Of a DNA stretch of 42,133 bases, positions 1-42,133 are shown one piece after another. This stretch comes from an uncultured Erysipelotrichaceae bacterium (lineage in GTDB: Bacteria; Bacillota_I; Bacilli_A; Erysipelotrichales; Erysipelotrichaceae). The first letter of the stretch is position 1; each line of letters opens with the position of its first letter. The stretch lies in NCBI GenBank assembly GCA_944327135.1, contig CALVGQ010000058.1, forward strand, positions 1 to 42,133, read 5' to 3'. A program made the position numbers and the translations under genes. The notes beneath the pieces are model-generated. The model did not search any database and was not told where the DNA came from. It saw only the letters and a program-made list of their open reading frames with translations.

Positions 1-45
1 ACATGGATTTTCAGTCCATTGCTCTACCAACTGAGCTACAGAACC
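1..45 (-). tRNA. tRNA-Phe (GAA), 3' part cut by the window edge
   Basis: The 5' acceptor strand, D arm and anticodon arm are present on the minus strand. The anticodon loop reads CTGAAAA, giving GAA for phenylalanine. The T arm and 3' end lie outside the window. It is the last visible gene of the seven-tRNA transcription unit that starts with tRNA-Arg. Confidence 0.9.
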
Positions 46-47
46 AT

Positions 48-124
<77 letters not shown>

Positions 125-150
125 ATATTTGTGAATCATCGATTTTTTTA

Positions 151-241
151 TGGCGGAGGAACTGGGATTCGAACCCAGGCGCCAGTTTCCCGACCTACCG
201 GTTTTCAAGACCGGACCCTTCAACCACTTGGGTATTCCTCC
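151..241 (-). tRNA. tRNA-Ser (TGA)
   Basis: A 91-nt class II tRNA with a long variable arm. The anticodon loop CTTGAAA gives TGA, and the T stem CTGGG/CCCAG is fully paired. CCA is encoded. It lies between tRNA-Ile2 and tRNA-fMet in the same unit. Confidence 0.95.
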
Positions 242-246
242 ATCTT

Positions 247-323
247 TGGTGGACCCTGTAGGACTCGAACCTACGACCAGCCGGTTATGAGCCGGCAGCT
301 CTAACCAACTGAGCTAAGGGTCC
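247..323 (-). tRNA. tRNA-Ile2 (CAT, lysidine type)
   Basis: The anticodon is CAT, but the body (acceptor GGACCCT, D arm AGCTCAGTTGGTTAGAGC, anticodon stem GCCGG/CCGGC) resembles the Bacillota minor isoleucine tRNA rather than either methionine tRNA. If so, C34 must be converted to lysidine by TilS, which is not in this window. The T stem GTAGG/CCTAC pairs fully; CCA is encoded. Confidence 0.85.
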
Positions 324-346
324 GACTGATCCTTACGAGTTTTAAA

Positions 347-423
347 TGGTAGCGAGGGTGGGACTCGAACCCACGACCTTCCGGGTATGAACCGAACGCT
401 CTAGCCAGCTAAGCTACCTCGCC
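347..423 (-). tRNA. Elongator tRNA-Met (CAT)
   Basis: Anticodon loop TTCATAC gives CAT. The acceptor GGCGAGG pairs 1:72 normally, unlike the initiator at 48-124, and the body matches the elongator methionine type of Bacillota. The T stem GTGGG/CCCAC is fully paired; CCA is encoded. Confidence 0.9.
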
Positions 424-438
424 ATTTTAACTTTAGAA

Positions 439-515
439 TGGTCGGGATGACAGGATTTGAACCTGCGACACCTTGATCCCAAATCAAGTACTCTACCAAG
501 CTGAGCTACATCCCG
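439..515 (-). tRNA. tRNA-Pro (TGG)
   Basis: Anticodon loop TTTGGGA gives TGG. Acceptor CGGGATG pairs with CATCCCG; the T stem GCAGG/CCTGT closes with one G:U pair. CCA is encoded. Second gene of the unit after tRNA-Arg. Confidence 0.95.
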
Positions 516-523
516 ATAATAAA

Positions 524-600
524 TGGCGCGCCCAGTAGGACTTGAACCCGCAACCTTTTGATCCGTAGTCAAACGCTCTATCCAGTTGAGCTATGGGCGC
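524..600 (-). tRNA. tRNA-Arg (ACG)
   Basis: Anticodon loop CTACGGA gives ACG, whose A34 is normally deaminated to inosine by TadA. First gene of the seven-tRNA unit, 25 nt downstream of a good promoter. Odd: the T stem is GCGGG/CCTAC, with a C:A opposition at 50:64 and a G:U at 51:63. The 3' strand CCTAC is the same as in the neighbouring tRNA-Ile2, where it pairs perfectly. Confidence 0.94.
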
Positions 601-625
601 ACATTCACTTTAACAGTGCTATATA

Positions 626-654
626 ATAATAGCAAAACCCGCTTTAAAATGCAA
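626..654 (-). promoter_or_regulatory. Promoter of the Arg-Pro-Met-Ile2-Ser-fMet-Phe tRNA unit
   Basis: On the minus strand a -35 TTGCAT (649-654) and a -10 TATTAT (626-631) are separated by 17 nt. Transcription would begin near 619, just upstream of tRNA-Arg. Confidence 0.75.
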
Positions 655-707
655 CACTTATTTTTTCATTTTTTCGGGATTTCTTTCACGTCCAAATAAA
701 GAAAAGA

Positions 708-794
708 TGGTGGGGCTAATGGGACTTGAACCCATACGAGGTTGCCCTCACCGGATTTTAAGTCCGATGCGTCTGCCGATTCCGCCATAACCCC
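708..794 (-). tRNA. tRNA-Leu (TAA)
   Basis: An 87-nt class II tRNA. Anticodon loop CTTAAAA gives TAA; the acceptor GGGGTTA pairs with TAGCCCC, the T stem ATGGG/CCCAT is intact and CCA is encoded. I see no strong terminator between it and the next tRNA unit, so read-through is possible. Confidence 0.95.
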
Positions 795-824
795 ACATTT
801 CCTTTGTCCATTTCGGACTTAGTT

Positions 825-853
825 ATTTTATCATTGATTAACATTAAAAACAA
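825..853 (-). promoter_or_regulatory. Promoter of tRNA-Leu
   Basis: Minus-strand -35 TTGTTT (848-853) and -10 TAAAAT (825-830) with a 17-nt spacer. TGA before the -10 makes it an extended -10 element. Confidence 0.6.
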
Positions 854-937
854 GTCCTCGTTCACGAAAAGTCCGTCGCTGCTGAGTATTTTACAACCAT
901 CTTTTTCCTTAATTCATCGACAGGTCCCTGATTTCAT

Positions 938-970
938 AAAAAAAACGAGATTTTTTTATCCCGTTTTTTT
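938..970 (-). terminator. Terminator after tRNA-Cys
   Basis: On the minus strand ACGGGA and TCTCGT form a six-pair stem with one wobble around an A-rich loop, followed by eight T. Placed 8 nt beyond the tRNA-Cys 3' end. The plus strand also has a T run, so it could work both ways. Confidence 0.65.
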
Positions 971-977
971 ATTCCAA

Positions 978-1051
978 TGGAGGTTCCTGCCGGATTTGAA
1001 CCGGCGATCACAGAGTTGCAGTCTATTGCCTTACCACTTGGCTAAGGAACC
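978..1051 (-). tRNA. tRNA-Cys (GCA)
   Basis: A 74-nt tRNA with anticodon loop CTGCAAC (GCA), a fully paired T stem GCCGG/CCGGC and encoded CCA. It has its own promoter and terminator, so it is a single-gene unit directly downstream of gatB. Confidence 0.95.
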
Positions 1052-1066
1052 GTTCGTTGCTTTCTT

Positions 1067-1094
1067 ATTATACCAAATCATCTGGACATTGCAA
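1067..1094 (-). promoter_or_regulatory. Promoter of tRNA-Cys
   Basis: Minus-strand -35 TTGCAA (1089-1094) and consensus -10 TATAAT (1067-1072) with a 16-nt spacer and an extended -10 TGG. The -35 directly abuts the T run of the gatB terminator. Confidence 0.75.
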
Positions 1095-1121
1095 CAAAAA
1101 AATCCACTTTCGTGGATTTTT
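1095..1121 (-). terminator. Terminator of the ligA-camS-gatCAB operon
   Basis: Minus-strand stem ATCCAC/GTGGAT with the tetraloop GAAA and flanking A/T pairs, then a run of seven T. It lies just past the gatB stop codon. Confidence 0.85.
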
Positions 1122-1125
1122 CACT

Positions 1126-2550
1126 TTATCGTTTTTTCAATTCTTCCAAAATCAACTGATTCGTCATGGCTGGATTGGCCTGGCCCTTTGACTTTTTCAT
1201 AACTTGACCAACCAAAAAGCCCACAGCCCGATCTTTTCCATTTTTAAAATCTGCAATCGACTGCGGCTGTTCATTCAGCACCTCTTCAATGAGCGCCAAA
1301 AGAGCATTGGAATCACTCATCTGCTTCATGCCTTTTGCCTCCGCAAGCACTTTAGGATTCTTGCCTTCTGCCACTTCTGGGAAAATTTCCTTCGCTTGCT
1401 TGCTGGAGAGTTCTCCTGAAGCGATCATATTGATCATCTGTGCCACATCTTCCGGTCGGCAAGCCGTTGTTTCGATCGTTTCATTTTTCTTCGTCAGGAT
1501 AGCCTGCAAATCGGTAATGCAGTAATTGGCCGCCATTTTGGCCTCTTTCGTTGAGGTCATGACCTTTTCGTAGAACTCCGAAAGGGCTTTGTTTGAGACC
1601 AGCACATTGGCATCATAATCACTAAGCTTATATTCTTCACGATACCGTTTGCGGCGCTGATCCGGCAATTCGGGAAGCTCTTGCTGAATCTTCTGAATCC
1701 ATTCTGCATCCAAACAGATCGGGAAAATATTAGGCTCCGGAAAATACTTGTAATCGACTGCACCTTCTTTTTTCCGCATGCTGATCGTTGTTTTGGTTGC
1801 CTCATCAAACCGGCGTGTCTCCTGGACCACGGCTTCATTATGATCCAGCAGATCACTTTGCCGCTCGATCTCATAGTCGATCGCCCGTTGAACATTGCTG
1901 ATCGAATTCAGATTCTTGATTTCGGTCTTGACCCCATAAACCGCACTGCCCGCCGGTTTTAAAGATATATTAACATCACAGCGCATTGAACCTTCTTCCA
2001 TTTTGACATCCGAAACACCAAGATAGAACAAAATTTCCTGCAGCTTTGCCACATACGCTGCCGCTTCTTTTCCACTTGTCATATCCGGTTCAGAAACGAT
2101 CTCTACCAACGGTGTTCCAGCCCGGTTATAATCGATCAAAGTCTCATCATCCAAATGAAACTGCTTTGCTGTATCTTCCTCCATATGCAGCCGATTGATT
2201 CGGATCTTCTTCTTCCCTGTTTCCGTTTCGATCTCGACCCAGCCATCGCGGCCAATTGGATGAAATTGCTGAGTGATTTGAAATCCCTTTGGAAGATCAG
2301 TGTAATAATAATTCTTTCGGTCAAACTTAACTACCGGATCAATCGTCAGATTCAGAGCCGTACAAGCCATGATCGCCGAACGTACAGCCGCTTTGTTTAC
2401 GCAGGGCAATGTCCCTGGATGTCCCAGATCAATTTCGTTGGTGCAGCTGTTAGCGCTTTGACCAAATGAGGTCGGAGCACCAGAAAACATCTTGGTCTTC
2501 GTCTTTAATTCGCAATGAATTTCAATTCCGATGACAACATCGTAATTCAT
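1126..2550 (-). CDS. gatB: Asp-tRNA(Asn)/Glu-tRNA(Gln) amidotransferase subunit B
   Basis: GatB recognises misacylated Glu-tRNA(Gln) or Asp-tRNA(Asn) and activates the acyl group for transamidation in the cytoplasmic GatCAB complex. At 474 residues the length is normal. The N-terminus carries the family's VIGIEIHCEL and LGHPGTLPCVN stretches, then the YYYTDLPKGFQITQ motif of the kinase/cradle domain; the C-terminus is a helical YqeY-like tail with KSKGQANP. The start overlaps the gatA stop by 4 nt, implying translational coupling. Last gene of the operon, followed by a terminator. Confidence 0.97.
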   Translation of the reverse strand: MNYDVVIGIEIHCELKTKTKMFSGAPTSFGQSANSCTNEIDLGHPGTLPCVNKAAVRSAIMACTALNLTIDPVVKFDRKNYYYTDLPKGFQITQQFHPIGRDGWVEIETETGKKKIRINRLHMEEDTAKQFHLDDETLIDYNRAGTPLVEIVSEPDMTSGKEAAAYVAKLQEILFYLGVSDVKMEEGSMRCDVNISLKPAGSAVYGVKTEIKNLNSISNVQRAIDYEIERQSDLLDHNEAVVQETRRFDEATKTTISMRKKEGAVDYKYFPEPNIFPICLDAEWIQKIQQELPELPDQRRKRYREEYKLSDYDANVLVSNKALSEFYEKVMTSTKEAKMAANYCITDLQAILTKKNETIETTACRPEDVAQMINMIASGELSSKQAKEIFPEVAEGKNPKVLAEAKGMKQMSDSNALLALIEEVLNEQPQSIADFKNGKDRAVGFLVGQVMKKSKGQANPAMTNQLILEELKKR

Positions 2551-3971
2551 TCAGCCATCTCCTTTCCGGCATCTTTTAATCCTGTTCCTTCTTCAATCGC
2601 TAAACAAAGATTCAACAGATTTCCTTCATCAAAAGCCTTGGCCGTCAAATTCACGCCCACCGGCATCCCCTCGACCATGCCCATCGGCACCGTACAGCTT
2701 GGATAACCAGTAAAGTTCCCCAGCACCATGAAATTCTCTGCAATCAAATAACCGTCTGTCAGCTGATCCCGAGAAACATCGTCCAACTTCGGCGCACCAC
2801 AGCGTGAAGCCGGTGCAATCAATACGTCTGCCTCATCCAGAACCCGTTTGACCTCATCGACAATCAAACGGCGCACACGCTGTGCCTGACGGAAAAGTTT
2901 TTCCTGATTTTCTACAAACAAACCATAGCTGCCAATGACAAAGCGTTTTCGGATCAAAGAACCAAATCCTGCGGTCCGGCTGTGAATCATGATCTCCTCT
3001 GCCGTATCCCCTTGTTGCTGGACACCAAAACGAATCCCATCCAAATTGGAATGATTCGCTGTCGCTTCGCAGTTTGCAATCAGATAATAGGTTGGAAGCA
3101 TCGCTTTCAACAGCTTTTCATCCAGCGTCACTTCCACGATTTCCGCGCCCTTCTTTTTCAGATCTTCCAGCACCTTTTGAAACAAGGCCATCGTTTCCGG
3201 CTGATCGATCGCATCCGTTACATTTTTCAGCACCGCCACTTTTTTCCCGCGAATATCTTTGTTCAAAGCTTCCCGATAATGCGGCACCGGACGAAAACTG
3301 CTGGTCATATCTCGATCATCCCGACCAGCCAGCACTTCCAGCGCGATCGCCGCGTCCTCAACCGAACGGGTAAAATAACCAACATGATCTAAACTGGAGG
3401 CATACGGAATAATGCCATAGCGAGAAATCCGGCCATACGTTGGTTTCATTCCTACAACGCCGCAAAAACTAGCTGGCTTTCGGACACTGTCTCCAGTATC
3501 CGATCCAATTGCCAAAGGAACGATTTTAGCTGCGACCAGCGCAGCACTTCCTCCCGAGCTGCCGCCAGCCATCCGGCTTGGATCATACGGATTATGAACC
3601 GGGCCGGTTGCCGCCGTCAGGTTGGTTCCTCCCATCGCCAGCTCATCCATCGAAGCCTTCGCAAGGATCACCGCCCCAGCAGCTTTCAGCTTGTCCACAA
3701 TATGGGCATTGTAGATCGGCACATAATTGTCCAAGATCCGGCTGGAAGCCGTTGTCCGGATTCCCTGTGTACATACATTATCCTTCAAAACAACCGGCAC
3801 GCCATACAACAATCCTTGCGGCTGATCTTCTAAAGCATCCAACTGCTCCTTGGGATCGATCAGCGTCACGACCGCATTCAAAACCTTCTGACTGGCCTGC
3901 GCTTTTTCATAAGCCGTTTCAGCAAATTGCCGATTTAAGCCCTCCGTCTTTCGCATTTCCTGAATCGTCAT
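2547..3971 (-). CDS. gatA: Asp-tRNA(Asn)/Glu-tRNA(Gln) amidotransferase subunit A
   Basis: GatA is the glutaminase subunit of GatCAB and supplies ammonia to GatB. The 474-residue amidase-signature protein shows the Ser-cisSer-Lys triad expected for the family: Lys63 (in VVLKDNV), Ser138 (in AGGSSGGS) and Ser162. Odd: the nucleophile motif reads DTGDSVR where most GatA proteins have DTGGSIR, so Asp161 replaces Gly next to the nucleophile. I recall the same variant in Mollicutes GatA, so it is probably lineage-typical rather than inactivating. The start lies one nt after the gatC stop codon. Confidence 0.97.
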   Translation of the reverse strand: MTIQEMRKTEGLNRQFAETAYEKAQASQKVLNAVVTLIDPKEQLDALEDQPQGLLYGVPVVLKDNVCTQGIRTTASSRILDNYVPIYNAHIVDKLKAAGAVILAKASMDELAMGGTNLTAATGPVHNPYDPSRMAGGSSGGSAALVAAKIVPLAIGSDTGDSVRKPASFCGVVGMKPTYGRISRYGIIPYASSLDHVGYFTRSVEDAAIALEVLAGRDDRDMTSSFRPVPHYREALNKDIRGKKVAVLKNVTDAIDQPETMALFQKVLEDLKKKGAEIVEVTLDEKLLKAMLPTYYLIANCEATANHSNLDGIRFGVQQQGDTAEEIMIHSRTAGFGSLIRKRFVIGSYGLFVENQEKLFRQAQRVRRLIVDEVKRVLDEADVLIAPASRCGAPKLDDVSRDQLTDGYLIAENFMVLGNFTGYPSCTVPMGMVEGMPVGVNLTAKAFDEGNLLNLCLAIEEGTGLKDAGKEMAE

Positions 3972-3972
3972 C

Positions 3973-4266
3973 TTATTTCACCACCCTTGGCACGACAAAA
4001 TGTCCCTGCTTTGCTTTTGGCGCATTCACCAGCGCCTCTTTTTGAGAAATCACATGACTGATTTCATCTTCCCGAAGGAAGGCCGTTTCTTCTTCAAATG
4101 GATAGATCATTTCTTCAACTCCGGTCGTATCGATGGCTTCCAGCAGCGCCAGCTGACGCGTCAGTGTCTCAAATTCCTGCACAATATCCTCTGCTTCCTC
4201 CTCACTGAGATCAAACATCAGATTATGCGCCAGTTTTTTAAAATAAGCTGCATCTTTTCTTTCCAT
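3973..4266 (-). CDS. gatC: Asp-tRNA(Asn)/Glu-tRNA(Gln) amidotransferase subunit C
   Basis: GatC is the small subunit that wraps around and stabilises the GatA-GatB pair. The 97-residue protein has the typical start with two helices (KLAHNLMFDLSEEEAEDI) and a C-terminal extended part ending in VVPRVVK, normal for the family. An AAGGAG site lies just upstream of the ATG. The gene sits 13 nt after the camS-like gene and 1 nt before gatA. Confidence 0.95.
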   Translation of the reverse strand: MERKDAAYFKKLAHNLMFDLSEEEAEDIVQEFETLTRQLALLEAIDTTGVEEMIYPFEEETAFLREDEISHVISQKEALVNAPKAKQGHFVVPRVVK

Positions 4267-4279
4267 ATCTTTCTCCTTC

Positions 4280-7367
<3,088 letters not shown>

Positions 7368-7369
7368 TT

Positions 7370-7375
7370 ATTATA
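7370..7375 (-). promoter_or_regulatory. -10 element of the ligA operon promoter
   Basis: TATAAT preceded by TGC (extended -10) lies 24 nt upstream of the ligA ATG. No good -35 is visible at the normal distance, as is common for extended -10 promoters. No other promoter was seen within the five genes that follow. Confidence 0.6.
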
Positions 7376-7438
7376 GCACACAAACCCTTCGATCGCGTGG
7401 TAACCTTTCCCCTTTTTTCCTGGTCTGTTACAGAAGCC

Positions 7439-7466
7439 TTCCCATTTCTTCAAAAACCTTTATAAT
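7439..7466 (+). promoter_or_regulatory. Promoter of brnQ
   Basis: -35 TTCCCA (7439-7444) and consensus -10 TATAAT (7461-7466), spacer 16 nt. GGAG at 7498-7501 serves the ATG at 7507. The leader is short, with no room for a T-box. Confidence 0.6.
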
Positions 7467-7506
7467 AATATAAAAATCGCCTTCAAAAAAGGCAAAAGGA
7501 GTTACG

Positions 7507-8838
7507 ATGAAGTTATCCAAACAGAATTTGATTTTATTAAGCTTTATGCTCTTTTCCATGTTTTTCGGAGCAGGCAACCTGATCTTTCCGCCTTTTGAAG
7601 GACATCAGGCCGGCCTTCTTTGGCTGATCGGAATGCTTGGTTTTCTTGTTACTGCTGTTGGATTCCCGATTTTAGGAATTGCCGTCATTGCCCGCTTCAA
7701 CGGGTTGAAGCCCTTGGCCGATCAGGTGCATCCACGCTTCAGCCTGATTTTTACGCTTTTGGTCTATTTATCGATTGGACCGCTTCTGGCCATTCCAAGA
7801 GCAGCCACTTTGCCTTATGAAATGTCCATTGCGCCCTATCTCTCGCCTCAAACCATTCAGCTGGGGCTGCTTCTTTTCTCATTGGTTTTTTTCGGTCTTT
7901 CTTGGTTTCTTTCCCGCAACCCCTCTAAATTGATCCTTTTTCTTGGCAAGATCCTTACGCCAATCTTGCTGCTGCTGATCCTTGCTGTCTTTGTTGCCGG
8001 TCTGATCCACCCTTTGGGAGAAATGGCCCCTGCGATCCGCAATTACGCCGCTCAGCCTTTTGCTGCAGGATTTATCGATGGCTACCTTACCATGGACACT
8101 CTGGCGGCGCTGGCCTTTGGCGGTACCATGGCCGTGGCCGTTCGCAGCTTAAACCTTACTCAGGAAAAGGAAATCGTCCGCTCCTGCATGCTGACCGGAC
8201 TGTTAGCAGGAATCCTGCTTTCCGCCATCTATCTGATGCTGGCTTATTTGGGTGCGACCGCTTCCGCTACGCCGTTAGGAGAGAACGGCGCCGTAACCTT
8301 AACTTGGATCGTCACCCAGCTTTTTGGTCAGCCTGGCATCCTTTTATTGGCCATCATCTTCTTTTTGGCCTGTCTGACAACCTGTGTTGGACTGCTGACC
8401 TCCTGCAGTGAAACCTTTCATGAAATCGCTCCTGTCCTCTCTTATCAACAATATCTGGCGATCCTGTCGATTTTTGCTGCAATCATCTCTAATTTCGGGC
8501 TCAATACGATTCTTTCCTTTTCTGTTCCGATCCTCAATCTGCTCTATCCTCTTGCGCTTGTTTTAATCGTTTTGGGGCTGTTCCACCCTGCCTATGCACA
8601 AAATCGTTTGATCTACCCTGTCACGTTGAGTGTGACTGCCATAATCACCATTTTGAACATGCTGGATCAGCAGCTTAATTTTCAAATTCCCTTTTTCACT
8701 GCCTTGATCCGACAACTCCCTTTTTATTCGCTCTCTTTAGGCTGGTGTTTGGCAGCCTGCATCACGGCAGTTTTGCTTTTCTTTGCCGGCCGGCTCTTTC
8801 GCCATTTTCGATTCATGACAAAAAAAGAAGTTCAGTGA
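7507..8838 (+). CDS. brnQ: Branched-chain amino acid:cation symporter, LIVCS family
   Basis: A 443-residue integral membrane protein with about 12 hydrophobic segments. The N-terminus (LFSMFFGAGNLIFPPFEG) is the family signature of BrnQ carriers, which import Leu, Ile and Val with Na+ or H+. Single-gene plus-strand unit with its own promoter; the stop codon lies in the loop of its terminator. It separates ligA from the sortase operon. Substrate choice among branched-chain amino acids cannot be read from sequence. Confidence 0.95.
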   Translation: MKLSKQNLILLSFMLFSMFFGAGNLIFPPFEGHQAGLLWLIGMLGFLVTAVGFPILGIAVIARFNGLKPLADQVHPRFSLIFTLLVYLSIGPLLAIPRAATLPYEMSIAPYLSPQTIQLGLLLFSLVFFGLSWFLSRNPSKLILFLGKILTPILLLLILAVFVAGLIHPLGEMAPAIRNYAAQPFAAGFIDGYLTMDTLAALAFGGTMAVAVRSLNLTQEKEIVRSCMLTGLLAGILLSAIYLMLAYLGATASATPLGENGAVTLTWIVTQLFGQPGILLLAIIFFLACLTTCVGLLTSCSETFHEIAPVLSYQQYLAILSIFAAIISNFGLNTILSFSVPILNLLYPLALVLIVLGLFHPAYAQNRLIYPVTLSVTAIITILNMLDQQLNFQIPFFTALIRQLPFYSLSLGWCLAACITAVLLFFAGRLFRHFRFMTKKEVQ

Positions 8839-8851
8839 TGAACTTCTTTTT
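8822..8851. terminator. Bidirectional terminator between brnQ and the sortase gene
   Basis: GAAGTTCA and TGAACTTC form a perfect stem around GTGA, with A and T runs on both sides. The brnQ TGA stop is in the loop region. The structure serves both converging genes. Confidence 0.9.
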
Positions 8852-8867
8852 AATAATAGAATCCCTA

Positions 8868-9623
8868 TCAAATTTGTTTGGCCACTACGATCAAACGAAG
8901 ATCCTCCCGATCACGCACACAGGTTTGCAGGGTCAGCAGATGATCTTCTTCTTTGATTTCTACTCCTGTCGAATAAAACGCCTTTTCCTGAATATGCTCC
9001 AGATAACTCATCAAGCGGTCTCCATAATCGGTATGAAAATATTCCAGATCCGGATTGCCCATTTCATAATAATAAACCACGGCAATCTCATATTTTCGGA
9101 TCTCTTCTTTCAAGGTCAGCGTAATGATCCGATTCTGAGTATAATTCGCTTCTTCTTTCAATTGATGCAGCGGGCTAAACATCGCAGTCTCATCATAATA
9201 CACATAATGTCCATATACAATCAGATTCTGATCTTCCAGGGTATTGCGATAATCCAGAAAAACCGTCCCCTGTCCGGCATAATTCCCCTCAAAATCAGTT
9301 TTCAGATATTTTTCATTATCTTCACACTGCACGACATTTTCTTGGAACAGCTGCCCAACCTGGATCATTCCGATAAAATCTCCATTGACTGCTGCCAACA
9401 TTTCCATCTGTTTCTGGCGGCGCTCATTGATCCGGTTAAAATACCCAAACGGACTTCGTTCTTCCTTCACTTTTAATAAAGGGCTCTGCAGCGCAAAAGC
9501 ATGAACGACGATCTTCTCTTGTTGAAACAGCAGCAACCCTGCCGACACTGCAAGAGCCACCAATGCAAGCAAAACGAAAACCACCGTTTTTTTCAGCCTT
9601 TTTTTTCTCCGTTTTTCGCTCAT
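8868..9623 (-). CDS. Class B sortase
   Basis: A membrane-anchored cysteine transpeptidase that joins surface proteins or pili to peptidoglycan. The 251-residue protein has a basic N-terminus, one membrane segment (about 14-33) and an extracytoplasmic catalytic domain. The triad is visible: His139 in VYGHYVYYDETAMF, Cys235 in TLQTC and Arg243 in DLRLIVVA. The long insert between strands and the VYGH/TLxTC pattern point to class B rather than A or C. It lies 49 nt downstream of a surface protein on the same strand and most likely shares its riboswitch-controlled transcript. AGGGGTG precedes the ATG. Confidence 0.93.
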   Translation of the reverse strand: MSEKRRKKRLKKTVVFVLLALVALAVSAGLLLFQQEKIVVHAFALQSPLLKVKEERSPFGYFNRINERRQKQMEMLAAVNGDFIGMIQVGQLFQENVVQCEDNEKYLKTDFEGNYAGQGTVFLDYRNTLEDQNLIVYGHYVYYDETAMFSPLHQLKEEANYTQNRIITLTLKEEIRKYEIAVVYYYEMGNPDLEYFHTDYGDRLMSYLEHIQEKAFYSTGVEIKEEDHLLTLQTCVRDREDLRLIVVAKQI

Positions 9624-9672
9624 AATTCACCCCTGAAGAAAGGAGGATGAGCAACACCCTCCTGATCCTCTT

Positions 9673-12399
9673 TTATTTTCCTTTATCGGCCGTATTTGGA
9701 ACGACATACGTCATCGAATTTCCATTGTTGTCTGTGCTCTGAACCGGTTTAGACGGAATGTCCTGATGCGTTGCCGCTTCCAGGGTCACTTCGTTTCCAG
9801 CAATCAAATCAAACAATTCCTTTGTCAGCGAAGTATAAATTTTTCCATTGTATTTCCATCCGTCAAACACAGTTCCTGAAGCCAGAGCCGGTACTTGGAA
9901 TTTCGCGCCAACATTGCTCACTTTATAAGTCTGCGCAGCAATGCCATTGCTAAAATTTATTTTTGCCTCACGAGAATCCTTGATCACATGGAATGTACTG
10001 AATCCATTCGGATTCACAAAAGAAAGAGACTGCCCATCGATAGATTGGACTGGATAGAAGTAATTTTCTCCTTCATGCTCATGAATAATCAAGAAATCGG
10101 ATTCATCCAAAGACTGATTAGGATCAATCAAATTTCCCACCGGAATCGTCATTTTAATAGAATCACTGACCTCCAAAATTCCGGCATGCCCCTCTAAAAT
10201 CACGGCATTCTGATTTTCTCCCTCCGTAACAAGCGCTTCCAGTTCTGTCGTCACGGCTGTTGCCACCAGATTATATTTCGGTGTAATATCAAAAGTCAGG
10301 GTCTGCTGCGCAGATTCTTCGCCGCTATAATTTTCTACTGCAATGTCAATATATGGCTGAACCACGATCTTGAACTCTTCAGAATCAGCAAGAATGTTGT
10401 TCTCAACCAGTTCCATCTTGGACTGTGCTTTTGCCCTTTCAGTAATGATGGAATCGTCTTGGGCCAGACTTTCCGCTGACGATTCAAGCGCAATGGAAGT
10501 GTCCTGCAAATCCGAGATTTCGATGACTTCATTGGCTGAACTATGAATCTTCGTCACTGTCTCTCCCTGCACCACATCCGTCACCACGCCCAATTCCTGA
10601 TTGGCTGTAACTGTAACCGCAATGGAACCAATTTTCTTGTCATTCACCGCTAAACGGGCAGTAATGTTCGCCGTTCCTGGATATACAGCGGTCACTTTTC
10701 CATTTTCATCCACTGTGGCCACATTGTCGTCATCACTTTTCCAGACAATAGAATCATATGCTTGTAAAGATCCCGTAACAGCAATCGTCTGTTCTTCGTA
10801 TTGTTCTAATGTCTCTTCTGTAGTACTGATCGATACATTTGAGTATGGACGAACTACGTAATTTCCCTCCACCGGATAAGAAGCATAACCTTCCGCAACA
10901 TATTGTTCTACATTACTGCTAAATGTTCCGCCAATCACCGAAATAGAAGGTACGCTCGCAGAAGTAGAAATGGTGCCGTAAAATGTCCCCGCTTGAATTT
11001 CCAGCTTTGCCTTCTCTTTCGCATCGGTTTCAGACGCCGTATTGTCCGAACCGCATTCGATTGTTCCTGTGATGGTTCCCGTCATCGTCTGATCAACAGT
11101 GACCTTTACGCCATCCTGATAACCATTGGAAGGCCAATAGTAAACATCAAAAGCCACCCCATCAGATTTAGCAACAATGTTGGTGTTTCCCTTTAATGTC
11201 AGACTGCCAAAATTATTGCTGACAACATAGCCTACGGCATTGCTTCCTTGAGTTGCATCCACTGTCATGTTTTCCAAAGTGAGATCACAGTAATTTTGAA
11301 TCATCATTGTTACGTTGCTGGTATTCGCACGCAATGTTCCATTTTTCAAAACAACCTTATTTCCTTTTTCCAGATGAAAGGCCTGGTTTTCCGTACCGCT
11401 GGAACCGACCGCTCCACCAGTGCAGGTATACGTAAAGCCATTAAAATCAATCGTAATATCCACACCGATTTCATTGTCTTTGTTAAATAAACCGATTCCG
11501 TTTCCTTCCAGATCCTGAAGAAGCTTGATCTCTCCCGACTGATCAGAGGAATGGGCGACCGCCTCCACTGCATCCACTAAATTCGCATAATAGTTTCCCT
11601 CTGCTTGAACCGCTCCTTTTGAAACCGTATATGACTGATTTTCCTGGCTGACACAGTATCCGTTCGCAACAAAATTTGCTACTGGATTTTCTGTTTGGCT
11701 ATTTGATGGATCAAAATTCTCGAAAGATCCCCCTGTTACTTCTATTTTTGCATTACTATTATCAATTAAGTTTAAAAGCCAATAAGTATTGTCGTATTTA
11801 GCTTCAGCCGAAAATTGACCACCTTGAATTTCTGCAATGGCATCATCTCCAGCTTGCACACAAGTTAATCCCGCATGAAAAATACCATTTTCAATCACAA
11901 GTTTAGAATGATCTGCTAACCTAAAAATATATCCGATACTATTATAATTTAAATAGCTGTCATCAAATGTAATCTTTCCATTGCCTAGAATTCTTAACTG
12001 CGCAGAACCGGAAAGATCCACTACCGCATTTTTTTCATTTTCTGAAGCCGAAAGAGTAATAGTATGCCCATTTAAATCTAAAATAAAGGCTTTATCTATG
12101 ATATTCACACCTTGAATTAAATCTGCATCATTTAATAAAGTTATTGTCGATCCCGTTGCAGCATTTTCTAACGCTTCATAGAGTGAATCATACATTTTTG
12201 ATCCGTCAGAAACAACAGAGTTCTCTGACGATAAAACAGAAATGTCATTATTTTCAGAAATACCTGTTCCTTCATTTTCAGTAATTTCTGGTTCCTTTGA
12301 ATTTTCTTCATTTTTGCCGCCATCCGTCGCATAAACCGTCTGATTTACCAACGTCAGGACCAAAAGTAAAGAAAGCAGTGTCTTTGTTCCCTTTTTCAT
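9673..12399 (-). CDS. Secreted surface protein with two beta-helix-like modules, Big_2 domain and C-terminal VPNTADKGK
   Basis: I chose the ATG at 12399 (908 residues) because AGGAGG lies 7 nt upstream and a clear signal peptide follows (about 1-24, cleaving after VYA). The upstream extension to 12477 starts inside a terminator hairpin. Order: acidic linker; two related right-handed-helix-like modules (about 65-260 and 265-515), each starting with a Y-L-x-A-V/L repeat start and ending in GG-T/S-F ... VA-x-GY; bacterial Ig-like Big_2 domain (about 522-600); a long beta-rich region; a repeat resembling Listeria-Bacteroides units (about 812-875). The protein ends in VPNTADKGK, which resembles a sorting signal but lacks the usual hydrophobic segment and basic tail. 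Probable adhesin; ligand unknown. Confidence 0.88.
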   Translation of the reverse strand: MKKGTKTLLSLLLVLTLVNQTVYATDGGKNEENSKEPEITENEGTGISENNDISVLSSENSVVSDGSKMYDSLYEALENAATGSTITLLNDADLIQGVNIIDKAFILDLNGHTITLSASENEKNAVVDLSGSAQLRILGNGKITFDDSYLNYNSIGYIFRLADHSKLVIENGIFHAGLTCVQAGDDAIAEIQGGQFSAEAKYDNTYWLLNLIDNSNAKIEVTGGSFENFDPSNSQTENPVANFVANGYCVSQENQSYTVSKGAVQAEGNYYANLVDAVEAVAHSSDQSGEIKLLQDLEGNGIGLFNKDNEIGVDITIDFNGFTYTCTGGAVGSSGTENQAFHLEKGNKVVLKNGTLRANTSNVTMMIQNYCDLTLENMTVDATQGSNAVGYVVSNNFGSLTLKGNTNIVAKSDGVAFDVYYWPSNGYQDGVKVTVDQTMTGTITGTIECGSDNTASETDAKEKAKLEIQAGTFYGTISTSASVPSISVIGGTFSSNVEQYVAEGYASYPVEGNYVVRPYSNVSISTTEETLEQYEEQTIAVTGSLQAYDSIVWKSDDDNVATVDENGKVTAVYPGTANITARLAVNDKKIGSIAVTVTANQELGVVTDVVQGETVTKIHSSANEVIEISDLQDTSIALESSAESLAQDDSIITERAKAQSKMELVENNILADSEEFKIVVQPYIDIAVENYSGEESAQQTLTFDITPKYNLVATAVTTELEALVTEGENQNAVILEGHAGILEVSDSIKMTIPVGNLIDPNQSLDESDFLIIHEHEGENYFYPVQSIDGQSLSFVNPNGFSTFHVIKDSREAKINFSNGIAAQTYKVSNVGAKFQVPALASGTVFDGWKYNGKIYTSLTKELFDLIAGNEVTLEAATHQDIPSKPVQSTDNNGNSMTYVVPNTADKGK

Positions 12400-12443
12400 A
12401 TTTTCCCCTCCTGTGGCATAAGTGTCTTTCCATATTTGCTCCA

Positions 12444-12466
12444 TTTTTTGCTTAAAACGCAAAAAA
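12444..12466 (-). repeat. Perfect inverted repeat downstream of the riboswitch terminator
   Basis: TTTTTTGC (12459-12466) and GCAAAAAA (12444-12451) pair perfectly around a 7-nt loop. The first arm is the terminator's T run, so this hairpin and the terminator share bases. It may protect read-through mRNA or tune termination; function is inferred only. Confidence 0.5.
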
Positions 12467-12486
12467 TCCCGAGCCACAGGATTTTT
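12461..12486 (-). terminator. Riboswitch expression-platform terminator
   Basis: On the minus strand AAAAATCC and GGATTTTT form an eight-pair stem with a nine-nt loop, ending in a T run. It lies 25 nt beyond the c-di-GMP aptamer and before the surface-protein start, as in transcription-terminating riboswitches. A competing pairing of GCAGGAT (12506-12512) with ATCCTGT (12476-12482) would disrupt it. Confidence 0.8.
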
Positions 12487-12510
12487 CTTTTTACCTTTTT
12501 ATTCTATCCT

Positions 12511-12575
12511 GCAACTGGCTGCCATTTTACAGGCCCTATAGCTTTGCGTCACTGCTTTTCAACAGCTTTGCCCTT
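12511..12575 (-). promoter_or_regulatory. Cyclic-di-GMP-I (GEMM-I) riboswitch aptamer
   Basis: The minus-strand RNA shows the conserved parts of the class I c-di-GMP aptamer in order: GGGCAAAGC, a six-pair stem capped by a GAAA tetraloop, the core GACGCAAAGC, AGGGCCT, then ATGGCAGCC and GTTGC, which pairs back to the 5' GCAA. It sits about 60 nt inside a leader of about 234 nt upstream of the surface-protein gene and is followed by an intrinsic terminator. Recognition is from memory of the family consensus; an Infernal search with the GEMM-I model would confirm it. Confidence 0.88.
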
Positions 12576-12577
12576 GA

Positions 12578-12622
12578 ACTTTTCGATTTCTAGTTTACTA
12601 AATCGCCGTCCACTTGAAAAGT
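12578..12622 (-). other. 5' leader hairpin upstream of the c-di-GMP aptamer
   Basis: ACTTTTC (12616-12622) pairs with GAAAAGT (12578-12584), and inside it CGATTT (12600-12605) could pair with AAATCG (12584-12589). It abuts the aptamer. It could stabilise the transcript or help folding; no family recognised. Confidence 0.4.
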
Positions 12623-12639
12623 ATTACACTTATGGTTAG

Positions 12640-12668
12640 ATTATAATCAGAGCTGAAAAACAAATCAA
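12640..12668 (-). promoter_or_regulatory. Promoter of the surface protein-sortase operon
   Basis: Minus-strand -35 TTGATT (12663-12668) and consensus -10 TATAAT (12640-12645) with a 17-nt spacer. Transcription would start near 12633, giving a leader of about 234 nt that contains the riboswitch and its terminator. Confidence 0.75.
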
Positions 12669-12716
12669 TGTATTTTATAATTTTTTAACAAAAAGATTAT
12701 AATAAATTATTTTGAA

Positions 12717-12748
12717 TTCAAAAAAGGAACCTCCAAAGCGGTTCCTTT
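12717..12748 (-). terminator. Terminator of pcrA
   Basis: Minus-strand AAAGGAACC and GGTTCCTTT form a perfect nine-pair stem around an eight-nt loop, followed by a T run. It starts 6 nt after the pcrA stop and insulates the adhesin promoter. Confidence 0.92.
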
Positions 12749-12753
12749 CCTGG

Positions 12754-14913
12754 TTAGCTTTCTTTCTTTCGAATCGAAGGATGCGAAGCCATGATTTTTT
12801 TAACCCCATAAGGATAACTGAAGGCGATTTCAAGGACCCCGCCGTTCACTCGCACAACAATCCCCTCTCCAAAAACTCCATGAACCACCTTATCCCCTTT
12901 TTTATAGGAAGTTTTCAAACGCTTTTCCAGATGGTTTTCAAATGGCTGATCATTCAAAAACATTGCGGAGTTGAGCACAACTTCTTTCGGTTTACCTGTA
13001 TCAAAGGTCGCACCAATATGCTCGATCATCGATTCATCGATCTCATCAAGAAAACGCGAACGGGTTCTTACTTTCTGCAGGATATAGCTGAATCCCGTTG
13101 ATTCTGTTAAATAAAGCTTTTCTCTGGCCCGAGTCATGGCAACATAAGCCAAGCGACGCTCCTCCTCAATTCCTTTAATTCCTTCCTGCATCGAACGATC
13201 GCTCGGAAAAATTCCATCAGACATGCTGCAGACAAAAACAATATCAAATTCCAGTCCTTTGGCCGCATGAATCGTCATCAGCTGAACTGCCTGTCCGGTT
13301 TCGATTTCCGACTTGTCTCCATACAGTGAAACCAGCTGCAAATATTCATCCAAGGTACTTTCCGGATAGTTGACTGAAAAGCTTTGAACATCATTGATCA
13401 GCTCTTTGAGGTTTTCCAGACGATCTGTCTCTTTTTCTTCCTCCAGCATGGCCCGATAGCCGCTGTCATCCAGCACCATTTCGAGCAGTTTGAATACTTC
13501 AGTCTCTTTTTTTAGCCGACGCCATTTTTCAACCATTTCGACAAACTGGTCTAATGCATTTTGAATCTTCCCGCTAAAAAGACGCTGCTGGCGAATTGTT
13601 TCATACATCGTAGTACGGTTTTGGCGCGCCTGATCTAAGATCATTTCCAGAGTTTTGTTGCCAATTCCCCGGCGTGGATTGTTAATGATGCGTTGAAAGG
13701 CCAGATCATCAGCCTGCTCAATCATTCTCAAATAACATAGCGCATCCTTGATTTCTGCCCGTTCATAAAATTTTATCCCTCCAAAAATAAGATAAGGGAT
13801 ATGCTCATCCAACAGTCCTTTCTCAATCGCACGGGAACAGTAATTGCTGCGGTAAAGAACGGCAATATCGCGATAATCCTTCCCCTTTTGATGCAGCTCG
13901 GCAATCTTGGATGCGATCCAGCGAGCTTCATACTCTTCAGAAGCACTAGTATAATGGGTGATTTTTTCTTTGGATTGATTCGCTGTAAACAACTCTTTTT
14001 CGACCCGATGCTTGTTATATTGGATCACGCTGTTGGCACCGCCCAAAATTTCTGGGGAGGAGCGATAATTCTCATTCAGGATGATCGTTTCTAATGGAGA
14101 AAAATCCCGTTCAAAATTCATGATGATGTTGACATCAGCCCCACGCCAGGTATAGATCGTCTGATCTGGATCTCCAACGACATACACTGAAGACTCTGTC
14201 CCAGCTAAAAGCTGAATCAATCGATATTGAATGGCATCGATATCCTGAAACTCATCCACATGGATATGAGTAAAGCGCCTCTGCCATTTTTCCAGCACTT
14301 CACTGAAGGTTTCAAACATTTTGACGGTTTTCAGCAGCAGGTCATCAAAATCTAAAGCATACAGCTTATTCTGACGTTCCAGATAATACGCATAGACACG
14401 GGCTTTGTTTTTCTCTTTTTCCAAGCTGCCAGCAAACATCAATGCCCGCTCTACCGTGATTTCTGCCGCTTTGTTGTTGGCAATATAATCCAGCATGGAA
14501 GCAAAGGAAATCGTTTGTTTGTCTAAGTTGAATTCCTTATAAGCTTCCTTCAGGATTGCCCGTTGGTCTTCAGCGTCCATGACTGTAAAATTACGCGGAA
14601 ATCCCAGTGTCACAATATCTTCCCGAAGGATTCGAACACAAAGCGAGTGGATCGTGGAAATCCACACCTCTGATCCGCTATCCAGCAGCATCCGCCGGAC
14701 ACGGTCTTTCATTTCATTAGCCGCTTTGTTAGTAAAAGTTATTGCCAGGATCTTGTTAGGCCAAGTCATCCGGTTTTCCACCAGATAAGCGATCCGTGTC
14801 GTCAGCACACGTGTTTTGCCGCTGCCGGCGCCAGCAATGATCCGGACATACTTGCTTTCTGTGGTTACTGCTTTTCTTTGATTTTCATTCAGATTCGCTG
14901 TCAATTCACTCAT
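12754..14913 (-). CDS. pcrA: ATP-dependent 3'-5' DNA helicase PcrA (UvrD family)
   Basis: PcrA unwinds DNA in nucleotide excision repair and clears transcription and recombination intermediates. The 719-residue protein carries superfamily 1A motifs in order: Q motif near the N-terminus, Walker A GAGSGKT (about 28-34), motif II DEFQD (about 220-224), GDPDQTIYTWRGA (motif III), MTIHAAKGLEFD (motif V) and VAMTRAREKLYL (motif VI). The C-terminal part (KKGDKVVHGVFGEGIVV) matches the PcrA tail that contacts RNA polymerase. A GTG three codons upstream is possible, but the ATG has GGTGAT in front and only a short leader from the predicted promoter. Confidence 0.96.
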   Translation of the reverse strand: MSELTANLNENQRKAVTTESKYVRIIAGAGSGKTRVLTTRIAYLVENRMTWPNKILAITFTNKAANEMKDRVRRMLLDSGSEVWISTIHSLCVRILREDIVTLGFPRNFTVMDAEDQRAILKEAYKEFNLDKQTISFASMLDYIANNKAAEITVERALMFAGSLEKEKNKARVYAYYLERQNKLYALDFDDLLLKTVKMFETFSEVLEKWQRRFTHIHVDEFQDIDAIQYRLIQLLAGTESSVYVVGDPDQTIYTWRGADVNIIMNFERDFSPLETIILNENYRSSPEILGGANSVIQYNKHRVEKELFTANQSKEKITHYTSASEEYEARWIASKIAELHQKGKDYRDIAVLYRSNYCSRAIEKGLLDEHIPYLIFGGIKFYERAEIKDALCYLRMIEQADDLAFQRIINNPRRGIGNKTLEMILDQARQNRTTMYETIRQQRLFSGKIQNALDQFVEMVEKWRRLKKETEVFKLLEMVLDDSGYRAMLEEEKETDRLENLKELINDVQSFSVNYPESTLDEYLQLVSLYGDKSEIETGQAVQLMTIHAAKGLEFDIVFVCSMSDGIFPSDRSMQEGIKGIEEERRLAYVAMTRAREKLYLTESTGFSYILQKVRTRSRFLDEIDESMIEHIGATFDTGKPKEVVLNSAMFLNDQPFENHLEKRLKTSYKKGDKVVHGVFGEGIVVRVNGGVLEIAFSYPYGVKKIMASHPSIRKKES

Positions 14914-14930
14914 CGTTATCACCGCTTATC

Positions 14931-14936
14931 AGTATA
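14931..14936 (-). promoter_or_regulatory. -10 element of the pcrA promoter
   Basis: TATACT preceded by TGG (extended -10) on the minus strand. A poor -35 (TTGTTT, 15-nt spacer) lies upstream. Transcription would start about 11 nt before the chosen ATG. Confidence 0.45.
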
Positions 14937-15011
14937 CCAGAATCATTTCTTAAACAAAATGAGAAAGAAAAAGAAATTGTTTTCCTTTTTTTTTACAAAA
15001 TCCGGATGTCA

Positions 15012-15039
15012 GCGACAAAATTCCTTTTTATGCTATAAT
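15012..15039 (+). promoter_or_regulatory. Promoter of the methyltransferase-rluA-vanY operon
   Basis: -10 TATAAT (15034-15039) with an extended -10 TGC, and GCGACA (15012-15017) as a -35 at 16 nt. GGAG at 15053-15056 precedes the ATG at 15066. Confidence 0.6.
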
Positions 15040-15065
15040 AATGGATAAAGTAAGGAGTTACTATT

Positions 15066-15941
15066 ATGCGGATTATTGCAGATCAATGGCAGGACTACTG
15101 CTGTATCGATGCCGGAGGCAAAGAAAAACTGGAACGATGGAAAACTTATCTTTTACGTCGTCCCGATCCTCAAGCCGTTTGGAAAAAAAACGAAGATGCT
15201 TCACTCTGGAACAAGGTCCATGGTCATTATCACCGATCGAATCAAGGAGGCGGAAGCTGGGAGTTTAAAAAAGAGCTGCCGGAATTCTGGACCGTTCAAT
15301 ACCGGACGCTGACCTTTAAAGTCAGCCCCACCGGTTTTAAGCATACCGGATTATTCCCAGAACAAGCTGTCAACTGGGACTGGATGAGCCAACAGATCCA
15401 ACGCAGTCAACGAAATGATCTGCGGATTTTGAATCTGTTTGCTTATACCGGCGCCGCAACAATGGCCTGCAGTCAGGCAAACGCCGCCGAAGTCGTGCAT
15501 GTGGATGCTTCTAAAGGAATGGTCAGTTGGGCCAAGGAAAACATGGAGCTTTGCCATTTAAACGATCATAAAATTCGTTTTATTGTGGATGATTGCCTGA
15601 AGTTTCTTCAGCGTGAAAAACGACGCGGAAGAACGTATCATGGGATCGTCATGGATCCTCCAAGTTATGGCCGCGGCCCTAACAATGAAATCTGGAAAAT
15701 GGAAGATCAGCTGAATGAGTTAATCAGGCTGGCTTTGGATGTGCTGGATCAAGACGCCGTCTTCTTTTTAATCAACTGCTATACCACCGGATTTTCCAGT
15801 ATCGTTCTGGAAAACATTCTGAAAATGACAATTGGAAAAAAATACTCTTGGGGCCAGATTGAAGCGGGAGAAGTAGGTCTTCCTACCACCTCAGGTCTGA
15901 TCTTGCCGTGCGGGATCTTTGGGAGATGGTCCCGTGATTAA
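15066..15941 (+). CDS. Class I SAM-dependent methyltransferase, RlmI/RlmK-like
   Basis: The 291-residue protein has a Rossmann-type SAM site (NLFAYTGA, about 123-130), the acidic ribose-binding position in VVHVDASKG, and the catalytic-loop motif DPPSYG (about 197-202). These resemble the 23S rRNA cytosine-C5 methyltransferases of the RlmI group, but the N-terminal PUA domain of RlmI is absent and the usual second catalytic cysteine region (INCYTTGFS) is altered. RNA is therefore the likely but unproven substrate. It overlaps the next gene, an RNA pseudouridine synthase, which supports an RNA-modification role. Confidence 0.8.
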   Translation: MRIIADQWQDYCCIDAGGKEKLERWKTYLLRRPDPQAVWKKNEDASLWNKVHGHYHRSNQGGGSWEFKKELPEFWTVQYRTLTFKVSPTGFKHTGLFPEQAVNWDWMSQQIQRSQRNDLRILNLFAYTGAATMACSQANAAEVVHVDASKGMVSWAKENMELCHLNDHKIRFIVDDCLKFLQREKRRGRTYHGIVMDPPSYGRGPNNEIWKMEDQLNELIRLALDVLDQDAVFFLINCYTTGFSSIVLENILKMTIGKKYSWGQIEAGEVGLPTTSGLILPCGIFGRWSRD

Positions 15942-16599
15942 GATCCTCTATGAAGACAATCATCTGCTGGTTGTCATCAAGCCAGTCAATCTTCCGGTCA
16001 TGGCCGATCAAAGCCATGACCCTGATCTGCTTTCCTTATTAAAACAGGATCTCAAAGAACGCTGGAATAAACCAGGGAACGTGTATCTTGGCCTAGTTCA
16101 TCGACTGGATCGTCCAGTGGGCGGCGTAATGGTGTTCGCTAAAACCTCCAAGGCTGCGGCGCGCCTTTCCCGTCAAGTTCAGGAACATGATTTTGTGAAA
16201 GTGTACCAAGCGGTCGTCTGCGGAAAGGCCGATGAAAGCGGTATCTTACAGGATCGGCTGATCAAGGATCCGCGTACCAACATGGTTCGTATCACCCATG
16301 GAACAGCGGGCAAAGAGGCTACGCTCAGCTTTCAAAGACTGGCTTATCAGAATGATTTGAGCCTAATCCAGATTCACTTAAAAACGGGGCGTTCCCATCA
16401 GATCCGTGTTCAATTTTCTGCTCGGCAATTACCATTATGGGGCGATCAACGTTATAATCCAGCCGCCCGGCCCGGTCAGCAAATTGCCCTTTGGGCCACT
16501 TCGCTGACCTTGACTCATCCAATCACTCAGCAACGGTTGACCTTTTCCAGTGAACTGCCGCAAGGTCGGCCATGGTCGCTTTTTAAAAAGGAGGGATAA
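15934..16599 (+). CDS. RluA-family RNA pseudouridine synthase
   Basis: Converts specific uridines in rRNA or tRNA to pseudouridine. The catalytic Asp59 is in HRLDRPVGG, followed by the family's VFAKTSKAAARLS; the LKTGRSHQIRVQ motif is also present. At 221 residues it has no N-terminal S4 domain. I chose GTG at 15934 because GGGAG lies about 8 nt upstream and the product then starts MIKILYEDNH, typical of the family. The gene overlaps the methyltransferase by 8 nt. The exact target base cannot be told. Confidence 0.9.
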   Translation: MIKILYEDNHLLVVIKPVNLPVMADQSHDPDLLSLLKQDLKERWNKPGNVYLGLVHRLDRPVGGVMVFAKTSKAAARLSRQVQEHDFVKVYQAVVCGKADESGILQDRLIKDPRTNMVRITHGTAGKEATLSFQRLAYQNDLSLIQIHLKTGRSHQIRVQFSARQLPLWGDQRYNPAARPGQQIALWATSLTLTHPITQQRLTFSSELPQGRPWSLFKKEG

Positions 16600-16602
16600 G
16601 CG

Positions 16603-17703
16603 ATGCCTGCAGTCAAAAAAAGAAGAAAAAGAGTCATCAGACGCCGTCTAAAAAAAGAAGTGGTTTTCGTTGCTTTAGCTTTTATCCTTTTCCTTTATAT
16701 CTGCATCAGCATTCCTAGTCTGTTTACTTCCAATAAGCTGGCCAAGCTAGGCTATGATCAAGATGCAATCGCTGTCATCAAAGAGCTTAAGCTCAGCGAT
16801 CTTCTGCTGGACAATCAATGGTATTCGGATCAACTGAATGAAGCCCTTAAGCAAGACAGCTTCCGCAGCGATCTGATCGAATTGTATCTGGCAACCGATG
16901 CTTTAAGCAATGATGATCTTCTGCTTTATGATCGCTTAGCCACGAGCTATTCGAAAGAAGATCTGATCTCCTGCTTTCAACAGCTGGAATTTTATGAAAT
17001 GACCCCACTGCTGGTTTTTGATCCCATCGAAGATCTTAGTGGATATATCCAGGATGTTCTGAATCATCGGGCGCAGAATTCAAGCGATCATTTCGAACTT
17101 TCCAACTCCTATGTCACCTATTATCAAGACACGGAGCCAACAGAAGACCCTGGCAGCATCACGATGTTAGTCAATAAGCATTTTTACCTCAGTGAAAGCT
17201 TTATTCCAGAAAATCTGGTTGAAATGAGCGTCAAGTATGCTTCCAAAGGAGTGCAGATGACGCAGGAAGCCTATGATGCTTTTGCCCAGATGTGCGATGC
17301 AATGAATCAGGAAGGTCTCAGTATGTATGCTTCCAGCACCTACCGCTCCTACCAGTATCAGCAAGAGCTCTATGACGACTATGTCAAGCGGGACGGAGAA
17401 CAAGAGGCCGATACCTATGCTGCCCGCCCTGGTTTTTCTGAACATCAGACCGGGCTGACAGCCGATCTGGCTAGCTCCAGCGGCGGTCTAAGCAAATTCG
17501 GCGAGTCCGCCGAATACCAGTGGATGCTTCAGCATGCCCATCAATATGGATGGATCCTGCGATATCCTGAAGGAAAAGAAACCCTTACTGGCTATGACGC
17601 AGAGCCATGGCATTGGCGATATGTCGGAGCAGAAACCGCAGCCAAGGTTCAGGCCTCCGGCCTAACTTATGATGAATACTATTTGCTTTATCTTCAAAAA
17701 TAA
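16603..17703 (+). CDS. M15-family D-alanyl-D-alanine carboxypeptidase (VanY/LdcB type), membrane anchored
   Basis: Zinc peptidase trimming peptidoglycan stem peptides outside the cell. The 366-residue protein has a very basic N-terminus, one membrane anchor (about 20-40), a long linker region, and the catalytic domain at about 205-360. The metal ligands are visible: His281 and Asp288 in SEHQTGLTADL, and the EPWHWRYVG motif with Glu334 and His337. AAGGAGGG precedes the ATG; it starts 3 nt after the rluA stop. The stop codon lies inside the terminator palindrome. Resistance-type VanY function is not implied, as no vanA/H/X genes are nearby. Confidence 0.9.
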   Translation: MPAVKKRRKRVIRRRLKKEVVFVALAFILFLYICISIPSLFTSNKLAKLGYDQDAIAVIKELKLSDLLLDNQWYSDQLNEALKQDSFRSDLIELYLATDALSNDDLLLYDRLATSYSKEDLISCFQQLEFYEMTPLLVFDPIEDLSGYIQDVLNHRAQNSSDHFELSNSYVTYYQDTEPTEDPGSITMLVNKHFYLSESFIPENLVEMSVKYASKGVQMTQEAYDAFAQMCDAMNQEGLSMYASSTYRSYQYQQELYDDYVKRDGEQEADTYAARPGFSEHQTGLTADLASSSGGLSKFGESAEYQWMLQHAHQYGWILRYPEGKETLTGYDAEPWHWRYVGAETAAKVQASGLTYDEYYLLYLQK

Positions 17704-17728
17704 GCTGACTGCAGTCAGCTTATTTTTT
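17698..17728. terminator. Perfect palindrome terminator after the carboxypeptidase gene
   Basis: A 28-bp perfect palindrome whose arms are AAATAAGCTGACTG and its complement, with a T run. The TAA stop codon of the upstream gene is part of the stem. Confidence 0.85.
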
Positions 17729-17742
17729 AAATATGGATCTGA

Positions 17743-17748
17743 TATAAT
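17743..17748 (+). promoter_or_regulatory. -10 element for the PK-C-like gene
   Basis: TATAAT preceded by TGA (extended -10). A weak -35 TTATTT lies 17 nt upstream inside the preceding terminator's T run. Confidence 0.5.
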
Positions 17749-17768
17749 AAAAAAAGGGAGGAATTTTC

Positions 17769-18341
17769 TTGAAAACCATTGAAAAAGCTGGGCCTGAGCA
17801 TACCCAGGAAATTTTAACGCTTGCCATGGAAAAGGCCGAAAAATACAAAACTGCTTTCGTTCTTGCTTCCTCAAGCGGCCGCTGTGCAAAAATGGCTGCT
17901 GAGCTCAAAGTCAGTACAGGCTTTTCCCAAAATATCGTTGTCGTCACGACAGCCGCGACGGCCGCAAGTCATGGAATCAACCGACTGGATGATGCCTTAA
18001 GATCCGCACTTCAACAGCAGGGGCTGCTCTTCGTTACGGCCGCTCATGCCCTCAGTGCTGCAGAACGCGCCTTTAGTTCCCGTCATCATGGCATTTCTCC
18101 GCTTGAAATCATGGCTGAAACTTTGCGTACGTTTGGTCAGGGAACCAAGGTCTGTTTTGAATGCAGTGTCATGGCCCTGGATGCCGGAGTCATTCCTTAC
18201 AGTGTACCTATTGTCGCCGCAGCAGGATCTGGCGGCGGGCTGGATACTGCCATGCTGATTACTCCAAGTTATTCTTCAACCATTCTCGACACCCAGATCC
18301 ATGAATTTTTCATTAAGCCCTGGGATCCAAGAAGGCCCTAA
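17769..18341 (+). CDS. Stand-alone pyruvate kinase C-terminal-domain-like protein
   Basis: The 190-residue protein resembles the alpha/beta domain found at the C-terminus of pyruvate kinase, occurring alone: A-x-E-K-A-x-x-Y-K-T-x-x-V-L-A-S-S-S-G near residues 20-37, VVVTTAAT, and a glycine-rich C-terminal part (AAAGSGGGLDTAM). No pyruvate kinase catalytic barrel is present. Members of this COG1751-like group have no settled function; binding of a phosphorylated metabolite is a reasonable guess. It begins with TTG, supported by GGAGG 7 nt upstream. Single-gene unit with its own promoter and a strong terminator. Confidence 0.8.
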   Translation: MKTIEKAGPEHTQEILTLAMEKAEKYKTAFVLASSSGRCAKMAAELKVSTGFSQNIVVVTTAATAASHGINRLDDALRSALQQQGLLFVTAAHALSAAERAFSSRHHGISPLEIMAETLRTFGQGTKVCFECSVMALDAGVIPYSVPIVAAAGSGGGLDTAMLITPSYSSTILDTQIHEFFIKPWDPRRP

Positions 18342-18367
18342 AAAGGGGCGCTGAAGCGCCCCTTTTT
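18340..18367. terminator. Bidirectional terminator between converging genes
   Basis: AGGGGCGC and GCGCCCCT form a GC-rich stem with loop TGAA, flanked by A and T runs. It overlaps the stop codons of both the PK-C-like gene and the HD-GYP gene. Confidence 0.95.
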
Positions 18368-20879
18368 ATTTTTTCAATTCGCCTGTTTCTCCATCTTCTT
18401 TCATAATTTGGACAAATAATGCTGCTAAAGTAGGATCAAACTGTGTCCCTGCGCAGCGCTCAATTTCGGCCAGCGCCTTTTCTTTCGACATCGGGTTGCG
18501 ATAGCTGCGTTTGGTCGTCATCGCATCATAGGCATCCGCAATCGCCAGGCATCTTCCGGCAATAGGATTCTCCTCTTGTTTCAGCCGCCGCGGATAACCC
18601 TGTCCATCCCAGCGTTCATGATGCCCCAAAACAGCAGGAATAACGTAGGTCAGCGAGGGCAAATGACGAATGATGGAAATAGAATTCTCGACATGCTGCT
18701 GAATCACGGCATATTCTTCCTCGGTCAAAGTGCTAGTTTTATTCAGAATGTCTTCCGGAATCCCGATCTTGCCAATATCATGCAGCAGCGCTGCTTCCCG
18801 AATCAGCTCGATGTGTTCTTCATTCAAACCGACAGCGGCCGCCAGTCGGGCTGCATAATTGGCAACATTATTGGAATGATTAAAGGTGTAATGATCCTTC
18901 ACATCGATTGCCGCAGTCAATGCATAGATCGTACTTGCATACTGCGCATAGACCCGCGGATTGTTTTTACCCGGATTTTCTTTTTTCAGAATCGGTTTTT
19001 CTTCCATCGTATAGCTGATGATCTGATTTTTTCCATTTTGTTTAGCGTAGAAAACGGCCATTTCCGTATGACTAATCAATTCCTGTAAATTCCCGGCCGC
19101 ATACGGATATACGCAAATTCCCACCGAAACTGTAAGATTCTTTTCCCATTGATCCTCGGTTTCATCAAAACCGCGACCAATTTGATTCTTGACCATTTCT
19201 GCAATTTTTCTTGCCGCCTGGCCATCGGTATCTGGCAAAAGCAAAGCAAACTCCTTGTTGCCATAACGGGCAGAAATCCCAGCGCGGCCGCCTGTTGCCG
19301 ATAAAATTTCTGCTACGCCCTGCAATGCGCGATCTCCTTCGCTTCGTCCATACAGCTCATTATACAAGGAAAAATCATCCAAATTAAATAAGATCAATGC
19401 AATGGACGACTGAATATGATCTTGAAATGCTTTTTCAATCTTACCAAAAAAGAATTCTCGATTAAGCAGCCCTGTCAAATTATCATGACTAGCTTTATGA
19501 TAGATCATCTCATACAAATGTGCATTCTTGATCGCAATTCCACTAATCGAAGCAATAAAATCCAAAAACATTAAATTATCCTGGGTATAACGGGCATGCC
19601 CGTTTTTTTCTGATAATGCCAAAATACCTACCAGCTCAGTATCAGAAAATAGCGGAACAAAGCAGCCGATCTGATATTGATCAAACTGCTCCTTTTCTGT
19701 TTCCCACAAAGACTTGTACCAAACGCTATGCCTGAAATCGTTCATCGTTGCCGACTGCTGTTTCATACTCAGCCATTTTACACATGGACTGTCAAAGGCA
19801 AACATCAGCTGTTTGCTGTCAAGCATATTGGCCCCATAAAGCGCCCTATAAGCATGCTCCTCCTCTTTTTTCAAGCAAAGATAAATTTTTTCGACAGCAA
19901 CATTTTCGCGAATAACCTGAATCAGCAGCCCGGATAGCTCTTCCAGCTGGATCGTTCGATTGATTGCTTCACTGTATTCTTTTAATAGCCGTGTTTGCCG
20001 ATTCTCATCCCGCGAAAACATGACATCCAAAAATTGCTTGCTGGTATGATAGATCCCGATAATCAGCAAAGTAAACAAAAGCACGATTAAGGAAGTCGAA
20101 TATTCAGAAAATTGCGGAAAGCGCAGCAAGATCGTTCGTTCAATCGGCTGGATGAAATTCACCAGAAAAACCAAAATTACCGCAGCCGTCAAAGCATAAG
20201 CGGTTCCTCGTGAAACCACCGGAGTCAATTTAAACAGACGCTGACGATACAGCATCGTCACCAGGCAACAGGCATTGACAAGACCGGCCAATGTATCCAG
20301 CGGATACTTGCCAATCGCAGGAATCGTGGCCAATGTCGTCCCCAGTGCTAAAACTGAAATGCCAATTAACAGTGGAGCATAATCGTTCAAAGCCCGCTCC
20401 TTATTTTGAATAGAGCGGAATATGATTCGAAACAAAGCAATCACGACCCAGAAAACCAGCACAACAGGAATCAGGATCGGCCATTTGGCCTCAAAAATAA
20501 ATTCAGCTTGGCCCGCCGAGGTACTGACCACTGTGGCCTCAGTAAACAAAGCGTTGCTGAAATTCAGCATCAAAATCACCAGTGTCATCAGCAAAAAGAC
20601 CCGCCGCTGAAAAAATCCCTGATAACCGACAAACTCACAAATCAAGCAATAATACAAATACGGAATCAAAAACATTCCGCCAATCGAAACCTTGCACCAG
20701 AAATCTACTCCCGGCCAAAGCATTAAACGCATCAGCAAGGAACCCCCTGAAAACAGGATAAAGCTGACCAGCATCATCATAAACAAAAGCACGGTCTTAT
20801 TCTTTTTAACTGCCGTCAAAGCAACAAATATCAGGGAATACGCAAACAGGGCAAACGCCGGTATGATTACTGTTGGCAT
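18366..20879 (-). CDS. 7TM-GAF-GGDEF(degenerate)-HD-GYP cyclic-di-GMP phosphodiesterase
   Basis: 837 residues. The N-terminus (about 1-285) has eight or nine membrane segments like the histidine-kinase 7TM sensor region. A GAF-like domain follows (about 300-450), then a GGDEF domain (about 460-622) and an HD-GYP domain (about 645-830). The HD-GYP set looks complete: His668, His700-Asp701 in HDIGKIGIP, His729, His753-His754 in HHERWDGQGYP, and Asp782. The GGDEF motif reads GNKEF and the first metal Asp is Asn499, so cyclase activity is unlikely; it may bind GTP as a regulatory input. It starts 2 nt after the GH3-like stop with GGGAGGG in front. Expected to hydrolyse c-di-GMP in response to a membrane or extracellular signal. 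Confidence 0.92.
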   Translation of the reverse strand: MPTVIIPAFALFAYSLIFVALTAVKKNKTVLLFMMMLVSFILFSGGSLLMRLMLWPGVDFWCKVSIGGMFLIPYLYYCLICEFVGYQGFFQRRVFLLMTLVILMLNFSNALFTEATVVSTSAGQAEFIFEAKWPILIPVVLVFWVVIALFRIIFRSIQNKERALNDYAPLLIGISVLALGTTLATIPAIGKYPLDTLAGLVNACCLVTMLYRQRLFKLTPVVSRGTAYALTAAVILVFLVNFIQPIERTILLRFPQFSEYSTSLIVLLFTLLIIGIYHTSKQFLDVMFSRDENRQTRLLKEYSEAINRTIQLEELSGLLIQVIRENVAVEKIYLCLKKEEEHAYRALYGANMLDSKQLMFAFDSPCVKWLSMKQQSATMNDFRHSVWYKSLWETEKEQFDQYQIGCFVPLFSDTELVGILALSEKNGHARYTQDNLMFLDFIASISGIAIKNAHLYEMIYHKASHDNLTGLLNREFFFGKIEKAFQDHIQSSIALILFNLDDFSLYNELYGRSEGDRALQGVAEILSATGGRAGISARYGNKEFALLLPDTDGQAARKIAEMVKNQIGRGFDETEDQWEKNLTVSVGICVYPYAAGNLQELISHTEMAVFYAKQNGKNQIISYTMEEKPILKKENPGKNNPRVYAQYASTIYALTAAIDVKDHYTFNHSNNVANYAARLAAAVGLNEEHIELIREAALLHDIGKIGIPEDILNKTSTLTEEEYAVIQQHVENSISIIRHLPSLTYVIPAVLGHHERWDGQGYPRRLKQEENPIAGRCLAIADAYDAMTTKRSYRNPMSKEKALAEIERCAGTQFDPTLAALFVQIMKEDGETGELKK

Positions 20880-20881
20880 CG

Positions 20882-22483
20882 CTATCCCTCCCTGCTTCCT
20901 CTGGATATCGCCAAAAGATCCAGAACATCATATTTTTTTGCATTCATTTTCTGAATACTGCCATTTTGCTGACGATATCGCGCAAAAGTACCGCAGCAAA
21001 CAATCGTCACCTTCAGCGGATCAATTCCCAGCATTTTCTGCAAATCATCATAGTCGGAATCAAAATATGTAAAATACGCTTGCAAATGACTCTTTAAAAG
21101 TCGGCTATTCAACGCATCGGTATCCACCGAACTTTTTTTCATTTCAACAATCAAATGCAAATACGGACGCCATTGTTCATCATATTCTTTCAGAGCGATC
21201 CAATCTTCAATCGCTAATTTGCTCAGATCGATCACATCCTGAATCGATTTCTCGCTGATTCGGGTAAATCCGGCAATATCGATGAGGGTCGGGATCCGAT
21301 CCACAAATTCAAAACGCGGCAGTTCAATATGATTTTCCCGGTCTTCCATCGCTAAGCAGCGATAGCAGTCACCAGTCAAATAGCGAACAAAAGCCCCGCC
21401 TTTAAAAACTGTCACTACTAATTCATAGGTTTCATCTACCGTCAGCTCATCCAACAGGTATGTCTTTGGCTGATAACCAGGCTGACTGAGCCGAATCATC
21501 ATTTCTTTCTCCGGAACAAATTCATAAAAGCAGGAATCTGGGAAGAAATACATACCATTGCGCGCCCAGCTTTCCGTAGCGATGCAGGTCGGCTCTGTTC
21601 CAGCAAAAATTTCCAGTGGACGAACTCCCCACAATTTTTCCAGCTTATCCTTGTAATAGCGGCTATCCGTTCCCGCCACGATCAAGGCTTTCATCTTAAA
21701 CAGATCCCGTGGCTGCAGCCCGCGATGTTCTTTCTCACATTGATAGCGTGCTCTTAGCATGCGTACCAGCATTTTCGGATGAACTCCCAACAAAGACGAA
21801 GCTCCTTTTCCTTTCGCTTCCTGCAGCGCCATCGAAATGTAATAAGCCACTGCACTAAGCGCAAAGAAAATATCCAATCCCTGTTTCATTCCCATCTTAA
21901 AGCCCGTGACATTGCGTTCTTTAAATGACATCGACTGCGCCACTCGCGGAGAAGGCAAAACCTCCAGAGCAATCTCCTCTTCCAAAAGATGCGGAAGCAG
22001 TCCGGTAGCATAAGGCAAAGGAGCCACTCCATAAAGGACCTTGTCCTGTGCCGCTATCGAAAAATCACCACGGCCCTGACTGCTCGCCAGCATCAGGCAG
22101 GCAAGGGTGTTATTGCGAAAGGTATTCAGCATTTTTTCACTATAAGGAGCCGCCTTGACCGGATGACGGCCTCCTTCCCATGTTGTTTCGATCCAGACCG
22201 AAGGTTCTGAAGGAAGGTCCTGTCGGCGCCGTGAAAGCAGCGTATCTGCATAGTCCTCATAACTGGTCAGCCGTACCCTATTGCGAAATTCATCGACCGA
22301 CTGCGGCACTTGTCCAGAAAACAAGCGTTTTCCCAACCGGCAATTTCCAAGCAGCTGGATCTGTTCCATCAACAGCCGCTGCTGAATTTCCATCGTACTT
22401 TTCAGATCCAGATCCAAAAAACCACAATATTCATTCCAGAGCGACTCATTCTCCTTCTTTTTTACCCGCTCGTCAAACCTCAT
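20882..22483 (-). CDS. GH3-like acyl-adenylate/amide synthetase family protein
   Basis: 533 residues resembling the plant auxin-responsive GH3 fold, which adenylates a carboxylic acid and joins it to an amino acid. Matching stretches: the N-terminal F-x-x-x-V-x-L-T-S-Y-E-D-Y pattern (about 65-82), FAGTEPTCIATES near the middle, FYEFVPEKE, TYELVVTVFKG and VRYLTGDCYR (the acyl-adenylate G-D motif). The phosphate-loop region (ETTWEGGRHPVK) departs from the usual SSGTT...K. Start at 22483 is supported by GGAGGGG, and this ATG overlaps the upstream stop as ATGA. Acid and amine substrates cannot be told. Coupled to an ICMT-like protein and an HD-GYP protein. Confidence 0.8.
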   Translation of the reverse strand: MRFDERVKKKENESLWNEYCGFLDLDLKSTMEIQQRLLMEQIQLLGNCRLGKRLFSGQVPQSVDEFRNRVRLTSYEDYADTLLSRRRQDLPSEPSVWIETTWEGGRHPVKAAPYSEKMLNTFRNNTLACLMLASSQGRGDFSIAAQDKVLYGVAPLPYATGLLPHLLEEEIALEVLPSPRVAQSMSFKERNVTGFKMGMKQGLDIFFALSAVAYYISMALQEAKGKGASSLLGVHPKMLVRMLRARYQCEKEHRGLQPRDLFKMKALIVAGTDSRYYKDKLEKLWGVRPLEIFAGTEPTCIATESWARNGMYFFPDSCFYEFVPEKEMMIRLSQPGYQPKTYLLDELTVDETYELVVTVFKGGAFVRYLTGDCYRCLAMEDRENHIELPRFEFVDRIPTLIDIAGFTRISEKSIQDVIDLSKLAIEDWIALKEYDEQWRPYLHLIVEMKKSSVDTDALNSRLLKSHLQAYFTYFDSDYDDLQKMLGIDPLKVTIVCCGTFARYRQQNGSIQKMNAKKYDVLDLLAISRGSREG

Positions 22484-23055
22484 TTTTTCCCCTCCGACTT
22501 CCAAAAAACAGTTCCTGTCTCAAAGCAGCGCTGCAAGCTTGTTTTGTTTGGAATTAAAAAAGGAACCGTTTTGCGATATTCTGCATAATTACTGAAGCAG
22601 CGCGGAAAAAAAATCCGATCCTGCATCAAAACATACATCAAGTTGCATCCGCTAAACCAAACACCAGCCCAAAACAGCAGACCAGAGCGAACTGCCGGGG
22701 CAAGAAAAAAGTAAAAGCCGGCCAGAAACAAGACGCCCGGATGCCGGCACAATGCATAGACACCAGTATCAACCACTTCAGAAAACTGTTCCTGAATGTA
22801 AGTTGCCTCAAAAGGAATGGCTAAAAAAAGCGTATAAAAAAGCAATCCACCGCAAAAAAGAGCCAGAATGCCCAAAACCATCCGAAATAAAGTATCTGGC
22901 ATGACCGCCTCTTTAAACAAGATTCCCCCAGTAGCACCTAGCAGCAAAAAAGAACCCAAAGCAAAACAAGGCTGCAGAATCTTTATTTTCCACCAGCCCT
23001 GATTGAGATCATACAATACCATCAATACAAATCCGATACATCCCAAGACAATCAT
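22480..23055 (-). CDS. Isoprenylcysteine-methyltransferase-like (ICMT/PEMT fold) membrane protein
   Basis: 191 residues with about five membrane segments. The C-terminal half carries VDTGVYALCRHPGVLFLAGF and a later NYAEYRKTVPFLIP, matching the SAM-binding RHP and the E-Y motif of isoprenylcysteine/phospholipid methyltransferase relatives. The substrate is unknown; family members methylate carboxyls, amines or lipids. I chose ATG at 23055 because GGAGA lies 7 nt upstream, while the longer reading (23082) would start inside a TATAAT box. First gene of the three-gene operon; overlaps the GH3-like gene by 4 nt. Confidence 0.78.
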   Translation of the reverse strand: MIVLGCIGFVLMVLYDLNQGWWKIKILQPCFALGSFLLLGATGGILFKEAVMPDTLFRMVLGILALFCGGLLFYTLFLAIPFEATYIQEQFSEVVDTGVYALCRHPGVLFLAGFYFFLAPAVRSGLLFWAGVWFSGCNLMYVLMQDRIFFPRCFSNYAEYRKTVPFLIPNKTSLQRCFETGTVFWKSEGKK

Positions 23056-23080
23056 TGCGGTTCTCCATGCTTTCACAAAC

Positions 23081-23086
23081 ATTATA
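23081..23086 (-). promoter_or_regulatory. -10 element of the ICMT-like/GH3-like/HD-GYP operon
   Basis: Consensus TATAAT on the minus strand, 25 nt before the chosen ATG. Only weak -35 matches (GTTCAT or TTCATT) are at 16-17 nt, so activation or another promoter in the AT-rich 23087-23223 gap is possible. That gap shows no gene and no clear hairpin, only a short direct repeat of ACTGGAAA. Confidence 0.5.
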
Positions 23087-23223
23087 CATGAAAAGAAGAC
23101 AAATGAACCGAAAAACTGACAGGTTTCGCAGGAATATTTACAAAATAATACTTTTTTTCACATTTTTTCCAGTTATTTCCAGTCAATGTCCTCTTTTTTC
23201 TAGTTTTTCGTTTTTTTGTCTTG

Positions 23224-23955
23224 TTATCTCAGTTCATACAAACAAATTCCAGCTGCCACTGCCACATTCAGGGATTCAAATTGCTCCATTTCAATTTTAA
23301 TATTCTGATCAGTCATCGCCAGGATTTCCTGGGAAATGCCTTGACCTTCGTTGCCTAAAATCAAAACAAATCGTTCTTTGCGCAATACCTGATGCAAAGG
23401 AACCGCTTTTTTCAAGGCCGTTCCATAAACTGTAAAACCTGCCTCTTTCAGCCGTTGGATCGAAGTCGCCAGCGAAGCACGATAAACCGGAAGTGCAAAC
23501 AAAGCGCCCTGAGTCGAGCGAATGCACTTTTCATTATACAAATCAGCACAATCCTCAGAAAGAATCAAGAATTCATATCCAAAGCTGACAGCCGTACGGA
23601 CGATTGTCCCCAAATTTCCCGGATCCTGAACTCCATCCAGCAGCACGCCCCGTTTCCAATCCGCTGCGGCAAATTCAGGCATACGACAAACTGCTATCAT
23701 GGCCGCAGACGATTGATTCGAGCTCAGTTTATCTAGTATCTCCTGAGAAACAGCAATCGTCTTTTCCAGATGACTAAAAGCATGATTTAATCCTTGGCGC
23801 AAAAGCAGCTGACAGACACAACCGGCTTTCAGCGCCTCTTCAATCAGATGCTCCCCTTCAATCAGAAAAAGACCGGTCCGATCCCGGTACTTTTTCATCT
23901 GCAGCTTGCTCCACTCTCTGATACGCTCATTATGAACTGAATTGATTTCTTTCAT
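23224..23955 (-). CDS. SpoU/TrmH-family RNA 2'-O-methyltransferase
   Basis: 243 residues with an N-terminal substrate-binding domain and a SPOUT knot domain. The three motifs are visible: LLDGVQDPGNLGTIVRTA (motif 1, about 104-121), ILGNEGQGIS (motif 2) and ESLNVAVAAGICLYELR (motif 3). It probably methylates rRNA (RlmB-like/YsgA type) or tRNA; the target is not clear. It starts 41 nt after the deacetylase gene, with AGGA upstream and a possible extended -10 (TGATACAAT, 23983-23988), so it may be both co-transcribed and separately started. Confidence 0.92.
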   Translation of the reverse strand: MKEINSVHNERIREWSKLQMKKYRDRTGLFLIEGEHLIEEALKAGCVCQLLLRQGLNHAFSHLEKTIAVSQEILDKLSSNQSSAAMIAVCRMPEFAAADWKRGVLLDGVQDPGNLGTIVRTAVSFGYEFLILSEDCADLYNEKCIRSTQGALFALPVYRASLATSIQRLKEAGFTVYGTALKKAVPLHQVLRKERFVLILGNEGQGISQEILAMTDQNIKIEMEQFESLNVAVAAGICLYELR

Positions 23956-23996
23956 GATCTTTTCCTTCTTTGATATGGTTTTATTGTATCACAGTT

Positions 23997-24743
23997 TCAA
24001 TGAGCGTGGCGGTAAACCTTTCCGGCTTCCAGCGGGATTCCCTTGGCGGCAAACATTTCGCTCACCGTAACCAGCTGATAGCCTTGTTCCTGCAGCAGCA
24101 CAACAAGCTTTTCTGTAGCCTCTGCAGTTGCTTCATACATGTCATGCATCAAAATGATATCTCCATCCTGTACCTGACTTATTACCTCATGGACTGTGCG
24201 ATCCACATTCTGATGGGACCAGTCCAAAGTGTCAATCGACCAGGTAATCATAGGATAAGGACAAGTTTGGCGCAGCTGATCATCCACATTGCCAAATGGC
24301 GGTCGAACGATCTTCGGCAAAGCGTCAGTCTCTACGATTAATGCCAGCTCCGAAATACTGCTTTGCAGCTGATCCAGCATTTCAGTCTTGCTCATCTGAC
24401 TCAGATCCTGATGGCCATAAGTATGATTTCCCAGCTCGCAGCCTAATTTTACCATGCGCTGGATCAAGGATGCATGATGGGAAACGCGTCCTCCTAAAAC
24501 AAAAAAAGTCGCGTGGGCCTGATAGCGCTCCAGCACATCCAGGATTTCCGCAGTGACCGTTTCGTGCGGTCCATCATCAAAAGTGATCGCCACCATCGCC
24601 ATCGCAGGATCGACCGTCTGCAAATCCTGATCCAATCGGTCCTGCTGAGTTAAATTCACGGTCATATCAGGCCCAAAAAAAGAACTTCCAATCACGGCAA
24701 GAATCAATCCCATCAAGCCGTAAAGCCAAAGCTTTCTTCGCAT
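23997..24743 (-). CDS. Membrane-anchored polysaccharide deacetylase (NodB domain)
   Basis: 248 residues with an N-terminal membrane anchor or uncleaved signal (about 4-25) and a carbohydrate esterase 4 domain. Metal and catalytic motifs are present: TFDDGPH (Asp56, Asp57), NHTYGH (His107, His111), RPPFGN, the DTLDW motif and ILMHD. It should remove acetyl groups from N-acetylated sugars, most likely peptidoglycan GlcNAc or MurNAc, outside the cell. AGGTGAT precedes the ATG. No operon partner with a capsule function is adjacent, so a cell-wall role is the simplest reading. Confidence 0.92.
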   Translation of the reverse strand: MRRKLWLYGLMGLILAVIGSSFFGPDMTVNLTQQDRLDQDLQTVDPAMAMVAITFDDGPHETVTAEILDVLERYQAHATFFVLGGRVSHHASLIQRMVKLGCELGNHTYGHQDLSQMSKTEMLDQLQSSISELALIVETDALPKIVRPPFGNVDDQLRQTCPYPMITWSIDTLDWSHQNVDRTVHEVISQVQDGDIILMHDMYEATAEATEKLVVLLQEQGYQLVTVSEMFAAKGIPLEAGKVYRHAH

Positions 24744-24786
24744 CGGATCACCTCATTGTACTGTATGTTGACACTTCCGATTTCAT

Positions 24787-24814
24787 GAAAAAAAGGAAGG
24801 CCCGTCCTTTCTTA
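24787..24814 (-). terminator. Terminator of the HAD phosphatase gene
   Basis: Minus-strand AAGAAAGG and CCTTCCTT pair around ACGGG with one mismatch, followed by a T run. The TAA stop is at the stem base. Confidence 0.65.
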
Positions 24815-25663
24815 AAACGTTCCTTCCTGTCTTCGATTGTATTCCAAGCACCAGTCAATGCATTCCGCCACATCCATTACCAGATGCTTTGCCAAGCGCT
24901 TTGCCTCTTCACTGCCGCTTTGCATCGCAAAAGTATGTGACGCCTCGGGGAACATTTCCGCATCATTCAGCGCATCCCCAATCACGGCAATCTCTTCCGA
25001 CTTCAAGCCATAAGCCTGCTTTAAATACTGGACAAATACCCCTTTGCTAGCCGTTCGATTGGCCACCTCGACCAATCGATCCCCGCTCATCGTAATAAAG
25101 CATTGCTCAGAAGCCAGATCTCGAATCCGCTCCATCACAGCCAACGCCGCTTCATGGGAGGCCATCGTAATGGATAATTTCCCAGCCTGTGTTTCCATCG
25201 GCTGCTGCAAAAAATCATCGATCGTAAAATCCATGACCCGGCCGATCCCGATTTTAGCAATATCTCGTCGATATCGTTCTACGACAGGATGATCCAACGA
25301 AGTAAAAATTCGTTCCGAGTTCAATCCTTGCACCTGCAAAATCTCGCAACTTGGAAATTCTTGGCGAATCATCGTGATTATCGCACAAATCAGTTCCTTT
25401 TTCAACGGCCTGGCCGCAACCAGTCGTCCCTGATCATAACAGACTGCTCCATTAAAGCCTGCTGCACGTACCCGTTCAAACCCATATTTTTCCATCAAAT
25501 GAATACCAAATCCAATCATTCTTCCGCTTGCTACACAAAATTCAATCGTGGACTGGCGGATTCGATTTAAGGCCGCTTCGTTGCGTTCAGTCAAATCAAA
25601 AACGGTTTCACCATGGCCGGCAAATAAAGTTCCATCCATATCACTGACTAAAAATTTGATCAT
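24812..25663 (-). CDS. Cof-type HAD-superfamily phosphatase
   Basis: 283 residues, HAD subfamily IIB. Motif I is VSDMDGTL (Asp8 nucleophile, Asp10), motif II lies at CVASGR, the Lys of motif III in the middle, and motif IV is GDALNDAEM. Such enzymes dephosphorylate sugar phosphates, flavin precursors or pyridoxal phosphate; the substrate cannot be told. The start is at the second of two adjacent ATG codons, 6 to 8 nt after GGGAG. It follows the PTS operon but is separated by a large hairpin, so it is probably its own unit. Confidence 0.9.
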   Translation of the reverse strand: MIKFLVSDMDGTLFAGHGETVFDLTERNEAALNRIRQSTIEFCVASGRMIGFGIHLMEKYGFERVRAAGFNGAVCYDQGRLVAARPLKKELICAIITMIRQEFPSCEILQVQGLNSERIFTSLDHPVVERYRRDIAKIGIGRVMDFTIDDFLQQPMETQAGKLSITMASHEAALAVMERIRDLASEQCFITMSGDRLVEVANRTASKGVFVQYLKQAYGLKSEEIAVIGDALNDAEMFPEASHTFAMQSGSEEAKRLAKHLVMDVAECIDWCLEYNRRQEGTF

Positions 25664-25704
25664 CATTCTCTCCCTCACTCGAGCTATTATCTACTATCCT
25701 ATCA

Positions 25705-25753
25705 TAAAACCCGGCAATACGCTCACTTTTTAATCCGTGAACGACCACCGGGT
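25705..25753 (-). terminator. Large branched hairpin after the PTS operon
   Basis: Minus-strand ACCCGG (25748-25753) pairs with CCGGGT (25709-25714), and inside it CGTTCAC pairs with GTGAGCG around a ten-nt loop. Four T follow. It lies between EIIA and the HAD gene and likely ends or weakens PTS transcription. Confidence 0.5.
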
Positions 25754-25772
25754 CATTAAAATCTTTTAAAGA

Positions 25773-26183
25773 TTATTCGTCTTCTTCTCCAAAATCTTCA
25801 AACTGATAATCGTTCATGCAAACGACAGCTTCCTTGCCTACATTTACCAATCCTTTGATCTCTTCTTCTGTCGCATTTTCATCCAGACACAACAGCTGAA
25901 GCAGCATTGGGAAATTGAATCCAGCAAACAGATAAGTGTTCGGACGGCTCAGATAAGGGACCGCCAGTTGATTGACGCTGCCCCCCATAATATCGGTACA
26001 AAGAATGACCTGATCTTCTTCCTTGACCTTTGCCCAGAATTTTTCCAGTTCTTTTTTCGGATCACAGTCATCGATGTAAGCACTGATTGCTGTGACATTC
26101 TCTAAGCCAGACATAAAAATTCCAAGGGTGCTCAGCGCCCCTTTAGCCAGTCCTCCGTGGCTCATAATTACAATTTTACGCAT
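25773..26183 (-). CDS. PTS mannose-family EIIA component
   Basis: 136 residues. The fold is the EIIA-Man domain; His9 in IVIMSHGGLAKG is the phospho-accepting histidine that takes phosphate from HPr and passes it to EIIB. TDIMGGSVNQLA is the second conserved stretch. It is a single-domain protein at the far end of the operon, after the regulator, rather than fused to EIIB. AGGAG precedes the ATG. Acidic C-terminus (EDFGEEDE). Confidence 0.93.
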   Translation of the reverse strand: MRKIVIMSHGGLAKGALSTLGIFMSGLENVTAISAYIDDCDPKKELEKFWAKVKEEDQVILCTDIMGGSVNQLAVPYLSRPNTYLFAGFNFPMLLQLLCLDENATEEEIKGLVNVGKEAVVCMNDYQFEDFGEEDE

Positions 26184-26233
26184 ATTTTTCTCCTTTTCTT
26201 AATTTTCTTTTTTCCTTGTTTTTTTGATGTTTC

Positions 26234-28255
26234 TTAACGGAAGCTGCTTCCCATCATCAGCACCGTTGCATGATATTTTTTCATCACATCCATCAGGTGT
26301 TCATAGTCGGGGTTCTTAACCAACTCATCGATCATCTGACGATCATGAAAGAATCGTTCAAGCAAATGCGGAACATACTCATTTTCAAATCGCTCTGCTT
26401 CCTGGCTCACTTTTCCGCGATCCCAGTAAACAATGATCTGAGCTTTATGCAAGCCCTGATTCCATAAAATCGGCCGCTTCAAAACAAATACACCGATCGT
26501 CACTTCCTGCGTATGCGAATGCATCCCGCTCAGCAATACAACATTATCCCGCGGTCGGGAAGCCATGATTCGTTCACACTGCAGCAGATCCTGCTTCAGC
26601 CCTTCCGGATCATCCAGCACTTCACTCAGCGATGCAGCGATCATATCCATGCAAGCCTCTTCGCTGCCGACATCAACCCCAGTAAAAATCCATTCTGGGC
26701 GAAGATAATCACGCATATGAAAATCACTTCGCCGACTGCCATTGACAAAAAGACTGCGAATTGCACTTTTTGCCGATTCATCAAAAAACAATCCAATTTC
26801 AAATACCGTCAGGCTATCTGGAAGAAAATCCAGTTCTTCGGCTTTGTACGAAGTGAACAGCAGGTCATATCCACTTAAATCCTTTTCCTTAAGCTCATAC
26901 AATTCCAACACATCGATCTGCTCAATAAAACGTTCAAAATTTCGCATCAGTCGTTCCGCCATGCCCCGTCCAACACTTTTGTCCACATTGGAAACACAAC
27001 AGGCACGAATCTTTTGGAATTTCCATGGAAAGCGTCCAAACACAGGATGAATCACCATTGCCAAACGGAGAATTTCTTCCTCGCTAATCACAATTCCATA
27101 CTTTTCATTTAAATAAACAAAAGCCTGCATGGCCAACTTTTTTGCCATCAAAGAACTTTCAATCTGCACCTCACTGGAAAACTGCGTCGTATACAGGTGA
27201 TAGCGTGAGCGTGTAAATAGTCCATCCAGATGCAGCGCAATATCATCGACCAGTTTGATATCTTTGTTGATCGAGCTGAAATCATTCATCAAAGCCAGAT
27301 ACTGCACCAAGTCAAAGGCAATATCCTTGCTTTCAAGAAATCCATCACGAAACATCTCATCCTGACTCAAGGCAATACGAAACCCCACAAACCCGATGGC
27401 CAGCAAAATCACATCTTCCCGCGTGAAAGTACAATGCAAAAGCTCTGCACATTGATTCAAGACCAGCTTAGCTACATAATAGGAGTTGCGGTTGGTGAAA
27501 CGAACTACCGTAGACTCTGCATATTCCAATTGATGCCCAAGCTGATTGCGCACTGCAGAAATCAAAATCAACCGACTCAGTACCGCTAAGCTGGAAACAG
27601 AGAGATTATAGCTGATAAACATTTCCTGTAAAGAACGAATGATCATTTCGATCCGCTCCTGGATCGAACGATCAAAATGATAAAGCCGTTTGAACGTTTC
27701 CTGCTCCCCAGTACGAATCGTATTGGTAGAATAAAATCCGTACTCATAATTCAAACACAGCCGAATATCATGTTCCTCACCAACAATTTTTAAGCCATGC
27801 CGACTTTTTGAAATAATTTTCAAATGAAACGGCTCCAGAATCTCACGAGCCCGATTGATGTTCTGTTTCACACTGGTCCGGTTCATAAACAACAAATCGT
27901 CCAATTCTTCGATCTTGGTATAGCCCTGCGCACAAAGCAGATGGCGAATGACCAGATGCGTTCGATCCACCTGAACTGGATTAACGATATGATGCGGATT
28001 TTGCAGCGTTGTCGAATGAATAAACTGTTCAAACCGTTCCTGATCTGTCACTGAAAGCCAATATCCGCTGCCTGTTTTGGACTCGATCCATGCCCCCTTA
28101 TCCGCAAGAATCTGATTCAAATCATTAAGATTGTTACGAATCGTTTTACTGGAAACTCCCAGGCTATTCGCAAGAAACTGCGAACTGACCGGTTCCTTTA
28201 TTCGTCCAAGCCGATCCAGCAGCTGCAGCTGAATCGGCTGCATCTTTTCCCTCAC
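26234..28255 (-). CDS. PRD-containing transcriptional regulator (BglG/MtlR type) with EIIB- and EIIA-like domains
   Basis: 673 residues. N-terminal helix-turn-helix (about 15-50, SSQFLANSLGVSSKTIRNNL) and a second HTH-like segment (about 80-140), then two PTS regulation domains (about 195-410, with His in LGHQLEY and in ALHLDGLF), a GatB-like EIIB domain (about 418-500) and an EIIA-type C-terminus (about 520-670). Phosphorylation of PRD histidines by PTS proteins sets its activity. The HTH makes it a DNA-binding activator rather than an RNA-binding antiterminator. There is no AAA+ domain, so this is not a LevR-type sigma-54 activator. GTG start with GGGGAGG 7 nt upstream; ATG at 28243 is an alternative. 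It most likely controls its own operon. Confidence 0.9.
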   Translation of the reverse strand: MREKMQPIQLQLLDRLGRIKEPVSSQFLANSLGVSSKTIRNNLNDLNQILADKGAWIESKTGSGYWLSVTDQERFEQFIHSTTLQNPHHIVNPVQVDRTHLVIRHLLCAQGYTKIEELDDLLFMNRTSVKQNINRAREILEPFHLKIISKSRHGLKIVGEEHDIRLCLNYEYGFYSTNTIRTGEQETFKRLYHFDRSIQERIEMIIRSLQEMFISYNLSVSSLAVLSRLILISAVRNQLGHQLEYAESTVVRFTNRNSYYVAKLVLNQCAELLHCTFTREDVILLAIGFVGFRIALSQDEMFRDGFLESKDIAFDLVQYLALMNDFSSINKDIKLVDDIALHLDGLFTRSRYHLYTTQFSSEVQIESSLMAKKLAMQAFVYLNEKYGIVISEEEILRLAMVIHPVFGRFPWKFQKIRACCVSNVDKSVGRGMAERLMRNFERFIEQIDVLELYELKEKDLSGYDLLFTSYKAEELDFLPDSLTVFEIGLFFDESAKSAIRSLFVNGSRRSDFHMRDYLRPEWIFTGVDVGSEEACMDMIAASLSEVLDDPEGLKQDLLQCERIMASRPRDNVVLLSGMHSHTQEVTIGVFVLKRPILWNQGLHKAQIIVYWDRGKVSQEAERFENEYVPHLLERFFHDRQMIDELVKNPDYEHLMDVMKKYHATVLMMGSSFR

Positions 28256-28275
28256 CGTCTTACCTCCCCTTTATT

Positions 28276-29319
28276 TTAGATAGCCAAGACCTCCAAGTGC
28301 GGCTGTTGAGCAGCCCAGCTTTCAATCTCCTCCAGGGTTTTCGCATCATACACCAAAAAATCGACATAACTGTGCGCATTACCTAACGCCGCATTAATCA
28401 GCATCCCACTTTGCCGCTCGCTGAGAATCCGGTTGATTTCCTTTTCAACCACCTCTCGCTCTTGCTGTTTCTTTTCTCTGGAAACCGATGGAGCAGTTGG
28501 AAGAACCACGCTATATAATCCTACCTGAGCTGTGCGCAAAAAGCAACGGCCCAGCTGCTTTTCCTTAGGCTGTCCTTCCTCATTCAAAAGATCAAGGCAA
28601 AAACTGATTCCCTCGGTAATATCCTGACGCAAAGTCAGTTTTCGGGTCCGATAAGTATAATTTTCTGCAATAAAATAAATTTCATTTGGATCGATCCAGC
28701 CGCGTTTACGGCATTCTTTGTGCAGCTTTTCATCCAGCCGGTCCAACGAAATCCGCTCTTTCCCCCGTGCCTTCAGCTGTCCAAATCGATCCAAAAACTG
28801 AATGGATCCCAAGTATGCATCCACGGCCGTTTCTCCTAATGCATCCGTCAGCATCATATACAGCACAAGAAAGCTGTCCTGTTCACTTAATCCCTTCAAT
28901 TTTTCCGTTTTCTCAACCTTTAGATGCATCCGATGCTTTTTATCATCAAAAGACGGCACGACCTTGACTTCTTCTGGAAAAAAAGTCATTCCATCTTTAC
29001 TAAAGGTCCCCTTAAAAGCAGGGTGGCTATAATAAAAACGCCACCGCTTCTGCAATGATTCAGGAAGACGGGAACATAGATAAAAAGCCAAAATACGGCG
29101 CAGCGGATCCAGCGTCGTTGTAAGCTCAAGAATATATTCCTTGCCTGTTTTAGGCTTAGCTAGCCGAAAAGGCAGTCCAGGCAAAACCTTTTCCAGCATT
29201 TCAAGCATTATTTGATTGGCCTTTTCAAACTGCTCGCGGTCGATCAGCTGCTCCAATTCCGCATGCTGGCGGCTGAATTCCTTCATAAAAATTTCTGCAT
29301 TTTCCCGATATCGGATCAT
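28276..29319 (-). CDS. Protein of unknown function inside the mannose-family PTS operon
   Basis: 347 residues, no signal peptide or membrane segment, so cytoplasmic. I do not recognise it. It is charged, with a helical N-terminus (about 1-45), a mixed alpha/beta middle (ELTTTLDPLRRILAFYL, then WRFYYSHPAFKG, about 75-108) and a Lys/Glu-rich region near residues 280-300. Weak similarity in pattern to DUF695-like proteins cannot be checked here. Start at 29319 is chosen because GGGAG lies 7 nt upstream. It lies between EIID and the regulator, downstream of a strong hairpin, so a role tied to the transported sugar or to PTS control is likely. Confidence 0.75.
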   Translation of the reverse strand: MIRYRENAEIFMKEFSRQHAELEQLIDREQFEKANQIMLEMLEKVLPGLPFRLAKPKTGKEYILELTTTLDPLRRILAFYLCSRLPESLQKRWRFYYSHPAFKGTFSKDGMTFFPEEVKVVPSFDDKKHRMHLKVEKTEKLKGLSEQDSFLVLYMMLTDALGETAVDAYLGSIQFLDRFGQLKARGKERISLDRLDEKLHKECRKRGWIDPNEIYFIAENYTYRTRKLTLRQDITEGISFCLDLLNEEGQPKEKQLGRCFLRTAQVGLYSVVLPTAPSVSREKKQQEREVVEKEINRILSERQSGMLINAALGNAHSYVDFLVYDAKTLEEIESWAAQQPHLEVLAI

Positions 29320-29337
29320 ATGTTTCTCCCATGTGCA

Positions 29338-29369
29338 ATGAAGCACGCAGGACCTCCTGCGTGCTTCAT
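29338..29369 (-). other. Strong intercistronic hairpin between EIID and the unknown gene
   Basis: A perfect 14-pair inverted repeat (arm ATGAAGCACGCAGG) with a four-nt loop. There is no T run, so it is not a standard terminator. Such hairpins can shield the upstream mRNA from decay and lower expression of downstream genes. It would give more EIIB-EIIC-EIID than regulator and EIIA. Confidence 0.75.
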
Positions 29370-29388
29370 GATGCTCCTAACTTGATGA

Positions 29389-30186
29389 TTAAGCAAGAAT
29401 ACCAATCGCGGAAAGAACGATTGCCGCAATCAAGACGATGACAATCATCTTCCCGGAAGTCATTCCCTTACGACCCAGGCCCCAATAAATCAAAGCCACC
29501 GTGACCACATTACCAAAATGAGGAATGATCGAATCCAGCAGATCGTTGAGTGGCTGAACAACTTCACCATAGCTCATGGTAATACCAAATTTAACATTGA
29601 CCGTCGAAGCAACCAAAGCCCCTACTACCGACAAGCCAAGTACAGAAGCAGCTTCCGTAATGTGCTGCAGCTGTGCGCTACGGGTTGTAACGAAAGAAAC
29701 TCCCTGATCATACGCAACGAAGAACAATTTATAGAAAGCAAACCAGATTACCAGCTGAACGGCTTCCGCAATGACCCAGCCAACAATGCTGCCTTCCAAA
29801 GCCATATACGCTGCAATGGCACCCAGAATCGTCATGAACATGATCCAGATGATCGCATCACCGATACCAGCCAACGGTCCCATCAGCGCAGTCCGCATTT
29901 CTACAGCCTGTTTTGTTGCATCCGGATCTTTTGTCGATTCGATCGCAATGCAGGCTCCCAAAATGATATTTCCCATCCAAGGATGCGTATTATAGAATTT
30001 GAAATGGTCTTTGTATTTTTCAGCCAGCACATCAGCATCGCCATCATAGATCTTTTCCATTGCTGGATGAATAGAGTAGACCCAGCCTCCAGACTGCATC
30101 GTTTCATAGTTAAACGGAGACTGACGGGTGAAGATATAACGGTTCAAGCACCGCCGCAGATCTTTTTTAGTCAATACATTACTCAT
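29389..30186 (-). CDS. PTS mannose-family EIID membrane component
   Basis: 265 residues. The soluble N-terminal half has FNYETMQSGGWVYSIHP, typical of EIID; membrane segments follow in the C-terminal half, ending in a hydrophobic tail. EIID works with EIIC to move the sugar across the membrane during phosphorylation. The start at 30186 follows GGAGGTG by 6 nt and overlaps the EIIC stop by 8 nt. Confidence 0.95.
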   Translation of the reverse strand: MSNVLTKKDLRRCLNRYIFTRQSPFNYETMQSGGWVYSIHPAMEKIYDGDADVLAEKYKDHFKFYNTHPWMGNIILGACIAIESTKDPDATKQAVEMRTALMGPLAGIGDAIIWIMFMTILGAIAAYMALEGSIVGWVIAEAVQLVIWFAFYKLFFVAYDQGVSFVTTRSAQLQHITEAASVLGLSVVGALVASTVNVKFGITMSYGEVVQPLNDLLDSIIPHFGNVVTVALIYWGLGRKGMTSGKMIVIVLIAAIVLSAIGILA

Positions 30187-30955
30187 CGTAGTCACCTCCG
30201 TTAGAAACTGCAGGAGCAGCACTGCCCTTTTCCAATCCTTTGTAAACCATATAAGCTGCTACAAAAGCGAACAAAGAAATGGCAACCATGGACAGTCCCA
30301 GATAAGAAGCTGCCGCAAAACCGAAAATCATGAAGACACCATACTCGCGAATCGGCAGATATTTCATCAGGATCGCAAAACCAACTGCTGGCAGCATGCC
30401 TGCCGCAGTATTCAATCCTTTAATCAGCCAAGGCGGCATATTGGCCAGCAGCGTGGTAATGATTCCAGAACCCACGGTCATAACCAACAGGATCGGCAAA
30501 GTATACAGCGTAGCCCGGAAAATATTCCAGCCATGAGCCCAAATGCCCATCTTGTCAAACTGATGTTTTTCGGCGCAGTCCATCTGTTTATGAATAAAGA
30601 AGGAACCGCTCATTTTTGCCAAGATATCAAACTGAGTTCCCAGTGTCGCTACTGGAATTCCCGTTGCCAGACCAGCTTCTACACCGCCGCCTGTTGCAAT
30701 CGCAAACACGGTTCCAACAACCGTTCCCATAGCATAATCAGGAACAGAAGATCCACCGTAACCACCGACACCAAGACCCATCAGACACAACGTTCCGCCG
30801 ACGGTCAAACCTGTTGTAACATCGCCCATGATCAAGCCGGTAACAAATCCATGCAGTACCGCCACACCATAGCTGAAGAGCTGAACACTCATTCCGATCA
30901 CGGTGAATCCCCACATCCACGCGCAGACCAGAAGGACCTGAATTGGAGTAAACAT
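30179..30955 (-). CDS. PTS mannose-family EIIC membrane permease
   Basis: 258 residues with about eight membrane segments and the glycine-rich family stretch GVGGYGGSSVPDYAMG. It forms the sugar channel with EIID. AAGGAAG precedes the ATG, 40 nt after EIIB. Specificity (mannose, sorbose, fructose, N-acetylgalactosamine or another sugar) cannot be decided; no sugar-metabolism enzyme is in the operon to guide it. Confidence 0.95.
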   Translation of the reverse strand: MFTPIQVLLVCAWMWGFTVIGMSVQLFSYGVAVLHGFVTGLIMGDVTTGLTVGGTLCLMGLGVGGYGGSSVPDYAMGTVVGTVFAIATGGGVEAGLATGIPVATLGTQFDILAKMSGSFFIHKQMDCAEKHQFDKMGIWAHGWNIFRATLYTLPILLVMTVGSGIITTLLANMPPWLIKGLNTAAGMLPAVGFAILMKYLPIREYGVFMIFGFAAASYLGLSMVAISLFAFVAAYMVYKGLEKGSAAPAVSNGGDYDE

Positions 30956-30995
30956 TTTTCTCTTCCTTTCTTATCAAATTGATTGGATGAAACTG

Positions 30996-31496
30996 TTAAT
31001 CAAGAACTTCCTTGCAGACTTTTACAGGATCATCTGTTTTGAATTGACAGGTTACCTGAATTCCAGCATCCCGCATTTCACGAAGCATTGCCTTCTCCTC
31101 GGCATTGACGCGGACTGTCTTGTCCAGCACCGTCGTTTCCCCAGTATTCTGAGTAACATTTCCAAGATTGACCCGGGCAAATTTTACCCCGGCTTTGTAC
31201 AAGGCATAAATGTCCTGAATCTCACGTCCAACAACAAAAACCCGTTGGCCGACGTAGTTTCCGTTGTTGATGTTTGCAGCGGCCTTTTCTGGCGCAAGCA
31301 CGGACAGACTAACTCCTGCCGGAGTCGACATCTTCAGCGTACTGCGAATCACCTGATTGTTCGAAGCATTCTCGTTTACAACCATTGCTCGAGTGCAACG
31401 ATTTTCCGGAATCCACATCGTCGCAACGATTCCATGGACCATTCGATCATCTACCCGAACATCAACAATACCACTGCTCTGCAGATACTCATTCAT
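30996..31496 (-). CDS. PTS mannose-family EIIB component
   Basis: 166 residues, EIIB-Man/Sor fold. The phosphorylated His21 sits in VRVDDRMVHGIV; most relatives have HGQV, so Ile replaces Gln after the active-site His-Gly. A helical N-terminal extension of about ten residues precedes the domain. ATG at 31496 is preceded by AGGAG 11 nt away; a TTG at 31505 would touch the ribosome site and is less likely. First gene of the operon. Confidence 0.92.
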   Translation of the reverse strand: MNEYLQSSGIVDVRVDDRMVHGIVATMWIPENRCTRAMVVNENASNNQVIRSTLKMSTPAGVSLSVLAPEKAAANINNGNYVGQRVFVVGREIQDIYALYKAGVKFARVNLGNVTQNTGETTVLDKTVRVNAEEKAMLREMRDAGIQVTCQFKTDDPVKVCKEVLD

Positions 31497-31524
31497 AAAA
31501 AACAATCTCCTTTCATATCAATCA

Positions 31525-31538
31525 AATATGCATATTTA
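31525..31538. promoter_or_regulatory. Palindromic operator-like site in the PTS leader
   Basis: AAATATGCATATTT is a perfect 14-bp palindrome just downstream of the predicted transcription start. It could bind a dimeric regulator, but AT-rich palindromes also arise by chance. Confidence 0.35.
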
Positions 31539-31550
31539 TCTGACAGGATT

Positions 31551-31579
31551 ATTATAACCGCTTACATTTATGATTTACA
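31551..31579 (-). promoter_or_regulatory. Promoter of the PTS operon with overlapping cre-like site
   Basis: Minus-strand -10 TATAAT (31551-31556) with a weak -35 TGTAAA (31574-31579) at 17 nt, as expected for an activator-dependent promoter. TGTAAGCGGTTATA (31553-31566) matches the CcpA cre consensus TGWNANCGNTNWCA at all but one fixed position and overlaps the -10, suggesting carbon catabolite repression. Confidence 0.55.
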
Positions 31580-31644
31580 GCAGTTCAATTTCCACTTGAA
31601 TTTATCCTTTTCCGTCCTCTTTTCACTAGAAATGCTCTAAATTC

Positions 31645-31659
31645 TGTGATTTCATCACA
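31645..31659. promoter_or_regulatory. Inverted repeat TGTGAT-N3-ATCACA upstream of the PTS promoter
   Basis: A perfect six-base inverted repeat with a three-nt spacer, about 107 bp upstream of the start site. It resembles CRP/FNR-family sites but its spacing is one nt shorter than the classic TGTGA-N6-TCACA. It may also be a PRD-activator site. The rest of 31580-31772 is AT-rich with no gene seen. Confidence 0.4.
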
Positions 31660-31772
31660 TAAAGTCAAAATATTTCCATATTATTATTCCTTTTTTGTGA
31701 AAAAATAAGAATTCAATTTATTCATTTGCTTCAATTTTCCGGATTTTCTTATTTTTTTTCCTTTAACAGCAT

Positions 31773-31801
31773 AAAAAAAGCACTCATTTTTAAATAAGTG
31801 C
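31773..31801 (-). terminator. Terminator after the ceramidase-like gene
   Basis: Minus-strand GCACTTATTT and AAATGAGTGC pair with one wobble, followed by seven T. It lies 16 nt past the stop codon. Confidence 0.85.
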
Positions 31802-31816
31802 CTTCATCGTATTCCA

Positions 31817-33043
31817 TCAAAATAAGTTCTGAATCAGTTTCGCCACATATTCCTCGGCCTGGCCGCGCTTGAGCTGAGTTGAGATGCCATCATGGCCCCC
31901 ATTAAACTCGCTTGCTTCCACGACATAGGTGCTGCTTCCATTAGCGTATCCCCAAACCAAGCAAAGCTTGGCATTGGAGCTGCGTTTGATCTGACGGCCA
32001 AAAGCGCTAGCCAACTCACATGGAAGGATAACCAGTTCCCATTCTCCTAGCCGAAGAATGGTGCTGTTCAAGCACAGATGAACATGCTTCTGAGCCAGCT
32101 TGCGTTTGTATCCGGCAATCTCTGAAAGCAGCCATTTCCGCGCATCAAATTCGGTCACCGTTGTCAGCTGTGCTTCCAGCTTAGCCAGCGCAGCGCTTAA
32201 CGCTGCCTCATCATTTTCATAGTCAACTTCAAAAGGAACCTCGTGAATCTGAACCGGCGTCAAGGCTAAAGCCGCGCCATCCTTAAATCCGCCAACATGC
32301 GCTGCGATTCCTGAAGTGATTCGTTTCAGCTCCTGAAAATCATTGCCATGACGATACAACCGATTGGAAATATCGCCAGCATTGCCATTGCTCATCAAAG
32401 GTTCAACCCCAAGATAAGGCTTCAGCTCCCGCCGAACATTACCCAAAAGATCAGCACTGAGCCTTGTTTCCAACGGATTCATCACAGTAGAATGACAAGA
32501 CATGTTTACAAAGGCAGCCACTACCTGACCTTGTTCATCCCGAAATTCCAGATCGGTAATCACTTCATCTCCTGCTTTATCCAAACCATTGCGGTTGCCA
32601 TAGAACCCTTTGACCTCTCCTTGACGAACCACCGCCGTAGCAAACGGCTTCCACTGTCCCGATGCTTCTTCAATCGCTTCCATGGTCTGTTCAAATACAA
32701 AATCCTCATAACGGCAATCTTCTTCTGACTTTCCTCCGGTAAAGCCAGCCATTCCAAAATAAGGACCGGTATGCGTATGCGTTACACTGAATACCGTCAG
32801 CGCTGGCAAAATTCCCCAGCGCTGCTGGACGGCCTCCTTAATTCGAGCAACAAATTCAAAACTAACCCCAATCACATCGGCATTAATAAAGCAGCAGCGC
32901 GTTCCTTCCAGATTCAACAGCAGTACATGCACTTCCAACTCATCATGGACCCCCGTGGATTTTTCTGTCCGCATGGCATGACCGGCAATCGCTACAGAGC
33001 CGGAAGGCGTAATGAACCGAGCACTTTTTGCAACCTCAAACAT
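31817..33043 (-). CDS. Neutral/alkaline ceramidase-like N-terminal-domain protein
   Basis: 408 residues resembling the catalytic domain of neutral ceramidases: zinc-binding SVTHTHTGP (His89, His91), the NMSCHSTVMNP stretch (about 180-190) and NGNAGDIS, the site near the family's catalytic serine. It lacks a signal peptide and the C-terminal Ig-like domain, so it is probably cytoplasmic and acts on an amide other than extracellular ceramide. AGGAGG precedes the ATG, which overlaps the upstream HAD gene by 8 nt. True substrate unknown. Confidence 0.8.
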   Translation of the reverse strand: MFEVAKSARFITPSGSVAIAGHAMRTEKSTGVHDELEVHVLLLNLEGTRCCFINADVIGVSFEFVARIKEAVQQRWGILPALTVFSVTHTHTGPYFGMAGFTGGKSEEDCRYEDFVFEQTMEAIEEASGQWKPFATAVVRQGEVKGFYGNRNGLDKAGDEVITDLEFRDEQGQVVAAFVNMSCHSTVMNPLETRLSADLLGNVRRELKPYLGVEPLMSNGNAGDISNRLYRHGNDFQELKRITSGIAAHVGGFKDGAALALTPVQIHEVPFEVDYENDEAALSAALAKLEAQLTTVTEFDARKWLLSEIAGYKRKLAQKHVHLCLNSTILRLGEWELVILPCELASAFGRQIKRSSNAKLCLVWGYANGSSTYVVEASEFNGGHDGISTQLKRGQAEEYVAKLIQNLF

Positions 33044-33857
33044 CTTCTCTTCCTCCTAAAATTGTTCTTTCTATTTCATAGGCAACGCCATCCTCATCGT
33101 TGCTTAATGTCATTCGCATCGCCGCTTTTTGAACAGATGGAAGCGCATTGGCCATGGCAACAAACGGATACTTTTGAGCCATCTTCAAGTCATTCTGACC
33201 ATCTCCCATCACCAAAACTTCCTGTTTTTCTAAACCAAGCCGTTCACAGATATGATCGACCCCCAAAACTTTATCCATGCCTTTCGGCACCAGCTCAATG
33301 CAATTGGCATTCACGACCATCACCTGTGCTGCCTCCTGAATGCGCTTTTGCAGACGATCTTTCAGCTGCTCAGCATCCTTTCTTTCCGTGCTGATAAACA
33401 GTCCGATCTTATCCAGATCCTCTTCCATTTCAAAATAACCAGTCATCTCGTTATAACGACGGCTTTCCTTTTCCGGATGATATTTTGAGCCGCCCGTTGG
33501 AGAATAAAACATGCTGATCTGATTGTTATGGGCAAAGACCTCAAGCTGTTCTTCCTGAGCCAGCTTCATGACCTGACGGCAAACAGCTAAGGGGATCTTG
33601 GCGCCTTTAGTCAGCGTTTTTGTACTAAAATCATACAAATCCTGTCCATTATTGCCAATCACAAAGCCCTGATAGCGTTCCAGACCGATCGTATCACACA
33701 GCTCCTTCAAAATGAAGAAACTGCGTCCGCTGGCCACAGCCACACGAACCTGTTTCTGACGCTGAGCAGCCAGCACAGCCATGCGATTCCGTTCGCTGAT
33801 CTGCGCTGATGAATTAAACAGCGTACCATCCAGATCCAAAACTAATAAACGAACCAT
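33036..33857 (-). CDS. Cof-type HAD-superfamily phosphatase
   Basis: 273 residues, HAD subfamily IIB: LVLDLDGTLF (Asp8, Asp10), VAVASGRS (motif II), NANCIELVPKGMDK (motif III Lys) and VMGDGQNDLKM (motif IV). Distinct from the HAD gene at 24812-25663. The start at 33857 is preceded by AAGGGAG and follows the TATAAT box at 33898-33903; the longer reading to 33908 would begin upstream of the transcript. Coupled to the ceramidase-like gene, so they may act in one salvage pathway. Confidence 0.9.
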   Translation of the reverse strand: MVRLLVLDLDGTLFNSSAQISERNRMAVLAAQRQKQVRVAVASGRSFFILKELCDTIGLERYQGFVIGNNGQDLYDFSTKTLTKGAKIPLAVCRQVMKLAQEEQLEVFAHNNQISMFYSPTGGSKYHPEKESRRYNEMTGYFEMEEDLDKIGLFISTERKDAEQLKDRLQKRIQEAAQVMVVNANCIELVPKGMDKVLGVDHICERLGLEKQEVLVMGDGQNDLKMAQKYPFVAMANALPSVQKAAMRMTLSNDEDGVAYEIERTILGGREDV

Positions 33858-33897
33858 CTCTTCACTCCCTTCTTTCGCTGGAATCCTTTTCTTTTCC

Positions 33898-33903
33898 ATT
33901 ATA
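33898..33903 (-). promoter_or_regulatory. -10 element of the HAD/ceramidase-like operon
   Basis: Consensus TATAAT on the minus strand with a poor -35 (TTTAAT) at 17 nt. It supports the internal ATG at 33857 as the true start. Confidence 0.5.
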
Positions 33904-33985
33904 GTCAAATCCCTGCAAAATTAAAATAAATAAACCTTCCAGAAAATTATAGACTCAAAATGATCCAATAGATTACAAGATTCTG

Positions 33986-35059
33986 CTAAAGCAGCTGCTG
34001 CAGCCGCGGAAGAATCCACTCTAACAGCGTTCGATACCCGCATTCTCCGTCCTTCACATAGCAGATCTGCTGCCTTGGGCATCCGCCATGACAGAACAAA
34101 CGGTACGGACAAGCCTCACACTCAGGCTGCTCTGCCAGTCCCTGATTTAAAAAGCGCTGGGCTGCGGCGGACTCACGCATCGCTTCTAACGTATCGTTTT
34201 GAATGTTGCCGATCCGATGCTCATCCAATCCATAAAAATCACATGGATAAACGCTGCCATCCGCTTCGATCACATACTGGATAAAGCACCGGCCGATCAT
34301 CCCGCACTGATAAGGCGGCCGTCCGCTCAGCATCTCCAACAAATTGCTGAAAAGATTCACCTCAAGCATCCGTCCCCTTAACACATCCTCGAACCAGCAA
34401 TCAAAAAACTCAGAAAAGAAAGAAGCATACAAAGACGGAGTCAAAGCCTCGTCATCTTGTTTTGCCAACGGCGGAAGACAAGGAATCAGCTGAACAAATT
34501 GAAAATGGTGGCTTTGATAATAACGATACAAAGCCCGCGGTGACTGGGCCAAAGAGCGAGTAACAACGGTCAGGATGTTCACATCGACCTGTTTTTTCCT
34601 AAGCAAAGAAATTCCTCGCAAAACCTGAAAGGTCACTCCTTTTCCAGCCGCATCCACCCGAAACCGATCCATGTTGGTCTGATAGCCATCCAAGGAAACT
34701 CCAACCAAAAAATGATGACGGTGAAAAAAATCAGCCCACTTTTCATCGATCAGCGTCCCATTGGTCTGCAAGGCATAACGAATTTCCTGATTCGTTCGAA
34801 GCTGCTCCACTTTCTTAACAAATTGCTCAAACCAAGGCAGCCCAGCCAAAGTCGGCTCTCCACCTTGAAAGCTAAAAACGATCGAGCCTTGATCCAAACT
34901 AGTCAGGACCCTTTGGATCAGGATCGTCTGCACTTCTTCGCTCATGATCCCATAGTTTGCCTGCTGACGGTTCTGACTGACATCCGCATAAAAACAATAG
35001 CGGCAACGAAGATTACAGCTGCTGCTGGCCGGTTTGATCATGACAGAAAGCTGCTTCAT
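33986..35059 (-). CDS. Radical SAM/SPASM enzyme of the anaerobic sulfatase-maturating (anSME) type
   Basis: 357 residues. Cys15, Cys19 and Cys22 (CNLRCRYC) bind the radical SAM cluster; QGGEPTLAG is the SAM motif. The C-terminal SPASM cysteines lie in CGMIGRC and in PECEACPYRLFCHGGCPR and bind two auxiliary clusters. anSMEs turn a Ser or Cys in sulfatases into formylglycine; related enzymes modify peptides. No sulfatase and no short precursor peptide is recognised nearby, so the target is unknown. Purple GGGGG-rich site before the ATG. It appears to be a single-gene unit. Confidence 0.88.
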   Translation of the reverse strand: MKQLSVMIKPASSSCNLRCRYCFYADVSQNRQQANYGIMSEEVQTILIQRVLTSLDQGSIVFSFQGGEPTLAGLPWFEQFVKKVEQLRTNQEIRYALQTNGTLIDEKWADFFHRHHFLVGVSLDGYQTNMDRFRVDAAGKGVTFQVLRGISLLRKKQVDVNILTVVTRSLAQSPRALYRYYQSHHFQFVQLIPCLPPLAKQDDEALTPSLYASFFSEFFDCWFEDVLRGRMLEVNLFSNLLEMLSGRPPYQCGMIGRCFIQYVIEADGSVYPCDFYGLDEHRIGNIQNDTLEAMRESAAAQRFLNQGLAEQPECEACPYRLFCHGGCPRQQICYVKDGECGYRTLLEWILPRLQQLL

Positions 35060-35170
35060 CCTTTTTCCCCCTTCTGCTTATCGGTTTAAGCTTACCATAA
35101 ATTTCAGCTTCCAGCAGCTTTTTCCAAATAGAAATTCTCATATTCCTTGACTTTGATGCTCCAAACCCTC

Positions 35171-35196
35171 AAAAAAAAGCGGAACCATCCGCTTTA
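35171..35196 (-). terminator. Terminator of the trhP1-trhP2-TrmH-kinase operon
   Basis: Minus-strand AAAGCGG and CCGCTTT pair around ATGGTT, followed by a run of eight T. The TAA stop of the last gene overlaps the stem. Confidence 0.92.
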
Positions 35197-36888
35197 ATTT
35201 CTAATGATTTCCAGCAGGCTTTCAGCCGCCATTTCCAGTCCTTCCTTCTTTCGGTTTAAAACACCAAGACAAGTATAAATTTCTCCCACAAAAAGCTTTT
35301 TTTCATACATGACATCCAACAGTCGATCGAAGATCTGGCGACATAACACCGGCATTTGCATCGGGCCAAACGGATTAGCAAAATAAGTCGAACAAAGACC
35401 GCTTTCCTGTGTTGTTCCCAATGCCTGCCGCTTTCCCTCAAGAAAAATCGTTTCAGCCTTGCCGCGATCGGTGAGCTGATGAATGCCGCGGCAGTCGGTA
35501 TAATTGTTGGCATACAAAAACAAATCGACAGGATGAGCAGTCACAACCGTAGAATAGGGAGAAACCGGAACCACGACGCGTGCATTTGCGCTTTCCGGAT
35601 TAAAGAAAATGGAACGGTCCAGATCCCGATAAGCACTGCCCTGCTCCAAATCATCCAACCGCACAAAGGCTCCAATCTCAGTTCCCTGGGCAACCAGCTG
35701 TCCATTGTCTAGATACAGTGCTCCCATATCATCAAAGATGATTTCCTGTTTGACGATTTCATCTTTGGCAATCTGGGAAAGCTGTTCGATCGTTTCTGAT
35801 TTTCCAGCACCACTGTCTCCAATCAGCACAACCCCTTTCTGTCTTCCATCCTTCAAGGTAAGACTGACCATGGCCCCATGCAGCGGAAGCCAGCCCTTCT
35901 GCATGATACACAGATTGTGCAAGGTCAGGATCATCTTTTTTAAATAACCAAAATATTCGATCCGATCAGCATAGGAAATCTTCCCTACCCACATCGAATG
36001 AAGCGGATCATGATAATAGACAGTTTCATCCTGGCCATCCGGATTGCCAAACAGCAAAAGACAGTCCGGCTTTTGACCAATGCACTCCTCGGCCGCAGCC
36101 AGCTCAAACAGATTTGCTAAAGCGATCGCAGTGCCGGTAAAATCCCGGTGAAAATAAACATACACCAGCAGCTGTCCTACCTTGCATGGATAAGCGATCC
36201 ATTTTTCAGGATCTTCTTTGAAGTCCTCCATCGGATGATGGTCGCTCAATTCAAACACGCCTTCCCGTTTGGTTGATCCAGGATGGATCAAAAGCGGTGT
36301 CCGCAGCAAAATTCGGTTAATAAATAAGATCCCGCGCAGCGGTGCATAAACCGAAGAAGCAGGCCATGGATACTCACGAAGCAGCAAAGCGGCATTGGTT
36401 CCCGCTTGAAGCTGGCGTAAAACACGGTTTTCTTCTCCTTGAACCTTTTCCTGAAGCGTGCGGTAAAACTGCAGGATCAGCTGATTGTATTGATTGTCCG
36501 CCCGCAGAAAACTAGTCGGCTGCAACCCTTCTCCATTAAAACTGGTCAGGATCGAAATACGCTGCTTGCTGCGCCAAAAATGATATCCTGCTTCGATCAG
36601 CTGAAGCAGTCGCTGCCGATCATTCAAATACGGATGACGCAGCTCCTCTGGTTTCAGTACCAGTAATCCCTTCAAAAGCCGAAGCAGATCCTGTTTGATT
36701 TGCTGCAGCGGAAGACCACGCTGAAGCCATAGGAAATTTTGCTGATCTTTAAGCGCATAATCGGCCAAAAAAGCATCCAAAAATTGACTGAACGCCGCTC
36801 TGGAAAGCAATTCTTCGGCATTTTCCGGGTACGACTGAGTGTAGTTGATCAAGGCCAACTTGCGGCTCAGGATCAATGATTCCTGCAT
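35194..36888 (-). CDS. PEPCK/HPr-kinase-superfamily P-loop protein of unknown role
   Basis: 564 residues. The N-terminal 330 residues are not recognised. The C-terminal part has a P-loop GDSGAGKSE (about 357-365), identical in style to HPr kinase, followed by IFDDMGALY and a region like ATP-dependent PEP carboxykinase (SIFFNPESANARVVVPVS, then ANPFGPM). The size and fold are nearest to small PEPCK-like proteins, but the usual oxaloacetate-binding residues cannot be confirmed. Kinase or carboxykinase activity is open. Start at 36888 follows GGAGG and lies one nt after the TrmH stop. Confidence 0.75.
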   Translation of the reverse strand: MQESLILSRKLALINYTQSYPENAEELLSRAAFSQFLDAFLADYALKDQQNFLWLQRGLPLQQIKQDLLRLLKGLLVLKPEELRHPYLNDRQRLLQLIEAGYHFWRSKQRISILTSFNGEGLQPTSFLRADNQYNQLILQFYRTLQEKVQGEENRVLRQLQAGTNAALLLREYPWPASSVYAPLRGILFINRILLRTPLLIHPGSTKREGVFELSDHHPMEDFKEDPEKWIAYPCKVGQLLVYVYFHRDFTGTAIALANLFELAAAEECIGQKPDCLLLFGNPDGQDETVYYHDPLHSMWVGKISYADRIEYFGYLKKMILTLHNLCIMQKGWLPLHGAMVSLTLKDGRQKGVVLIGDSGAGKSETIEQLSQIAKDEIVKQEIIFDDMGALYLDNGQLVAQGTEIGAFVRLDDLEQGSAYRDLDRSIFFNPESANARVVVPVSPYSTVVTAHPVDLFLYANNYTDCRGIHQLTDRGKAETIFLEGKRQALGTTQESGLCSTYFANPFGPMQMPVLCRQIFDRLLDVMYEKKLFVGEIYTCLGVLNRKKEGLEMAAESLLEIIRN

Positions 36889-36889
36889 C

Positions 36890-37612
36890 CTATTTCCTCC
36901 TCTGTCTGACAATTTCAAAACTGAGGGCAGCCAACGCACTGGAAGCATTCAGCGCATTGCGGAAAGAGCTTGCATAAGGAATGTAAATATTCTGATCGCT
37001 CTGACTCAGCACGGCTTGACTGAGCCCGCGCATCTCTCCGCCAACAGCCAGCAGCAACGGGCCTTGAAAATCAGCTTCATAATAAGGTATGGCCTCTTTC
37101 CGCGTTGCACAATAGATCTGGCAGCCTGCCTGCGCCGCCTGAGCTACTGCTGTCGCCAGATCCTCTGCAAAGCAGATAGCCAGGATCTCGCTGGCCCCTG
37201 CACTGGATTTCACGATCGTTCCCTCGACCGTTTCCCAATTTCGCGGACGCAGCAAGACTCCGCTGCATCCGGCAGCCGCCAGGGTCCTTAAGGCATACCC
37301 TAAATTGAAGGGATCCTCAATGCCCTCCAGCAGCGCCAAAAACGGCTTCGGTGCCTCGAGGCATTCTTCCAGGGTCTGCATGCTGCGGGAGGAGCCAAAG
37401 GCCACGATTCCGCCATGGGTTTTCCCTTCCGCCACAGCATCAATGTTCTGACGCTTTTTTCGCAAAACCGGAACCTGCAGTTTTTGCGCCTGATGAATCA
37501 AAAAGGCAGTATCATGGTCGTGCTTTTTTTCGTCAATCCAAATTTCTGTCAATGTTCGGCGGTGGTTCAACAGCACGGCCTTGACGCTCAGCGCTCCTTC
37601 AAAGCGAATCAT
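36890..37612 (-). CDS. TrmH-family RNA methyltransferase
   Basis: 240 residues. SPOUT-domain motifs: LLEGIEDPFNLGYALRTLAA (motif 1), AVGGEMRGLS (motif 2) and IPYASSFRNALNASSALAAL (motif 3); motif 3 departs from the common SLNVSVA pattern. The N-terminal L30-like domain is short. RNA target unknown. Start overlaps the trhP2 stop by 4 nt, so it is coupled to tRNA-hydroxylation genes, which suggests a tRNA target. Confidence 0.88.
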   Translation of the reverse strand: MIRFEGALSVKAVLLNHRRTLTEIWIDEKKHDHDTAFLIHQAQKLQVPVLRKKRQNIDAVAEGKTHGGIVAFGSSRSMQTLEECLEAPKPFLALLEGIEDPFNLGYALRTLAAAGCSGVLLRPRNWETVEGTIVKSSAGASEILAICFAEDLATAVAQAAQAGCQIYCATRKEAIPYYEADFQGPLLLAVGGEMRGLSQAVLSQSDQNIYIPYASSFRNALNASSALAALSFEIVRQRRK

Positions 37613-38823
37613 CTTGCTTGCCCCCGGCGGATCATATCACCCGCACTGACCGCAAATGGGATTCGGATTCGAACCGTTTCCATCGGTTTGTTGCACACTT
37701 CGATCTGTTCTCCTGCCTCATTGATGATCTCATCTGCCAAAAACTGCTGATTAACCAGTGTTGGTCCAAACACTTCAAGCCGTTCCCCTTTTCGAAAATG
37801 ATTGCGGACCTGAAGTACTGCCTGCTGCGCTCCCTCATCATAGTCTAATACCAGACCCAGAAAATCATGCGTCACTCCTGAACCATTAACCCCATAAAGA
37901 TGATCCCGATGATCCGGGATATGATCCAGAAAGCCTGTACAGGTCGGACGATTTTCTGCTTTGGCAAATTCTTTTTCATAATAAGCGATCTGCTGGGCTG
38001 ACAAAGGCCCAGGATGCTGAAGCACCTCGTCAATCAGCATTCGATAGGTTTTTACCACGGTGGCAATATAATACGCACTCTTCATGCGGCCTTCGATTTT
38101 TAACGACGCCACATTTGCCGCGATCATTTCCGGAATATAACGAAAAGCCAACAGATCTTTAGAACTCATGGAAAATGGACGATCAGCATCGCTGATCCTT
38201 TCGTCCTTTTCTAGAAGATGATATTTCCAGCGACAGCTTTGAGCACAGCCGCCGCGATTGGCATCCCGCCATGTCATCGCATTGCTCAAGGTACAGCGGC
38301 CGGAATAATTGACACACATTCCCCCATGGATAAACGTCTCAATTTCCAGCGGGCTATTCTGGGCCAAATAACGAATTTGCTCCAGACTGCATTCGCGGGC
38401 TAAGACGACCCGACTGACCCCCATTTGCTGATAGAACCGAATGCATTCCAAATTGGTGCTGCTCATCTGCGTGCTTAGATGAACCTGTAATCCAGGGGCC
38501 CATCGTCTGGCTTCTGTAATAATTGTCGGTGAGGCCGCAATGATCGCAGTGACCCCTGCCTCTTGCAAATCCATCAGGTATTCACGCAGTCCTTCCAGAT
38601 CTTCATCATGCGGAATGAGATTGACCGTCACATGGATCGCACTGTGGTACTGTCGGGCAAATCGGACCGCTTCCCGAATGTCCTTTAAATCAAAATTGCT
38701 GGATCTCGAACGCAAGGAAAACCGCTTTCCTCCCAGATAAACAGCATCCGCCCCATAACGAATCGCGACCTTGGCCCGCTCCAGATCTCCCGCTGGAGCC
38801 AGCAGCTCAATCTTCTTTTTCAT
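37609..38823 (-). CDS. trhP2: Peptidase-U32-family tRNA hydroxylation protein, TrhP2/YrrO type
   Basis: 404 residues. The U32 signature with Cys170 and Cys177 (ETFIHGGMCVNYSGRC) and two later cysteines (GGCAQSC) form an iron-sulfur site; KIEGRMKS is another conserved stretch. In Bacillus subtilis yrrN and yrrO (TrhP1/TrhP2) make 5-hydroxyuridine at tRNA position 34 from prephenate-derived chemistry. The adjacent TrhP1-like gene and gene order match. Old peptidase naming does not describe the function. AAGGAG precedes the ATG. Confidence 0.9.
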   Translation of the reverse strand: MKKKIELLAPAGDLERAKVAIRYGADAVYLGGKRFSLRSRSSNFDLKDIREAVRFARQYHSAIHVTVNLIPHDEDLEGLREYLMDLQEAGVTAIIAASPTIITEARRWAPGLQVHLSTQMSSTNLECIRFYQQMGVSRVVLARECSLEQIRYLAQNSPLEIETFIHGGMCVNYSGRCTLSNAMTWRDANRGGCAQSCRWKYHLLEKDERISDADRPFSMSSKDLLAFRYIPEMIAANVASLKIEGRMKSAYYIATVVKTYRMLIDEVLQHPGPLSAQQIAYYEKEFAKAENRPTCTGFLDHIPDHRDHLYGVNGSGVTHDFLGLVLDYDEGAQQAVLQVRNHFRKGERLEVFGPTLVNQQFLADEIINEAGEQIEVCNKPMETVRIRIPFAVSAGDMIRRGQAR

Positions 38824-38827
38824 TCCT

Positions 38828-39718
38828 TCACTCCTTCACCAAATTGGTCTTCTGATGCATGTAGCCGCTGGAGAGCGCCAGATGCGGATATCGGGCCTGC
38901 CGCTCCTCCATGACCTTCTTTGCCGGCTGGCCAGCCAGCACCTGATGAAATCCATCCAAACAGTCAAGAAATTCTTCCTTTTTTAAAAAATGATTATCCA
39001 GCCGAAAGCGCTCTGCTCCACTGGCTATCAATGGCTTTAGCTCAGCATATGCCGCCAGCGTATAATCCGTATAAATCGTTGTTCCCGCAGCATCCTCCAC
39101 AATCGGCATCCGGCCTTGGCGGGTCGTTTCTATCAAAACCAGATCCTGTTTTCCGCTCAGATCCCGATCACTTTGGATCTCAGCCTGATAGGCGCTCAGC
39201 AACGCCCGTTTGGAATAAGCCATCACCAGATGTCCAAACAGAATCAGCTCTGTCTTTCCATGGACCGAAGCGATGATCTTCTGCATCTCCATTAGCGTGA
39301 TTTCTTTCGACAGGATCACTCCGCCCAGTCCCAGATCCAAATAAAACTGAACATCCCGGGTATTGCACATCAGCGTATCCGGATTATAAAAACAAAGACT
39401 TTGCCAGCCACGCGCTTTGGCCCGCATATACACCGCCGGATCCGTATAATCGATCCGATTGATGCCCAGCGCTTCGATCCGATCCAGCGCCTCTTCCAGT
39501 TTCTCAAGATCTTCATCAAAATAAATCCGATTCAGCATGATCCCTGCCTGCAAGCCTAGTCTTCGACACAAAGAAACCGCCGTTTCAATTTCTTCCCAGC
39601 TATTAAGCTGCGGCACCCGACTGGCCAGACTTTCCGGAGCCAGCAGAATCGTGGTAATTCCATGCTGCTTGTAATCTTTCAGGTCCTGCATCCCGGTATA
39701 ATAAGTGATCCATTCCAT
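38828..39718 (-). CDS. trhP1: Peptidase-U32-family tRNA hydroxylation partner, TrhP1/YrrN type
   Basis: 296 residues with the TIM-barrel-like U32 fold (HGITTILLAPESL, ELILFGHLVMAYSKRALL) but without the full cysteine signature, as in YrrN. It is the first gene of the operon and starts 36 nt from a good promoter; trhP2 follows after 4 nt. Expected to work with TrhP2 in tRNA U34 hydroxylation. Confidence 0.85.
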   Translation of the reverse strand: MEWITYYTGMQDLKDYKQHGITTILLAPESLASRVPQLNSWEEIETAVSLCRRLGLQAGIMLNRIYFDEDLEKLEEALDRIEALGINRIDYTDPAVYMRAKARGWQSLCFYNPDTLMCNTRDVQFYLDLGLGGVILSKEITLMEMQKIIASVHGKTELILFGHLVMAYSKRALLSAYQAEIQSDRDLSGKQDLVLIETTRQGRMPIVEDAAGTTIYTDYTLAAYAELKPLIASGAERFRLDNHFLKKEEFLDCLDGFHQVLAGQPAKKVMEERQARYPHLALSSGYMHQKTNLVKE

Positions 39719-39755
39719 TTTTTCACGTCCTTTTTACCCAGATATAGTTTACCCT

Positions 39756-39783
39756 ATTTTACCAGGGGTTGCCACTATTTCAA
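39756..39783 (-). promoter_or_regulatory. Promoter of the trhP1 operon
   Basis: Minus-strand -35 TTGAAA (39778-39783) and extended -10 TGG-TAAAAT (39756-39761), spacer 16 nt. Back to back with the folT promoter. Confidence 0.7.
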
Positions 39784-39801
39784 TAAGCGAAGGAATTCTC
39801 A

Positions 39802-39829
39802 TTGACAAAACTTTAAAACGAATTAAGAT
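39802..39829 (+). promoter_or_regulatory. Promoter of folT
   Basis: Consensus -35 TTGACA (39802-39807) and -10 TAAGAT (39824-39829), spacer 16 nt. Transcription would start near 39836, directly at the riboswitch. Confidence 0.7.
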
Positions 39830-39837
39830 AAAAGAGA

Positions 39838-39934
39838 ACAGAGTAGGGTCATGGGCGTTAAGTGCTGAGGTGACGGGGAGTTGCACCTTGGACGAAAAGA
39901 ACTTCTTGCGGTCCATGATTCGCATCCCACTGAG
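39838..39934 (+). promoter_or_regulatory. Tetrahydrofolate (THF) riboswitch
   Basis: The RNA shows the THF aptamer's conserved parts in order: GAGTAGG, GGGCGTTAAGTG, a stem AGGTG/CACCT around GGGGAGTTG, GGACGAA, then GCGGTCCATGATTCGCATCC. TCATGG and CCATGA form the long-range helix, and GGG/CCC closes the base. It lies upstream of a FolT-like transporter, the classic partner. Downstream, AAAACG...CCTC (39944-39954) can pair with GAGG...CGTTTT (39974-39985) and bury the ribosome site, so control is probably at translation. Confidence 0.9.
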
Positions 39935-39986
39935 ACAAAAAAGAAAACGACCTCTTTTTTGCACGGGTGGAAAGGAGGCCGTTTTG

Positions 39987-40577
39987 ATGAAAAAACTCTA
40001 TTCATTTCCCTTTTCCCGCAGTTATTGGAAACAAGCCGGCAGCGAGCTTCGAAATCTGCGTAAGCTGACGCTTTGCGCCCTTCTAATCGCCTTGCAGATC
40101 GTAATTTCTTCTCTTTACATTCCTGTATCGGAAAATCTTCGGATCTATGGCAGTTTTTTTGTTACCGCGCTGTGTTCCAGCATTGTCGGACCGATCATGG
40201 CCCTGGCTGCCGGATTTATTCAAGACAATCTAAGCTTTTTGATCCATCCCAGCGGAACCTATTTTTTTGGCTATACCTTATCGGCCATGGCCGGAGCATG
40301 GATTTACGCATTATTTCTTTACCGCAGCAAAATCACATTGGTTCGACTTGCCCTTTGCAAGCTGCTGGTCAATCTTCTGGTTAACGTGCTGCTAGGCAGT
40401 CTTTGGTCAACGATTCTTTTTTCTAAAGGATTTTGGTTCTACGTTTCGGCCAGTCTGTTCAAAAATCTGATCCTGCTGCCCCTGGAAATTTTGATCCTGT
40501 ATCTGGTCTTCCAGGCCATCGTTCCCTTCTTATACCGCAGAAAAATGATTGCTGCAGATCGCGTTACTCTATTTTAA
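39987..40577 (+). CDS. folT: ECF transporter folate-binding S component
   Basis: 196 residues with six predicted membrane segments, matching the S component of ECF vitamin transporters (LTLCALLIALQIVIS near the N-terminus, a glycine-rich GYTLSAMAGAW loop). The shared EcfA/EcfT energising module is not in this window. The substrate call rests on the upstream THF riboswitch. ATG at 39987 follows AAGGAGG; longer readings start inside the riboswitch. Confidence 0.93.
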   Translation: MKKLYSFPFSRSYWKQAGSELRNLRKLTLCALLIALQIVISSLYIPVSENLRIYGSFFVTALCSSIVGPIMALAAGFIQDNLSFLIHPSGTYFFGYTLSAMAGAWIYALFLYRSKITLVRLALCKLLVNLLVNVLLGSLWSTILFSKGFWFYVSASLFKNLILLPLEILILYLVFQAIVPFLYRRKMIAADRVTLF

Positions 40578-40603
40578 AACCTGCTTGCGCAGGTTTTTTT
40601 ATT
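40576..40603. terminator. Bidirectional terminator between folT and capA-like gene
   Basis: AACCTGC and GCAGGTT pair around TTGC (stem AAAACCTGC), with T runs on both sides. It overlaps the stop codons of both converging genes. Confidence 0.93.
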
Positions 40604-41702
40604 ATTGCTTGATCCCGCCAATTTGAATCGAAGCATCTTCTTTTGTGATGATCGATGTATATTCCTGGTAGATTTCCTGATAGGATTCGTCAAGCTGATC
40701 GATCGTCTTTAGCTGAAGATTGCGGTAACCCGCTTCATAATCCGTAAAAATCAGATCCGCCTTCGGCTCCTTAAGCTGAATGCTGACACCGGCCGGCGTC
40801 ACCGTTTTCTCAATCGTCAGCGCCCCCATCAATCCGATCGTCCGCATCAGGCCATCCTGTGCAGAAATCAGATTTCCTAAAGAATAATAAACCAAGGTAT
40901 CATCGATCCATTCCACCGGCTGAATCACATGCGGATGATGCCCAATGACAAGATCGACTCCAAGATCGGCCAAAAACTGCGCCATTTCCCGCTGTTCCTG
41001 GGTTGGCGTATGGGTATACTCTACGCCCCAATGCATGGAAACAATCAGCACATCCACCTGTTCTCGAACCCGCTCGACATCCTGAGCAATCATTTCCTTG
41101 GTATACACATTCACCAAATATTCTTTACCCTCTGGAACCGGGATCCCATTGGTCCCATAGGTATACGCCAAAAGCGTATAGGTGATCCCATTGACCTCAC
41201 CGATTTTCAATGCGTCGCGCTCTTCGAACGAACCCGCCGAGCCGGCAGTCATCGCCTCCTGATTTGCCCAGTAAGCCAAGGAAGCACGGATCCCGGTTTC
41301 CCCCTTATCCAAGGTATGATTGTTTGCCAAAGAAACCAGATTAAAGCCATAGCCCATCATAACATCGCCAAATTCCTGCGGAGAATTAAAGGTCGGATAG
41401 CTGGACAGTCCCAGCGCTGTTCCACCCAAAATCGTTTCCTGATTATAAAAGCAAAGATCATACTGCGGTGTTATTTCCCCTAAGACCGCCGTCATTTCAC
41501 TAAAATCATAGCCGCCATCGTCCGTTTGGGCCTGTTTATACACGGCTCCATGAAGCAAAGCATCTCCAACCATAAATAACGTCGCGCTGCTTTTTTCGCT
41601 GAAATTCAATAGCTGCGGCTGCAGCGCTGCTGTCTGAGCCTGACTGCCGCACCCGGTCAGCCCCAGCAGCAGACAAAGCAGCCATCCCCACCATCGTTTC
41701 AT
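40602..41702 (-). CDS. CapA/PgsA-family lipoprotein (metallophosphatase fold)
   Basis: 366 residues with a lipoprotein signal ending in LTGC (Cys18), so lipid-anchored outside the membrane. The calcineurin-like fold of CapA is shown by LFMVGDALLHG, VSLANNHTLDKG and VIGHHPHVIQPVE. In poly-gamma-glutamate producers CapA helps export or anchoring, but no capB or capC is here, so a capsule role is not shown. GAGGAGG precedes the ATG. 15 nt after the small membrane-protein gene, in the same operon. Confidence 0.88.
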   Translation of the reverse strand: MKRWWGWLLCLLLGLTGCGSQAQTAALQPQLLNFSEKSSATLFMVGDALLHGAVYKQAQTDDGGYDFSEMTAVLGEITPQYDLCFYNQETILGGTALGLSSYPTFNSPQEFGDVMMGYGFNLVSLANNHTLDKGETGIRASLAYWANQEAMTAGSAGSFEERDALKIGEVNGITYTLLAYTYGTNGIPVPEGKEYLVNVYTKEMIAQDVERVREQVDVLIVSMHWGVEYTHTPTQEQREMAQFLADLGVDLVIGHHPHVIQPVEWIDDTLVYYSLGNLISAQDGLMRTIGLMGALTIEKTVTPAGVSIQLKEPKADLIFTDYEAGYRNLQLKTIDQLDESYQEIYQEYTSIITKEDASIQIGGIKQ

Positions 41703-41717
41703 TTCTCTGCCTCCTCA

Positions 41718-42071
41718 TTAATCAAAAAAGGAATATCCTAAATACACATAAAAACAAAACAGCACAAACCCTTCAATTCCAAGGAAATCAAAAAATGCTT
41801 TCAGCTGTGGAAAAACCACTGCTCCCATCTCCCAAAAAATGAAAAAAAGCAGCAAGAATGAAATAAAGATTTTTTTCAGCCAGCTTTCATTTCTTCTTTT
41901 TCTAGCATGATATAAACTGATTCCAAATCCAAACATCACCAGCGCCCGAGTCAAAATAACCGCCGTCGTTTTCAGATCCCGCGTTAAAAAAGAGGCGTCC
42001 AGGCGTACCAAGAATCCTCCTAAAAGAAGCAGAATCAGCGGCAAACCATATCTTCTGAAAAAAGTGCTCAT
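41718..42071 (-). CDS. Small membrane protein of unknown function
   Basis: 117 residues with four hydrophobic segments (about 7-24, 38-54, 66-88 and 94-115) and basic loops (HARKRRNE, LKK). No family recognised. GGGAG lies upstream of the ATG. First gene of the unit with the CapA-like lipoprotein, which suggests an envelope role. Confidence 0.75.
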   Translation of the reverse strand: MSTFFRRYGLPLILLLLGGFLVRLDASFLTRDLKTTAVILTRALVMFGFGISLYHARKRRNESWLKKIFISFLLLFFIFWEMGAVVFPQLKAFFDFLGIEGFVLFCFYVYLGYSFFD

Positions 42072-42099
42072 GTCTTTTCACTCCCTATGAATCCCTTTT

Positions 42100-42128
42100 A
42101 TTATACTGATTTCCCGCTTTTTTTTAAA
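42100..42128 (-). promoter_or_regulatory. Promoter of the membrane protein-capA-like operon
   Basis: Minus-strand -10 TATAAT (42100-42105) and -35 TTTAAA (42123-42128) with a 17-nt spacer, at the right edge of the window. Confidence 0.6.
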
Positions 42129-42133
42129 TCCTT

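Follow-up and report, generated by a model that had tools for sequence, protein, structure and literature searches.

A class I c-di-GMP riboswitch ahead of a candidate surface protein–class B sortase operon in an uncultured Erysipelotrichaceae bacterium

Can one second-messenger signal govern both a bacterial surface protein and the enzyme that would fix it to the wall? The question is raised by a locus in a 42,133-nucleotide stretch of an uncultured Erysipelotrichaceae bacterium, a Holdemania-related inhabitant of the gut (GenBank assembly GCA_944327135.1, contig CALVGQ010000058.1), here called the window, for which a sequence-only reading had proposed that a c-di-GMP riboswitch controls a surface adhesin together with a class B sortase. 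The unit lies on the minus strand between pcrA (12754-14922) and brnQ (7507-8838, plus strand). Sequence and folding indicate that exactly two genes are enclosed by flanking terminators, namely the pcrA terminator AGGAACC-GCUUUGGA-GGUUCCUUUUUU (12746-12719), which forms the upstream insulator, and a strong hairpin with a U-run 3' of the sortase gene, facing brnQ (8850-8819). This arrangement fits the proposal that the adhesin and the sortase are the only genes on the transcript, and the two plausibly form one transcription unit. A promoter-like TTGATT-17-TATAAT element (12668-12640, 10 of 12 consensus positions) comes from a consensus scan only, in which promoter-like sites in the region were about twice as frequent as expected from shuffles (17 versus 9.5).

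The class I aptamer that had been proposed for the surface-protein leader, with a GEMM-I covariance-model search as the check, was recovered by that search at 12582-12507 (minus strand), where RF01051 matched over the full model (1-87) with 61.7 bits against a gathering score of 35 (E-values of 7.7e-10 for the window and 5.9e-12 for the leader). The conserved core GGCAAA, the GAAA-type P2, GACGCAAA, and AUGGCAGCC are all present in the alignment, and this aptamer is the sole c-di-GMP-I match over the cut-off in the genome (2.05 Mb, 117 contigs). The intrinsic terminator expected after the aptamer, GAAAAAUCCUG-UGGCU-CGGGAUUUUUU (12487-12461), is evident in both the sequence and the folding; it escaped a simple scan for terminators, probably owing to the pairing of its U-run within the stem. 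Covariance model and folding together support the reading of the leader as a class I c-di-GMP riboswitch that ends in a transcription terminator.

The first gene (12399-9673) encodes a secreted surface protein of 908 residues, whose likely start is the ATG at 12399 after GGAGGGG (ribosome binding site AGGAGGGG, 12412-12405). A GTG start at 12477 was considered unlikely because it falls inside the riboswitch terminator. A signal peptide can be read from the sequence, followed by a Big_2 domain over the cut-off (residues 521-589). The earlier description as a beta-helix/Big_2 adhesin therefore holds for Big_2, while the beta-helix was an impression from the repeat pattern to which neither Pfam nor the PDB gave a match; the role as an adhesin is presumed. 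The part shared with related proteins is mostly the middle region and Big_2, with classical tails frequent among them, and these relatives did not settle the nature of the C-terminus. The second gene (8868-9623, minus strand) encodes a sortase of 251 residues with an N-terminal membrane anchor, PF04203 over the cut-off, and conserved catalytic residues H139, C235, and R243. Class B sortases in the PDB match it with E-values down to 2.6e-21, and the class B model TIGR03064 scores 119.3 bits against an equivalog cut-off of 153.75. The assignment to class B made from the letters is thus supported by every comparison, although the enzyme is too divergent for the equivalog name. Its nearest relative is found in Holdemania filiformis DSM 12042 (57% identity). 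The genome carries a second class B sortase, on contig C21, and no further one was found in it.

The two genes are 49 nt apart. This gap holds a hairpin (9670-9635, −20.1 kcal/mol, z −2.0) that may attenuate or process the transcript and thereby lower read-through into the sortase gene, and it constitutes the main doubt on co-regulation. This hairpin and the missing membrane-spanning sorting signal described below were both absent from the sequence-only reading. Taken to its extreme, the hairpin would end most transcripts, the riboswitch would control the surface protein only, and the sortase would be a housekeeping-like enzyme with a weak promoter of its own. Related sortases do stand alone or behind ftsZ in several relatives, without an upstream surface protein, and in another genome of the order (G296, L209) a true terminator stands between an LPQTG adhesin led by a riboswitch and the sortase gene that follows. 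Nevertheless, we consider this rather unlikely, since the UUCUUC after the hairpin is a poor U-run, the gap is just 49 nt long and includes a ribosome site, and in Holdemania, too, the closest relative of the sortase sits beside a protein with a sortase-like motif. Moreover, a separate promoter for the sortase, named beforehand as the result that would speak against joint control, did not emerge from a consensus scan just upstream of the gene, where no site was better than chance level. Control of the anchoring enzyme by the second messenger is accordingly plausible and has one independent parallel in the order (G243, described below), with the reservation that the intergenic hairpin could uncouple the sortase.

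The surface protein ends in ...MTYVVPNTADKGK (...YVVPNTADKGK), with the sortase-like motif VPNTADKGK at 9702-9676 and only four residues after VPNTA. The classical LPXTG-type arrangement of motif, membrane segment, and charged tail, which had been implied for the adhesin, is not found: the membrane segment is absent after VPNTADKGK, and the whole genome is without a PF00746 anchor over the cut-off. What the locus does have is a short-tailed motif, VPNTA-DKGK followed by the stop, in the gene adjoining a class B sortase, 49 nt downstream. Comparable ends recur elsewhere. The second class B sortase of the genome lies behind a SpaA/thioester protein with the C-terminus ...IELPEMGEKR; the sortase relative in H. 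filiformis DSM 12042 lies behind a fucosidase-bearing surface protein of 2333 residues with the C-terminus ...GGYQVPNTGVR; and several relatives have SpaA proteins with ...VPNTGV as their last residues, a few bases ahead of a class B sortase. Three other families adjoining class B sortases likewise stop right after such a motif. Among distinct C-termini, those of 7 out of 28 upstream neighbours of class B sortases show the tailless motif, compared with 0 out of 1056 for other ORFs that are 150 residues or longer (Fisher p 3e-12). The seven cases represent about four independent families, and the definition of the motif came after they had been seen, so that the effective evidence is smaller than this p value implies, though still strong.

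The absence of a hydrophobic segment and charged tail could also mean that the protein is merely secreted, or that its C-terminus represents a sorting signal that has decayed and the sortase serves other proteins; related surface proteins of the order (for instance, L122 and L123) retain a membrane segment after PxTG/PxTA-like motifs. We find this doubtful: the same abrupt end occurs in the three other sortase-adjoining families, where independent decay would hardly recur, and the streptococcal adhesin AbpA demonstrates that the membrane segment is dispensable (PMC4974636). The putative link between the surface protein and its sortase rests on VPNTA as a tailless motif comparable to that of the AbpA/SrtB pair. 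Of the whole locus, this recurring tailless motif may hold the greater interest. Tailless sortase substrates, represented by one streptococcal adhesin, would then also include several gut-bacterial surface proteins that are not related to one another (SpaA/thioester, fucosidase-bearing, and Big_2) and that searches for LPXTG plus a membrane segment would miss.

Whether the switch is ON or OFF was approached by folding the RNA from its presumed start, which gave three structures within 1 kcal/mol of each other, one containing the terminator (−41.6) and two containing antiterminators (A, −41.9; B, −41.1). In antiterminator A, AGCUAUAGGG from aptamer P3 (12543-12534) is paired with UCCUGUGGCU (12481-12472), and in antiterminator B, AGUUGCAGGAU from the aptamer 3' end (12516-12506) is paired with 12482-12472. 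Both antiterminators therefore overlap the aptamer, making the expression platform mutually exclusive with it, while the terminator uses none of its bases. Once the Rfam aptamer pairs were enforced, the probability of the terminator core rose from 0.57 to 0.97. Because the antiterminators consume aptamer bases and the enforced aptamer favours the terminator, thermodynamics predict an OFF switch, in which c-di-GMP would end transcription and so lower both proteins. The seven functional class I switches of Clostridioides difficile are all OFF (PMC6366702), but the Bacillus thuringiensis class I switch Bc2, also ahead of an adhesin gene, is ON (PMC4933901), and direction is hence not deducible from class. 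An ON switch, with c-di-GMP raising both proteins as in the class II adhesin switches of C. difficile and in Bc2, which lies ahead of cap, would suit the biological expectation that c-di-GMP favours adhesion, but it is quite improbable here, as the aptamer competes with both antiterminators and not with the terminator, and folding of the leader revealed no antiterminator compatible with the aptamer. The ligand itself is probably made by the bacterium, since at least two of the seven GGDEF matches in the genome have an intact GGDEF motif.

Taken together, we propose a two-gene surface-display operon under a c-di-GMP-I transcription-termination OFF riboswitch, in which a dedicated sortase anchors the protein via a tailless motif, a model to which we would give an even chance. 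At low c-di-GMP, strands of the aptamer would bind the terminator's 5' half to form an antiterminator, and polymerase would read through, leading to production of the surface protein and of its dedicated class B sortase. The sortase would then join the surface protein covalently to the wall via VPNTA-DKGK, in the manner of streptococcal SrtB acting on AbpA. At high c-di-GMP, the bound ligand would stabilise the aptamer, the terminator would form, and both genes would be shut off. A single signal thus probably governs the surface protein and its attachment; if so, the anchoring enzyme, and not only the anchored protein, would be under one riboswitch, and display and attachment could be switched together. 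A broader and more tentative idea, which we put forward with some reserve, is that Erysipelotrichales gut bacteria practise tailless sorting, with dedicated class B sortases acting on substrates ending in VPNTG, VPNTA, or LPEMG, and that at this locus c-di-GMP switches the enzyme and its substrate off together. Wall anchoring itself would then be a direct second-messenger output in the lineage.

How unusual such a linkage is was examined across the order, where the aptamer is present in 52 of 311 genomes. A simple script classified the 93 riboswitch units that have a gene no more than 700 nt away: many lead secreted or wall-anchored proteins, and others stand ahead of genes for GGDEF proteins, pilin-like proteins, or enzymes. 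A riboswitch ahead of an adhesin is therefore ordinary in the order. A sortase within the unit, however, was found among these roughly 93 units only in the window and in G243 (L201), a member of another genus, in which an aptamer of 63.1 bits and a leader terminator precede a 222-residue class C/E-like sortase and, after 3 nt, a 1300-residue LPHTG protein. Riboswitch control of a sortase and its presumed substrate is rare; it seems to have evolved on two or more occasions, which differ in sortase and in gene order. Two further candidates were set aside, G296 because of the terminator between its adhesin and sortase genes and G007 (L073) because its sortase is on the opposite strand. Against the proposed model, the Holdemania gene pair is without a c-di-GMP-I riboswitch, and the comparison covered a single genome from the genus of the window. 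In a sample drawn from the whole class (394 genomes, of which 107 have the riboswitch; 80 genomes were checked for sortases), no close riboswitch-sortase pair appeared among the matches listed. This is a weak negative given this coverage and given that PF04203 had missed the window's own sortase. Literature searches for a riboswitch-sortase operon and for 'VPNTG' returned no paper, with subscription journals mostly outside their coverage.

When compared to known systems, the locus most resembles the two-gene abpA-srtB locus of oral streptococci, an organisation stated to be absent outside that group (PMC4974636). AbpA ends in LPKTS followed only by AVK; it is anchored by SrtB and without SrtB is lost to the supernatant (PMC4974636). 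Both loci pair a secreted adhesin, or here a presumed one, with a class B sortase, and both show a short-tailed C-terminal motif without a membrane segment, but the window has VPNTA-DKGK instead of LPKTS-AVK, a different adhesin, and a c-di-GMP riboswitch in front. Its sortase scores 51.7 bits, far under the cut-off of 200, with NF040525, the model for LPKTxAVK-specific sortases of the AbpA type; by analogy it may work like AbpA/SrtB, but it is not a member. With C. difficile CD2831, CD3246, and SrtB, the locus shares a class B sortase and surface proteins under a c-di-GMP riboswitch (PMC4591827, PMC6200980). Those switches are class II and ON, the substrates carry classical (S/P)PxTG signals, and srtB lies elsewhere (PMC4591827, PMC6200980), whereas the window has a class I switch, predicted to be OFF, and a tailless motif. 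The contrast drawn by the sequence-only reading, that the C. difficile sortase is outside the riboswitch operon, is correct, as srtB has its own native promoter and belongs to no operon with its substrates (PMC4591827). Bc2 of B. thuringiensis, before cap/cbpA, likewise places a class I riboswitch and a terminator directly ahead of an adhesin gene, but it was measured as ON, and the available text of PMC4933901 describes regulation for cap alone, while the window is predicted to be OFF. The G243 unit, which comes from the present analysis and not from the literature, is similar in that a c-di-GMP-I riboswitch with a leader terminator stands ahead of sortase and surface-protein genes; unlike in the window, the sortase comes first and is class C/E-like, and the signal on the substrate is a classical LPHTG one that includes a membrane segment. 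The locus is thus a variation on known kinds, the c-di-GMP riboswitch regulon and the adhesin-SrtB pair, rather than a separate category.

A gene encoding a membrane GAF-GGDEF-HD-GYP protein (18366-20879, minus strand) is situated 6 kb away from the riboswitch unit of the window. Since its HD-GYP signature is intact, though the GGDEF motif is degenerate (GNKEF), the product is, judging from its motifs, probably a c-di-GMP phosphodiesterase. Elsewhere in the window, a tetrahydrofolate riboswitch (39837-39934, plus strand; 84.6 bits) falls within a listed ORF (39705-40577), in its 5' part, and the true start of this ORF probably lies further downstream. A tRNA cluster of nine matches, one of them truncated by the contig end, is located at that end (1-1051, minus strand).

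Outside the window, a gene encoding a secreted protein is followed immediately downstream by a class B sortase gene at L146 (2730-10570, Holdemania), L099 (4377-8578), L112 (6293-10071), and L113 (6491-10311), and these secreted proteins end immediately past a VPNTG or LPEMG-type motif, with no membrane segment. The Holdemania protein (L146:2730-9731), which bears alpha-L-fucosidase, F5/8, and InlB-type repeats together with such a tailless motif, is possibly a mucin-directed surface enzyme.

Tandem arrays of c-di-GMP-I aptamers (2-4 per array, spaced by about 130 nt) were observed at the relatives' loci L070, L071, L181, L183, L185, L186, L187, and L188, most of them upstream of genes whose secreted products resemble one another at the C-terminus and appear CAP-like by eye. 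In genome G243, from another genus of the same order, a c-di-GMP-I riboswitch precedes the gene of a class C/E-like sortase and that of a surface protein with an LPHTG signal (L201:2437-7138), apparently as a single operon.
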